Positions 1-42,149 of a DNA stretch of 42,149 nt are shown here, piece by piece. The stretch lies in the IMG/VR virus record IMGVR_UViG_3300033153_003790, positions 1-42,149 of that record. One strand, given 5' to 3'. The stretch comes from a virus. Numbering within the stretch: the stretch's first letter is position 1; the number at the start of each line of letters is the position of its first letter. Position numbers and translations under genes: made by a program. The notes below the pieces were generated by a model that worked only from the letters and a program-made list of their open reading frames with translations, had not been told where the DNA came from and did not search any database.

Positions 1-114
1 CCGAATTGCCCTGCTTGGCAGCGCTATATGGATTCGCATAAAGCTCCATATTATCCGAGGTAGTAACAGCTACGGCTAATGGGCGGTCAAGATACAATTT
101 GGTCGTGGTTCCAG
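1..114. repeat. Terminal direct repeat (left copy): circular closure of the contig
   Basis: Bases 1-114 are identical to 42036-42149, and the reading frame of the gene crossing the junction is preserved. This is what an assembler leaves when a circular, or circularly permuted and terminally redundant, genome is written as a line. The real genome unit is therefore 42,035 bp and positions here carry no biological end. A true 114-bp physical terminal repeat is less likely because it would cut an intact virion gene. Confidence 0.93.
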
Positions 115-505
115 AAGTTGCTTCGTTACCTTGGATACCATACACCTGCCCATCGCCTGTTGCATGGAACAGAAGCAAATAGCCGCCGGAATACTGATCT
201 TCAGTAATAGACCCCTCGGTTAGAGTGATCTCATTAGAACCTGCCGGAGATGCAGCACCAATAGCTTCGTAGCTTACTGCTGCACCAGTACCCTCGTCCC
301 ATACTCCCAATTGATACGAAGTATAAGTTGAGGCGGCCTTGCAGTATTTGTACACAGACCCATCCCAAGCTATATGCCGTGTGCCAAGAACAAACCGCTG
401 TGTGGCGTCATTGGTTGAAAGACCCAGATTATCATCACCAGTAAAGTCATGCGGCAACGCGGGCCAATCAATCGGATTAAACGGCTTTGGAAATTGTTTA
501 GACAT
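1..505 (-). CDS. Putative virion protein, 5' part (gene split by window ends)
   Basis: The first 505 bases of a 256-codon gene that continues at 42035 and stops at 41770. Start ATG at 505 (MSKQF...) is preceded by a strong AAAGGAG ribosome site. The gene is directly downstream of the major capsid gene, where podoviruses often encode head decoration or head-fibre proteins. The sequence is rich in Gly, Thr, Ser and aromatic residues with short beta-like segments, and has no signal peptide, membrane segment or catalytic motif that I recognise. A structural role on the head is inferred from position only. Confidence 0.8.
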   Translation of the reverse strand, partial: MSKQFPKPFNPIDWPALPHDFTGDDNLGLSTNDATQRFVLGTRHIAWDGSVYKYCKAASTYTSYQLGVWDEGTGAAVSYEAIGAASPAGSNEITLTEGSITEDQYSGGYLLLFHATGDGQVYGIQGNEATSGTTTKLYLDRPLAVAVTTSDNMELYANPYSAAKQGNS

Positions 506-518
506 TTGAATCTCCTTT

Positions 519-1442
519 CTACTCGGTATCGAGCAAGATTCCAACCACTGCCGGGCCTTCAACTCTGGTTGCACCAATACTCAACGTCGAAAAGACTTGT
601 ACGGAGTTGAGTAGGTCGGGACGTAAATCCACATTTACACTAGGCTCTTCAGCGATAGCCAGCACAATAGCATCTTGTGCGAAAGCATAACACTTGGTCG
701 CACCAGTATCAGTATCATCCGCCTCAAGCCTCGTAGACTTAATGAACTTGAAGCCCAGATACGTATCAATCTGGCCATGAGCCAGCGCCTTGACAGTGTT
801 GTAGTCGGAACTCTTAACCTCGGTTGTGTTAAGCAACTGGTTGATATTGTGAGGATTGGTCAGGAAATATCTCTGCCTATCATCATCAATCTCAGCATTA
901 TCAAGAAGCTCCTTACATGTCAACAGCTTGGCGATAGTAAGCCCGGTTTCAGTCTTGTCGCTCCAATCGTTTCCGGCAGCGGCAATAGTACCATCAGACT
1001 CAATTAGGCGACATTCACCGTCAGTATAGTTATGGAAGGTCCTCTCGCCCGTATGCCCGCCATAAGAATCGCCACCAAGAGCCGTGATAACCACATCATC
1101 AATCTGCCTGTTCAGAGAAAAGACCTGATTCTGAACGTAAGACGACTGAGGGTCGATTATCATCTTCAACCGGTCTGGCTTGTCGATAATATCAGCCGGA
1201 ACAACGTAATCCGCCATCGACAACTTGCGCCTTGTGTGGTCGGCGTCAGAGATGGGCGTTTCGCCATGTCTTGCGCCTCGCAGTTGGGCGTCCTTTGGCC
1301 CTAACCGCTCAACGTACATCGTATCGCCTGTTACTGGCTCCATTCTGCAACATCCCCGCAACTTCGCAGGCTTTTGCTGCGAAAGCATGAGAATGTTGGC
1401 TTTGAACTGGTCAACAAAGGCGACAGGTATTTGCATACTCAT
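519..1442 (-). CDS. Major capsid protein
   Basis: 307 aa. Forms the icosahedral shell. The opening (MSMQIPVAFVDQFKANILML), a polar 'GDTMYVERLGP' stretch, the central repeat of Asp and Arg around residues 110-130, and the C-terminal RVEGPAVVGI segment fit the HK97-fold capsid proteins of BPP-1-like podoviruses. Position agrees: directly after the scaffold gene and in the same operon as portal and terminase. The ribosome site is weak (AAAGGTTAAACG), and a 6-bp hairpin (1460-1475) stands just upstream, which is odd for the most abundant late protein. Family call is by context and length. Confidence 0.85.
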   Translation of the reverse strand: MSMQIPVAFVDQFKANILMLSQQKPAKLRGCCRMEPVTGDTMYVERLGPKDAQLRGARHGETPISDADHTRRKLSMADYVVPADIIDKPDRLKMIIDPQSSYVQNQVFSLNRQIDDVVITALGGDSYGGHTGERTFHNYTDGECRLIESDGTIAAAGNDWSDKTETGLTIAKLLTCKELLDNAEIDDDRQRYFLTNPHNINQLLNTTEVKSSDYNTVKALAHGQIDTYLGFKFIKSTRLEADDTDTGATKCYAFAQDAIVLAIAEEPSVNVDLRPDLLNSVQVFSTLSIGATRVEGPAVVGILLDTE

Positions 1443-1583
1443 CGTTTAACCTTTCATGTCAATTTTGATTGACGGAAAGGCTACCCGATGTCGGACCTGT
1501 CCTACCTATCGCTGGTGAGCGGGTGGTTTACCACCGTTTCTTGGACTCTTTCGAGCTACCCAGCACCGAGGAGCCATACTGGC
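1443..1583 (-). other. 141-bp gap between scaffold and capsid genes with two hairpins
   Basis: The longest gap inside the left-hand late block. On the minus strand it holds a GGTGGT/ACCACC hairpin (about 1522-1536) and a perfect 6-bp stem GTCAAT/ATTGAC with a 4-nt loop (1460-1475) that ends just before the capsid ribosome site. No good promoter is visible. It could be an mRNA processing or stability element that sets capsid expression apart from scaffold expression. No gene is evident: only a 23-codon open frame without ribosome site. Confidence 0.5.
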
Positions 1584-2465
1584 CTACCCTGCGGATTTTT
1601 GTTTCAACTTTTCTTCAAACAACCTATTTACCTTGGCGACAGCAGCATCGTGAATAGCCTTGGGAATCTCATTGCCGCCAATATATTCAGGAGTATTAGT
1701 TATCTCACGAATCTTTTCGTCGTAATCGCCCGGTGTCGGTATCATAGCGACTTCCGGAGCGCTGTGTTCGGCAAACTTCGCGCCAAGGTTAGAAAACGCC
1801 TCAACTAGAATCGCGTTTGTCCCAATAGCCTCAGACAACTGCTTTTGGAAACCCTCATCACCCTGTGCCGCCTCATTTATAGCCACGTTACCTAGGTGCA
1901 TTCTCTGGGGTTTTGCGTTCCCCCATTTCTCATTCAGGGCATCATGGGCCGTCTGTTCAGCAAGTTCTTCAGCATTTTCCTTGTCTTTCAACGCGGATAA
2001 CGTATTGCTTGTGTTAAAAGCCATTAGCGCGTCAGCTTGCTTCTTGCTGAGACCGATCTTATAGAACAAATCTTGGGCTTTATTGGCTAAATCTTGGCTA
2101 AAATACTCTTCAGGCAGTTCTTCAGGGCGTTTCAGGTTATAATCACCCGCCGTTTCTGGTCTGCCAGCAGCAATATAGAAAGCCTCCCAATCGGCTTCAG
2201 GCGAACCCTCCTTCGGAACGACTATCTTATCCTTGCCAATCATTCTTTGGGCGTGAACAAACTGCTTAGCCATGCTGGATACATCAGTTACTGTATTCAG
2301 ACAGACTTCATTGCGAATGTCTTCAGGGAGGGTCTCTTTCCACCCATCTGTAAATTGTCCATTTTCGCCGATAATAGAGACCGGCGCTACCTGAGTCGCT
2401 TGCGCAGTTTCCGGTGCAGTTTGCACAGGTTCATCAGACACGGCTACCTCTGGTTCTAGTGGCAT
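1584..2465 (-). CDS. Head scaffolding protein
   Basis: 293 aa, acidic, with a Pro/Ala/Glu/Gln-rich disordered N-terminus (residues 1-30), a middle part with 'EADWEAFYIAAGRPETAGDYNL', and a helical Lys/Glu-rich C-terminus ending EEKLKQKSAG, the usual capsid-binding end of scaffolds. This is the typical composition and place (between portal and capsid genes) of podovirus scaffold proteins, which line the procapsid interior and leave before DNA filling. No protease is encoded nearby, so scaffold exit rather than cleavage is likely. Confidence 0.82.
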   Translation of the reverse strand: MPLEPEVAVSDEPVQTAPETAQATQVAPVSIIGENGQFTDGWKETLPEDIRNEVCLNTVTDVSSMAKQFVHAQRMIGKDKIVVPKEGSPEADWEAFYIAAGRPETAGDYNLKRPEELPEEYFSQDLANKAQDLFYKIGLSKKQADALMAFNTSNTLSALKDKENAEELAEQTAHDALNEKWGNAKPQRMHLGNVAINEAAQGDEGFQKQLSEAIGTNAILVEAFSNLGAKFAEHSAPEVAMIPTPGDYDEKIREITNTPEYIGGNEIPKAIHDAAVAKVNRLFEEKLKQKSAG

Positions 2466-2467
2466 TG

Positions 2468-2737
2468 TTAATCCTTTGCTGTTTTCGACCTTTCTTCGTA
2501 AGCAACCTTTTCAACCATCAACTGTATATGAAGCACCACAGCCCTTCGCCCTTCCTCGTAAACAACCCTATATGGGTCAATTGGCTGCGTTTTATCCGCC
2601 GAAACAGCACCACGCCTAATACCAGAGCGCCTTACTAGGTCTTCAAGAACTCTTTTGCCTTCGACTGTCCCAAAAGTCCCTTGGTAGTCTTTCTTAAGCT
2701 GTTCGCGCTGCTGTTCTGGTGTCATTTTTTGGGGCAT
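2468..2737 (-). CDS. Bbp19-like phage protein
   Basis: 89 aa. The segment DYQGTFGTVEGKRVLEDLVRR, followed by YRVVYEEGRRAVVLHI, matches the pattern of the Bbp19-like domain first seen in Bordetella phage BPP-1, a small protein between portal and scaffold genes of many podoviruses. Function is unknown. Two starts are possible: ATG 2737, or ATG 2725, whose ATGA overlaps the stop of the upstream 40-aa frame. The stop is 2 bp before the scaffold start, so both are co-translated. Confidence 0.8.
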   Translation of the reverse strand: MPQKMTPEQQREQLKKDYQGTFGTVEGKRVLEDLVRRSGIRRGAVSADKTQPIDPYRVVYEEGRRAVVLHIQLMVEKVAYEERSKTAKD

Positions 2738-2844
2738 TTAACACCCGAAGCCCTTCGTCTACCAATTTTACTTGTCTTTCGACGGTAACTATTTTTATGA
2801 GGGCCGCTGCCATCCCTTCGGCCCCTTACTATCGCACCCATCAT
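2722..2844 (-). CDS. Small basic hypothetical protein (40 aa)
   Basis: Starts at ATG 2844 with a good ribosome site (AAAGGAAG) and overlaps the stop of the 46-aa gene upstream (ATGA). It is very rich in Arg and Lys (RGRRDGSG..., RRKTSKIGRRRASG) and ends in CPKK. Such short basic proteins near the portal gene are common in podoviruses and may bind nucleic acid in the capsid, but no function can be assigned. It is called a gene because of the ribosome site and tight coupling; length alone would not support it. Confidence 0.55.
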   Translation of the reverse strand: MMGAIVRGRRDGSGPHKNSYRRKTSKIGRRRASGVKCPKK

Positions 2845-2981
2845 TTCTTCCTTTTCTTGTGTGTACCTTTGATAGTACCTTTTTTCTGGCTTGCGTAGAA
2901 GACGCGCTCACCTTTCTTCTTTCCGTATGTCTTGGCCATCGCTCGTTTGATTTTAGCGCCCTTTTTTGTCAACGGACTCAT
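2841..2981 (-). CDS. Small conserved phage protein (46 aa)
   Basis: MSPLTKKGAKIKRAMAKTYG..., followed by GERVFYASQKKGTIKG, fits a short lysine-rich protein seen widely in podovirus structural modules. The pattern 'LTKKG.KI...M...YG.KKGE.VFYAS..KG.I.G' is characteristic in my reading. Its role is unknown; position just after the portal suggests a head-related or DNA-binding part. It starts 15 bp after the portal stop and overlaps the next small gene. Confidence 0.75.
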   Translation of the reverse strand: MSPLTKKGAKIKRAMAKTYGKKKGERVFYASQKKGTIKGTHKKRKK

Positions 2982-2995
2982 TTCTATGCTCCTAT

Positions 2996-4633
2996 CTATG
3001 TTCCTACGGCCTCTTGAAGCTCCGCAGCCGGACTACCGGCCTCAGCAGCCTTACTCGTGTCTTTGTAGCCCTGAGCGGCCATTTGAGCCACCTGAAGGGC
3101 TTGTTGAGCCTGCTGTTGCTTTGCTCTCTCTTCGCGTATTCTCTGAACTTCCTCAAGAGAGTTTATATCGTCGATGTTCACGCCATAACCCTCTCCCATC
3201 CGCCTGACGGAAGAATCAAAGTCGATATTATCCAAAACATCAGGCTTAACCTCTGATATTGCAGCAGTGTCCATTATCCACTGGCGAGCAGCAGCAATTT
3301 GGTGGCTCTTTAGCTCCAAAGCCAACCTGCCGATATAATCAACCTCGAAGTTCTCGCCCAATAATTCGGGCGGAGGGGGTAGTATTTCGCCATTTCTTAC
3401 CAGCAGGAAAAGAGTTCTGATGATTAAAGGACTCAATATCTCACGTTGGAATCGGCCAATAGGGGGACCGAGGCGCTTCAATCCTTCACCTATACGTTCT
3501 CGTATTTCTAGGGTTGTCCGCCTATCCCCCGTTAAATTGGCCAACTGAACGAAAATATCGTTGTAAAAGACTTTTCTGACAAGCTCCTGCTGGGCTTCCA
3601 GCGACTTCTCCGTGATTATGAAATTGCCCAGTATCCCACGGTCCAATGCTTTCATAGAACCTAATTCACTGACCCAATTTACAGCCCTTGGGAAAATCAA
3701 CGGCTCTCCCTCAAGACTATCCGCCAAAATCTCCATTGGCGGAGCGTTATGCAGATTAGCACACGTAATGTAAGCCTTCATCATGGCTTGGAGCATCTTT
3801 ATCCTTGGAAGCCCCAATGTCCCCCGCCCCCTGCCAAAGACTTCATTGGCTACCCGCGTCCATCTACCCACATGGTAAGGAAACTCATAGAACCCGCCTT
3901 CGTCAACAATGATTTTGTCCTTGACAGCGACATAAAATGATTCAAATGGAGCATTGAGGTTGTCAGATAGCTGAGGATTGCGTTTTGTTCTTGGACGAAC
4001 CAGATGGACAAACTCAAAATTATCATTCTGAGTCTTTGTCTCTTCCATCGCCTTGAGGACTGCTTCGCCAGCATTATCGCCCCACTCCTGAAAGGCTTGT
4101 CTCGCGGTAAATACAAACTTGACAAGTATTGAATCAACTATCCGCTTGGAGTTCTCCATTGGAAGGTAACTCCCAATATCGAAATCTCTATAGTTAAGGC
4201 GTGTCGTATATTCGGAATAGATATTACCGGTCCCGAACACTGAATCGGCTAAAATTGTCTGGTCCAACTGACTGCTGAAATTAGATGCGAATAGTTGTTC
4301 GTGCTCAACATCAGCGGCCATACTCAACCAGCGCTTCACAGCTTCATTTTCAGCAACCTGTCGTTTACTGGCTCGAAAACCAAAGAACTTCTGGCCCGGC
4401 GGAAATAGGTTATTCGACAAACCAGCCCGCATTTCCTGAGCAGCCATTACAGCAGTGGAATCAAGAAGCTGGTCGGTCTTTGGCTCGCCGGGATAAGATG
4501 TTTGAGTTATCTGGTCCTGACGAGGAACCACATATTCGGCTACATCTTGAAACAATGACCTAGAAGTAGCCGCCTTCGCTTCCTCGTGGTCATAGAGTTT
4601 AAGAATCTCAACAGCTTTGTTGTCTTCAGGCAT
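2996..4633 (-). CDS. Portal protein (T7-type head-tail connector)
   Basis: 545 aa. It builds the dodecameric ring at one capsid vertex through which DNA is packed and ejected and on which the tail is built. N-terminus 'EILKLYDHEEAKAATSRSLFQDVAEYVVPRQ' and the motif 'DSTAVMAAQEMRAGLSNNLFPPG' near residue 60 are hallmarks of the T7/BPP-1 portal family, and length is normal. The Gln/Ala-rich C-terminal tail (QQQAQQALQVAQ...) is a helical barrel-type end. It overlaps the 63-aa gene upstream by 8 bp. Confidence 0.93.
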   Translation of the reverse strand: MPEDNKAVEILKLYDHEEAKAATSRSLFQDVAEYVVPRQDQITQTSYPGEPKTDQLLDSTAVMAAQEMRAGLSNNLFPPGQKFFGFRASKRQVAENEAVKRWLSMAADVEHEQLFASNFSSQLDQTILADSVFGTGNIYSEYTTRLNYRDFDIGSYLPMENSKRIVDSILVKFVFTARQAFQEWGDNAGEAVLKAMEETKTQNDNFEFVHLVRPRTKRNPQLSDNLNAPFESFYVAVKDKIIVDEGGFYEFPYHVGRWTRVANEVFGRGRGTLGLPRIKMLQAMMKAYITCANLHNAPPMEILADSLEGEPLIFPRAVNWVSELGSMKALDRGILGNFIITEKSLEAQQELVRKVFYNDIFVQLANLTGDRRTTLEIRERIGEGLKRLGPPIGRFQREILSPLIIRTLFLLVRNGEILPPPPELLGENFEVDYIGRLALELKSHQIAAARQWIMDTAAISEVKPDVLDNIDFDSSVRRMGEGYGVNIDDINSLEEVQRIREERAKQQQAQQALQVAQMAAQGYKDTSKAAEAGSPAAELQEAVGT

Positions 4634-4817
4634 ATTTACCGCCCAGTAATTGCTTCTTGCCCGTTTCAGGAGTCAACGCGCCTGTAATGATAGTTCGCCT
4701 ATATCCTCTACGTCTACCAGCCTTTTTTTTTGCAACCTCTTCCGGCTCTTCCGTTTCTTCTACCGGAGGAATCGGAGGCGGCTTAACGCTTTTCGGTCTT
4801 GAAAACAATCCGCTCAT
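4626..4817 (-). CDS. Small phage protein between terminase and portal (63 aa)
   Basis: A Pro/Glu-rich N-terminal half (PPPIPPVEETEEPEEV), then a basic patch (KKKAGRRRGYRR), then TIITGALTPETGKKQLLGGKYA. The ending '(S/T)I(I/L)TG......KK.LLG' is common to small proteins encoded next to podovirus portal genes. Function unknown. The start lacks a clear ribosome site and instead follows two copies of an 18-nt leader motif (4820-4837 and 4847-4864) that also precedes the small terminase gene. Confidence 0.75.
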   Translation of the reverse strand: MSGLFSRPKSVKPPPIPPVEETEEPEEVAKKKAGRRRGYRRTIITGALTPETGKKQLLGGKYA

Positions 4818-4819
4818 GT

Positions 4820-4864
4820 TTCACCCATTCTGCCTATTTCGCCTATTTTACTCATTCTGCCTAT
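4820..4864 (-). repeat. Two copies of an 18-nt leader motif
   Basis: Read on the minus strand, ATAGGCAGAATGAGTAAA (4864-4847) and ATAGGCAGAATGGGTGAA (4837-4820) stand in tandem, with a partial AATAGGC between them, right before the ATG at 4817. A third copy, ATAGACAGAATGAGTAAA, precedes the small terminase start (12501-12484). Both genes lack an ordinary ribosome site, so the motif may take part in translation start or bind a regulator. Confidence 0.6.
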
Positions 4865-4898
4865 TGTCTACACCTATTCTCGGCTGTCAAGAAAAAAA

Positions 4899-6530
4899 TT
4901 AGAAGATTGCGTATTCCGCCTTTGCGACCTTAGGACGGTTACGGACAGTACCAGCCCGGCCTATATGACCGCCAGAGGCAGCCAAGAAGAAATAATTCAA
5001 CGCATTTCGATAATGGTCGCCGTGCGGACCGACTTTTCTATAGCGATAAACCGACGTTTGAGTTCTTTCGTTTGTCTGGAGAATCTTGGCCGTTCCGCAC
5101 ATTTGTCTGGCAAATCTTTCTACCTCTTCGCTTCTGCGGGGTATGACTAAAAGATTATCCATAACAAGAGAATGGGTCCTATCAAATACGCCCGTCCTAT
5201 AGGCTCTCACTGTTTTGGTCTTATTATCCCACACCGCGTCGTGCATAGCGTTTTCTGAGTATTCACAGAGAAAGATTCGATACGGTTCGGCCTTTTGAAA
5301 CTCACGGGCCTTGTCTTCATAGGGACGAATATCTATCACAGCACTCTTGACGTTGAACTTCATAGCTAGGTCGTGAATATCCGTCCAGTCAGACAATCTG
5401 GCCATCTTGAGTATCTGAAAACGCTTGTCGTCTATTCTTGTCCCGATTACCACGTGCTTAATCTTGCCGACATCAACCCCCATTGCACAAGGACCTTTGC
5501 TATAAAAAGGCATCATATCGTTGTTGCAGCAGGCATAAACATCACCGACACGAAGCCTATCCTCCGTGGGAATGAAGGGAAACCCTAGCCTTAGCCGCAT
5601 AACATCGCCAAGATTACCTTGAGGCGGGTCTTTGAAATCGGCAAGTATCTCGGCAGGGTCATTCGCGCGAGACGAAAGCTGGCTCAACTGATAGCCGTGC
5701 ATATAATCCGAGTTAGATGGCATATCAGGAACCCACTCGGCATCCTTGTAGCCTACCTCTTTGCCACATTTAGGACATGCTATAAACCCCGTTCCGTCTG
5801 GCCGAAGATGAACACACTCAGGAAAAGCTTTCTCAGCACAAACCCTCTGCCCACAAGAGCATTTTCTCTGTAGGTATCGTTGGTCTGACTTTTGGAATAA
5901 GGCGTCAATGCCATCGTCGGGTATTGTAGGATTGGATAGATAGAATTCTTCATTTACCAAACTGTCGCCCAATCGGCCCAAAGCCTTTGCTATCGCCTCC
6001 GACGACATGGCATCGCATTCGTCAAAGACAACTACATCGGCAGGTATGCCTTTTAGCCGACTGGAATCTTTCATGGAGACTACATCGCCCACCTTTTGCG
6101 TTAATCTTGCACCACGCAAATATAACCAGGCGTCGTGAATCTTCTTCAACCCGGCGCTATCAGTAGACTTCCTACCCTTCCCTCCGGGTCCATATTTAAC
6201 AAACTTCCCGATAGCCTCCCAATTGTTCTGGATAAGGGGATTGAACCGGCTCTTAGAGAACTCATTAACGTCGTCTTGTGTCGGAAAAAGATATAAAGCA
6301 CCGCGTGGATACCGCCCGAAAATCATACCATGCAGAATCCTCACCACGGCCATTTCGGTAAAACCTAACTGCGTAGCTTTCATGCAGCAAATACGCCTAG
6401 ACTCAGACTCCATAATCTCTTTTTGGTACTCTCTGCCCACAAACGAGAAGACCCCAGACTGAAGCCGTAGTTTCTTCAAAATGGCCCAGTAACCAGCCGA
6501 AGCCTCAGCTATTTCTATGGGTGAGAGCAT
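4899..6530 (-). CDS. terL: Terminase large subunit (packaging ATPase-nuclease)
   Basis: 543 aa. Cuts concatemeric DNA and drives it into the procapsid through the portal. Visible: ATPase P-loop region around residues 50-60 (KATQLGFTE, a variant Walker A), Walker B VVVFDE at 166-171, a four-Cys zinc-like cluster near 223-255 (CSCGQRVC ... CPKC), and an RNase H-like nuclease with GVDVG (Asp353) and AVIDIRP (Asp400). The Cys cluster between ATPase and nuclease recalls GpA-type terminases. The ATG overlaps the fibre stop (TAATG). Unusually, the small subunit lies over 5 kb upstream. Confidence 0.92.
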   Translation of the reverse strand: MLSPIEIAEASAGYWAILKKLRLQSGVFSFVGREYQKEIMESESRRICCMKATQLGFTEMAVVRILHGMIFGRYPRGALYLFPTQDDVNEFSKSRFNPLIQNNWEAIGKFVKYGPGGKGRKSTDSAGLKKIHDAWLYLRGARLTQKVGDVVSMKDSSRLKGIPADVVVFDECDAMSSEAIAKALGRLGDSLVNEEFYLSNPTIPDDGIDALFQKSDQRYLQRKCSCGQRVCAEKAFPECVHLRPDGTGFIACPKCGKEVGYKDAEWVPDMPSNSDYMHGYQLSQLSSRANDPAEILADFKDPPQGNLGDVMRLRLGFPFIPTEDRLRVGDVYACCNNDMMPFYSKGPCAMGVDVGKIKHVVIGTRIDDKRFQILKMARLSDWTDIHDLAMKFNVKSAVIDIRPYEDKAREFQKAEPYRIFLCEYSENAMHDAVWDNKTKTVRAYRTGVFDRTHSLVMDNLLVIPRRSEEVERFARQMCGTAKILQTNERTQTSVYRYRKVGPHGDHYRNALNYFFLAASGGHIGRAGTVRNRPKVAKAEYAIF

Positions 6531-9019
6531 TAAGTGGCTGTTCCTAGTTTATTGGAAGTAAATGTCATACATATACCATGAAGCTCAACAGTATCTCCAT
6601 TTATCGTGTCTGCGGCTAAATCGCCTCTACGTTTTATTCTCAAATGAATACACACATCTGTTGCACTTGGAGCAACCAGCAGAAACGTACTTACAACCAT
6701 ACCTTCGGCAGTCGCGCTCGAAGTGGAAGCATCCGCATCTGTGCTGCTAAGTAAAGTATCGTCAGCACCAGCGGTAGTGTCTTCATTGACAGAACGCCAT
6801 AAATATTCTATCTGCCACTCACAAAATGCACTTTGCGTTGTGGAACTCCAACCAAGTGTGATAGAAGGCGCGACGCTTCTGTCCATCTGATCGGGGATTC
6901 TCATGTTTGCAACAATAGTATCGTCGACAGCATCGGAGAACTCCCATGCACCACAGATCGCCCCATGATCGACAAATGACGCTGATTTGGTCGGTGGGGC
7001 CTTGAGACCTTCCGCCCCTATCCATAAAGCATTTGTTACCCTCGCTGTGCCATGTAAAGTAAGTTCGCCGTCGGCGGCAAACTGAGAATAATCAGTATCC
7101 CCGCCATCACCCAGCCTGGTAACGCGCCCCGTGGTTGCGTTGCCTACATCAAAATCCCCATTGACTCTTAACCAAGGGCCAGAAGCATGATTCTCAAGCA
7201 AACCATACATTAAGCTAAGTGTTCTACTTAATGCCTCCGATGTCCTATCTTCATTGTCCAGCAAAAACGTGTCGCTAGCCGTTTCGTCCATTCCGGCGGC
7301 ATAACCAATAAAGATGTTACGAGAACCCTGACTATTCCTTCCTGCATTCCAACCAATAGCTGTAGAGTTGCTAGTGCCAACAACAGAACTTCCAAACGTA
7401 GTCGCACCTATTCCAACATTTTTTATCCCTGTGGTTATCGGGAACCCAGATTCCCTCCCAATGAAAACATTCAAATCGCCCGTGGTAACATTGGCTCCCG
7501 CAATATGACCAATAGCTATATTGCTATGCCCATCTGTTAAATCAGTTAATGCATTGGTTCCCAGAGCAAAGTTATAAAATCCGGTTGTTATCGCGTCTAA
7601 GCATGATGCACCAACAGCTACATTCCCGGTTCCGTGATGAGCAGCGCCGATGTTGTTCATGGTAAAATTACCACTACTGTATCCAATAAATACATTCCGG
7701 TAAGTCGGCGCTTGATCGGTCGGAACGAAAGTATGAAATATTCTAGTCGCGTTTTGAAGGATTTGGCCTTCCGTAGAGGTCGTAATGGCGATATTAAAAA
7801 GGCCGTCTACGACTAAATCATCTGTTGAGTAAAGGTGTTCAGCTTGGACTGTGCCTGTTGCTGTTAAAGCACCACAACTTATAGTCCCCGTCATGTGCCA
7901 AGCGGTCCCAGACGCATCATAAATACCATAATCAGTGACATCTTTTATGTAAATGCCATAATTCGTATCAGCACCACTAACATCTTGAATATAAATACCC
8001 CAAGCCGTAGAATCGCCAGCGGCGTTACCGTCAACATCAATAAATACGCCAGCGCTATAGACATCCAAATCACCAGTTGAAAGCGTTGGATTGTTAGCTA
8101 CAATAGACGAAATCCCATAAGCGGATAAAACATTAGTCGCTGCGCCACCATCAACCGTGGGAGATAAGTCAACATTGGATACAAGGCCCCTGGCGAAATA
8201 ACTAATAGCCCCAGCACCAGTAGACTCAAGTGCTCCAGTAGTATTTATCACTTCAGCATATAAAGCGCGTTGAGCTACATATTTACTAGCAGCGCCCGTA
8301 ATATCCCACTTTGAAGTATCAGTTATCACAGTGGATATGCCACGACAGTCCTTATCGTTGGAGTCTATTACCCCAGAAGTGTGCTTGGGAAATAGGTTAA
8401 TCGACGCGCCATACACATTTGTTGGTTCGTTCCCATCCCCAGCATTTAAGTCTCGTTCAACATGTAAGCAATAATCAAACCCATTGCCGGTCCCCGTATA
8501 ATCATTCGTCGCGCCGTCAATATATAACCCTTTTGTATCCGTGGCGGACATTACTATATGCACAGGATGAGAAGGATCAGTCCCAACCCCAAAGTCTTCA
8601 CACCTGATGCCTCCGTCAAGCGTCCACGGGTCCGAACCCATTGTAAGCGTGTCAGTTCCGTCGCCTAGAGAATTGGCATCAGTAATATCCCCGCCGGTTA
8701 TGGTTAATGTGCCATCGGTAAAGGTGGTGGCGGTAACCGTACCAATATCGGTAAAATTGGCAGTATTGAAATCAAATGTATTAGTAGCGTGCAAGTAAGT
8801 AATTATTCCCGTAGCCACGGAACTGTTAAATTGTATTACAACATCAGTTGCCGTGGCCCCATCCCCAAGCGCCAACAAATGCCCCTGCATTGTAATATCG
8901 TCAGTGGATGTGAGTTGTTCGGCGGTTACAGTCCCCGTAGTAGTTACATCATCTCCGGACACTATCGGACTTAGAACAGCGCCAACACGCTTCCAGAAAC
9001 TAAGTGGGTTCATGTCCAT
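6530..9019 (-). CDS. Large tail fibre / adhesin with YadA-head-like repeats
   Basis: 829 aa, Gly/Thr/Asp-rich. Residues 441-576 hold about six repeats of 14-20 residues of the type N(I/V)(A/F)IG..AG.....TG, the beta-roll repeat of trimeric autotransporter (YadA-like) adhesin heads. Before it are repetitive 'TGTVTA...' stretches (25-45, 90-110, 380-400), suggesting a trimeric, elongated fibre. No C-terminal chaperone domain is visible. It probably binds a host surface receptor. The first residues (MDMNPLSFWKRVGAVL) may attach it to the tail. It lies in a tightly coupled gene chain, TAATG overlaps at both ends, between small and large terminase genes. Confidence 0.82.
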   Translation of the reverse strand: MDMNPLSFWKRVGAVLSPIVSGDDVTTTGTVTAEQLTSTDDITMQGHLLALGDGATATDVVIQFNSSVATGIITYLHATNTFDFNTANFTDIGTVTATTFTDGTLTITGGDITDANSLGDGTDTLTMGSDPWTLDGGIRCEDFGVGTDPSHPVHIVMSATDTKGLYIDGATNDYTGTGNGFDYCLHVERDLNAGDGNEPTNVYGASINLFPKHTSGVIDSNDKDCRGISTVITDTSKWDITGAASKYVAQRALYAEVINTTGALESTGAGAISYFARGLVSNVDLSPTVDGGAATNVLSAYGISSIVANNPTLSTGDLDVYSAGVFIDVDGNAAGDSTAWGIYIQDVSGADTNYGIYIKDVTDYGIYDASGTAWHMTGTISCGALTATGTVQAEHLYSTDDLVVDGLFNIAITTSTEGQILQNATRIFHTFVPTDQAPTYRNVFIGYSSGNFTMNNIGAAHHGTGNVAVGASCLDAITTGFYNFALGTNALTDLTDGHSNIAIGHIAGANVTTGDLNVFIGRESGFPITTGIKNVGIGATTFGSSVVGTSNSTAIGWNAGRNSQGSRNIFIGYAAGMDETASDTFLLDNEDRTSEALSRTLSLMYGLLENHASGPWLRVNGDFDVGNATTGRVTRLGDGGDTDYSQFAADGELTLHGTARVTNALWIGAEGLKAPPTKSASFVDHGAICGAWEFSDAVDDTIVANMRIPDQMDRSVAPSITLGWSSTTQSAFCEWQIEYLWRSVNEDTTAGADDTLLSSTDADASTSSATAEGMVVSTFLLVAPSATDVCIHLRIKRRGDLAADTINGDTVELHGICMTFTSNKLGTAT

Positions 9020-9195
9020 TACGGCCGCTCCCTATAGGCTACTATCTCAAAACCCGTAATGATTATTTTCTGCTGGCTATCTTTAGAGGCGAATCGCTGC
9101 TCCAAAATAGCACCGTTACCATCAACTACAATATTACCCTTGTAGTCAATATAAACCTCTGCGTTGAAAACAGGTGGCGGGTTAGAGTTATCCAT
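9019..9195 (-). CDS. Hypothetical protein (58 aa) before the fibre gene
   Basis: MDNSNPPPVFNAEVYIDYKG... to ...GFEIVAYRERP. The start overlaps the upstream stop and the stop overlaps the fibre start, both as TAATG, so translation is coupled on both sides. Beta-rich short protein with no recognised domain. Because it is co-translated with the fibre, a role in fibre folding or attachment is possible but unproven. Confidence 0.72.
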   Translation of the reverse strand: MDNSNPPPVFNAEVYIDYKGNIVVDGNGAILEQRFASKDSQQKIIITGFEIVAYRERP

Positions 9196-9416
9196 TATTC
9201 GTTCTCGTTATGAACCTCTTCGCATATCAGTCTTTCGGTCCTTGTAATCCATTCTCCAATTTGTCCCTTTCTAGCAAACCAGTTACCAGAACCACGACTG
9301 ACATAATCAGTAGTCCGATCCGGTTTGTATTTCGTGACAAATATCTGAACAGTATCAAAATGCTCCATCAACTGAGCAACGTGACTATCCAGAAGGTCTT
9401 CTGTAGCTTGGCTCAT
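9195..9416 (-). CDS. Hypothetical protein (73 aa)
   Basis: MSQATEDLLDSHVAQLMEHF..., moderately charged and probably helical at the N-terminus, acidic at the C-terminus (CEEVHNENE). No recognised domain. Overlaps both neighbours (ATGA upstream, TAATG downstream), so it belongs to the coupled block that runs from the peptidase to the large terminase. Confidence 0.7.
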   Translation of the reverse strand: MSQATEDLLDSHVAQLMEHFDTVQIFVTKYKPDRTTDYVSRGSGNWFARKGQIGEWITRTERLICEEVHNENE

Positions 9417-9856
9417 GCTTTTACCTTTACTATATGGTCATCCTGATTCTCAGAGTCAAAGACCAACGGAGGATAAGGGTTGTCCGCCCTTAAAGAGCCA
9501 CGAACAATATCCGCTAATACTCCGAAATGTCGCCACAGCATATGTCTAACCATCACAGCCACGCCTCTTCGGCACTGAAACAAAATAGGCTTACCCTGAA
9601 CCAGACCAAGGAAGGAACCCCACATAATAGACGCCCCCTGCTTCATAACGTCACCAGGGGCGTGATTCTCGCCCTTAACAGCCTTAACCCAGTAGAACTC
9701 GCCTTCAGGAATATCTTTCTCATTTAACGTCCCTGTGGCTATCAAATCAGGCTTGTGGCCATGCTCTAAGACGCCTACGACAGTCTTTTGGCCGGAAGAC
9801 AGCGTAATGCGAGCACTATGCTTGGAAACGACGAGATGAGATTCCATGTTAGTCAT
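9413..9856 (-). CDS. Hypothetical protein (147 aa)
   Basis: No family recognised. There are two parts: a beta-like N-terminal half (ARITLSSGQKTVVGVLEHG...), and a half with RRGVAVMVRHMLWRHFGVLADIV, which may form an amphipathic helix. No signal peptide. The start overlaps the peptidase stop (ATGA) and the stop overlaps the 73-aa gene, so it is made together with the secreted peptidase and the fibre. A cytoplasmic partner of either is possible; nothing in the sequence decides. Confidence 0.7.
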   Translation of the reverse strand: MTNMESHLVVSKHSARITLSSGQKTVVGVLEHGHKPDLIATGTLNEKDIPEGEFYWVKAVKGENHAPGDVMKQGASIMWGSFLGLVQGKPILFQCRRGVAVMVRHMLWRHFGVLADIVRGSLRADNPYPPLVFDSENQDDHIVKVKA

Positions 9857-11058
9857 CGAGAGCGCCTTAACACAAAAAGACCACCTAATAGAATCATAAG
9901 AATAGTCGGCTCAGGGACCACCCCACTAACGCCATAGCCCCAATTGGCGGCCAGAACGGTTAAGTCAGTCAAATCAACGTAATCAGTGTAGTCAAAATCG
10001 CCTTGCTCCCAAATATCATCGGTAACGGACGTCTTCCAATTGTCCGCAAGCATAGATAGGTCAGTAATATCCACGTCACCGTCGCGGTCGGCATCACCTT
10101 CAACAACGGCCATTTCATATATCGTCGCAATACCATCGAGGTCTACAAATTGCGGCGTCTCGATAGGATAAGTATATTCGCCATCAACGTAGGGACCGAG
10201 CACCGGACCAAACAGATCATTATCATAGGAATAGTCGAAGATGTCCTCCCAAAAACCACCAATCTCTATACCGGCTATCAGCGGACTGCCCCAACCACGG
10301 GAACCCTGATACCAAAAACCATCATCAGGACCGCCTTTGAGATGATATGAACCCATCGAGTACGAAAGCTCATCATCATCGCATGCCGACATGAAGATAG
10401 TCCGGTTGCCCAAAGCCGTGATATTATCAGCAAATGCCCCAGAATGACACGCAAGCGTAAGGACAATTCGGTAGTCGTAGGGAATAGTATCAAGCTGCTC
10501 GGCTAGATAAGTCCCCGTAGCCCAAGTCCCCTTATCGGAGGTACTTCCCCAAAGCCCGAAGATGAAATCGTCTAGATAGACCCCACCGTGATCGACCAGA
10601 TAGATAATAAGCGAGTCGTCAGAAGTCACCCGCTGGGCAAGTTCATCCACAGCATCCTCAAAGCACGCAAATGTACTCGGTCCCCACGGGTCCGCAACAC
10701 CATCCAGGTCATAATCTTTAGGAGAGTCAGCACCAGACCTGTAATAAGGCATCTGGTAGTCCTCCCCGTTCCAGAGGCCAGTATGATACCAAGCATCAGC
10801 AGGATACGCAAAATTATCCCCTGGAGGATTCTCAGCACTAAAGGGCGAGGACGCATTATCCCCCCCGTCAGAGTCCAAAACGAGGATGTTCCCCTTATAA
10901 TAATTCTGCTCTATCAACTGTTGATACATCTCCCGGATGCTGTCATTATGTAGTAAGTTGTTTTCAAGATTCGAGTAACCGCCATTAACCAACAAAGCAT
11001 ACCTGTCAGCAAAGCAAGGAGAAGACAATATCAATAATGTGATAATAACGAACTTCAT
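9853..11058 (-). CDS. Secreted clan-CD (C13/caspase-like) peptidase with dockerin-like repeats and PEP-CTERM tail
   Basis: 401 aa. Residues 1-17 are a signal peptide (hydrophobic IITLLILSS, cleavage near CFA-DRY). The catalytic part begins YALLVNGGYSNLENN, and carries LVDHGG (His157) and LTLACHSGAF (Cys204), the His-Gly and Ala-Cys-x-Ser-Gly dyad motifs of legumain/caspase-type peptidases. Residues 321-341 and 353-373 are two calcium-binding, dockerin-like repeats (DADRDGDVDITDL; DFDYTDYVDLTDL). The end is VPEP (381-384), a hydrophobic helix and RRSR: a PEP-CTERM sorting signal. So the product should be exported and sorted by the host exosortase system. Ribosome site GAGGAAG; coupled to the next gene by ATGA. 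Substrate unknown. Confidence 0.85.
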   Translation of the reverse strand: MKFVIITLLILSSPCFADRYALLVNGGYSNLENNLLHNDSIREMYQQLIEQNYYKGNILVLDSDGGDNASSPFSAENPPGDNFAYPADAWYHTGLWNGEDYQMPYYRSGADSPKDYDLDGVADPWGPSTFACFEDAVDELAQRVTSDDSLIIYLVDHGGVYLDDFIFGLWGSTSDKGTWATGTYLAEQLDTIPYDYRIVLTLACHSGAFADNITALGNRTIFMSACDDDELSYSMGSYHLKGGPDDGFWYQGSRGWGSPLIAGIEIGGFWEDIFDYSYDNDLFGPVLGPYVDGEYTYPIETPQFVDLDGIATIYEMAVVEGDADRDGDVDITDLSMLADNWKTSVTDDIWEQGDFDYTDYVDLTDLTVLAANWGYGVSGVVPEPTILMILLGGLFVLRRSR

Positions 11059-11155
11059 TTTTCTTCCTCTACGGTTCGGGGATGTCGGTTTTGTCTATCA
11101 TATTGGCAGAAGAAATTGCGCAATCTATGTTGCAGTTTTTGTGGTACACAGAATA

Positions 11156-11404
11156 TCAACAAGCGCCGTTGTCGCGCATATTTGGCGAATTATGATCGAC
11201 AACGACTTCATACGTCTGCTCGAAGATGTCGGGCTTGACTGAATGAATAGAGACGTTTTTGGCTTCTTTAATTATCCAGTCCCCAACATCAAGGTAACTT
11301 TTAGGATCAGCAACAACATTCGTAAACTTCGATACCTCATCATAGTTATCACCGTTCCACTGCACAGCCTCAACCACCACAGGTTTTTTGCGGTATTTCT
11401 GCAT
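11156..11404 (-). CDS. Widespread small phage protein (82 aa)
   Basis: MQKYRKKPVVVEAVQWNGDN ... YLDVGDWIIKEAKN ... KPDIFEQTYEVV fits a short protein found in many phages ('KYRKKPVVIEA.QW.G', then 'GDWII.....', then 'KPDIFE.TY'). Function is unknown. Start taken at ATG 11404 with GAGGAAG in front; a TTG start 12 bp upstream is less likely. A 97-bp gap with no gene separates it from the peptidase gene. Confidence 0.8.
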   Translation of the reverse strand: MQKYRKKPVVVEAVQWNGDNYDEVSKFTNVVADPKSYLDVGDWIIKEAKNVSIHSVKPDIFEQTYEVVVDHNSPNMRDNGAC

Positions 11405-11432
11405 AGTCTTCCTCAATCACTCACGATAATAT

Positions 11433-11714
11433 CTATGATGTTTTGAGCGGCCTACTATCTTCCGCCGAAGCATCAACGTTGTCATCTATGCCGCGCAGGT
11501 TCCGATCTATCTCTTTGCCTCGCTCAAAACTCGCTTGGGCCAATTGGCACAATTCTTGCGCCTTAGAACACAAAAGCTGCTTGTCCTCTTTAGAAAAAGC
11601 AAGTAGACCAGGTCCCCATGTTAGCCTCACAGAACAATTCTCACCATTGTAAGTAAGGTTTTTAAATACAGAACCACCTATCGGATCAAAATCAATTTCT
11701 ATATCTTCAACCAT
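11433..11714 (-). CDS. Hypothetical protein (93 aa)
   Basis: MVEDIEIDFDPIGGSVFKNL ... SVRLTWGPGLLAF, then a helical C-terminal part (EDKQLLCSKAQELCQLAQASFERGKEIDR). Acidic at both ends. No family recognised. It overlaps the end of the 65-aa gene upstream by 8 bp. Located among late accessory genes after the small terminase. Confidence 0.68.
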   Translation of the reverse strand: MVEDIEIDFDPIGGSVFKNLTYNGENCSVRLTWGPGLLAFSKEDKQLLCSKAQELCQLAQASFERGKEIDRNLRGIDDNVDASAEDSRPLKTS

Positions 11715-11904
11715 TATCTTCCTCTATAGCTGTAGAAGGTTTTTCGTATTTGATGTATAAATCTCGAAGAAAACGTAACTCACTAAGATAACCCAAACAC
11801 AAGTCACGAAGATAAGCATGGTGTCGCCGACTCTTGGCCTCTTGCATACCCCCATAATAACTCAACCAACGAGCATTACTTAGTTTATCTTGCTCAGTAA
11901 GCAT
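11707..11904 (-). CDS. Hypothetical protein (65 aa)
   Basis: MLTEQDKLSNARWLSYYGGM..., a helical, Arg/Tyr/Leu-rich protein (RDLCLGYLSELRFLRDLYIKYEK). Start set at ATG 11904 because AGGAG stands 6 bp before it; a longer frame to 11967 would run into the small terminase gene. No known domain. Confidence 0.68.
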   Translation of the reverse strand: MLTEQDKLSNARWLSYYGGMQEAKSRRHHAYLRDLCLGYLSELRFLRDLYIKYEKPSTAIEEDNG

Positions 11905-11906
11905 CT

Positions 11907-12482
11907 CTACTCCTGTAAAGGCGTTTTGAAACTGGAATATAAGTCCTGCGGGACTATTGACTTGCACGCCCCCGCCCCCTTGGGGGGTTCAACCCCTTCC
12001 TCTCCCGCATTTTCTTCTTCTTGATCTAAGAGCATTGCTGCTATGCGCTTGCGTTCCCTGCGCTCGATCTCTGTCATCTCTGTCTTGACGTTGACGTCGG
12101 TTCTGTGGACATCGGTGAACCCGCCTACCGTCCTTGTCAGTCCCTCCAGCGCCCTGAGAGCGTTGCTTCTGTCTCTCTCTTCGTTGCATACGCGGTACAT
12201 TGCAAGGAACTCTTCGCGTAGGCGCTCGATAGTGAACTCAACCTGCTTTGCTGCTGCGGCTTGTCGAGCCTCTGTTCTTAGGGCTATCGCGTGTTGCACA
12301 GACTGGCTGTTCAACACATTCCATGCTAGGTTTGCCACTATCTTAGGTTTTCGCGTGGCATAACCTGCTGCTCTATAGGCTTTTGTAGAGCTTCCGCAGT
12401 TTAGGTATTCTTCGACGAATTTTTTCTGTCTTGGCGTAAGTTGCCTAGGCTTCAGGTTCCCTTTGTATCGCTTATATGCCAT
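11907..12482 (-). CDS. terS: Terminase small subunit
   Basis: 191 aa. Recognises phage DNA and loads the large terminase. The N-terminal 'LTPRQKKFVEEYLNCGSSTKAYRAAGYA' followed by 'VLNSQSVQHAI' is the helix-turn-helix signature of the Terminase_2 family. The middle (residues 85-115) is helical, for oligomerisation, and the C-terminus is acidic then flexible. First gene of the late operon, 50 bp downstream of a strong promoter. The start has no clear ribosome site but follows the 18-nt leader motif shared with the gene at 4817. Confidence 0.88.
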   Translation of the reverse strand: MAYKRYKGNLKPRQLTPRQKKFVEEYLNCGSSTKAYRAAGYATRKPKIVANLAWNVLNSQSVQHAIALRTEARQAAAAKQVEFTIERLREEFLAMYRVCNEERDRSNALRALEGLTRTVGGFTDVHRTDVNVKTEMTEIERRERKRIAAMLLDQEEENAGEEGVEPPKGAGACKSIVPQDLYSSFKTPLQE

Positions 12483-12483
12483 A

Positions 12484-12501
12484 TTTACTCATTCTGTCTA
12501 T
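12484..12501 (-). repeat. 18-nt leader motif before the small terminase gene
   Basis: ATAGACAGAATGAGTAAA on the minus strand, 1 bp before the start codon. It matches the two copies at 4820-4864 with one or a few differences. Confidence 0.6.
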
Positions 12502-12531
12502 CTTGTGTAAACCACCAACCAATGCCGTCCT

Positions 12532-12560
12532 ATTATACACATGAGAGTCTGCGAAGTCAA
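12532..12560 (-). promoter_or_regulatory. Late-operon promoter (sigma70-type)
   Basis: On the minus strand: TTGACT (12560-12555), 17-bp spacer, TATAAT (12537-12532). The only strong promoter seen upstream of the small terminase gene, and it probably drives the whole leftward unit with host RNA polymerase. Confidence 0.85.
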
Positions 12561-12630
12561 GTTAATTCTCTTATTTTGTGTATTTTGCCTGTTTTATCGG
12601 TGTTTGGTGTTTGTTTTCTCATCTTTTTTC

Positions 12631-12646
12631 TACTGGACACTTAGTA
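12631..12646. promoter_or_regulatory. Operator-like site, left arm
   Basis: TACTGGACACTTAGTA. Its near-exact reverse complement (one mismatch) lies at 12752-12767, and the two flank the centre of the divergent control region. The core CTGGACACTT also occurs in the promoter region at 19473-19482. Likely a regulator binding site; the small Xre-type protein at 16024 is a candidate binder (inference). Confidence 0.5.
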
Positions 12647-12656
12647 TTTGTGAATA

Positions 12657-12672
12657 GTTAGGCTTGCCTAAC
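12657..12672. promoter_or_regulatory. 16-bp palindrome in the divergent control region
   Basis: GTTAGGCTTGCCTAAC, a perfect inverted repeat of 7-bp arms with a 2-bp centre, between the two divergent promoters. Typical size of a dimeric repressor operator. Confidence 0.5.
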
Positions 12673-12751
12673 AATGCTAGCGCTGCCTATATTGAGCATG
12701 TTCCTCTTATCTGTTCGGTCTGCGTTCGGCTGTTCCAGTATTATTCTCATT

Positions 12752-12767
12752 TACTAGGTGTCCAGTA
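12752..12767. promoter_or_regulatory. Operator-like site, right arm
   Basis: TACTAGGTGTCCAGTA, reverse complement of 12631-12646 with one mismatch. It stands about 50 bp upstream of the early promoter -35 box. Confidence 0.5.
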
Positions 12768-12819
12768 AATTGTTTTCTCAATTATTTTGCCTTTATTTGT
12801 GCTTTATTCTGTTTTCATG

Positions 12820-12848
12820 TTGTCTTATGGCCGATACCATGCTATAAT
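12820..12848 (+). promoter_or_regulatory. Early-operon promoter (sigma70-type)
   Basis: TTGTCT (12820-12825), 17-bp spacer, TATAAT (12843-12848), about 40 bp before the first early gene. The rest of the 400-bp region between the operons is AT-rich, with repeated 'TATTTTGCCT'-like tracts and no gene. Confidence 0.8.
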
Positions 12849-12886
12849 AAGAGCAGACAAGCAAGACTCTAACAGGAAGGAAGATC

Positions 12887-13102
12887 ATGAAACAAGTAAC
12901 AGTTGGATCGGTGGTCAAGATTTACCAGCAACCTATGTCGCGCGAGAATTGCGAAGGCAAAGCGAAGATCATCAGAATCTACGACCCGAGCCGCGCTGAC
13001 GGATTCCTGTATTGCAAGGTCCGATTCGTTGACGAGCCGGAAACGGCCTACGACCGCGTAATCTGGACGAAAGAGCCTGTTTGCCCCGCGCACCCGGGAT
13101 AA
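12887..13102 (+). CDS. Hypothetical early protein (71 aa)
   Basis: MKQVTVGSVVKIYQQPMSRE ... AKIIRIYDPSRADGFLYCKVRF ... PETAYDRVI. The alternation suggests a small beta-barrel (SH3-like), a guess from pattern only. First gene of the rightward unit, with a strong ribosome site (AGGAAGGAAG). First early genes often encode host-takeover proteins, but no function is seen here. Confidence 0.75.
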   Translation: MKQVTVGSVVKIYQQPMSRENCEGKAKIIRIYDPSRADGFLYCKVRFVDEPETAYDRVIWTKEPVCPAHPG

Positions 13103-13157
13103 CCAGGCCCGAGGCTCGCCTGTAAGCGATTATTATTCGCAAGACATAGTAGGGGCC
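13099..13157 (+). repeat. 59-bp intergenic repeat, copy 1
   Basis: Begins with the stop codon of the first early gene and matches 13862-13920 at 43 of 59 positions without gaps, with conserved blocks CAGGCC-GAGG, CGATTATTATT and TAGTA-GGGCC. Each copy follows a stop codon and precedes the next ribosome site. Confidence 0.6.
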
Positions 13158-13190
13158 GACGAAATTGTCCACTGATGAAAGGGAAGAACG

Positions 13191-13403
13191 ATGTTGAGCG
13201 AACAAGAACAGACAGATAGATTTGTTAGGCTATGTGGCGGGCCAAGGAGCGCCGACAGGCTGGCAAGCATATACTCCGCGAGTTACCCATGCGCTACCGC
13301 GAATATCTGGAAGCCCAAAAGTCGAGAACAAGTTTTCCGCGAAAAGGCCCAACTGGCAGGATTCTCGCGCAAACAGGTATCCACATTCCTAAAACTACAG
13401 TAA
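13191..13403 (+). CDS. Hypothetical protein (70 aa), possibly frameshifted
   Basis: MLSEQEQTDRFVRLCGGPRS ... REKAQLAGFSRKQVSTFLKL, with an AAGGGAAG ribosome site. The middle of another frame over the same DNA (13232-13330, ERRQAGKHILRELPMRYREY) looks at least as protein-like as the annotated one. The natural gene may therefore involve a frame change, or a small overlapping gene may be used. No family recognised. Confidence 0.55.
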   Translation: MLSEQEQTDRFVRLCGGPRSADRLASIYSASYPCATANIWKPKSREQVFREKAQLAGFSRKQVSTFLKLQ

Positions 13404-13469
13404 GATTAACCCACAAACCTATAATATAACTCACCAAACCAAGGTTGTCTAACATAGGAGATAAGAGCA

Positions 13470-13865
13470 ATGGAACGTACAGTAAAAATCGAAGATTCGT
13501 TAGAAGAGCGCATAAAAGATGCGGCTGATGAAGTGAAGGATTTGCTTCTTGAATATCTTAAGGAGAATCCCGAAACAAAGGAAACGCCTTGTCTATTCAA
13601 TGATTTAGACTACTCCGGCTCATTCCATGAAATCGTCGATTCCTCAGTACCTATCTACACAAAGGAAATCGAGGACACGTGGTATTTATTCGGCAGCGAA
13701 CTAGAAGAAGCGTACGAGAATGCTGGAGTTGGAGATAATCCACGAGAAAACAACGGCATGGCGGCAATCTATGTTTACATTCATCAGAAACTGGCCGAGT
13801 GGTACGAAAATAACGCCGACGACATTTTTGACGAATGGCAAGAATCCAAGCCAAAACCCGAATAA
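13470..13865 (+). CDS. Hypothetical acidic early protein (131 aa)
   Basis: Strong ribosome site AGGAGATAAGAGCA, the same block as before the next gene. The protein is very acidic (EDSLEERIKDAADEVKDLLLEY at the N-terminus; WYENNADDIFDEWQESKP at the C-terminus) and helical. Acidic early phage proteins can mimic DNA or bind host polymerase, but nothing specific is visible. Confidence 0.75.
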   Translation: MERTVKIEDSLEERIKDAADEVKDLLLEYLKENPETKETPCLFNDLDYSGSFHEIVDSSVPIYTKEIEDTWYLFGSELEEAYENAGVGDNPRENNGMAAIYVYIHQKLAEWYENNADDIFDEWQESKPKPE

Positions 13866-13920
13866 TCAGGCCGGAGGATTGCGCACAAACGATTATTATT
13901 GAGAAAAGGTAGTAAGGGCC
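13862..13920 (+). repeat. 59-bp intergenic repeat, copy 2
   Basis: Second copy of the element at 13099-13157, again starting at the stop codon of the preceding gene. The flanking genes are not related to each other, so the repeat moved or was kept independently of them. Confidence 0.6.
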
Positions 13921-13942
13921 ACTGAAATAGGAGATAAGAGCA

Positions 13943-14263
13943 ATGGCACATATCAAAGCATCAAATCTAGAAACCGTACTGTATTGCATTATCGAGATCA
14001 CCGGCGACTGGGATTATGGCCTTAGCATGATGAGCGGCAAGTATAGCCTTGAACATGGCAAGGTCGGCGAACGCCACGTATTAAGCCAAGGACATATCAG
14101 CAAACGCGATCTGTATCATCGCATGTGCGCCTTTGTCGAAGGTCTAAGGGCACACAAAAGAGGCAATCTAGGCCGTGAACAGTCAACCCCCACACCCCCG
14201 CCCCTTGTAGAGACAGGCCGCCTCAATCCCGCATGCCTGCCTTTAGATCACCCCGACAGATAA
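13943..14263 (+). CDS. Hypothetical protein (106 aa)
   Basis: MAHIKASNLETVLYCIIEIT ... then a Pro/Thr-rich stretch (STPTPPPLVETGR) and a polar tail that may be unstructured. Starts 7 bp after the same AGGAGATAAGAGCA block that precedes 13470. No recognised domain. Confidence 0.68.
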   Translation: MAHIKASNLETVLYCIIEITGDWDYGLSMMSGKYSLEHGKVGERHVLSQGHISKRDLYHRMCAFVEGLRAHKRGNLGREQSTPTPPPLVETGRLNPACLPLDHPDR

Positions 14264-14274
14264 GGAGAATTACA

Positions 14275-14553
14275 ATGGAAGCGACAAAACATACCCCAGG
14301 AGCACTTAGGGCCGCACGAAACATCTACAAGATTCAAGCACGGCAAAACTTTATTCCAATTCGGCTAGACGATATGGCGGCCATTATCGACCGTGAGACC
14401 CAATCGCCGGAAATGCTGAAAGCATTAGAGGCATCTTGTGAGGCGTTAAGAGACCATTTGCAATATGACAATGCAGATGACCCGCCAAGCCTTGAACGCA
14501 TAGGTTACAACAAGGCCCGCGCTGCTATCGCCAAGGCAACCCCAAAGGAGTAA
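14275..14553 (+). CDS. Hypothetical protein (92 aa)
   Basis: MEATKHTPGALRAARNIYKI ... MAAIIDRETQSPEMLKALEA. The 'KHTPG.L..A' opening and a helical 'LKALEA...L' end are common in small phage proteins of unknown function. Start chosen at 14275 because AAGGAG precedes it; an upstream in-frame ATG at 14233 lies in the previous gene. Confidence 0.7.
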   Translation: MEATKHTPGALRAARNIYKIQARQNFIPIRLDDMAAIIDRETQSPEMLKALEASCEALRDHLQYDNADDPPSLERIGYNKARAAIAKATPKE

Positions 14554-14557
14554 GACA

Positions 14558-14731
14558 ATGAAGGCACTTTTGTGCGATAGGTGCAAGGCAATAGCAAGAC
14601 CCATAAAAGATAGAAAATTACGGATACGCCATTCTAACAAAGAGGGCTATCTTGATTTGTGCCGTGAGTGTGAACAGGAGCTTTATAATTGGCTTGTAGA
14701 ACAGGAGCAAGAAAATGAAACGCGACATTGA
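14558..14731 (+). CDS. Small zinc-finger-like protein (57 aa)
   Basis: Starts MKALLCDRCKAIARPIKDRK and later has LCREC, giving a CxxC...CxxC pair about 35 residues apart, a possible zinc ribbon. Ribosome site AAAGGAG. The end LVEQEQE is encoded by DNA repeated at the end of the gene at 15004 (see 14693-14712 and 15235-15254), so these segments were copied. Overlaps the next gene by 17 bp. Confidence 0.65.
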   Translation: MKALLCDRCKAIARPIKDRKLRIRHSNKEGYLDLCRECEQELYNWLVEQEQENETRH

Positions 14732-15035
14732 ACAAGATGTAATGTACAGAATGTGGCCTGGCGGAGACATTATTGCCTTATGGCCTGCTATCAATGCTGA
14801 TAATGGCGGCTATCTCTGCAGGTCCTACGAACATATCGGCCAACATGGCGCGGCAAGCTATCAAGCTGTCTTAAGCCGGACACGCGCGGCCTATCCCCAC
14901 GAATACGCCACCTTACGAGCCGAGCTAATCGACCGGGGCTATAAACCTCACGCAATCAAGAGAGCAACCCCGCAACACCGCTCGCACCGCAGGAGCAAGG
15001 CCGATGAAATATCCTTCACTAGCAATACGCGGTGA
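14715..15035 (+). CDS. Conserved phage hypothetical protein (106 aa)
   Basis: The part MYRMWPGGDIIALWPAI ... YLCRSYEHIGQHGAASYQAV follows a pattern I know from small phage and prophage proteins ('KWPGG.IIALFP......G.C.SY.HIGQHG.A.Y'). Their function is not known. Ribosome site ACAGGAGCAAGA, used repeatedly in this region. The C-terminus is basic (RATPQHRSHRRSK). Confidence 0.78.
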   Translation: MKRDIEQDVMYRMWPGGDIIALWPAINADNGGYLCRSYEHIGQHGAASYQAVLSRTRAAYPHEYATLRAELIDRGYKPHAIKRATPQHRSHRRSKADEISFTSNTR

Positions 15036-15258
15036 TGATTTACTAGATATGCTCACCGCCCAAGCACAGACAGATAATAGCTTAGAGACTATCGAAGCTG
15101 TTTTCGGCCCCGACCCTGAGCAATGGAGCGGACCTTTTAGATGGTGGGTAGTTTCGTGGCCAAACAGCAAGAGCAGAAGTTTCGATAGCAAAGCACTTTA
15201 CAGATACGTTGGCAACGAAACGCAAGCAAGAGCGCTTGTAGAACAGGAGCAAGAGTGA
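15004..15258 (+). CDS. Hypothetical protein (84 aa)
   Basis: MKYPSLAIRGDDLLDMLTAQ ... WSGPFRWWVVSWP ... TQARALVEQEQE. The C-terminal codons repeat those of the gene at 14558. Start after CAGGAGCAAGG; overlaps the previous gene by 32 bp and the next start by 1 bp (TGATG). No family recognised. Confidence 0.7.
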   Translation: MKYPSLAIRGDDLLDMLTAQAQTDNSLETIEAVFGPDPEQWSGPFRWWVVSWPNSKSRSFDSKALYRYVGNETQARALVEQEQE

Positions 15259-15638
15259 TGAAGGCGGCTTGCCAACACAAACATATTAGCGTGGGCTTCT
15301 TTTCAAAGTTACCAATCACCGACGAAAACGGGAAGCCCTATCCCCTTATGTTCCAACCCCAAGCCGGTGAACGGTGGGAGCTATGCCACGATTGCGGCGC
15401 CATCCGTAGCCGGAGAGCAAACAGGAGCAAGAAAATGAATAAACGAGAAAAAATCAAAGCATCGAAGGCGTCTTATGTTGAACCTAATGTTATGCCAGAG
15501 CGATGCGGCAATTGTAAGCACAGGCTTGCCGAAGGGTTTTATGCTTTCTTGTGTAATATCGACCCATCGGATGATGAAAGATATGTTAGCGAGTATGGCG
15601 TATGCAGCGAATGGGAGGAGCAAGAGAATGAGCAATAA
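15258..15638 (+). CDS. Hypothetical protein (126 aa), apparent fusion with an internal start
   Basis: Two parts in one frame. Residues 1-58 carry CQHKH and ELCHDCGAIRSRR, a zinc-knuckle-like set. From ATG 15435, after a perfect ribosome site (AACAGGAGCAAGAAA), comes MNKREKIKASKASYVEP ... RCGNCKHRL ... GVCSEWEE, a close paralogue of the gene at 15837. This second part is probably also, or mainly, made as its own 67-aa protein. The spaced Cys pattern (CxxC...C...C..W) recalls high-potential iron-sulphur or zinc proteins; unproven. Confidence 0.65.
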   Translation: MKAACQHKHISVGFFSKLPITDENGKPYPLMFQPQAGERWELCHDCGAIRSRRANRSKKMNKREKIKASKASYVEPNVMPERCGNCKHRLAEGFYAFLCNIDPSDDERYVSEYGVCSEWEEQENEQ

Positions 15639-15840
15639 GGTATATGACATATCACAAGACACCGCGAGAGAACTACTTAAAGCTACGAAGGGCCTTGTAG
15701 GCGCATGGAGAAAAGCCGCCCACGCCGCCAAGGTATCGCCGCTAGATAACGAAGAAATATGCAGGATATTTCAAGCCGCCGTTGAGGAAGCTTGGGGCGC
15801 AACCAAGTGTGCGGAAATAGAACAAGGAATAAGAGAATGA
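15628..15840 (+). CDS. Hypothetical protein (70 aa)
   Basis: MSNKVYDISQDTARELLKAT ... AWGATKCAEIEQGIRE, mainly helical. Starts after GGAGGAGCAAGAGA and overlaps both neighbours. No family recognised. It stands between the two MNKREKI paralogues, so one of these was copied around it. Confidence 0.65.
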   Translation: MSNKVYDISQDTARELLKATKGLVGAWRKAAHAAKVSPLDNEEICRIFQAAVEEAWGATKCAEIEQGIRE

Positions 15841-16031
15841 ATAAACGAGAAAAAATCCGAATGTCGAAGGCGTCTTATGTTGAACCTGAGCTTAATCCTA
15901 AGCGGTGCGAAGTATGCAAGTATGGCTGGTATTCATACGGGGTAACAGAATGTACCCTTGAGCGAACGGACAGATTCAGAGCCGTAAGCGCATATGGTAC
16001 ATGTGATATGTGGGAGAGCAACGATGAATAA
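15837..16031 (+). CDS. MNKREKI-family small Cys-rich protein (64 aa)
   Basis: MNKREKIRMSKASYVEPELN ... RCEVCKYGWYSYGVTECTLE ... YGTCDMWE. Paralogue of the second half of 15258-15638; four Cys in the order CxxC...C...C followed by Trp. It could bind a metal or iron-sulphur cluster. Start ATG overlaps the upstream stop (ATGA). Confidence 0.68.
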   Translation: MNKREKIRMSKASYVEPELNPKRCEVCKYGWYSYGVTECTLERTDRFRAVSAYGTCDMWESNDE

Positions 16032-16224
16032 ACCAACGCTCGGAAGAATGATAGCCTCTAGGCGACACCTTCTCGGCCTGACACAAGAACAGGCCGCAGC
16101 AAAGGTTAACTGCACCCAAAGCTGGTGGGCGCTGTTGGAAAATGATAAACAGTCGCCCTCAGTCAACAGGCTCCAGCGAGTAGCTATGGCTCTGGAGTGC
16201 GAAGCGAGAGAACTTATCCCCTAG
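16024..16224 (+). CDS. Xre/Cro-type helix-turn-helix protein (66 aa)
   Basis: 66 aa, single HTH_3 domain: GRMIASRRHLLGLTQEQAAA (helices 1-2, with LTQEQAA), then NCTQSWWALLENDKQSPSVN (recognition helix and turn), then RLQRVAMALECEARELI. Typical size for Cro-like DNA-binding proteins. The only clear transcription regulator in the genome, so it is the candidate to bind the operator-like repeats at 12631-12767. Overlaps the preceding gene by 8 bp. No CI-like repressor or integrase is present. Confidence 0.85.
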   Translation: MNKPTLGRMIASRRHLLGLTQEQAAAKVNCTQSWWALLENDKQSPSVNRLQRVAMALECEARELIP

Positions 16225-16236
16225 CGGAGAAGAATA

Positions 16237-16449
16237 ATGACGATTAGAATAGAATACGCGGGCGAAGCCAGGCCAATTATGGCTGTACATTTTGGCGTGA
16301 ATCAAGCCGGGTGTTTTAGGCGAGACCACGGAGATATTTGGCGGTTCGAGCTTTGGCCTTATACGAGTCGTGGAGAACCACCACGGATAAGCCTTGCTTT
16401 TCTACATGAACTTCACGCCGCTATCGAGGCTATCTTAGGAGAAGAATAA
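16237..16449 (+). CDS. Hypothetical protein (70 aa), paralogue of 23529-23750
   Basis: MTIRIEYAGEARPIMAVHFG ... SLAFLHELHAAIEAILGEE. Start, length and the end (L.......AILGEE) match the protein at 23529 (MSIQITYKKEKRPIEKITFG ... DACNAILGEE). Both genes end in the same GGAGAAGAATAATG block. Probably beta-rich with a C-terminal helix. Function unknown. Confidence 0.7.
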   Translation: MTIRIEYAGEARPIMAVHFGVNQAGCFRRDHGDIWRFELWPYTSRGEPPRISLAFLHELHAAIEAILGEE

Positions 16450-16721
16450 TGATTAAAACAAATGCCCTGACCACGGCAGAGTATCTGGCGGACGTAGAAA
16501 AACGGTTTAATAAGGACCGAGATTACGCATGGTGCGATAGATTACTAGCTGATATAGAAAACGAGAGCCTAAAAGCGCCCGAAGGAGAAAAAATGAGCAA
16601 GAAATATGAAAAACTTTGGCTATTTTTAATCCTTCTAGGCATAGGGCTTATCGCTTTTCTCGCTGGTTGCGGGGCGTGTTTCTTATTTTTTTCCTTGACA
16701 TCGGCTCTCGGCTGGCTATAA
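16449..16721 (+). CDS. Small membrane protein with two possible starts (90 or 42 aa)
   Basis: Residues 1-48 are soluble and charged. From ATG 16593, with its own strong ribosome site (GAAGGAGAAAAA), comes MSKKYEKLWLFLILLGIGL, leading into a long hydrophobic stretch that includes AFLAGCGACF. This may be one membrane segment, or a lipoprotein-type signal (LAGC). A long and a short form from one frame resembles dual-start holins, but the gene is in the early block. The promoter at 16695-16722 lies inside its 3' end. Confidence 0.6.
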   Translation: MIKTNALTTAEYLADVEKRFNKDRDYAWCDRLLADIENESLKAPEGEKMSKKYEKLWLFLILLGIGLIAFLAGCGACFLFFSLTSALGWL

Positions 16722-16722
16722 T
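16695..16722 (+). promoter_or_regulatory. Promoter of structured leader E
   Basis: TTGACA (16695-16700), 16-bp spacer, TATAAT (16717-16722): both boxes perfect. Transcription should begin at about 16729, exactly where the first strand of the pseudoknot starts. Confidence 0.85.
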
Positions 16723-16728
16723 TAGGGC

Positions 16729-16982
16729 ATGAGAGATAGGCTAAACACAACAATAGCAAATACCGCTGGCAAGGCTTGTCTCTCAATACCTGTCATAGCC
16801 AGCAAATGCAGGCAGTCGCTGGGAATGCTCGGCGGCTGCTTTTTGCCGCCTGGGGCGTACAACTCCTCCTTTTCTCCTTTGGTTAGTAGTGAACGAGGGT
16901 TCCAGCTAGAGCAAAGCGCTCCAGGTTGGTTGCGGATTGACCGTAGCCGGAACGACTATACGCGCTCCAGGCGGTATTTATA
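16729..16982 (+). ncRNA. Structured RNA E: 5'-end pseudoknot and long leader
   Basis: Hand-folded. Stem 1: TGAGAGA (16730-16736) with TCTCTCA (16779-16785). Stem 2: GCTGGC (16765-16770) with GCCAGC (16798-16803). The order 1-2-1'-2' is an H-type pseudoknot at the RNA 5' end. Further on are a GGCGGC/GCCGCC hairpin (near 16830-16850) and a 10-bp direct repeat GCGCTCCAGG (16916, 16962). An 84-codon open frame over this region has no ribosome site and an odd composition, so I read it as non-coding. It may act as leader of the gene at 16983. Confidence 0.6.
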
Positions 16983-17168
16983 ATGGTTGACGAAAAATAC
17001 ACTACTGAGTTCTTAGAGTTGACGGATATGTTGCCTCCTGATAAGGACGAAAACCTAGACTACGCAGGACAATTACAATTCACGCGCCAGGAAGTAAGAG
17101 AAATGCTTTGGAAGATGTATATCTGGGGCAAAAATAGAGCTTTAGATAAGAGAAATGCTCATGCTTAA
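16983..17168 (+). CDS. Hypothetical protein (61 aa)
   Basis: MVDEKYTTEFLELTDMLPPD ... QFTRQEVREMLWKMYIWGKN. The 'FTRQEV..ML......GK' end is seen in small phage proteins of unknown function. Ribosome site is weak, in keeping with control by the long structured leader in front. Overlaps the next gene by 14 bp. Confidence 0.65.
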   Translation: MVDEKYTTEFLELTDMLPPDKDENLDYAGQLQFTRQEVREMLWKMYIWGKNRALDKRNAHA

Positions 17169-17400
17169 ACGACTAGCCAGATGGGTGTTGCGAGAAGAGA
17201 TAGCAGATTTAGACGATTCTATCAGTCTTCAATGCCAAGAGCTTTTAGATAGAGATAACGCACATAATGCGGCGATATGCTCTCTATTAGGAAGGCTCAC
17301 AGCCAACAAGGGCGAGAAGTTTACCGACCCTTATGATTATTGTACTTATGTGTGCAACCAGACAAGCTCCATTGTAGGATACTGGAAACCTCAAAAATAA
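17155..17400 (+). CDS. Hypothetical protein (81 aa)
   Basis: MLMLKRLARWVLREEIADLD..., a basic amphipathic N-terminus, then helix, then a Cys/Tyr-rich end (YDYCTYVCNQTSSIVGYWKP). No family recognised. The small-RNA promoter A starts 13 bp after its stop. Confidence 0.68.
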   Translation: MLMLKRLARWVLREEIADLDDSISLQCQELLDRDNAHNAAICSLLGRLTANKGEKFTDPYDYCTYVCNQTSSIVGYWKPQK

Positions 17401-17412
17401 ATAATTTTTCTC

Positions 17413-17440
17413 TTGACTTCGAGGATTCTGATGCTAGAAT
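17413..17440 (+). promoter_or_regulatory. Promoter of small RNA A
   Basis: TTGACT (17413-17418), 16-bp spacer ending in TGC (extended -10), TAGAAT (17435-17440). Nearly the same boxes as at 17641, and TGC-TAGAAT recurs at 19488-19496. Confidence 0.85.
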
Positions 17441-17446
17441 AAAGAT

Positions 17447-17532
17447 ATGAGCACAGGAATACTCAAATACGCTCGAATAAAACCGTCAAACGTGAGTTCT
17501 CCTGTGTTCTCCACGGTTGGCGGTTTTTCTTT
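17447..17532 (+). ncRNA. Small RNA A: pseudoknot with intrinsic terminator
   Basis: About 86 nt. Stem 1: 17449-17458 with 17500-17509 (GAGCACAGGA / TCCTGTGTTC, 10 bp, one G-U). Stem 2: 17479-17489 with 17517-17527 (AAAACCGTCAA / TTGGCGGTTTT, 11 bp, one G-U), followed by a T-rich run to 17532. The loop of stem 2 contains the 3' strand of stem 1, giving a pseudoknot that involves the RNA 5' end and the terminator hairpin. Small RNA B has the same plan with different paired bases. Stem 2 can extend with CGTG/CACG. The loop contains CTCCTGT, complementary to the ACAGGAG ribosome site used by several early genes. Confidence 0.75.
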
Positions 17533-17570
17533 CGGCAAAGAGCAAGACAATGCCCGGCAACTATAACATC

Positions 17571-17620
17571 CAGGGCGTACAGCGCAAGCTGCCTGAACTG
17601 CGCCTTGGGTGTTTTCTTTT
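17571..17620 (+). terminator. Hairpin with T-rich tail downstream of small RNA A
   Basis: CAGGGCG (17571-17577) pairs with CGCCTTG (17601-17607), enclosing a small CAGC-GCAA-GCTG hairpin, and is followed by GTTTTCTTTT. It could be a second terminator for read-through from A. Confidence 0.5.
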
Positions 17621-17640
17621 GAAGAAATCTTATTTTTCTC

Positions 17641-17669
17641 TTGACTCAGAGACTTCTTATGTATAGAAT
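17641..17669 (+). promoter_or_regulatory. Promoter of small RNA B
   Basis: TTGACT (17641-17646), 17-bp spacer, TAGAAT (17664-17669). The stretch TAGAATGAAGATATGA continues identically at 19491-19506 and nearly so after promoter A. Confidence 0.87.
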
Positions 17670-17675
17670 GAAGAT

Positions 17676-17763
17676 ATGAATCGGAGACCGAACATACCGA
17701 ATCGTACTGAACCGTTAGCCGTGAGTTTCCTCCGATTCTCCACGATTGGCGGTTCTTTTTTTG
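17676..17763 (+). ncRNA. Small RNA B: pseudoknot with intrinsic terminator
   Basis: About 88 nt. Stem 1: GAATCGGAG (17678-17686) with CTCCGATTC (17730-17738), 9 perfect pairs. Stem 2: 17709-17718 with 17746-17755 (GAACCGTTAG / TTGGCGGTTC, G-U pairs included), followed by seven T. Stem 1 differs from that of small RNA A at most positions while pairing is kept, which supports a selected RNA structure. Loop blocks CGTGAGTT and TTCTCCACG are shared with A. No open frame with a ribosome site lies within. Function unknown: an independently transcribed regulatory RNA is the simplest reading. Confidence 0.78.
17756..17762 (+). terminator. Intrinsic terminator of small RNA B
   Basis: Stem 17709-17755 followed by seven T. 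The stem is at the same time helix 2 of the pseudoknot, so pairing of the RNA 5' end with the loop could influence termination. Confidence 0.75.
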
Positions 17764-17788
17764 CAGACATAGTAGTTCGACCGTTTTT

Positions 17789-17850
17789 GGGCGTAGCGGC
17801 TGGCAACCACAACTGTGGCTCTGTGGCTGGTTCGACTCCAGCAACGCCCC
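17789..17850 (+). tRNA. tRNA-like element, degenerate (tRNA-His-like?)
   Basis: 62 nt. Acceptor-like stem GGGCGT (17789-17794) with ACGCCC (17844-17849). T arm GCTGG-TTCGACT-CCAGC (17826-17842) with a proper 7-nt loop. An anticodon-like arm CCACA/TGTGG encloses CTGTGGC, which would read GTG (His), but with an extra A and a bulged C. There is no D arm: only 11 nt separate acceptor and anticodon arms. Not a normal tRNA; a decayed tRNA, or a tRNA mimic made with the neighbouring small RNAs. No CCA is encoded. Confidence 0.35.
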
Positions 17851-17862
17851 TTTGGGCAACAG

Positions 17863-18183
17863 ACACCGTGTCTGTATACAGATGGTCGGCAGGCCACTGT
17901 TCCCTCTCTTCTGTAAGTTTTTGTCCCCATTTGGGCTTACAGACTCCTGACCGAGCGACGCCGGACAGCAGAAATTATTTTTCCATTTTTTTGCTCAATA
18001 ATTTTCTTTGGCAAGTTATTGGGAATAGTGGGCTGGACTGGTTGCAAGGTAATGTTACACCCTGTAGTAGAACCCTTTAGGGCGACTGCTGGACGGTAGA
18101 GCGAAGGGAAGAGAAAAGAGCCAAAGGGGAAGGTACGCCGTTTTTATAGCTATTTATTATGGGTTATAGCTATAGGAGAAGAA
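17863..18183 (+). other. Gene-free structured stretch with tandem ATAGCTAT sites
   Basis: No gene with a ribosome site. It holds a CTGTAAG/CTTACAG hairpin (17911-17917 / 17936-17942), a long-range pairing CCGGACAGCAG / CTGCTGGACGG with a tandem GA mismatch (17961-17971 / 18086-18096), and two TTATAGCTAT copies exactly 20 bp apart (18144-18153, 18164-18173) just before the ribosome site of the next gene, like tandem operator half-sites. Confidence 0.5.
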
Positions 18184-18360
18184 ATGATGCAATATCTATC
18201 CGCTGGCGATTATGCAGAAGCCATACTTGAAGCTGAGATCGAGAAGCTCAAGGCCGAGAACGAGAAGCTGAAGGCAGACAACATTAAACTGAAAATCTTG
18301 GCTGATAACGCCTTGGTCCTAGCACAGCAGGAAGCGGCGAAGGTGAAGAATCATGCCTGA
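18184..18360 (+). CDS. Small coiled-coil protein (58 aa)
   Basis: MMQYLSAGDYAEAILEAEIE then KLKAENEKLKADNIKLKIL: leucine-zipper heptads, ending AAKVKNHA. Ribosome site TAGGAGAAGAA overlaps the second TTATAGCTAT repeat. The C-terminal codons (gaagc-gcgaaggtgaagaa) recur twice in the next gene, so the pair grew by local duplication. Probably dimerises, perhaps with the next product. Confidence 0.7.
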   Translation: MMQYLSAGDYAEAILEAEIEKLKAENEKLKADNIKLKILADNALVLAQQEAAKVKNHA

Positions 18361-19048
18361 ACGATGCCCGATTTGCGATACGGAACTGGTTCACTACTAC
18401 TGCCCAACATGCAAGCGGCGCGTGCGGGATGAAATTCTTGAGTGCGAGATTGAGACCTATTGCAATGCCATCAAGGGGTGGCAAAGGGTCAACGCCGAAC
18501 TCAAGGCCGAGAACGAAAAGCTGAAGGCCAAATACGAAGGGCTCAAGCGTGCATGGCAAGCTGCAAGCAATGTTGTTGATACCTATGCCCCCAAAGCATC
18601 GGCAACACACATGTTACATGACAAGGTGTTTTGGCTTGGACGGCAATATGAGCAACTTAAGGCCGAGAACGAAACGCTCAAGGTCGATAATGAGCGGATG
18701 AAAGCTAAGAACGCCAGAACTTATCGCGTATGTAAATGTGGTTGCTTAGTCCACGGCACGCTAGAACACCCCTGCGACAAATGCGGCAGCCTTGAATATA
18801 AGAATATTGAAATAGCCTGGGGTGAAATGTTGGCCGAGAACGAGCAGCTTAAGGCGTTTATAGACTTATTACAAAGAAAAATGTCAGACTTGTATCCCCC
18901 CGAAGCAACAGCGAAGGTGAAGAAATGCCCCAAGTGTGGCAATCACCTGATTGAACCTTCAAGTGCTAACAGCAGGTGGTGGTGCAGCGATTGTGAGTTG
19001 ATGTTCACCATTGACGCCCCCGAAGCAACAGCGAAGGTGAAGAAATGA
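18353..19048 (+). CDS. Zinc-ribbon and coiled-coil protein (231 aa)
   Basis: Three Cys clusters: CPICD...YCPTCKRR (residues 5-22), CKCGCLV...HPCDKCG (near 124-140) and CPKCGNHL...WWCSDCEL (near 190-216). Between them lie coiled coils with repeated LKAENEKLKA motifs. The last 40 residues are bracketed by a repeated ATAKVKK. It looks like a modular, duplication-built scaffold or nucleic-acid-binding protein. Function unknown. Starts inside the end of the 58-aa coiled-coil gene. Confidence 0.72.
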   Translation: MPERCPICDTELVHYYCPTCKRRVRDEILECEIETYCNAIKGWQRVNAELKAENEKLKAKYEGLKRAWQAASNVVDTYAPKASATHMLHDKVFWLGRQYEQLKAENETLKVDNERMKAKNARTYRVCKCGCLVHGTLEHPCDKCGSLEYKNIEIAWGEMLAENEQLKAFIDLLQRKMSDLYPPEATAKVKKCPKCGNHLIEPSSANSRWWCSDCELMFTIDAPEATAKVKK

Positions 19049-19182
19049 GCACAGAATCGCCGAGAAGCCTCAAAACATGCCCTAGGAGCGACTTTCTGCC
19101 AAAAATCGTCCTCAGAGGCCCTAAATGGCGTCAAGCTCTTAGAAATGATTTAATGGCCTCTTATGAGCGACACCAAAGATAA
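19045..19182 (+). CDS. Hypothetical protein (45 aa)
   Basis: MSTESPRSLKTCPRSDFLPK..., basic, ATGA overlap with the preceding stop. The ribosome site GAAGGTGAAGAA is the third copy of the repeated segment. No domain seen; small size leaves it uncertain. Confidence 0.5.
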   Translation: MSTESPRSLKTCPRSDFLPKIVLRGPKWRQALRNDLMASYERHQR

Positions 19183-19444
19183 CAACACTAAATATATTGA
19201 GCTATGGTATCCGCGCCTTGAGGGTGAGAAGAAATACATACGAGTAGGTCTTATGGACGTTCGCGCTGCTGACGATATTCGCATTTCCTATGATTTTGAC
19301 CGGGATGGATGGGTTATCGAGCAGGCGAGCATCTTTAAGTGGGCTGGAGATGACGAAGTTTGCAATGAAGGCTGGGCGGAAGTCGCCTTTATCCAAGCCT
19401 GGGGGAGAGAAGACGAATCGTATTCCCCTTTTACTGCAAAATAA
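19163..19444 (+). CDS. Hypothetical protein (93 aa)
   Basis: MSDTKDNNTKYIELWYPRLE ... KYIRVGLMDVRAADDIRISYDFDRDGWVIEQ. Beta-rich, acidic, aromatic at the end. A similar layout (V.L..VRA.DDIRI.YDF.RDGW.I) is familiar from small phage proteins but without known function. The ribosome site is weak and inside the previous gene. Confidence 0.68.
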   Translation: MSDTKDNNTKYIELWYPRLEGEKKYIRVGLMDVRAADDIRISYDFDRDGWVIEQASIFKWAGDDEVCNEGWAEVAFIQAWGREDESYSPFTAK

Positions 19445-19487
19445 TTTCACCAAAAAAGCATTTTTAGGTAGTCTGGACACTTTCTGC

Positions 19488-19496
19488 TGCTAGAAT
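19488..19496 (+). promoter_or_regulatory. Extended -10 promoter of structured leader C
   Basis: TGCTAGAAT (19488-19496) followed by GAAGATATGA, as at the small-RNA promoters. No good -35; instead CTGGACACTT (19473-19482), the core of the operator-like repeats at 12631 and 12752, lies at the -20 to -30 position. It may be repressed or activated through that site. Confidence 0.55.
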
Positions 19497-19502
19497 GAAG
19501 AT

Positions 19503-19620
19503 ATGAACGCCTCTGCTAAACCCGACAACCCCGATTCGAGCGACAGGTATCTCTCAGCAGAGGCATGGCCTGGCGCTCAGCAGAGCGTGCTCATGGATGG
19601 GTGCGCTCTGCAAGGGAGCT
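19503..19620 (+). ncRNA. Structured RNA C: 5' pseudoknot leader
   Basis: Stem 1: GCCTCTGCT (19509-19517) with AGCAGAGGC (19556-19564), 9 perfect pairs. Stem 2: CGACAGGT (19541-19548) with GCCTGGCG (19568-19575), one mismatch. Again the order is 1-2-1'-2'. A further GCAGAGCG/CGCTCTGC hairpin follows, directly before the ribosome site of the gene at 19621. There is no T-run, so the RNA reads into the gene. A second CAGCAGAG copy (near 19578) could replace the stem-1 3' strand, so a two-state switch is possible. Confidence 0.62.
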
Positions 19621-19953
19621 ATGATGAAGATTGAATCACCGAGATTGCACAAACGAGCCGGGACCAAGTTTTGCTTAGAAGCTTGGCACAACAAAGGCCC
19701 TTGGATATGCGTAGACGAGCTTGCTGAAAAGTTTGCTATACCTAAAACGGTCAAACATATTCAACTTGTCCTATCAGATAAGCCTTCAAAAGAGGCAGTT
19801 ATAGTTGAAATTGATAGTTATGGGTCTTGTTGTGATTGGCAATGGGAAGACTGTATGGGATGGGGCGTTTTGTATGACAACGCAATGGACTTACTAGAGA
19901 ATGCGAACATAGGAACCGGCGCATACTACCTTAGCTGTTTTTATTGGAGCTAA
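19621..19953 (+). CDS. Hypothetical protein (110 aa)
   Basis: MMKIESPRLHKRAGTKFCLE ... FCLEAWHNKGPWICVDELA ... SCCDWQWEDCMGWGVLYDNAM. Rich in Trp and Cys. Start at 19621 after AAGGGAG, next to the leader hairpin, so structured RNA C probably controls its translation. No family recognised. Confidence 0.68.
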   Translation: MMKIESPRLHKRAGTKFCLEAWHNKGPWICVDELAEKFAIPKTVKHIQLVLSDKPSKEAVIVEIDSYGSCCDWQWEDCMGWGVLYDNAMDLLENANIGTGAYYLSCFYWS

Positions 19954-19955
19954 TC

Positions 19956-20303
19956 ATGCCTAACGAAGACATTGAGCAACTTAGGAAATACCGGAAACTC
20001 TACCACGCTTACCAAGGCGAGTACGATTGGCTGCAAGAGGCTATCTCTGAGCAACTTAAGTGGAAAAGAGTCAACATCCACGGCGGAGACCCCGATGTTC
20101 CACGTGGAACATTTGACTATTGGGCGCAAGAGCTTCAGGAAAACGAGGTCACCATAGAAGCAGATGGTGATTGGGCGATAATATGGAGAGTGGTTAAAGG
20201 TCAAGGGCCAGAAGATGCTAGGTGGGAGGCTAGGCTAATGGATATTTCGCTCTTAGAAGAAGATGGTGCTCTGTTTACTTATGAGGTCGAGCAACTACGA
20301 TGA
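19956..20303 (+). CDS. Hypothetical protein (115 aa) carrying a parS palindrome
   Basis: MPNEDIEQLRKYRKLYHAYQ ... then a beta-like part and an acidic C-terminus. No family recognised. Start chosen at ATG 19956 with GGAG six bases before; a TTG 12 bp upstream is unlikely. The codons for DVPRGTF at 20094-20114 form a perfect bacterial parS site. The stop overlaps the next start (ATGA). Confidence 0.7.
   Translation: MPNEDIEQLRKYRKLYHAYQGEYDWLQEAISEQLKWKRVNIHGGDPDVPRGTFDYWAQELQENEVTIEADGDWAIIWRVVKGQGPEDARWEARLMDISLLEEDGALFTYEVEQLR
20095..20112. promoter_or_regulatory. parS-like centromere site (ParB-binding palindrome)
   Basis: ATGTTCCACGTGGAACAT, an 18-bp perfect palindrome whose inner 16 bp (20096-20111) equal the bacterial chromosomal parS consensus TGTTNCACGTGNAACA, in the C/G form known from Pseudomonas. 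Such sites bind ParB-CTP and load the segregation complex. No parA or parB gene is seen in this genome, so host ParB would be the binder. Confidence 0.7.
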
Positions 20304-20950
20304 GTGAACTACCTGAACTACCCTACGGTTGGGAACTTGACGGAGACCAGAAGCGGTTGCCAAAGAAGGGCGAGTGCTACTGGAGTGATTCTCTTCACAC
20401 AATCGGCCAAGCGGAGTGCGACCATTCTGATGCTGGCGGTTCCGCGCAATGGATTCTCCGCCGGACACCCGCCAAGGCTGTGCCGAGAAGGGTAGGTACT
20501 GGAAGCGAAAAAATACAAATTAAGCGGGATGGGCTTGGCTATGTAGTAATTCGGCAGGGTACTCACACGATTCTTTCTAGGGCCGACGACGCCCGCAAAC
20601 TAGCCGCCGCGCTCGTGGCGGTGGCGGATGAAATAGAAGGCATAGCAGCCATCAAGGAAGCCACTGGGGTTGCAACGGAGGCCGCGCCTAACGCCAACAA
20701 GGAAGAGCATCCACGGCCTGACCCGCACGAAGACTGGGAAGTGGATGGAGACGAGAAGCCGGAGAGATACGTCGAGGTTCAGGGCGGATGCAACACGCAA
20801 GTCTGGATACATGACGACAGGGTGTTTCAGACAATAGAATCGCCAAAAGGCTTGACAATGGGCATAACTTGTTGGCCAGAGCAGGCACGTAGAATAGCCG
20901 CCATGTTCATCGCGGCGGCGGATGAGATAGAACACAACAAAGACGGTTGA
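20300..20950 (+). CDS. Hypothetical protein (216 aa) with internal duplication
   Basis: Contains two related halves, each ending in a helical segment: ADDARKLAAALVAVADEIE (near 94-112) and PEQARRIAAMFIAAADEIE (near 193-211). Between them is a charged linker (EEHPRPDPHEDWEVDGDEKP). Each half opens with a short beta-rich part. The 'AR..AA......ADEIE' end is common in small phage proteins. Function unknown; GC is higher than in its neighbours. Confidence 0.72.
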   Translation: MSELPELPYGWELDGDQKRLPKKGECYWSDSLHTIGQAECDHSDAGGSAQWILRRTPAKAVPRRVGTGSEKIQIKRDGLGYVVIRQGTHTILSRADDARKLAAALVAVADEIEGIAAIKEATGVATEAAPNANKEEHPRPDPHEDWEVDGDEKPERYVEVQGGCNTQVWIHDDRVFQTIESPKGLTMGITCWPEQARRIAAMFIAAADEIEHNKDG

Positions 20951-21468
20951 CAACAAAACATGCTGGCGTGCGTTAGAGCCGACACTCCTGGCTATTGGCA
21001 AAAGCCGAGGAACAGCTACCTGCCCGGCCGCCCGCCGACGTGCAGGCCACGCCAGCGCCGTTACAGCCGACCTGAATGCGGTGGCATGGCGAAAGCGATT
21101 ACTGCTTTGCCGCACGAAACACATGCCAGACTTTGTGCGGCCTTGTCGGCTCCAAAACAGAATATGCTAGTGTGCGGCGTGGCAGCGCTGGGTTGTGGTA
21201 AGCTGAAAACCGTGTCAAGCGAGTTAATTGCCTAAGCACTCGTCTATCACACGTGGAGCCGGGTGGGGAATCCGGCCACACTAGCACCAAGAACAGCTTT
21301 CGGGTTAAGCGCCCCATCGGCCGACACGGCGCACGGGTTAAGTTACTCGGCCCGGAGGCTTTGGGCGGCGGTGGCTGGGCGGCGCTCTCTGTGAAATAGC
21401 GGGGGGTGGCTGCCGGTCTTTGCAGGTAGACGTGCCTGACGCCGCCATTACGCACAAGGAGAAAGAAA
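20951..21468 (+). ncRNA. Large GC-rich structured non-coding region F
   Basis: 518 bp, clearly more GC-rich than the surrounding genes. Helices seen: GCTGGCGTG/CACGCCAGC (20962-20970 / 21048-21056); TGGCATG/CATGCCA (21082-21088 / 21122-21128) interlocked with GCCGCAC/GTGCGGC (21109-21115 / 21135-21141); TGCTAGTGTG/CACACTAGCA (21165-21174 / 21277-21286) interlocked with AAGCTG/CAGCTT (near 21200 / 21294); GGCGGCG/CGCCGCC (near 21364 / 21440). The first and fourth helices are copies with compensatory changes. A 91-codon open frame here has no ribosome site. It could be a large RNA or, less likely, a replication origin. Confidence 0.6.
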
Positions 21469-21735
21469 ATGAACATAGGTGATATTTACGAGACTAGCGG
21501 ATGGGCTATAGAAACTGCACATGGAACTCTTCGTCTTGGGCTATTGGTCCTAATGACAACACATAAGAGCATAATTTTTCAAGCAATAGGCTATCTCAAA
21601 TATCCTAATCATTCAGATGATGAAACACAATTCCCAGACAAGAGCCTTGGTTTTTCTAGTATATTGGCAATGCCAAGAGCAGAGGTTGAAGCATTAGATT
21701 TATTTTGTATTTATAAGGAGAAAGAAAATGAATGA
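21469..21735 (+). CDS. Hypothetical protein (88 aa)
   Basis: MNIGDIYETSGWAIETAHGT..., AT-rich codons in contrast to the GC-rich region before it. Strong ribosome site AAGGAGAAAGAAA, repeated before the next gene (21715-21727). Beta-rich N-terminal half. No family recognised. Confidence 0.72.
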   Translation: MNIGDIYETSGWAIETAHGTLRLGLLVLMTTHKSIIFQAIGYLKYPNHSDDETQFPDKSLGFSSILAMPRAEVEALDLFCIYKEKENE

Positions 21736-22396
21736 AGACAACATGAAACTCTGGAATCAAGTTTGCGAGACTGACCCATCACTGACAAAAGCGTTTAAAA
21801 TGAGAGGCAAAGTGCTCACGACAGCATGTGCCCAGTCTCAGCGGAAAAAAGCTACGGAGATATTTGGGCCTTGCGGTATTGGTTGGCGGGTAGATGATGT
21901 TTCTTTTCAATTGCTCGATCTTTCTGACGACCCACATGATAAGGTTCTGGCGTATCGAGGTGTTTTGGATTATTGCTTTGAGGATGGGAAGCACGGGTTT
22001 ATTTCCTTAGCATCTTCAATCGAAGTTTGGCAACATTCCAGCACGTACAAAACCTGGAGCAAGGTGGGAGATATTTACAAGAAGGTCAAGACTGATGCAC
22101 TAACCAAGGGCTTATCTGAGCTAGGATTCAATAGTGATATATTCGAGGGGAAGTTTGATGACAATAAATATGTTGCCGCGATGAATCAGAAGTTTAGTCC
22201 CACATCACAACCTAAGCCCCAGGCAAAGCCTGACGTAAACATGATGAAACTCCGTAGCGAAGCTGGAGAACAATGGCTATTACAATATAGCTCCGCTACA
22301 CATGCTATAACCAAGATGGCGGAAACCAAGAACATTACCAACGAAGCCAGCGCTTACATCCATGAGTTTTTCGAGGCCAAGGAGCAAGAGAAATGA
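21728..22396 (+). CDS. Rad52-like single-strand annealing protein (DUF1071/Sak-type)
   Basis: 222 aa. Anneals complementary single strands in phage recombination, working with the exonuclease next door. Residues 36-60 (AQSQRKKATEIFGPCGIGWRV) and the strong motif YKKVKTDALTKGLSELGF...DIFEGKFDDNKYV (117-149) are characteristic of DUF1071/Rad52-superfamily phage recombinases. The C-terminal 60 residues after a Pro/Gln linker (KFSPTSQPKPQAKP) are a separate helical tail, possibly SSB- or partner-binding. Coupled to a 27-aa gene and the exonuclease. Confidence 0.82.
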   Translation: MNEDNMKLWNQVCETDPSLTKAFKMRGKVLTTACAQSQRKKATEIFGPCGIGWRVDDVSFQLLDLSDDPHDKVLAYRGVLDYCFEDGKHGFISLASSIEVWQHSSTYKTWSKVGDIYKKVKTDALTKGLSELGFNSDIFEGKFDDNKYVAAMNQKFSPTSQPKPQAKPDVNMMKLRSEAGEQWLLQYSSATHAITKMAETKNITNEASAYIHEFFEAKEQEK

Positions 22397-22476
22397 GTTG
22401 GCCAGAGGCGGCTGTTGCTGTTACTATTTGTGCGGTTCTTGGTTGGTTTCTATGGCTTTGCTACAAGGCTAGATAA
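22393..22476 (+). CDS. 27-residue single-pass membrane peptide
   Basis: MSWPEAAVAVTICAVLGWFL then WLCYKAR: one hydrophobic helix with a basic C-terminal end. Start overlaps the recombinase stop (ATGA), stop overlaps the exonuclease start (TAATG). Ribosome site GGAGCAAGAGA. The perfect fit between two recombination genes makes a real gene likely despite its size. A membrane peptide in such a place is unusual. Confidence 0.6.
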   Translation: MSWPEAAVAVTICAVLGWFLWLCYKAR

Positions 22477-23084
22477 TGCGTGTCCACACAATGCCGCAGA
22501 AATCGCCTGAGTGGTTCGATATTCGTCGCGGCCATATTACCGGGAGCTCGTTTCAGACGATGGCCAACGGGCGTAAAGATACCATCGAAACGCTCTGCTA
22601 CAAAAAAGCCGCCGAGATAGTCACTGGTGTATGTGAAGATTCAAATTATACAAACGAAGCAATGGAGTATGGAACCGAAACCGAGCCTCTTGCAATATCG
22701 GCCTATGAAACCTCGACATTTACTCGGGTAGAGAGGGTGGGTTTCGTCGAGCTCGATGAGTACATCGGCTGCTCACCAGATGGGCTTGTGGGAGAAGATG
22801 GAGTTATTGAAGTAAAGTGCCCGATGCCGCATACACACCTAAAATATCTGTTGGCAAGTGATGCTTCGTGGACAGCGTATCGCTGGCAGGTTCAGGGCGC
22901 GTTGTGGGTAACAAACAGAGCGTGGATTGATTTTGTGAGCTACTGCCCCACATTCCCGCCAAACAAACAGTTGTTAATAACTAGGCTTCGCGGCGTTTCT
23001 GAGGACCATAGAGCTAAACTAGAGGCTGGCGCAAAACACTGCCGCCAGAGAATCAAAGAGATAGCGGAGAGCATGAATGGCTAA
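22476..23084 (+). CDS. YqaJ/lambda-Exo-type recombination exonuclease
   Basis: 202 aa. Degrades one strand of double-stranded DNA ends to make substrate for the annealing protein. Motifs: WFDIRRGHITGSSF (13-26), EAMEYGTETEPLA (61-73), CSPDGLVGEDGVIEVKCP (99-116) with catalytic Asp102, Glu112 and Lys114 of the PD-(D/E)xK core, and YRWQVQGALW (135-144) with the conserved Gln. Length is normal for the family. Overlaps the NinB-like gene by 8 bp. Confidence 0.92.
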   Translation: MRVHTMPQKSPEWFDIRRGHITGSSFQTMANGRKDTIETLCYKKAAEIVTGVCEDSNYTNEAMEYGTETEPLAISAYETSTFTRVERVGFVELDEYIGCSPDGLVGEDGVIEVKCPMPHTHLKYLLASDASWTAYRWQVQGALWVTNRAWIDFVSYCPTFPPNKQLLITRLRGVSEDHRAKLEAGAKHCRQRIKEIAESMNG

Positions 23085-23529
23085 GAAGGCTACATTTTTC
23101 ATGGAAGCCAAGCACGGCGCTCTTCAATTTCTTGAACACGAGAAAAAGCGTTACCAGGAGTGGCTAAAATCTTTTCCTGACAAAACTGTCGTGGAAATGG
23201 TGCTTCAAAAGCGACGTTATCCAAAAACTCAGGCTCAATTAGGTTACTATCATGCTGTATTACTGCCCTTCGCCGTCGAAGAATTGATTAACGCCGGTTA
23301 TTACGACTTGTTTGAAATGAATGTCTGCGGGTTTGATGTAGGCATTCAGACAAGCAACGAAACGGTAGACATGCTCTTCAAGACGTTATTCCGCGCTCAT
23401 AAACAAGCCGACAAAGCTTTGCTCAAGAGAAACATGACAGATGAAGAGATGTCAGAGTACATTGATTTCGTAGTTAGATTTGTAGCAGTCAACCTTAACG
23501 CTAACGCACCACCACCGAAGGAGAAATAA
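23077..23529 (+). CDS. NinB/Orf-like recombination protein
   Basis: 150 aa. The central KRRYPKTQAQLGYYHAVLLP (residues 46-65) resembles the 'R..KTR.Q..YYWG.VLP' core of NinB/Orf-type recombination mediators, which help load annealing proteins on SSB-covered DNA. Position between exonuclease and SSB fits. The C-terminal Pro-rich tail (ANAPPPKEK) is probably flexible. The family call is tentative. Confidence 0.6.
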   Translation: MAKKATFFMEAKHGALQFLEHEKKRYQEWLKSFPDKTVVEMVLQKRRYPKTQAQLGYYHAVLLPFAVEELINAGYYDLFEMNVCGFDVGIQTSNETVDMLFKTLFRAHKQADKALLKRNMTDEEMSEYIDFVVRFVAVNLNANAPPPKEK

Positions 23530-23750
23530 TGTCAATTCAAATAACGTACAAAAAAGAGAAAAGGCCAATTGAGAAGATAACATTTGGTGAAGGACCGAGA
23601 TTAACACTAACACCCAACGATGACCACGCTAACAGGAGATGGTTATTAAGATGGAGAAGCGGTGGGGAAATAGCGAAAATGCCCAATTTCTATGTTGGTA
23701 CTATTCGAGATCTAAGAGATGCTTGCAACGCAATATTAGGAGAAGAATAA
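23529..23750 (+). CDS. Hypothetical protein (73 aa), paralogue of 16237-16449
   Basis: MSIQITYKKEKRPIEKITFG ... IRDLRDACNAILGEE. Same layout and C-terminal AILGEE as the protein at 16237. Start overlaps the previous stop (TAATG). Two copies in one small genome suggest a useful but unknown early function. Confidence 0.7.
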   Translation: MSIQITYKKEKRPIEKITFGEGPRLTLTPNDDHANRRWLLRWRSGGEIAKMPNFYVGTIRDLRDACNAILGEE

Positions 23751-24082
23751 TGGGTCGGCGCGGGCTTATGCTTCCTGCTGATTGCGAAGAATATCGAGGT
23801 TATGTTTTTCGTGTGCGATGGGTAGCCAAGGAGTCACTAATAGAGGGCCAAGAGCCTGTTGATATATTTAGACTTGACGTATTAACGCCACCAAGAATTG
23901 TGTGCGATTACATCTTTTGCCCGGACCTGTATAACGGAAAAGTCTTAGTCCTTGGCGACTTCCTTGATGATGGCACAAAGTTCTACGGGCTTCTTGATGA
24001 TATTGTTGATACATTAGAAGACTATCGTACACTAGACGAAAAAGAGATAGAAGAACGAATCAATAAGATAAAACAGGAGTAG
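23750..24082 (+). CDS. Hypothetical protein (110 aa)
   Basis: MGRRGLMLPADCEEYRGYVF ... then acidic, ending ERINKIKQE. No family recognised. Start at 23750 after GGAGAAGAA and overlapping the preceding stop (TAATG); the longer open frame upstream is a shadow of the previous gene. Confidence 0.7.
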   Translation: MGRRGLMLPADCEEYRGYVFRVRWVAKESLIEGQEPVDIFRLDVLTPPRIVCDYIFCPDLYNGKVLVLGDFLDDGTKFYGLLDDIVDTLEDYRTLDEKEIEERINKIKQE

Positions 24083-24086
24083 AATA

Positions 24087-24539
24087 ATGGACTACAACAA
24101 AGTAATTCTAGCCGGTAGACTTACCAGAGAGACCGAGCTTTCCTTCACGCCTTCACAAACGCCTGTGTGTCAATTTGGGCTGGCCATAGGAAGGTCGCGG
24201 AAAGACAAGACCACAGGCCAAGAGATTAAAGAAACGACGTTTGTAGACTGTGTATCTTTTGGCAAACAAGCCGAAACCATCCATCAGTATTTCAGCAAAG
24301 GGATGGCAATTCTTATCGACGGCAGGTTGAAGTTTGAGTCGTGGCAGGACAAACAAAATGGACAGCAGCGAACTAAATTGAAGGTAATTGTTGAAGGGTT
24401 TCAGTTTGTAGAACGTAAGCAGCAAGCGGCCCAAGAGCCGCTGTACGCCCCTCAAACGCCTCCAGGGGCCCAAGCGCCGGCTCAGCAGCCTGCGTATGAA
24501 CCACCGCAGATACCCGATGACAGCATCCCTTTTAAGTAA
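24087..24539 (+). CDS. ssb: Single-stranded DNA-binding protein
   Basis: 150 aa. Covers single-stranded DNA in replication and recombination. OB fold in residues 1-112: NKVILAGRLTRETELSFTP, then VCQFGLAIGRS, FVDCVSFGKQAETI and GMAILIDGRLKFESW. A Gln/Pro-rich linker follows, then the acidic tip DDSIPFK, a slight variant of the usual DDDIPF, which recruits partner proteins. Ribosome site ACAGGAG. Confidence 0.94.
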   Translation: MDYNKVILAGRLTRETELSFTPSQTPVCQFGLAIGRSRKDKTTGQEIKETTFVDCVSFGKQAETIHQYFSKGMAILIDGRLKFESWQDKQNGQQRTKLKVIVEGFQFVERKQQAAQEPLYAPQTPPGAQAPAQQPAYEPPQIPDDSIPFK

Positions 24540-24558
24540 GCCCGCCAACAGTCGGGCT
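24539..24558 (+). terminator. Hairpin after ssb
   Basis: AGCCCG/CGGGCT with an 8-nt loop, starting at the ssb stop codon and followed by AAATAAATAA. It lacks a T-run, so termination may be weak, but it separates ssb from promoter D. Confidence 0.5.
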
Positions 24559-24571
24559 AAATAAATAACTG

Positions 24572-24600
24572 TTGACATTGAGTGGTTCTCCGTGTATCTT
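24572..24600 (+). promoter_or_regulatory. Promoter of structured leader D
   Basis: TTGACA (24572-24577), 17-bp spacer, TATCTT (24595-24600). The predicted RNA start is near 24607, the first base of a 14-bp stem. Confidence 0.7.
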
Positions 24601-24606
24601 TGAGCA

Positions 24607-24724
24607 TGCAATAACTGCGATGAGCTACAAAAATAACAACTCGTCCCCTTTAGCGATTGCAACACTTCCAAGTGTCGCAGTTATTGCACCTATTGGGGGC
24701 GGGTCTGTTTATGGAGAATCACCA
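24607..24724 (+). ncRNA. Structured RNA D: 14-bp 5'-end stem before the HNH gene
   Basis: TGCAATAACTGCGA (24607-24620) pairs perfectly with TCGCAGTTATTGCA (24675-24688). A CCCCT block (24645-24649) inside can pair with GGGGG (24695-24699) outside, giving the same interlocked order as in A, B, C and E. An inner CACT/AGTG hairpin is at 24663-24674. Ribosome site and start of the HNH gene follow. The second helix is short here, so the pseudoknot is less certain. Confidence 0.55.
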
Positions 24725-25171
24725 ATGCGAACAAAAGAGTGTTTTAAGTGCGGTAAGGTGCTGCTACTTTCAGAGTTTTATAAGCATCCTGAAATGAGAG
24801 ATGGGCACTTGGGGAAATGTAAAACTTGCACAAAGGCAGACGTACACGCTAATTACCGGAAGAACCGAGAACACTATGCCGAATACGAAAGGCGTAGATT
24901 TAAGAGTAGCGCTAGGAAGTTGTTGATTAAAGAATATGCCCACCGTAGAAGAATGCGGTATCCAGAAAAAGAAAAGGCACATAGTGCTGTTAACCGTGCT
25001 ATTCGCAGTGGAAAACTTATTCGAAGTTGCTGTGAAATATGTGGAAGAAAAGGAGAGGCGCACCATGAGGATTACACCAAGCCTTTTGATATAAGATGGT
25101 TGTGCTTCTACCATCATAGGAAATTGCATGGGCAAGACCCTTTTAAGGACAACGAAAATGTCAAAGCTTGA
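24725..25171 (+). CDS. HNH endonuclease (homing type)
   Basis: 148 aa. N-terminal zinc finger ECFKCGKVLLLSEFYKH...GKCKTC (5-37), a basic middle, and the nuclease core CCEICGRKGEAHHEDYTKPF (near 108-127) then WLCFYHHRKLHG (near 130-141), with the His-His and Asn/His pattern of HNH enzymes. Such genes are often mobile and free-standing in phages. It has its own promoter and structured leader (D), unlike its neighbours, which fits an inserted element. Confidence 0.85.
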   Translation: MRTKECFKCGKVLLLSEFYKHPEMRDGHLGKCKTCTKADVHANYRKNREHYAEYERRRFKSSARKLLIKEYAHRRRMRYPEKEKAHSAVNRAIRSGKLIRSCCEICGRKGEAHHEDYTKPFDIRWLCFYHHRKLHGQDPFKDNENVKA

Positions 25172-25349
25172 TGAATGGAATGAAGATGAGTTATGTGAAG
25201 TGGCGCGTGGTCTTCGATGGATATATGAGCACGGAATAAGTCTTCTTAGTCTGAAGTACCGATTAGCAGTAAAGAGATTTATGTCTGATTTTGCCTCAGA
25301 AGCACGGAAGCAAGATGAAGAAGAAAAAGACAGCCCTGAAGAAGTGTGA
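25158..25349 (+). CDS. Hypothetical protein (63 aa)
   Basis: MSKLDEWNEDELCEVARGLR..., helical, acidic C-terminus (EARKQDEEEKDSPEEV). Overlaps the HNH gene end and the second HNH gene start. No family recognised. Confidence 0.62.
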   Translation: MSKLDEWNEDELCEVARGLRWIYEHGISLLSLKYRLAVKRFMSDFASEARKQDEEEKDSPEEV

Positions 25350-25734
25350 TGATGAGTGGAAACGACAAATCAAAGAACGCGCCAACTGGGCCTGCGAACA
25401 TTGCGGGAGAAGTAAGGCTGCGGGGTTCCAGGTTCACGCCCACCATCTCATACATCGGAACCGACATTTCTTTAGACACAACCTTAATAATGGTATCTGT
25501 CTGTGCGCTACCTGTCACGCCTTGGGAGGAAATTTTAGTGCGCATTGCACGCCTTGGACATTTGACGAGTGGTTGAAAAAAGCCAAGCCAGAACAGTGGG
25601 CGTGGTTTGAGAAGAATCGCTACAAGACATTTCCCGGTCTTAAGATTGATTATGAGGCAGTCCTTGAAACGTTAAAGGAGCAAGCTAATGAAACCGACAC
25701 CGGAGATAGAGATACCGGCCAATCTGAAGAGTGA
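25315..25734 (+). CDS. Second HNH-type nuclease
   Basis: 139 aa. ANWACEHCGRSKA ... VHAHHLIHRNRH ... NNGICLCATCHALGG: two CxxC zinc knuckles around HAHH and a final H, the HNH/beta-beta-alpha fold. The C-terminal SAHCTPWTFDEWL extends it, as in phage HNH proteins linked with recombination (NinG/Rap-like is an option). Being in the replication block, it may cut recombination intermediates. Overlaps the next gene by 47 bp. Confidence 0.78.
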   Translation: MKKKKTALKKCDDEWKRQIKERANWACEHCGRSKAAGFQVHAHHLIHRNRHFFRHNLNNGICLCATCHALGGNFSAHCTPWTFDEWLKKAKPEQWAWFEKNRYKTFPGLKIDYEAVLETLKEQANETDTGDRDTGQSEE

Positions 25735-26398
25735 GCGCTTTGAGGAAATATGGGAAGAATGGAAGCAACATCGAAAAGAAATACGTCATACACTTAAACC
25801 TACAACGGAGAAGCGGCAGTTGAAAAAGTTATCTAAGGTCGGCGAAGAAAAGGCGATAGCTATGATAGAAAACTCCATTGAGCAAGGATATATAGGATTA
25901 TTCCCGCCCAAAGACAAGCCGGTTAATAGATGCCTGAAGTTACTTGCTCCTATTCGAGAAGCATATCGGAAAGTATACGGCGAACATGCTGTACTTCCTA
26001 ACGCTTGGCAGTTACGAATAGCCGCTTTGTATGACGCTGGAGAGACCGAGAGGCTTAAGGCGCTAGCTGACCCAAATGTTATCCGACAAGGCAGGACAAT
26101 GGCCAGTGTGGCTAGGTGTGCGGATGGGATAGGGTGGGTAGAGAAGGTCATTGACGATAGAGAAGCTACGAAAATATCAAGAGGTCGCACCTGGGGTAGA
26201 CGAATTGATGCAGAGATAAAGGAGGTTGAAAGAGCAAGCCTCAAAGACGATGAAGAAAGAGTTGAACTCTTCAAGAAGCTTGACCGAGAAGAACGAGTAA
26301 AATGGATGGCCAAGGCGGTAGAGAAGTTCCCGAAAATGAAGGATGAAAGCTTGCTAAGAATGGCGGCTATGGCATGGGAGCAAAGCCTTGCTGGGTAG
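25688..26398 (+). CDS. Putative replisome organiser / replication protein
   Basis: 236 aa. The segment RFEEIWEEWKQHRKEIRHTL followed by RQLKKLSKVGEEKAIAMIEN and IEQGYIGLFPPK is typical of the C-terminal domain of phage replication-initiation and DnaD/O-like proteins that recruit host helicase. The remainder is helical and charged. The genome has no helicase, primase or polymerase, so it would depend on the host replisome, which fits this role. Exact family not certain. Confidence 0.65.
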   Translation: MKPTPEIEIPANLKSERFEEIWEEWKQHRKEIRHTLKPTTEKRQLKKLSKVGEEKAIAMIENSIEQGYIGLFPPKDKPVNRCLKLLAPIREAYRKVYGEHAVLPNAWQLRIAALYDAGETERLKALADPNVIRQGRTMASVARCADGIGWVEKVIDDREATKISRGRTWGRRIDAEIKEVERASLKDDEERVELFKKLDREERVKWMAKAVEKFPKMKDESLLRMAAMAWEQSLAG

Positions 26399-26579
26399 AA
26401 CGAAAATCCCCGATACTCTCATGCGGCAGTTAATCAAAAACGGCCATTTCTGGGAAGCGGTATATGATGTGTACCGGATAACTCTTTCGGCCAGGCAAGA
26501 GAATCGTTGTAAGACACTAGAAGATGTAGTCAACCTGATACGACGAGAAAAGGGTTGGCGGACATTGAAAACGAGATGA
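26388..26579 (+). CDS. Hypothetical protein (63 aa), last early gene
   Basis: LLGRTKIPDTLMRQLIKNGH... Start appears to be TTG at 26388, with GGGAG in front inside the previous gene; an ATG at 26421 has no ribosome site. Helical, basic end (RREKGWRTLKTR). The stop is 5 bp before the convergent terminator. No family recognised. Confidence 0.6.
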   Translation: MLGRTKIPDTLMRQLIKNGHFWEAVYDVYRITLSARQENRCKTLEDVVNLIRREKGWRTLKTR

Positions 26580-26585
26580 AATGAA

Positions 26586-26605
26586 AAAGCCCCCGAAGGG
26601 ACTTT
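26586..26605. terminator. Bidirectional intrinsic terminator between convergent operons
   Basis: On the minus strand AAAGTCCC-TTCG-GGGGCTTTTT: an 8-bp stem with a stable TTCG loop and T-run, ideal for the late operon. On the plus strand the same hairpin, with a C/A mismatch, ends the early operon. It lies 7 bp after the last early gene. Confidence 0.85.
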
Positions 26606-26678
26606 CTCACGCTAAATAGAAACGGCTGACACCGCCTACAAGACGACGTCGGGACTCCTTCCACACATGGCGGATGAG

Positions 26679-26858
26679 CTATTTAACCTTTTTCGCGGCT
26701 TTCTTGACACCTGCCCGCAACGAGCCAAGACCTAAGGCAATCGCCAAAGGCTCAACCCACGGAGGTATCGCCGCTCCGACAGCGCTTAGGCCGGCGACAA
26801 TAGCTACGCCAAGCGCCACAAAGTACGTCTTTTTGCCGTCCAGGAAGTCTAGTAACAT
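26679..26858 (-). CDS. Putative holin (59 aa)
   Basis: MLLDFLDGKKTYFVALGVAI, then two hydrophobic segments (about 12-30 and 35-49) separated by PPW, and a basic tail GVKKAAKKVK. Two-helix membrane protein with a charged C-terminus at the end of the late operon: the profile of a class II/III holin, which opens the inner membrane at lysis. Start after AGGAG. The endolysin it would release is not identifiable. Confidence 0.68.
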   Translation of the reverse strand: MLLDFLDGKKTYFVALGVAIVAGLSAVGAAIPPWVEPLAIALGLGSLRAGVKKAAKKVK

Positions 26859-26868
26859 TTTGCTTCTC

Positions 26869-27129
26869 CTACTTCAAGAGTTTCCAAATACCTAGTATAA
26901 TGGACGGGATTAAGATAATCGCCGCGCCCATTATTTTGAGTATTATACCATGTCTGGCCTGAATAGCAACCATAGAATGCTCAGGATTTCCATTTCCATG
27001 CAATGTCTTGCTGATTTTGCAGAGAGCCTCTGTGTGCTGCTCTAAGACTTCTGCATTTCTGCCAAGCGTTACAGCGTTGGACGTAAGAGCGTCTTTGATG
27101 TCGCTAATCGAGTCTTCCAGGTTAGTCAT
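26869..27129 (-). CDS. XhlA-like membrane protein (86 aa)
   Basis: Residues 1-55 are helical with coiled-coil character (LEDSISDIKDALTSNAVTLG...), residues 62-83 are one membrane helix (IILKIMGAAIILIPSIILGI) with a final KLLK. This is the plan of XhlA-type lysis accessory proteins (N-terminal coiled coil, C-terminal anchor). It directly precedes the putative holin, so the two form a lysis cassette. Annotation is by profile, not by clear homology. Confidence 0.65.
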   Translation of the reverse strand: MTNLEDSISDIKDALTSNAVTLGRNAEVLEQHTEALCKISKTLHGNGNPEHSMVAIQARHGIILKIMGAAIILIPSIILGIWKLLK

Positions 27130-27132
27130 AAC

Positions 27133-30100
27133 TTATTCCTTAACTGATTCTACTAATTTGTGTATTTTTCTTGGCCCTGAGTAGGGTATTCCAAGCATCA
27201 GCGAAACCGGCTCCCAAAGCTCTTGCATAGCTTTCTCCATATCTCCATCATAAGCGACTTTTCCAGCCCGTATTACTTTTGCCGCTGCTTGACGCGGGGG
27301 AACTGCTCCGACTTGATAACCAGCCAATTCTGATACCATCGGTGGGCCAACAAACGGAACTTGCCCTAGTGCCTGCTCGCCAAGAGCCTTAGCTATGTCT
27401 TCCGGTTCATCAGGAATTTCTCCTGTCCGAATCATATGTATCAATATAGCCACCACACCAAGCGCAACGGCAGACTTTGCAGCTTCAACATAATGCCTGT
27501 TACTCCATAACGCCTTTATGTCATAGGTAGTTACATTGTAAAACTTACCCAACTGATTAGTGAATATCATAAACCAGTTAAGGGCTTCACTTTGGAAGTA
27601 AATTCGCGCGCGATCTTTGGGGCTGAAGCCGGGCTGCTCTCGCGTTGTAATACGACTGGCAATCTTGGCGGAGGCGTCAGGGCTTAGCCCCTTGCGAATG
27701 TTTTTGGCATAAACCGCATTAATCCCAATTGCTTTAACCATTCTATCCATTGCAAGTATGCCATATAAACCGGCTTGATTGACTGTCTTGAGCGCCTTTT
27801 TGTATCCCTGCGGGTCCGTTGCCTGTAGTTCCGCCAACTCTCGCTCGATAGCACGGTCGGTCAACTGCGGGTGAATAAGCATGGCATTATCATAAGCCTT
27901 GCGAGGGTGATAAAGAAAATTCAAGGCCGAAGCAAGCATATCGCCGGTTGTAGAATGTGCCCAATATAACATTATGGATGGTACTTGTTTCGCGTAGGTC
28001 AACGGGTTGAAAGCGAGATAGGCAACTATTGCGTGTTGTCTACCTATGCGAGAGTAGCGCTCTAGTTCGTTAAATGCTTTGCGGAAGTTAGGGTTAGCGA
28101 TAGATTTGATGAAATGCTGAACGCTTTTAAGAATCGGGTTGCCAAATTTTTCAGTTACCCTGGCCTTGAAAAGCGGCCTGTTAGCAACAGATTGCATATC
28201 TTTGATATGCAGAGCATTGAGGATGTAGTGCTCTTGTACGCGCACCGCCCTCCGCCAGTTGGCCACTAACCCAGGCTTGACCGGCTTCATGTATTCAGAG
28301 GGAATATCCTTGCGGGCTATTGTAAACCCTTTGTAAACCCCAACCCTACGGTAGAATTTACGCTCGTTCATTTCGTCAAGAAGCTCTTGGCCAGTTGTTT
28401 CGTATTCGATGCCTTCGTGACGAATTGAAGTATAATTGACTTCGTAACCGGGGTCTCTGTTTTCGGCGGCTATTGTAGTGTTGCGCAAACGAGGATAGTG
28501 TTCCGCATATTCAGTGATATACGCATCGGCCAGCGCTTTCTCGGCCTCTGTCAAGGCTTCCTCAATCTGGGTATAAAGTTTATCCGTAACGAGAATGGTT
28601 ACATTCTTGCCAGATATTTTCTCAACAAAGCCCCCATACTTGAATGCCGCTTGCGAGGCGGGATTCTTCCATGCGGCATATGTACCGAGCAGGGTATCTA
28701 GGCGTAGTTGATATTCTCCCACGGTGCGCCTTTTCGCCAAGTCTCTGTCGGTAACGCGGAAGTCTTGTTGCTTTTGCGCCATTGTTTGATAGCGGCTGGC
28801 AGTATTTAGTATCTCGGCATTGACATTCTCATCAGTGGTTCCGTAGAAGAACTCATGTGCTGGCCCACCGAAATCTTGTCCACCATCAAGCATATCAAAT
28901 ATCCGAGGGGGGCCGAGAGTGTTGGCGCGTTCCACCGACGGGAAAAAGTTTTTCTTGGCCTTGGCGAGACCAGAGAGAATGTTATCGGTATATTTCTTGA
29001 TTCCTCGCGCACGACGTAGGCGGTACTCTCTAGACTTTAACTTTCCCAATTGTCTAAGTCTTGACATTTCGCTATTGATATTCACTAATTCAGAATAACT
29101 CAGCGTAGACACATCCCGCTTCTCTATCGCATCCCGAAGCTCTTGGGGCACATCTTGGGCTTTCTCAGGATTTTTGTCCAGAAACGCCTTGAGAGATTTG
29201 TTTGCTTTCTGCTTCTTTTCGGGGGCAATATCCCTGAAGTCTATAGCATCTTGCATCAGGCTAATAGCTTCACGATAAAAGAAATCAATCTCTGGAGAAA
29301 TCTTCGCTTGAATACGAGCTATCAACTTATCACGCATTTTCTTTTCTTTGCGAAGTTGCTGAAGCTCTGCATAAAGCTTCTTCTGCTCAACCTTGCCAAG
29401 CTTATAGCCCTTTTTTGTTGCCTGAGCAACCCGGCGCATCATCGTATTAAGTTGATTGATCTGGGTGGTTTGAATAATATCAGCCTTGGACGGCTGAACA
29501 CCCTTGATTGCACGCTCTCTTACATTCTCGATAGTAATGATGCGAGTCTTTTGGTCGTGAACAATTGTAAATGGTCTATTGACCTTGGGTAATCCAAGCT
29601 TCTCTCGCAGTTCTTTGACGTCGCCCCAATCAGCGTTAGCTCGTGCCATATCTGAGTAGGTAGCAATTTGATTCTTATCAAGACGTTCTTGTAAACTATG
29701 TTCCAGGTAAACTAAATATCCACGAGCCTCATCTACTGTTAATTCAATAGGGGTGCGTATTGATGGCCAACCTTCTTCCATGTACCCATGAATACGCTCA
29801 GGGGCCACATCTAAGGCTACGGCAAGTTCTTGTTTAACCTTCTTGGCCATTTTGCCAATATACAACCGAGGCTTGATTACGCGCGGCTCTCCAGCCTTGA
29901 ATGACGCCTCAAGCTGTGTTACCTGATGTTCCTCTTCGGGGGTAAGAGGTTGCTGAGCGTCCTTGGGGCTGGGCGGTGGCTTCTCAGGCACAACTTCGGG
30001 GGCTTTCTTGGCCGCGTCTTGAATCCTTTGTTTTATCCTTGCGACCGTACCTGGACCCTTAATATCTGATATGTCTACACCACGTTCTTTGGCTAATTTG

Positions 30101-31443
30101 CGCCAAGGAGCAACAGTCCTGCCTGTCGGCCAAACAAGTAATTCCTCAAATGGCACTGGAGCTTCGGTGACATCTACCCGTGGGTGGATTTTCTGCCCCG
30201 TTATTATTTTGGAGATTCTAGTAACCGGCTTGGCCATGCCTTCCCTGATAGCCCCACCCCATTTGGTCAGCTCAGGAGTGGGGATAATTTGTCCAATTTC
30301 ACTAGTAGTTTGTATAATGCTTCCGGGGGCGGCTATTAAAGAGAAACCCTTTGCGGATTCTATAGCCGTTTCTACCAGACGGTCAACAATGGCTTTTTTG
30401 TCGGCAGGCTCAAAATCTGTCTCATCCAGTCGATTACTAATAACCTTGGCTAATTCTCCAAAAATAACATTGTTGGCTTCTTGAACTATCTCGGTGGTCG
30501 TTTCAAATGTAACATGCCCGCCATATCTGGCAAGCCCCCGCCCTACAGCCTTAAAGAGTAACTGGCGCTTACTTAAACGCCGTATCGTTTCAGTTGTAGC
30601 GCCGCGCAAAAGCTTTCTACCGCCTGGAATTGTTCTAATAATATCATCGATTTGAGCTAGTTCAAACAGCATATTAACAGCGCCAAGTGCAATGGAAATA
30701 GGCTTCATAATAGATGGGTCTAGTGGATTACCATTTGCGTCGCGCATATTGCGAAGCTCATCATACATCAATCCCATCTCAAGCTCCCCAGCTTCAACAG
30801 CGCCACCAACGATAAGCCCTGGCAAAAACCCTTTTCCAAACCAAGCAATATATGCTCCAGGAATAGTAGCTAGCCGCGTCCCAGGAGGACTTACTCCCGC
30901 CGCCAAGCCCGCGCCAAACGTGCCAGCCGCCGTACCAGCAGGAATACCAACTTTTAAGCCAGCGTAGGTTGTCTCTTTAATCATAGGAAGAAGCATAACG
31001 CCAGACTTAATCCACGAGATTAGGGCGCTTGATGCTTTGGTGTGAACCATCTTGGCTCTTAAAGCATCAGTTAATCGTTGGCCTTCATCAAAAGGAATGC
31101 GCCCATATAGCTCATCTTCCCGAATCCGCGAAATCTGTACTTGCAAATCGCCAATATTCCATGCTTCCCTTATGCTGGCTATTACGCCTTTGCTAGAAGG
31201 CTGCATTGTTATAGCCTTTGTAGCTGTAACAGCCCCCGCAAGATCATCACCCTCGTATCCGGAAAACAACTCCGACAATTTGATGTCACTAATCAGTTCC
31301 TCCCGGTCAAAGCGCTGACCGATGGCCTCGAATTGGTCTCGCTCAGGAGGCGAGAAATCTCCTAGCGGGTCATAGTCATTCGCTAGAACCGCCGCAGCGT
31401 CGGGCCTTTTAACGCTGGTTATCGTGGTTTCAGGGGCTGCCAA
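27133..31443 (-). CDS. Large internal virion / DNA ejection protein (T7 gp16-like position)
   Basis: 1436 aa, the largest protein. It sits last in the gp14-gp15-gp16-like series; such proteins leave the capsid first and form the channel for DNA. Residues 150-230 have glycine/alanine-rich hydrophobic stretches (AGTAAGTFGAGLAAGV; PGLIVGGAV), a long Lys/Glu-rich coiled region lies near 480-870, and another hydrophobic helix (AVALGVVAILIHMI) near the end. No lytic transglycosylase motif is visible, unlike T7 gp16. Start is TTG at 31443, inside the preceding gene. Confidence 0.8.
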   Translation of the reverse strand: MAAPETTITSVKRPDAAAVLANDYDPLGDFSPPERDQFEAIGQRFDREELISDIKLSELFSGYEGDDLAGAVTATKAITMQPSSKGVIASIREAWNIGDLQVQISRIREDELYGRIPFDEGQRLTDALRAKMVHTKASSALISWIKSGVMLLPMIKETTYAGLKVGIPAGTAAGTFGAGLAAGVSPPGTRLATIPGAYIAWFGKGFLPGLIVGGAVEAGELEMGLMYDELRNMRDANGNPLDPSIMKPISIALGAVNMLFELAQIDDIIRTIPGGRKLLRGATTETIRRLSKRQLLFKAVGRGLARYGGHVTFETTTEIVQEANNVIFGELAKVISNRLDETDFEPADKKAIVDRLVETAIESAKGFSLIAAPGSIIQTTSEIGQIIPTPELTKWGGAIREGMAKPVTRISKIITGQKIHPRVDVTEAPVPFEELLVWPTGRTVAPWRKLAKERGVDISDIKGPGTVARIKQRIQDAAKKAPEVVPEKPPPSPKDAQQPLTPEEEHQVTQLEASFKAGEPRVIKPRLYIGKMAKKVKQELAVALDVAPERIHGYMEEGWPSIRTPIELTVDEARGYLVYLEHSLQERLDKNQIATYSDMARANADWGDVKELREKLGLPKVNRPFTIVHDQKTRIITIENVRERAIKGVQPSKADIIQTTQINQLNTMMRRVAQATKKGYKLGKVEQKKLYAELQQLRKEKKMRDKLIARIQAKISPEIDFFYREAISLMQDAIDFRDIAPEKKQKANKSLKAFLDKNPEKAQDVPQELRDAIEKRDVSTLSYSELVNINSEMSRLRQLGKLKSREYRLRRARGIKKYTDNILSGLAKAKKNFFPSVERANTLGPPRIFDMLDGGQDFGGPAHEFFYGTTDENVNAEILNTASRYQTMAQKQQDFRVTDRDLAKRRTVGEYQLRLDTLLGTYAAWKNPASQAAFKYGGFVEKISGKNVTILVTDKLYTQIEEALTEAEKALADAYITEYAEHYPRLRNTTIAAENRDPGYEVNYTSIRHEGIEYETTGQELLDEMNERKFYRRVGVYKGFTIARKDIPSEYMKPVKPGLVANWRRAVRVQEHYILNALHIKDMQSVANRPLFKARVTEKFGNPILKSVQHFIKSIANPNFRKAFNELERYSRIGRQHAIVAYLAFNPLTYAKQVPSIMLYWAHSTTGDMLASALNFLYHPRKAYDNAMLIHPQLTDRAIERELAELQATDPQGYKKALKTVNQAGLYGILAMDRMVKAIGINAVYAKNIRKGLSPDASAKIASRITTREQPGFSPKDRARIYFQSEALNWFMIFTNQLGKFYNVTTYDIKALWSNRHYVEAAKSAVALGVVAILIHMIRTGEIPDEPEDIAKALGEQALGQVPFVGPPMVSELAGYQVGAVPPRQAAAKVIRAGKVAYDGDMEKAMQELWEPVSLMLGIPYSGPRKIHKLVESVKE

Positions 31444-32879
31444 TCTACTTCACCACCCTTTTTCCCAACAGCCTTCAAACGAACGCCGTCAACTATGATT
31501 TCGGTTCCCTTAATTACCTTCACCAATCTCGTCTGATAAGGTATCGGCCGTCCCATCCTATCAGGAATTGGGACTTCGATTGGTTCATCTTTGACACCAG
31601 GAAGCTCGTCCTCTTTTAATTCACGGTAACGTAGTCCGCCGAAGAGCTTAACCATATCCATCCGAAGTTGATCATAAACATACTCTTCTACTTCTTTCCG
31701 CGAAGGCGGAGGAACCTTGTCTAAATATCCACTAAGATTGTTGCTCAGAGAAATATAACGATTGGCTGCCTCCGGACTATCTTTGTCACCAAAAGCGCCC
31801 GCAGAATACAACGCACCAATCGCTGTTTGCATAGGAAGGCGGAACGGAGCAACTTTCCGCTCTTGCTCAGCCCTCAATGTTTTAATTAAGCTAGGGACAT
31901 GTTTTGTTCCAAGCACACGATCAGTTCTTTTTCGCCATTTCTTAGTAGCCGACCAAATATGCCCAGGAGTCAACCCCGTCGGATTAGTATAAATTCGCTG
32001 TAATACTTCGGCTCTAACACCAGGGCTACCATTAGCTATAAGCGACACACCGGCTTCGTCCATCTCTTTAAGATACTTTTGATATTCCTCAAAAAGTCTA
32101 ATCTGCTCCTTAGCGGGCAAGCTGGTTTTTTGAATCCTATCCCAATTAACCGGTTCAAATGTTCCTGTTGCGGGGTCGAGGGGCGTTGCCACATACATGT
32201 CCGTATACAGTTGCAGCCTATCAGCCTCTTGCCGAGCCTCTAATAGTTGTTTTTGCTCTACCCTTGCTCGTGTGTTAGCAACCCGCCGCTTAGTCTCTCC
32301 CTCGGATTTTGCCCTTCGGCGGATAGCCTCCAATTGCTCTGGTGTAGTAGTTTTAGCATAAGCCTCGGCAAGCCCACGCGAGGCAATAGCTTCACCTAAA
32401 AAGTCGCCACTAGCTGCTGCATCAACATAACTCCGATACGCGGCCTCCTGTGTGTCTTTAACGTCTTTCGTTAAAGCTAACCCCTGAACTCTAGCGCTCT
32501 CCTGCGTATACCACGCTTCAAGTCGGGCGTTGACAATTGCTCTGCGCTTAGGCGACATAGACAGCCCGCCAACCTGAGTCTTGAGATCATTATACTCGCT
32601 ATCAACTTGCGGACCCCAAAGATCGGTATTACCGTTAGCATTACGAAATGTTACCCCACGGCTCGTCGCCGCATTCGTATAGGAATCAGCAGCTATTGAC
32701 GCTTGGGTATCTTTAAGCCGCTGACGTTCTTGCTGGATATTGAATACGGCAACCCCAAGGCTAGCAATAGCCTCTCCTGCGCCCATAATCGCTTGAGGGA
32801 CTAATTCTGCGCCAGCAGAAGGTATAGTTGCGCGGGGTAAGCCGCGAGGTTCGGCAGTAATTAACGGGAATTTAGCCAT
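31419..32879 (-). CDS. Internal virion protein (T7 gp15-like position)
   Basis: 486 aa. MAKFPLITAEPRGLPRATIP, then a long Ala/Gln/Arg-rich helical region (IQQERQRLKDTQASIAADSY; RVEQKQLLEARQEADRLQL) and a mixed C-terminal part. Typical composition of podovirus ejection proteins that form the tube between capsid and cell. Start overlaps the preceding stop (TAATG) and the end overlaps the 1436-aa gene by 25 bp. Confidence 0.78.
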   Translation of the reverse strand: MAKFPLITAEPRGLPRATIPSAGAELVPQAIMGAGEAIASLGVAVFNIQQERQRLKDTQASIAADSYTNAATSRGVTFRNANGNTDLWGPQVDSEYNDLKTQVGGLSMSPKRRAIVNARLEAWYTQESARVQGLALTKDVKDTQEAAYRSYVDAAASGDFLGEAIASRGLAEAYAKTTTPEQLEAIRRRAKSEGETKRRVANTRARVEQKQLLEARQEADRLQLYTDMYVATPLDPATGTFEPVNWDRIQKTSLPAKEQIRLFEEYQKYLKEMDEAGVSLIANGSPGVRAEVLQRIYTNPTGLTPGHIWSATKKWRKRTDRVLGTKHVPSLIKTLRAEQERKVAPFRLPMQTAIGALYSAGAFGDKDSPEAANRYISLSNNLSGYLDKVPPPSRKEVEEYVYDQLRMDMVKLFGGLRYRELKEDELPGVKDEPIEVPIPDRMGRPIPYQTRLVKVIKGTEIIVDGVRLKAVGKKGGEVDWQPLKPR

Positions 32880-33424
32880 TATGCTCCCATCTGAGCCGCT
32901 GTACCAAAGCCTTTCAGCAGTGTAGCCCCCGCCCTAATAGCTCCGGCTCTTCTAGCAGCCTTTTGTCGCTGTCTAAATTGGCCTGCCTGCATACCGAGAA
33001 TATCTTGCTCTACCTGCATACGATGCTGAGTAAGTAACTGCTGAAGTTGAAACTCTTCAGTCTGCCTAGCTTCAAGAGCCAACGGAGCGCCTTCCGGCAA
33101 AGCTCCAGCAGCACCCGTAGCGGCCCGTATACGGCTCGTAGCGGCTGTTTCGGCGGTTGCAAGGCGCTGTTGCTCCATCTGGGCCTCTTGAGCGGCTATT
33201 CTCGCGTTGTACTCAGCTATTCTTTCCTGGCTCTTAGCTTCTGCGGCCTGAGCTTCACCGACTTTGTAAGCACCATACGCACCAAGGCCAATTCCTATAT
33301 TTGTAGCGACGCCAGCAAAATAGGACGGCGTAGCAGCAGCACCTAGAAACGACAATGTAATCGGGTCAGGAAAGTGTTCGTACCTGCCTAGTACATCTAT
33401 GCTCTTCAATGAATAACCCATCAT
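32879..33424 (-). CDS. Internal virion protein (T7 gp14-like)
   Basis: 181 aa. A glycine-rich hydrophobic stretch (YFAGVATNIGIGLGAYGAYKVG) followed by a long alanine/glutamine helix (KSQERIAEYNARIAAQEAQMEQQRL) and a Gly/Ala end (GATLLKGFGTAAQ). This is the classical makeup of gp14-like proteins, which insert in the outer membrane during DNA ejection. Start set at ATG 33424, overlapping the upstream stop (ATGA), rather than at 33433. Confidence 0.82.
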   Translation of the reverse strand: MMGYSLKSIDVLGRYEHFPDPITLSFLGAAATPSYFAGVATNIGIGLGAYGAYKVGEAQAAEAKSQERIAEYNARIAAQEAQMEQQRLATAETAATSRIRAATGAAGALPEGAPLALEARQTEEFQLQQLLTQHRMQVEQDILGMQAGQFRQRQKAARRAGAIRAGATLLKGFGTAAQMGA

Positions 33425-33840
33425 TTGCTCCATTTTATGCGAACGTACAAATAAGCATCTGTACCACTACTGAACTTCGGCATGATTGATTCTCTATAGA
33501 AACCAAGATGCTCAACAGTTCTAATCGCTTCCTGAAAGTCTGTTCTTATCGCAGCCATCAGCCGTATCAAACCCTTCTCTTCTACGAGAACATCCAACCA
33601 TTCTTTGATTGTCCGGTAGACTCGCTTTCTATGTTTAAGAGCTTCTTCTGTAAGGTCCATCCAGCACCACGCGGTAGTAAGGTTCAATAGCTTAATACCA
33701 CCTACAGCCAACGGTTTGCCTTCATGTTCTAAGGTATAGACGTAATCTATTCTCTCTGGCATCTGGCCGAAACAGCCCATACTCACTGAGTGGTCAGAGA
33801 GATAGTCTATATCTGACTGAATGGCTTCTCTAAATAGCAT
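33421..33840 (-). CDS. GNAT-like / T7 gp13-like protein
   Basis: 139 aa. MLFREAIQSDIDYLSDHSVS ... GKPLAVGGIKLLNLTTAWCWMDLTEEALKHR ... VEHLGFYRESIMPKF. The layout is an acetyltransferase fold of the kind found in T7 gp13-type proteins, which are needed for assembly of the internal core although enzymatic activity is unproven. Position just before the gp14-like gene agrees. Start overlaps the upstream stop (TAATG). Confidence 0.75.
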   Translation of the reverse strand: MLFREAIQSDIDYLSDHSVSMGCFGQMPERIDYVYTLEHEGKPLAVGGIKLLNLTTAWCWMDLTEEALKHRKRVYRTIKEWLDVLVEEKGLIRLMAAIRTDFQEAIRTVEHLGFYRESIMPKFSSGTDAYLYVRIKWSK

Positions 33841-34250
33841 TATGCGTCTTGGAGATAACCAAAAACATCAATAGTACAAGTAGGCGTTCCGGTAGTTTCG
33901 GCTGTAGTAATTTCCATACCAAATGTCTCAGCCGCATCTAGTGTTAATCCTACAGCAGTAGTTCCGTGAGGGATTGGCTGAAGTATCAGTGCTTCGTCCG
34001 CATTCCCTGCTGTGATGTTAGTTAACGTCTGGTCGCCCAAGAACTGATCACAATCCCCGCCGGTTTTGCCAAACGTAACTACTGCCTCGTCAATCGCCTC
34101 ATCAAAATCGTGCATAATTACCATAACAGGAATAAATGTCTTAGCTGTCGGCACGACATACAACGCTTTTTCTGTGTCAGCCACAGCATCCAATGGAACA
34201 CCCGTCGTGCTACTAACAAGCGCAATGCTGTTTTCTCTTAAATCAGCCAT
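33840..34250 (-). CDS. Small virion protein (136 aa)
   Basis: MADLRENSIALVSSTTGVPL ... beta-rich, Thr/Ala-rich, no charge clusters, ending CTIDVFGYLQDA. Ribosome site AGGAG. It has the composition of small decoration or tail-associated proteins and lies between tailspike and core genes. Role inferred from place only. Confidence 0.68.
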   Translation of the reverse strand: MADLRENSIALVSSTTGVPLDAVADTEKALYVVPTAKTFIPVMVIMHDFDEAIDEAVVTFGKTGGDCDQFLGDQTLTNITAGNADEALILQPIPHGTTAVGLTLDAAETFGMEITTAETTGTPTCTIDVFGYLQDA

Positions 34251-34258
34251 AATATCTC

Positions 34259-36385
34259 CTATAGCGAACCGTTGATTGTTACCATTTGATTGTCTAACAT
34301 TACTGGAGCGTTGTCTACAGCGACAAACTCCACAAAGTCATACTTGCTGTTGTGAATCTTTTCGGTTGTCATTGTCGGGTAATAATAATCGCTTGTCAAG
34401 GAATTGCGGATTCGATTGCCACGGAACCAGACATCTCCAATTAAGGGACCACCGACATTACTACCCAGCCGAACACCGTAATAGAAATTGTCTACGGTAT
34501 TGTCAAAGATTTCTATGTTGTCAGAATACTGATCTATCACAATCCCACAATCATCAGTATCTCCGGGCGCTCCAAGATGCTCGATATGATTGCCGACAAT
34601 CTTGACATTATCAACATGGGCAGTGATGTAACCAACCACGCCAATACCGCCCTCTGGGAAAGTAGTTTCGCCACCTGTAACCACGTAGATAACATTATTG
34701 GCAATGTTTACGTTGTCTATACCGAGAGTACCCGTTGCAGGCCCATGAAGGATTATGCCAGTACCCCAATATTTTGTAGTGGAACTGTAGATTACATTGT
34801 TTGCTACTACAAAGTTTTCACTAACCGTAGTTTGGTCATTGCCGGGCCATATAGTAATAGCGCTATCAAGCGTCTGGCCTGCAATAAGAACGTTGCCCGT
34901 GATAGTAATATCCTTGGCGGGGTGCGTACTACTTGGGCGAGCCGTAACAAAAATACCGTGGAAGATTGTGGTTCCAGTGGTTGTGGTGCAGCCGTCAATC
35001 ATATTGTCCGATATGGTTGCATGGGCAAGGCTTGATATTCTCATGCCATACGGATAGTCATCGTGATGAAGACCTGTTATATAATTGTGATGAATAATTC
35101 CTCGCGTCATTGGCTCTGGAGCGCCAGTACTCTGACTCATAATATCAATAGAACCGCCAAAATTACGAACCAATGCTGTGGTTCCACCAATCCAATTATG
35201 TGCAATTTCAAATCCATCACATGCCTGATCGTAGTGGATTGGATACCATCGACAGTCACGAATAAAGTTGCAAAGAACCTTGGTATTGTCACTGTTCTTT
35301 ATGAAAACAGCCGCGCCGCCCTGATCGTCAAACCAACAATCCTGAACAGTAGACTCATCGCAATAGTTAAAGTATACACCGTGGGTTGCCCTGACGCCCA
35401 GCCCATCGCCATTATTTACATCGTAATGTGGGTCTAATTGTGTGAACTTGCAATTACGAACATGAACATTCTTGATATGTGTTCCAGCAGTACCAGCAGC
35501 TTGAATGAGGTATCTATTGGTATCGTGTGTTTCGCCAGTAATGTTAGCCCCGTCAAAGATAAATCCTTCAATGGTAACATCACTAGATGTAATATAAAAT
35601 AACTTAGTATTCGTGGTATCATCATCGTCGAAGTCAAAGATAATAGACGCCCCATTACTGAATATGTGCATGGGACTCGCAACAGTAAAACCAGTCGATT
35701 GAACAACATAACCATCGCCAGTTTTAGGAAAGTATACATACCCATCAGTCCCCGCTGCGGTAATTGCCAACTGAATTGCAGCAGCATCGTCAGTTGTCCC
35801 GTCCCCCACAGCGCCATAAGCTCTCACGTCATGCCACGGGCCTTTTGTGATAATGTCAGTAGAGGTTCTAGTTGACGTGCTGCTCGTGGTTGCAGAGGTC
35901 GCCAACTCCACATTACCATCGGCATCAAAAGCGAGATAGGTATTAGCTCTGTCAATAGAACTCGGCAAGACTAAATCTGTGGCTAACGGGTCATCCTTGG
36001 GCGCTCGGATTGATAGCTTTGCATCCTCGGCATTCTCTTGGATTAACCGAACGGCCTTATCAAAAGCGTCTTCAATGTTTTCTGCACTAAAGTCTCCACC
36101 ATCCTCTAAATCCAAGGTCTGAGTCATTGGAGTATCGCGGTAGATGATAATTGTATATGTTACCGGAACTGCTGCCGTAATAGTAACTGTACCCCCTGTG
36201 TCGCTATAGGTAGCCGTGTAACCATCGTCGGCCCCCTCGACAAGCTCTGTTTCAACGCCAGTTGTAGTAACACGCTTGTAGACTTTCAACTCACCATCAG
36301 CAGCCCCAAATGTATAATCAATGGTCTGGCCTGCCGTATTGCTGGCCACCGCTGATGTTCTACTTGTTGTTGCAGCTATTGTCAT
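34259..36385 (-). CDS. Tailspike: T7-fibre-like N-terminus and parallel beta-helix
   Basis: 708 aa. Residues 1-150 match the N-terminal attachment domain of T7 gp17-type fibres (DYTFGAADGELKVYKRV; YTIIIYRDTPMTQTLDLEDG; AFDKAVRLIQENAEDAKLSI). The rest is a right-handed beta-helix with many short repeats: VRAYGAVGDGTTDDAAAIQ, NCKFTQLD, NMIDGCTT, NNVIYSSTT, NHIEHLG, NTVDNFYYG, a pectate-lyase-type fold. It probably binds or cuts a host surface polysaccharide. Start at 36385 overlaps the gp12-like stop (ATGA). Confidence 0.87.
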   Translation of the reverse strand: MTIAATTSRTSAVASNTAGQTIDYTFGAADGELKVYKRVTTTGVETELVEGADDGYTATYSDTGGTVTITAAVPVTYTIIIYRDTPMTQTLDLEDGGDFSAENIEDAFDKAVRLIQENAEDAKLSIRAPKDDPLATDLVLPSSIDRANTYLAFDADGNVELATSATTSSTSTRTSTDIITKGPWHDVRAYGAVGDGTTDDAAAIQLAITAAGTDGYVYFPKTGDGYVVQSTGFTVASPMHIFSNGASIIFDFDDDDTTNTKLFYITSSDVTIEGFIFDGANITGETHDTNRYLIQAAGTAGTHIKNVHVRNCKFTQLDPHYDVNNGDGLGVRATHGVYFNYCDESTVQDCWFDDQGGAAVFIKNSDNTKVLCNFIRDCRWYPIHYDQACDGFEIAHNWIGGTTALVRNFGGSIDIMSQSTGAPEPMTRGIIHHNYITGLHHDDYPYGMRISSLAHATISDNMIDGCTTTTGTTIFHGIFVTARPSSTHPAKDITITGNVLIAGQTLDSAITIWPGNDQTTVSENFVVANNVIYSSTTKYWGTGIILHGPATGTLGIDNVNIANNVIYVVTGGETTFPEGGIGVVGYITAHVDNVKIVGNHIEHLGAPGDTDDCGIVIDQYSDNIEIFDNTVDNFYYGVRLGSNVGGPLIGDVWFRGNRIRNSLTSDYYYPTMTTEKIHNSKYDFVEFVAVDNAPVMLDNQMVTINGSL

Positions 36386-38919
36386 CGTTCTGTTACCTCT
36401 ATTTTCGCCAATATCGCCCTTACAGTGCAAGGGGCTGGGTCGCTACCCGAAATCACAAGACGAATATTCGTGGTTATCCCACCGTCGAAAACCGCCTCTT
36501 TGTCGCCTGTCTTCAATGCGGGTGGAGCACCGTATTCTTCTGTTGTCCGCCAGCCAAAGTCATGCGTGTTAACACCATCGCCATACTGAGCATTCAACGT
36601 CTCAAAGAAACTCACCATAATCTCATAAACGGCCTTCTTGCTACCGTAGGTAGTCCCGCCTGGAGTCGCTATGTCTATTCGCATAGGCTCTAACTTGTAG
36701 GTGTACGGTAGACCTACCTGAACGGTGGTTGAAGCAGTCGCAATAGTTATCTCGCCGCCAACTACGGTCTCGGTCGCAAAAACCGCACCATCTGCCCACA
36801 CAGCTACCGTTTGGCCCTCAAGGTGGTCCAGCCCTGAAATTGTCGTATCCCCGCCCTCGTCTGTTATCCCAGCATCCACAAAGAAAGCATTAGAACGGTC
36901 CGTTCCCCAGTCTCTCGGCATCATCTTCTCGATGTATCTTACAGTAGAACCGTTAATTACTCTTTGAACAGTGAGATATACTTCATCTTCAGTAGTTCCA
37001 GGGATAACACACACTGACTCTACATTACCATCTCCGCCTAAAGAATGTTTCGACCATGCTACTACGTTCTGCTCTCTCTCATAAACCATCGACAGAAGCG
37101 CACCATCATCAAGAACGCACCAAAGGATAGAATCAGGATTTCGCTGATAAGCATGACCTATTATAATTCCTTCTGTTACGTGTTCCGCCAAAGCTGTCAG
37201 ATCAGAAGCCATGTACTTCTGCCGTTCGTCTACAAACGTCATTTCCCTAACCTTACGGCCCACAGAGTCAACAAAGAGAACGGCTTCGTTTACCTTGACA
37301 GCTTGGAGATGCTTGCTCCCGTATGAAGTCTGTTGTCTTATGCTATAGTTGGTGGGAGTTAGCGGAGCATCTGTTGCACTACTCCTTATTCTCCACTCTC
37401 CACCTGAAGTCCCCAAAACTAACGCATCAAGCGCCTCAACCCATCGTACAGCGTCAGGCTCAGGAAGAGTGAGAGTAAAAGAGTCAGCATCATTAGTGCC
37501 CTCTTCAAAGTTTTCATAATCACCTGTCTCGCTTAACCAAGCTTGAGCTACGTCGCTAGTAGTCCCCGCGTATACAGCGCGTTCCTCAAAGAACGTCATT
37601 GCCGTGGGATAGCCTCTTACTCCAGACCACGCACCTTCCGCCCACCGCTTAGTAACCGAGTTGTCTGGAGCGGGTACTACAGCTGTAGCCGTAGCCGATG
37701 TACTAGACGCTACCGCTGTAATGCGGAAGATAGAATCCTGTGTACTTTGGTTTACCGTAAAGTCAGCGCTTAACTTACCACTCGTATGAGTAGTAACATT
37801 CATTCGGTACTGCACGCCGTCAGACTCTTCCGTTCCGCCTAGTTTCGCGTTTCTGCCAGGAGAACCATCGCCATAATAGCTTCGATAAGTCTCCCAATTA
37901 GTTCCATCCTCCATTCGCTGAAGTTCTATAACACCATCCCAGGAACCCTGAGTATTAAACCACCAATCTCCCTTGACATCCACGACACCTTTACCATCGG
38001 CGTCTGTTATAACTCCCGTATCGGAACCAGTCTTTTGTCCACTGGCAAAATTGTGGAGTTTCTTATGAGTCAACTTGAACAACCCGCCTACATGGTCATC
38101 CTCAAACGTGGCGGCAGAAGCCGTAAGTGTTACCTCACCACCAGCAACCATTATCTCGCCATTAGCCGCCGGATCGCTAGATACCGCTTCAGCAGCATTG
38201 ATTGTTAATGTGGTTCCGGCAGATGTAGTTACTCTATCCGGGTCAACCGTATAAGGGCCGTCAATAGTATCAGCCGTAGCTCCAGTTACGTAGAATCTTT
38301 GGTTAATCGGAAAAAATGCTACAGCGGCAGCAGCTAAAGCGTCGGTGGCGAACTCTACGGTAAAACCATCGGCCCCGGCGACATTGGTTCCGGTCACCGT
38401 ATCTATTGTATACCCAGTAGCCTTTATCGTAACATCATCATTTTTAGTTATATCATTTCGCGGAATAAACGGCCCATTGTCGAAAGGAATATCATCAAGC
38501 GAGAAAGTATCCACCGCCGTTCGCGTGAATTTTGCTGGGGCGTAAGACGGATGTAACAACCAAAGCACATCTGCACTCTGCTTATAATACAATTGCGGCA
38601 AGTCAGCTTCTGCATAAGTAGTAACCACAGTATCAATCAATACGTCATCATAGTAAACCCTAATAAGATTTTCGCCAAACTCCAACACATAAGCTATGGT
38701 TGCCGAATAGATAAACGGTATACACCGCGAAGCTGCGGAGTTGTCTACGCAACTGGCAATATACTTCGTTCCCGGCCTTCGCGTAGCGCCACCATAGACT
38801 CTAGGTATCATATTCTCCAGTTGCCTACAACCAGACGAATACTTCTCCACATCGCTTCGCGCGTCAATCTGCGGACTAAGCAATCCTGAGTTAAATGAAA
38901 CTACTGCAAGATTAGGCAT
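36382..38919 (-). CDS. Tail tubular protein B (T7 gp12-like nozzle)
   Basis: 845 aa. N-terminus 'VVSFNSGLLSPQIDARSDVEKYSSGCRQLENMIPRVYGGATRRPGTKYI' (residues 7-55) is the hallmark of gp12-like nozzle proteins, which form the tip of the short tail and hold the fibres. Later segments such as FFEERAVYAGTTSDVAQAWLS and VRWVEALDALVLGTSGGEW fit as well. Length is typical. Overlaps both neighbours. Confidence 0.9.
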   Translation of the reverse strand: MPNLAVVSFNSGLLSPQIDARSDVEKYSSGCRQLENMIPRVYGGATRRPGTKYIASCVDNSAASRCIPFIYSATIAYVLEFGENLIRVYYDDVLIDTVVTTYAEADLPQLYYKQSADVLWLLHPSYAPAKFTRTAVDTFSLDDIPFDNGPFIPRNDITKNDDVTIKATGYTIDTVTGTNVAGADGFTVEFATDALAAAAVAFFPINQRFYVTGATADTIDGPYTVDPDRVTTSAGTTLTINAAEAVSSDPAANGEIMVAGGEVTLTASAATFEDDHVGGLFKLTHKKLHNFASGQKTGSDTGVITDADGKGVVDVKGDWWFNTQGSWDGVIELQRMEDGTNWETYRSYYGDGSPGRNAKLGGTEESDGVQYRMNVTTHTSGKLSADFTVNQSTQDSIFRITAVASSTSATATAVVPAPDNSVTKRWAEGAWSGVRGYPTAMTFFEERAVYAGTTSDVAQAWLSETGDYENFEEGTNDADSFTLTLPEPDAVRWVEALDALVLGTSGGEWRIRSSATDAPLTPTNYSIRQQTSYGSKHLQAVKVNEAVLFVDSVGRKVREMTFVDERQKYMASDLTALAEHVTEGIIIGHAYQRNPDSILWCVLDDGALLSMVYEREQNVVAWSKHSLGGDGNVESVCVIPGTTEDEVYLTVQRVINGSTVRYIEKMMPRDWGTDRSNAFFVDAGITDEGGDTTISGLDHLEGQTVAVWADGAVFATETVVGGEITIATASTTVQVGLPYTYKLEPMRIDIATPGGTTYGSKKAVYEIMVSFFETLNAQYGDGVNTHDFGWRTTEEYGAPPALKTGDKEAVFDGGITTNIRLVISGSDPAPCTVRAILAKIEVTER

Positions 38920-39325
38920 TCACTTCCTCTTCAGTCGTATCTACACTCGTTCGTTCGTCGTATTCGTTGTACACTAGACTTTGGCGATCAGTAAGCATAG
39001 ATAATGTAATCTCTTCAGTTCCGTCCCAACAGATTTCCCCTTGAGCTATAGCAACATCGTCATCGGCATCTATTGCGCCACTAGCCTGAAGCATAACCTG
39101 CACCCTATAAATACCAGCCGTTGTTATCGCCGCTGGAAAGTCAACTGAATAATAATCGCTGTCAACTATGTTGGCTAGGTCAATATTGTAATCATCTATA
39201 TCCGCATCGGTATAAGTATCAAAGGCGTCGTTCTCAACATCATACACCTTATCATCGCTCTTGCGCCAAATAAGAGCGTAAAGCGTTGCACCTTCGTCGT
39301 AAGAATGATATATCTCATTGGACAT
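38912..39325 (-). CDS. Small structural protein between tail tube genes (137 aa)
   Basis: Acidic, beta-rich: IYHSYDEGATLYALIWRKSD, then YYSVDFPAAITTAGIYRVQV, then EITLSMLTDRQSL. Resembles Ig-like or fibre-associated small proteins often found between gp11- and gp12-like genes. Start overlaps the gp11-like stop (TAATG). Role inferred. Confidence 0.68.
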   Translation of the reverse strand: MSNEIYHSYDEGATLYALIWRKSDDKVYDVENDAFDTYTDADIDDYNIDLANIVDSDYYSVDFPAAITTAGIYRVQVMLQASGAIDADDDVAIAQGEICWDGTEEITLSMLTDRQSLVYNEYDERTSVDTTEEEVNA

Positions 39326-39933
39326 TAAGTTACCGAGGTTCTCGCCAAACGGGCATCAAGCCATCTGTCCCGGTCATCACGGCCCGCCCTGTTAGTTTCC
39401 GACCTGTCTACAGTTCTTGCACGAGCCATCAAAACAGACAACTCATCCAATAAATCACGCTTCAATACCTTATCTTCGGCAAGAGACATCGCAAACCGTA
39501 TCGCCAACTGAAGAACCAAAACCTCAACAAATAGTGCATCGAACTTCGTCGGGTCTTCGACTCGCTTGATATACCGAATGCTTATTGCCGACTCGTTTGT
39601 AAGCAACCTTTCGCCTTCGATAGCGTAAGTCGCCGTTGTCGTATGAAGCGGGGTGTTGTTGTCTTCATAGACATCCTTCACTCGAAGACAGTCGGCAGGA
39701 AGAATAAACTGATTGTCCCACTCAAAGTCGGGGTCAGAGGCGTCTTGGGCTAAAACGGCTCTTGCAGAAGCAAACCCCCACCAATGGCTTCTCAGCAAAG
39801 CGTCTCTCGTCGGCTCGTAGTGAGTCCTACAATGGATAGCCGGAACTGAGTCCTCGTCAATATCATTGATTCTCTTAGACCCAACACGAGCTAGCGCCAT
39901 GTTGCAAATCTGAGTTTCACTTAACGCGGCCAT
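39325..39933 (-). CDS. Tail tubular protein A (T7 gp11-like adaptor)
   Basis: 202 aa. SETQICNMALARVGSKRIND and the segment CRTHYEPTRDALLRSHWWGFASARAVL are the diagnostic opening of gp11-like adaptor proteins, which form the ring between portal and nozzle. Length is normal. A 16-codon open frame with its own AGGAG (ATG at 39970) overlaps the start and could act as a leader peptide, or be a remnant. Confidence 0.9.
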   Translation of the reverse strand: MAALSETQICNMALARVGSKRINDIDEDSVPAIHCRTHYEPTRDALLRSHWWGFASARAVLAQDASDPDFEWDNQFILPADCLRVKDVYEDNNTPLHTTTATYAIEGERLLTNESAISIRYIKRVEDPTKFDALFVEVLVLQLAIRFAMSLAEDKVLKRDLLDELSVLMARARTVDRSETNRAGRDDRDRWLDARLARTSVT

Positions 39934-39978
39934 TATTTTTCTCCGCCACCCTTACTTTTAGCTCAGCCATAATTGCTC

Positions 39979-40374
39979 CTAACCCAAGGGCTTATCTGCC
40001 GTGAAGCCTTCCACATAAATCACAAAAGCTGTTGCGCCTATATTTCCAAAGACATATAGTGCTTTGTTGTCAATCAACTTCAATGGGTTCTTCCAGTCTT
40101 TTTGGAACACAACATCACCAACATGCTCTAGTTGTATCGGGCCAAATAACTTAATCCCATCCTCGTCCTGAAGTGTTAATTTAACATCTTGGGCTAGCGT
40201 GTATTTGCTAAAAGAGACATGCTCGATATAAAGCGACTGTCCCGCACCCGTAGGAGCGGCTTTGACCTCAACAGCAGGGTCGCCGTCCTCAATATAGTAA
40301 TTCACCGCCCAAGGATTGATGCGCTCGATTGGAAACAAGCCCGCGCCGACAAGAGTAGGTGTCGCTATAGCCAT
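39979..40374 (-). CDS. Virion protein of the triplicated family, copy 3 (131 aa)
   Basis: MAIATPTLVGAGLFPIERIN ... WAVNYYI ... VEVKAAPTGAGQSLYIEHVS ... LFGPIQLE ... KDWKNPLKL ... FVIYVEGFTADKP. Shares the order of blocks (WAVN, K.AP..G.SLY, FGPI, K.WK.PL, YVEGFT) with the next two genes. Beta-rich, small; probably a decoration or head-fibre-type protein. Most diverged copy of the three. Ribosome site AGGAG. Confidence 0.75.
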   Translation of the reverse strand: MAIATPTLVGAGLFPIERINPWAVNYYIEDGDPAVEVKAAPTGAGQSLYIEHVSFSKYTLAQDVKLTLQDEDGIKLFGPIQLEHVGDVVFQKDWKNPLKLIDNKALYVFGNIGATAFVIYVEGFTADKPLG

Positions 40375-40382
40375 TATATCTC

Positions 40383-40772
40383 CTAAACTATTGGCAACTG
40401 TCCAGTAAAGCCTTCAACATAAATTGTGAAAGCAATGGAGTTATCGGCCAAAACCGTAAGTGCAAGATTTTCGTCTAATCTTAAAGGATACTTCCAATGC
40501 TTCGTAAAACTGCTCGTCCCCGTCGCCTGTAGAGCAATCGGGCCAAACAAGACCGCACCAGCAGAATCCTTTAGTGTAATTCGAGGATTTTGCGCCTGCC
40601 AACTCATCGTTACACTAGTAAGATACAATGAAAATCCAGCGCCAGGAGCCGCTTTTAACTCTACGGCTGGAGTAGCGTCAGTTTCGTCATTGTTGACCGC
40701 CCAATACTCAGTAATAGCAATAGGCATCTTGCCAGAGCCACATATTGTCGGCGTAGCACGCGCATTAGCCAT
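40383..40772 (-). CDS. Virion protein of the triplicated family, copy 2 (129 aa)
   Basis: MANARATPTICGSGKMPIAI ... YWAVNN ... VELKAAPGAGFSLYLTSVTM ... LFGPIAL ... KHWKYPLRL ... FTIYVEGFTGQLP. Same blocks as its two neighbours. Start overlaps the stop of copy 1 (TGATG), so the tandem is translated in series. Confidence 0.75.
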   Translation of the reverse strand: MANARATPTICGSGKMPIAITEYWAVNNDETDATPAVELKAAPGAGFSLYLTSVTMSWQAQNPRITLKDSAGAVLFGPIALQATGTSSFTKHWKYPLRLDENLALTVLADNSIAFTIYVEGFTGQLPIV

Positions 40773-41149
40773 CAGACTGTATCCTTACCAGTGAATCCTT
40801 CGACATAGACTAGAAAATCCTGATTGGCGCTCGCTTTAACCTCTAGCGCTGTATTTGTCGGCAACTTCAGTGGATGCTTCCAGTCCTTCGAAAAATTAGC
40901 ACCACCATCCGCCTGCATTTGGATTGGACCAAATACAACAACAGGAACGCTGTCTTGTAAAGTTACCGCCACATCCGCAGTTCGGCCACTCATTGTCACA
41001 TGCGTAAGATACAAGGAATATCCAACACCGGGGGCCTCTTTTAGCTCAATACCACCTGTTGCATCCGCCGTTTGGTCGTCATTCACCGCCCAAGGACCAG
41101 TTCTAGTCAATGGAAGCATCCCAGGACCACATATTGTCGGCGTGTCCAT
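40772..41149 (-). CDS. Virion protein of the triplicated family, copy 1 (125 aa)
   Basis: MDTPTICGPGMLPLTRTGPW ... AVNDDQ ... IELKEAPGVGYSLYLTHVTM ... VFGPIQM ... KDWKHPLKL ... FLVYVEGFTGKD. Nearest to copy 2. The variable stretches between conserved blocks probably form loops on a common beta scaffold. Ribosome site AGGAG. Confidence 0.75.
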   Translation of the reverse strand: MDTPTICGPGMLPLTRTGPWAVNDDQTADATGGIELKEAPGVGYSLYLTHVTMSGRTADVAVTLQDSVPVVVFGPIQMQADGGANFSKDWKHPLKLPTNTALEVKASANQDFLVYVEGFTGKDTV

Positions 41150-41159
41150 AGGTTATCTC

Positions 41160-41477
41160 CTAATTCGCTGGCACTGCCGTAAAGATAGGCATTTCCGGAT
41201 ATAGCGCTTGGTCAGTAAGCGCAGTCGTTGGTGTTTGAAATCCAATACCATTTCCATCATCATTATCCGTAGTCTTGCCCGGAATATCCGTTGTAGCGCT
41301 ATAAACGCCAGGGTCGGTTCCGCTTGCAGCGCCGCCCGCATCCGTAAGATTTACCGGCGCGTACAACGCCGCCATTGCATCTATCTCGTCCCAATGAACA
41401 CTGTTCAAACTATTGTATGGATTAGCTCTTGCATATCGCAAAAACGACCATAGGGTTTGATTTCCTGTTGCAGCCAT
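41160..41477 (-). CDS. Small virion-region protein (105 aa)
   Basis: MAATGNQTLWSFLRYARANP ... WDEIDAMAALYAPVNLTDAG... A helical N-terminal half and a Gly/Thr/Asp-rich, probably flexible, C-terminal half. Ribosome site AAGGAG. No family recognised. Placed between capsid-linked genes and the triplicated family. Confidence 0.68.
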   Translation of the reverse strand: MAATGNQTLWSFLRYARANPYNSLNSVHWDEIDAMAALYAPVNLTDAGGAASGTDPGVYSATTDIPGKTTDNDDGNGIGFQTPTTALTDQALYPEMPIFTAVPAN

Positions 41478-41488
41478 GATACATCTCC

Positions 41489-41665
41489 TTAATCATGTCC
41501 AAAGATACGACTGTAGTTATTTCTTCCTTGTTCAGTAAAAGGCATAGACCGTATTTTAGGCTCTCGCGGCCCGCCGTCACGTTTTGTATAACCAGCCCTG
41601 TGAGTGCGGAAGTTAATTTCCTCCCGCAACTCACTAGGGCTAATATCTGCTGGGACAATTTCCAT
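41489..41665 (-). CDS. Hypothetical protein (58 aa)
   Basis: MEIVPADISPSELREEINFR ... REPKIRSMPFTEQGRNNYSR. Polar and basic. Start overlaps the stop of the 30-aa gene (TAATG). This frame is chosen over a longer one on the same strand (41422-41658) because of the coupled start and clean fit between neighbours. Confidence 0.6.
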   Translation of the reverse strand: MEIVPADISPSELREEINFRTHRAGYTKRDGGPREPKIRSMPFTEQGRNNYSRIFGHD

Positions 41666-41757
41666 TACTTCTTCTTTTTGTCCTGTTTGTCCTGCTTGAC
41701 CTTTGCGTCTTTCGGCTCAGGTGGAACCCTTTTGCCGTTCTCATCAAACATAGTCAT
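41665..41757 (-). CDS. 30-residue lysine-rich peptide
   Basis: MTMFDENGKRVPPEPKDAKV followed by KQDKQDKKKK. Ribosome site AAGGAG is strong and the stop overlaps the next start (TAATG). Highly basic end; may bind DNA or capsid interior. Short, so confidence is limited. Confidence 0.55.
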   Translation of the reverse strand: MTMFDENGKRVPPEPKDAKVKQDKQDKKKK

Positions 41758-41769
41758 TTGCAACTCCTT

Positions 41770-42149
41770 CTACAATGAACCTTGCAGCATAACCAAAGGC
41801 CCATCGTTAGATGCATCGCCAACCATTACATAACCGGCATACTGACTGGTGACATAAGTTTCGATGTTGCCATGAACATCAATCGAACCGTCATGCCTCC
41901 ACCAAGCGCCGCCAAGATAGGTATTGCCAACGGTAGCCTGCGGTGCAACAAATACCGGGCCGCGTGTCTTGACCCAACCATAATAATTGTCGGTAAGCAG
42001 TGCTAGCGGGATACCAATAAATCCCTGCGTACCACCCGAATTGCCCTGCTTGGCAGCGCTATATGGATTCGCATAAAGCTCCATATTATCCGAGGTAGTA
42101 ACAGCTACGGCTAATGGGCGGTCAAGATACAATTTGGTCGTGGTTCCAG
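41770..42149 (-). CDS. Putative virion protein, 3' part (gene split by window ends)
   Basis: C-terminal 120-odd residues of the 256-aa protein that starts at 505 on the other side of the circular junction. It is rich in Gly, Tyr and Val and ends in LVMLQGSL. A separate start at 42132 appears if the window is read linearly, but this is only the truncated view: the frame continues through the 114-bp overlap to the ribosome site at 505. The 30-aa basic gene starts 13 bp downstream. Confidence 0.8.
   Translation of the reverse strand, partial: GTTTKLYLDRPLAVAVTTSDNMELYANPYSAAKQGNSGGTQGFIGIPLALLTDNYYGWVKTRGPVFVAPQATVGNTYLGGAWWRHDGSIDVHGNIETYVTSQYAGYVMVGDASNDGPLVMLQGSL
42036..42149. repeat. Terminal direct repeat (right copy)
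   Basis: Second copy of the 114-bp overlap with 1-114. It lies inside the virion gene that runs from 505 down to 1 and continues from 42035 down to 41770. Confidence 0.93.

Follow-up and report, generated by a model that had tools for sequence, protein, structure and literature searches.

The pseudoknot of RydC, an Hfq-dependent small RNA of enterobacteria, has been experimentally established, is required for the stability of the RNA in vivo, and belongs to an RNA that binds Hfq (PMC4337610). On the E. coli K-12 sequence, we located helix 1 of RydC at positions 12-18/35-41 and helix 2 at positions 25-33/49-57, after which comes TTTTCTTT; a free seed of 11 nt forms the 5' end of the molecule, helix 1 has 7 bp and the linker measures 6 nt. 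Other described systems have separate elements of this layout. The type III antitoxin RNAs (ToxI, CptI, TenpI) are H-type pseudoknot RNAs with a terminator nearby, and they form tandem repeat arrays whose processing is the work of the endoribonuclease toxin next to them (PMC5086642). The C4 antisense RNA of phages P1 and P7 is regulatory and is transcribed from a promoter of its own. Finally, the HMP-PP (thiS) riboswitch has a conserved terminator loop and a possible pseudoknot in the terminator (PMC6478431).

The window analysed here, that is, the whole stretch of 42,149 bases, begins and ends with an exact 114-bp direct terminal repeat (positions 1-114 and 42036-42149), indicating that the contig probably represents a complete genome whose joining point is arbitrary. 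Its structural genes (terminase, head-tail adaptor, major head protein and large tail protein) are podovirus-like, the last of these proteins being similar to its counterparts in epsilon15 and in pelagiphages, and searches with the terminase, portal and exonuclease returned distant relatives only and no close ones. Nothing pointing to a planctomycete host was found. Two predicted small RNAs, A and B, spaced 229 bp apart, sit in a stretch of about 780 bp that holds no convincing genes and lies between two rightward runs of small genes. The features of this stretch are the following:

17413..17440, plus strand: promoter of A (TTGACT, 16 nt, TAGAAT)
17447..~17533, plus strand: predicted small RNA A, with helix 1 arms at 17449-17458 / 17500-17509, a linker at 17459-17479, helix 2 arms with inner stem at 17480-17494 / 17512-17526, and a T-run to ~17532
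17565..17625 (17534-17632 in the scan), plus strand: hairpin C between A and B, a long terminator-like stem AACATCCAGGGCG...CGCCTTGGGTGTT, then TTTTCTTTT
17641..17669, plus strand: promoter of B (TTGACT, 17 nt, TAGAAT)
17676..~17762, plus strand: predicted small RNA B, with helix 1 arms at 17678-17686 / 17730-17738, helix 2 arms with inner stem at 17709-17723 / 17741-17755, and a T-run to ~17761

Hairpin C is the most stable hairpin of the region (z about -5.0, the lowest of the 13-27 kb scan) and has no promoter of its own. Beyond B, positions 17789-17849 (plus strand) are tRNA-like, with an acceptor-like pairing (GGGCGT...ACGCCC) and a perfect T-arm (GCTGGTTCGACTCCAGC), but this stretch has only 61 nt, lacks a normal anticodon arm and was called by neither ARAGORN nor Rfam; it is possibly a degenerate tRNA, and its reading as an attP site was dropped because no integrase appeared among the proteins searched. 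Further on, 21-bp in-frame repeats (18226-18296 and 18500-18549) encode a heptad-like coiled coil (EKLKAEN), first in a short ORF at ~18184 and then in the ORF that follows it.

The coordinates of A and B, their promoters, both helices and the T-runs all came out as the initial annotation had given them, and its proposal of two tandem small-RNA genes with a covarying pseudoknot and the terminator as helix 2 is supported. Both promoters are preceded by TTTTTCTC. In A, helix 1 consists of GAGCACAGG(A)/(T)CCTGTGTTC, and in B of GAATCGGAG/CTCCGATTC, in an identical register (RNA positions 3-12 / 54-63); helix 2 is AAACCGTCAA/TTGGCGGTTT and GAACCGTTAG/TTGGCGGTTC, respectively, extended by an inner CGTG/CACG stem and followed by the T-run. 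Since helices 1 and 2 do not overlap in either RNA, both can coexist as a knot rather than alternate as a switch. Single-strand folds of A and B with the knot left out gave z = -3.3. If the inner stem forms, the linker between the 3' arm of helix 1 and helix 2 is 2 nt long, so that the knot requires a partly open inner stem or unusual stacking, and the folding energies leave room for competition between structures during transcription. The blocks CGTGAGTT and TTCTCCACG, which had been described as conserved loops, are indeed conserved between A and B, and between these two paralogues only, as the searches found the blocks in a comparable context in no other genome; as loops they do not stand, because they consist mostly of the CGUG/CACG inner stem, with a few bases of the linker added, and are thus largely part of helix 2.

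A and B share with RydC the 1-2-1'-2' order of the arms, the terminator hairpin as helix 2 and the T-run after it. They differ from it in having helix 1 start at +3, a linker of 21 nt and several copies in one phage. The +3 start takes +1 as the seventh base after the -10 hexamer, and with this predicted 5' end A and B have no free 5' seed before helix 1. There was no sequence match between RydC and A or B, nor a sequence-and-structure match to the RydC family model of Rfam. More generally, Rfam gave no match to A or B even at E up to 10 and nothing convincing when L208, L066 and L082, elements of other phages presented below, were included, and blastn of A and B in phages found none. Matches to the loop-block pattern, taken as possible relatives, amounted to 45 and 54 stretches in IMG/VR and 47 in GTDB; none combined the knot with a T-run, and they were discarded as chance. 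Hence the statement that the plan was undescribed no longer applies to RNAs in general, given RydC, whereas for phage RNA classes it stands as far as we could find. The distinction from ToxI arrays that had been drawn for A and B was upheld, as positions 16600-18400 contain no type III repeat array and none of the neighbouring proteins tested matched a ToxN/AbiQ-type toxin family. Likewise, the Rfam C4 model did not match A, B or L082, and A and B are not adjoined by an antirepressor (ant-type) gene. The HMP-PP (thiS) riboswitch differs in that its states are mutually exclusive and control thiamin genes, whereas the helices of A and B are compatible with each other.

Counted from the predicted start, the alignment of A with B is gapless and shows 59% identity. 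Nine helix 1 pairs are common to both and in five of them both bases had changed, in line with the initial observation that the sequence differs while pairing is kept; among 28,340 column-shuffled alignments the maximum was 4 double-changed pairs, reached in 14, and 5 were never seen. The helix 1 arms and linker are identical at 15 of 41 positions (37%) and the hairpin frame at 30 of 37 (81%; Fisher p = 9e-5), indicating that the knot-forming arms have changed together within a frame that was kept. This covariation is between two paralogues, A and B, the further knots described next being single sequences; covariance models are unable to represent a pseudoknot.

Every promoter-like site of the window was scanned for a helix starting at the transcript 5' end and crossed by a second helix. 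Besides A and B, the scan returned two knots, Z and Y, which the initial annotation had missed, as it had the occurrence of the same plan in other phages:

16695..16722, plus strand: promoter of Z (TTGACA, 16 nt, TATAAT; 12/12 consensus bases)
16729..16844, plus strand: candidate RNA Z, with helix 1 at 16730-16742 / 16773-16785 (13 pairs), a 6-bp crossing helix at 16765-16770 / 16798-16803, a separate, strong terminator hairpin at ~16810-16842 and a T-run at 16840-16844
24572..24600, plus strand: promoter of Y (TTGACA, 17 nt, TATCTT)
24607..~24710, plus strand: candidate RNA or leader Y, with helix 1 at 24607-24622 / 24673-24688 (16 pairs) and a 10-bp crossing helix at 24639-24648 / 24695-24704

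By itself, Z scores inside the range of shuffled sequences and its crossing helix is short; Y by itself exceeds all shuffles (score 59), and is followed first by GGAGA and then by the ATG start of an endonuclease VII-like gene (24725-25171). On these predictions, the phage has at least two, and probably four, short knot RNA genes. A leftward promoter before the terminase genes (12532-12560, minus strand; TTGACTTCGCAGACTCTCATGTGTATAAT) shows a similarity to the promoters of A and B that reaches far outside the hexamers, and its transcript start has no knot.

The predicted starts of A, B and Z all carry an ATG, from which reading frames of 39, 134 and 84 codons, respectively, remain open, and their codon scores are compatible with coding, although this scoring is too weak to decide. 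The conservation could then be that of small proteins translated from leaderless messages. Yet the differences between A and B fall on codon positions 1, 2 and 3 in numbers of 9, 13 and 9, with no third-position excess, the frames run across the terminators, the compensatory pairs would need another reason, and the Z frame matched no protein family; we consider this explanation very improbable. A kept hairpin frame and kept linker bases, next to a helix 1 that varies while its pairing is maintained, would also be expected of protein-binding or decoy RNAs, whose knot would bind a protein of the host or the phage (such as a chaperone, a nuclease or a defence factor) and for which the helix 1 sequence would be irrelevant; the multiple copies in one genome agree with this. 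However, no protein partner or toxin-like gene was found nearby and the frame sequence of A and B is absent from Z and Y, so a purely protein-directed role seems to us rather improbable.

A descriptor of the plan (promoter, 5' arm, terminator hairpin and loop partner) run over ~1.1 Mb of viral loci retrieved A, B and L082 only, and its shuffled control gave 1 match in 62 replicates. The top scores of a knot scan over 1.6 Mb were those of L066 (66; 12 + 12 perfect pairs), L082 (61) and Y of the window (59), the best of 72 shuffled sets reaching 53.5. An extended promoter, TTTTCTCTTGACT, is common to L066, L208, A and B; it was a scan with this string that brought in L208, whose helices 1 and 2 have 13 and 11 bp, respectively, and which also has TTTTTTCTTT. 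Whole records of L066, L082 and L208 contained one strong element each. The promoter string alone was rejected as a class marker, since L208 was the only clear fit in 122 sites and again in 120; one member of the 122-site set, L299, looks like a tRNA. The L082 knot lies just 5' of a Rha-type regulator gene, and no comparable knot was found upstream of relatives of that gene. As a position control on real DNA, 10,012 promoter-like sites in 3.74 Mb were scored at the 5' end and at 11 shifted offsets. Knots scoring at least 48 numbered 10 at the 5' end versus 0-4 (mean ~2) at the shifted offsets, and those scoring at least 55 numbered 4 versus 0-1, figures that are indicative because the loci were non-random and the thresholds were chosen with A and B already known.

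It should be considered that the single scores of A, B and Z are also reached in shuffled or shifted sequence, as would happen if ordinary promoters and terminators lay beside fortuitous inverted repeats or DNA operator half-sites. Nevertheless, A and B covary at a fixed register, an operator would keep its sequence, which helix 1 of A and B does not, four sites occur in one 42-kb genome and Y lies far above all shuffles; we regard chance as a most improbable explanation.

The main rival arises from the position of Y, L208 and L082 right before a gene, where they directly precede the ribosome-binding site. All these RNAs could be cis-acting attenuators, in which the promoter drives the downstream operon and the frequency of read-through is determined by pairing between the 5' end and the terminator loop, perhaps under the control of a protein or ligand. 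Every example is located upstream of same-strand genes, and a simple scan lists no plus-strand promoter-like site between B and 19874, so that the next genes may need either read-through or an unrecognised promoter. In A and B, however, the knot helix and the terminator occupy separate bases, which argues against a classical either-or switch, another terminator follows A, and about 400 bp without a convincing gene follow B. On balance, knot-gated read-through appears unlikely to us, if less so than the explanations weighed above.

The reading we prefer, with a probability of about 0.5, is that A and B are small RNAs of a compact, RydC-like kind whose 5' end is protected and which act in trans by base-pairing. 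It is suggested by complete transcription units, with promoters, both helices and T-runs recognisable in the sequence; by the 5 compensatory pairs at fixed register in a 9-bp helix; by the divergence of the presumed specificity part within a kept frame; by the RydC order and T-run, together with the need of RydC for its knot to be stable; and by the repetition of the plan at Z, Y, L066, L082 and L208, plus the enrichment at 5' ends. Several points speak against it: the first 11 nt of RydC are free as a seed and helix 1 of A and B starts at +3, the 2-nt linker would strain the knot if the inner stem forms, and the location of three of the elements fits a cis role too. Also counting against it, the 5' parts and loops of A, B, Z and Y showed no complementarity to the translation starts of the phage beyond that of shuffles, and A and B no significant complementarity to the rest of its genome.

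As trans-acting RNAs, A and B would be separate phage small-RNA genes of ~85-90 nt, each with a sigma-70-type promoter and an intrinsic terminator of its own and probably expressed early in infection; we infer this expression from the consensus promoters. The 5' end would be held in the terminator loop, conferring stability, with the linker exposed and the arms different between copies. The shared hairpin frame would presumably serve a chaperone or other protein, and the fast-changing 5' arm and linker would give each copy its base-pairing specificity, the knot being released on contact with the target. Z would be a third RNA of this type and Y a fourth, or a leader form.

Because no described family was matched and the layout occurs in three other phages, these elements make good candidates for a kind of phage regulatory RNA that has been overlooked. 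A bolder reading, which we consider less likely than not, is a dispersed and undescribed phage RNA class set by plan and not by sequence, in which the 5' bases are knotted into the RNA's own terminator hairpin, with four uses in this genome and one in each of several unrelated phages, as stable trans regulators or as knot-gated terminators. Judging from the sequence, the feature is real, it is broader than the initial annotation saw, and its fold has a known precedent in RydC. Few small RNAs of environmental phages have been catalogued, since pseudoknots of drifting sequence escape both searches by sequence and tools for nested structures; a rule based on the plan (promoter, 5'-end arm and terminator loop partner) finds such knots, connects them with the RydC fold and yields, in a genome that looks complete, transcripts that can be tested for. 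Action in trans would make them riboregulators, carried by the phage, of host or phage genes; action in cis, a compact new type of terminator control.

Two of the elements from other phages have peculiarities of their own. At positions 4270-4310 of L208, an ATG within helix 1 opens a 10-codon peptide (MSKSNETNYN) with its stop at the start of helix 2, and the Phe_leader family of Rfam gave a weak match, below threshold (E 0.42); this element is possibly a leader-peptide attenuator. In L066 (8030-8170), further long complementary blocks (CCGGTTCGACC/GGTCGAACTGG and GAGTGAC/GTCACTC) lie beside the two 12-bp helices, pointing to a more elaborate fold.

What the first reader, a model, noticed from the sequence alone, without database searches (positions are those of the whole stretch)
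20951..21468. 518-bp GC-rich non-coding region with interlocked and duplicated, covarying helices
Two long helices are copies with compensated changes (GCTGGCGTG/CACGCCAGC versus GCTAGTGTG/CACACTAGC). Two clear pseudoknots are visible (TGGCATG and GCCGCAC pairs; TGCTAGTGTG and AAGCTG pairs). No ribosome site or plausible protein. It does not show tmRNA, RNase P or group I/II intron landmarks that I know. It may be a new large phage ncRNA, in the spirit of GOLLD or ROOL, or an origin of replication in front of the recombination genes.
Basis: partly seen in the sequence, partly recalled or inferred. Interest (0 to 1): 0.77.

Follow-up and report, generated by a model that had tools for sequence, protein, structure and literature searches.

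The report
Orphan GC-rich structured phage RNA candidate
A short-tailed virus of bacteria carries a half-kilobase, unusually GC-rich stretch that codes for no protein and has more complementary segments than chance would give, so it may make a large folded RNA, but no relative was found anywhere, so neither its fold nor its function could be confirmed.

Summary
Window 20951-21468 is a true gap between two + strand genes. It is the most GC-rich 518-base stretch of the 42-kb podovirus-like contig (0.60 against a mean of 0.47) and shows no coding signal in six frames. The quoted helices exist at essentially those coordinates. Perfect helices of at least 7 bp (12 against 4.2 in shuffles, P about 0.003) and interlocked pairs (11 against 1.4, P about 0.007) exceed chance. 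The two similar 9-10-bp helices occur in 38 of 20,000 shuffles. Thermodynamic support is modest (z -2.25 on +, -0.14 on -), and about 7% of control windows do as well. "Covariation" is not shown: it is similarity between two helices of one sequence. No Rfam family matches, including ROOL, introns and tmRNA. Best reading: an orphan large structured ncRNA, co-transcribed with the early/recombination operon (about 0.5). Rivals: a leader controlling the downstream genes, a DNA element, or functionless GC-rich DNA. Interesting but unproven.

The parts
20951..21468 (+). candidate structured RNA region: GC-rich non-coding gap between two + strand genes
   Evidence: GC maximum of the contig; no coding signal; no protein family; helix excess P 0.003; + strand z -2.25 against - strand -0.14
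20961..20976 (+). 5' arm of the end-to-end closing helix (TGC 20961-20963, TGGCG 20964-20968, GCGTTAG 20970-20976)
   Evidence: pair probability 0.76-0.99; predicted from one sequence
21436..21454 (+). 3' arm of the closing helix (CTGACGC 21436-21442, CGCCA 21443-21447, GCA 21452-21454), ending just before the RBS
21016..21023 (+). 5' arm CTACCTGC of second long-range helix
   Evidence: 8 perfect pairs with 21422-21429, probability 0.90
21422..21429 (+). 3' arm GCAGGTAG of second long-range helix
   Evidence: costs 12.6 kcal/mol when forced
21082..21088 (+). TGGCATG, pseudoknot stem 1 5' arm
   Evidence: perfect complement of 21122-21128
21109..21118 (+). GCCGCACGAA, hairpin 5' arm (pseudoknot stem 2)
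   Evidence: pairs with 21132-21141, probability 0.93
21122..21128 (+). CATGCCA in the hairpin loop, could pair back to 21082-21088 and form an H-type pseudoknot
21132..21141 (+). TTTGTGCGGC, hairpin 3' arm (pseudoknot stem 2)
21165..21174 (+). domain B closing helix, 5' arm TGCTAGTGTG
   Evidence: 10 perfect pairs, probability 0.88, in the minimum-energy fold
21277..21286 (+). domain B closing helix, 3' arm CACACTAGCA
21200..21205 (+). AAGCTG, possible pseudoknot partner of 21294-21299
   Evidence: perfect complement; costs 6.0 kcal/mol in a nested model
21295..21360 (+). 3' three-way junction closed by AGCTTTCGGGT/GCCCGGAGGCT
   Evidence: pair probability 0.98, inner helices 0.91-0.92; conflicts with AAGCTG/CAGCTT
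20300..20950 (+). upstream gene (216 aa; its last 60 residues weakly match phrog_2060)
21469..21735 (+). downstream gene, 88 aa, no family
21728..22396 (+). recombination protein matching PHROG exonuclease families; matched record HTVC035P calls it single-strand annealing protein
   Evidence: phrog_7838 2e-34
22476..23084 (+). YqaJ-type exonuclease
   Evidence: PF09588 4e-25

Best explanation
The region encodes a large structured noncoding RNA of about 0.5 kb, read from the + strand as part of the early/recombination transcript (20.3-26.4 kb). Shown: a non-coding, GC-outlying gap with an excess of complementary segments. Inferred: that it is transcribed; that its ends pair with each other and enclose a pseudoknotted central hairpin, a multibranched domain B and a 3' three-way junction; and that it acts as an RNA in its own right (a scaffold or self-assembling RNA, by analogy with the large RNAs of other phages), being cut out of or stable within the operon transcript. 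The molecular role itself is a guess.
For: Longest internal non-coding gap in the gene model used and the most GC-rich 518-base stretch of the contig. Long GC-rich intergenic regions in a lower-GC genome are the signature used to find structured RNAs (PMC6429828), though that method favours genomes lower in GC than this one. No coding signal in six frames and no protein family. Helix excess P 0.003, interlocked helices P 0.007, similar-arm pair 38/20,000. + strand folds better than its shuffles (z -2.25, 7 of 400), - strand does not (z -0.14, 173 of 400), as expected for an RNA that uses G-U pairs on one strand (21 G-U pairs). Predicted closing helix ends directly before the RBS of the next gene.
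Against: No homologue at any sensitivity available, so no covariation. Fold energy is not exceptional: about 7% of control windows reach z -2.3. Windows of 160 bases inside the region are mostly near z 0. No terminator of its own and no convincing promoter near it. The several tests of helix content were chosen after seeing the sequence.
Confidence: 0.5

Rival explanations
1. A long structured 5' leader or intercistronic element that controls translation or stability of the 21469-21735 gene and the recombination genes behind it (cis-acting RNA).
For: It lies directly before an RBS and start codon. The predicted closing helix ends 1-2 bases before the RBS. All neighbours are on the + strand.
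Against: In the predicted fold the RBS is unpaired, so no obvious switch is seen. No riboswitch or leader family matches. 518 bases is long for a leader.
Confidence: 0.17
2. Functionless or decayed GC-rich DNA (for example foreign sequence picked up by the mosaic phage genome) whose helices are partly a by-product of high GC.
For: Orphan in every collection searched. The gene before it is also GC-rich (0.56-0.60) and the next gene is AT-rich (GC3 0.26), so the area is mosaic. Folding z only modest.
Against: Helix and interlocked-helix counts exceed dinucleotide shuffles, which keep the GC. Compact phage genomes rarely keep 0.5 kb of idle sequence. No trace of a decayed protein.
Confidence: 0.2
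3. A DNA element: replication origin, single-strand initiation site, packaging site or recombination site built of inverted repeats.
For: Inverted repeats next to recombination and replication genes.
Against: Excess folding on one strand only. No tandem repeats, iterons or AT-rich unwinding stretch. GC skew follows gene direction and does not turn here. The initiator-like gene and repeats GCCAAGCG lie at 25.7-27.1 kb. Terminase genes lie elsewhere (4.9-12.5 kb).
Confidence: 0.11
4. A divergent member of a known large RNA class (group I or II intron, tmRNA, ROOL- or GOLLD-like) too far from the Rfam models to be recognised.
For: Size and pseudoknots are in the range of such RNAs; domain B ends in CACTAGC-ACCA, which resembles a tRNA acceptor end by eye.
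Against: Group I and II intron, tmRNA and ROOL models give no match at E<=10. The whole-library scan of 801 bases at E<=10 gives only a chance snoRNA match. ARAGORN finds nothing. No intron-split gene at the borders.
Confidence: 0.02

Closest known systems
ROOL RNA (Rfam RF03087)
   Same: large, predicted pseudoknots, phage genome, no protein
   Different: no covariance-model match; no tRNA island nearby, whereas ROOL is often near one (PMC12286853); helix order unrelated as far as one sequence tells
GOLLD RNA
   Same: large phage noncoding RNA of unknown role
   Different: no match in the whole-Rfam scan; shorter (0.5 kb, whereas many GOLLD members exceed 0.8 kb, PMC12286853); not near tRNA genes
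GC-rich intergenic-region (GC-IGR) candidate RNAs of bacteria (PMC6429828)
   Same: found by the same two outlier properties, length and GC of a non-coding gap
   Different: those candidates were backed by comparative alignments; this one has no homologue, and the phage genome is not AT-rich (GC 0.47)

Membership tests
ROOL (RF03087) | match to the Rfam covariance model | tested here: not met
   (no match at E<=10; the positive controls did not ring either, so one search is weak on its own)
ROOL / GOLLD | often placed near a tRNA island | tested here: not met
   no tRNA in the whole contig; a habit rather than a strict requirement
ROOL / GOLLD | RNA-only homo-oligomeric cage | not testable with these tools
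   needs cryo-EM or native gel of the transcript
GOLLD | match to an Rfam covariance model | tested here: not met
   whole-library cmscan; not run singly, because the accession tried first (RF01998) proved to be a group II intron model
tmRNA | tRNA-like domain with T-loop and tag reading frame | tested here: not met
   (controls ring in 14 of 14 genomes)
Group I intron | P3-P7 catalytic core | tested here: not met
   (controls ring)
Group II intron | domain V | tested here: not met
   (controls ring)
Replication origin (O-type iterons) | direct repeats with adjacent AT-rich unwinding region | tested here: not met
   short repeats lie instead near the O-like gene
Structured noncoding RNA (any) | covarying base pairs across homologues | tested here: inconclusive
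   no homologue found; seed searches lose most copies diverged by more than about 15%
Structured noncoding RNA (any) | transcription | not testable with these tools
   no RNA-seq available

The most novel reading that the evidence does not exclude
A previously undescribed class of large (about 0.5 kb), multi-domain, pseudoknotted phage RNA with a duplicated helix, encoded in an early operon next to the recombination genes and acting on its own.
Probability: 0.35. Interest if true: 0.75.

Novelty: new member of a known kind. Interest (0 to 1): 0.42.

Why it matters
If it is a real RNA it adds a new class to the small set of very large structured RNAs carried by phages, whose functions are unknown. 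Its place inside the recombination operon rather than in a tRNA array would give a different handle on what such RNAs do. At present it is a single-sequence candidate.

Tried and rejected
Protein-coding on either strand: ORFs 20960-21235(+), 21099-21476(-) and 20600-21124(-) have negative codon scores and no significant Pfam or PHROG match; 21099-21476(-) also has no tblastn match in phages, and eight further frame fragments have no Pfam match. Motif scan GAACAGCT-CGGGTTAAG in IMG/VR gave 15 hits; most are one shared gap-6 sequence (which looks coding) and the rest scattered, none related. Scan CACGAAACACATGCCAG gave 4 chance hits with no similarity beyond the 17 bases. Six-seed searches with the two ORF translations in IMG/VR and GTDB: nothing. 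Simulation: 80% of copies at 10% divergence would keep a seed, 41% at 15% and 15% at 20%, so only close relatives are excluded. Single-sequence covariance models of domain B and of the 3' junction against 50 related phage records: nothing, with no positive control. Upstream-gene and terminase searches for syntenic relatives: none usable. tRNA/tmRNA reading of domain B (ends in ACCA, tRNA-like arms by eye): rejected, no T-loop and no model match. HDV-like reading of the pseudoknot: rejected by eye, wrong order and spacing of stems. Loop-composition test (A-rich unpaired bases): no different from shuffles. In one search the AAGCTG/CAGCTT constraint was off by one base; the corrected value is.

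Full report
What is there. The window is a 42,149-base virus record. Its structural genes are podovirus-like: head-tail connector, tail tubular proteins and internal virion protein. Its capsid is nearest to that of HTVC010P-like pelagiphages at about 40-44% identity. No close relative of the phage was found through the terminase, recombination or upstream-gene proteins. In the gene model used, the + strand early genes run from about 12.9 to 26.9 kb. Between the stop codon of a 216-aa gene (20948-20950) and the RBS and ATG of an 88-aa gene (21469) lie 518 bases with no gene. They are followed by a recombination protein of the exonuclease/annealing PHROG families, a YqaJ exonuclease, an SSB, an endonuclease VII/HNH-like gene and an O-like initiator.

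Noticed in passing
window 21456-21471 and 21715-21730: Identical 16-base RBS-plus-start sequence AAGGAGAAAGAAAATG before two consecutive genes, and a family of near copies before several early genes (14 matches with up to 3 mismatches against 0.5 expected): a shared translation-start cassette.
   Followed up: partly
window 12631-12767: 26-base inverted repeat, 85% complementary with 85 bases between the arms, in the AT-rich gap between the divergent gene blocks; possibly a regulatory site or the early promoter region.
   Followed up: no
window 25999-27071: GCCAAGCG / GCCAAGCGTTA repeats in and after the O-like initiator gene; a candidate origin, weak statistically.
   Followed up: partly
window 20300-20950: 216-aa protein with two similar segments (ARKLAAALVAVADEIE and ARRIAAMFIAAADEIE), an internal duplication seen by eye; the last 60 residues weakly match phrog_2060.
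   Followed up: no
window 21469-21735: AT-rich 88-aa gene (GC3 0.26) directly after the GC-rich region, with no known family; sharp mosaic boundary.
   Followed up: no
window 1-42149: Podovirus-like contig whose capsid is about 40-44% identical to HTVC010P-like pelagiphages but with a YqaJ exonuclease/SSB/O-like replication and recombination module; no close relative in the collections.
   Followed up: partly
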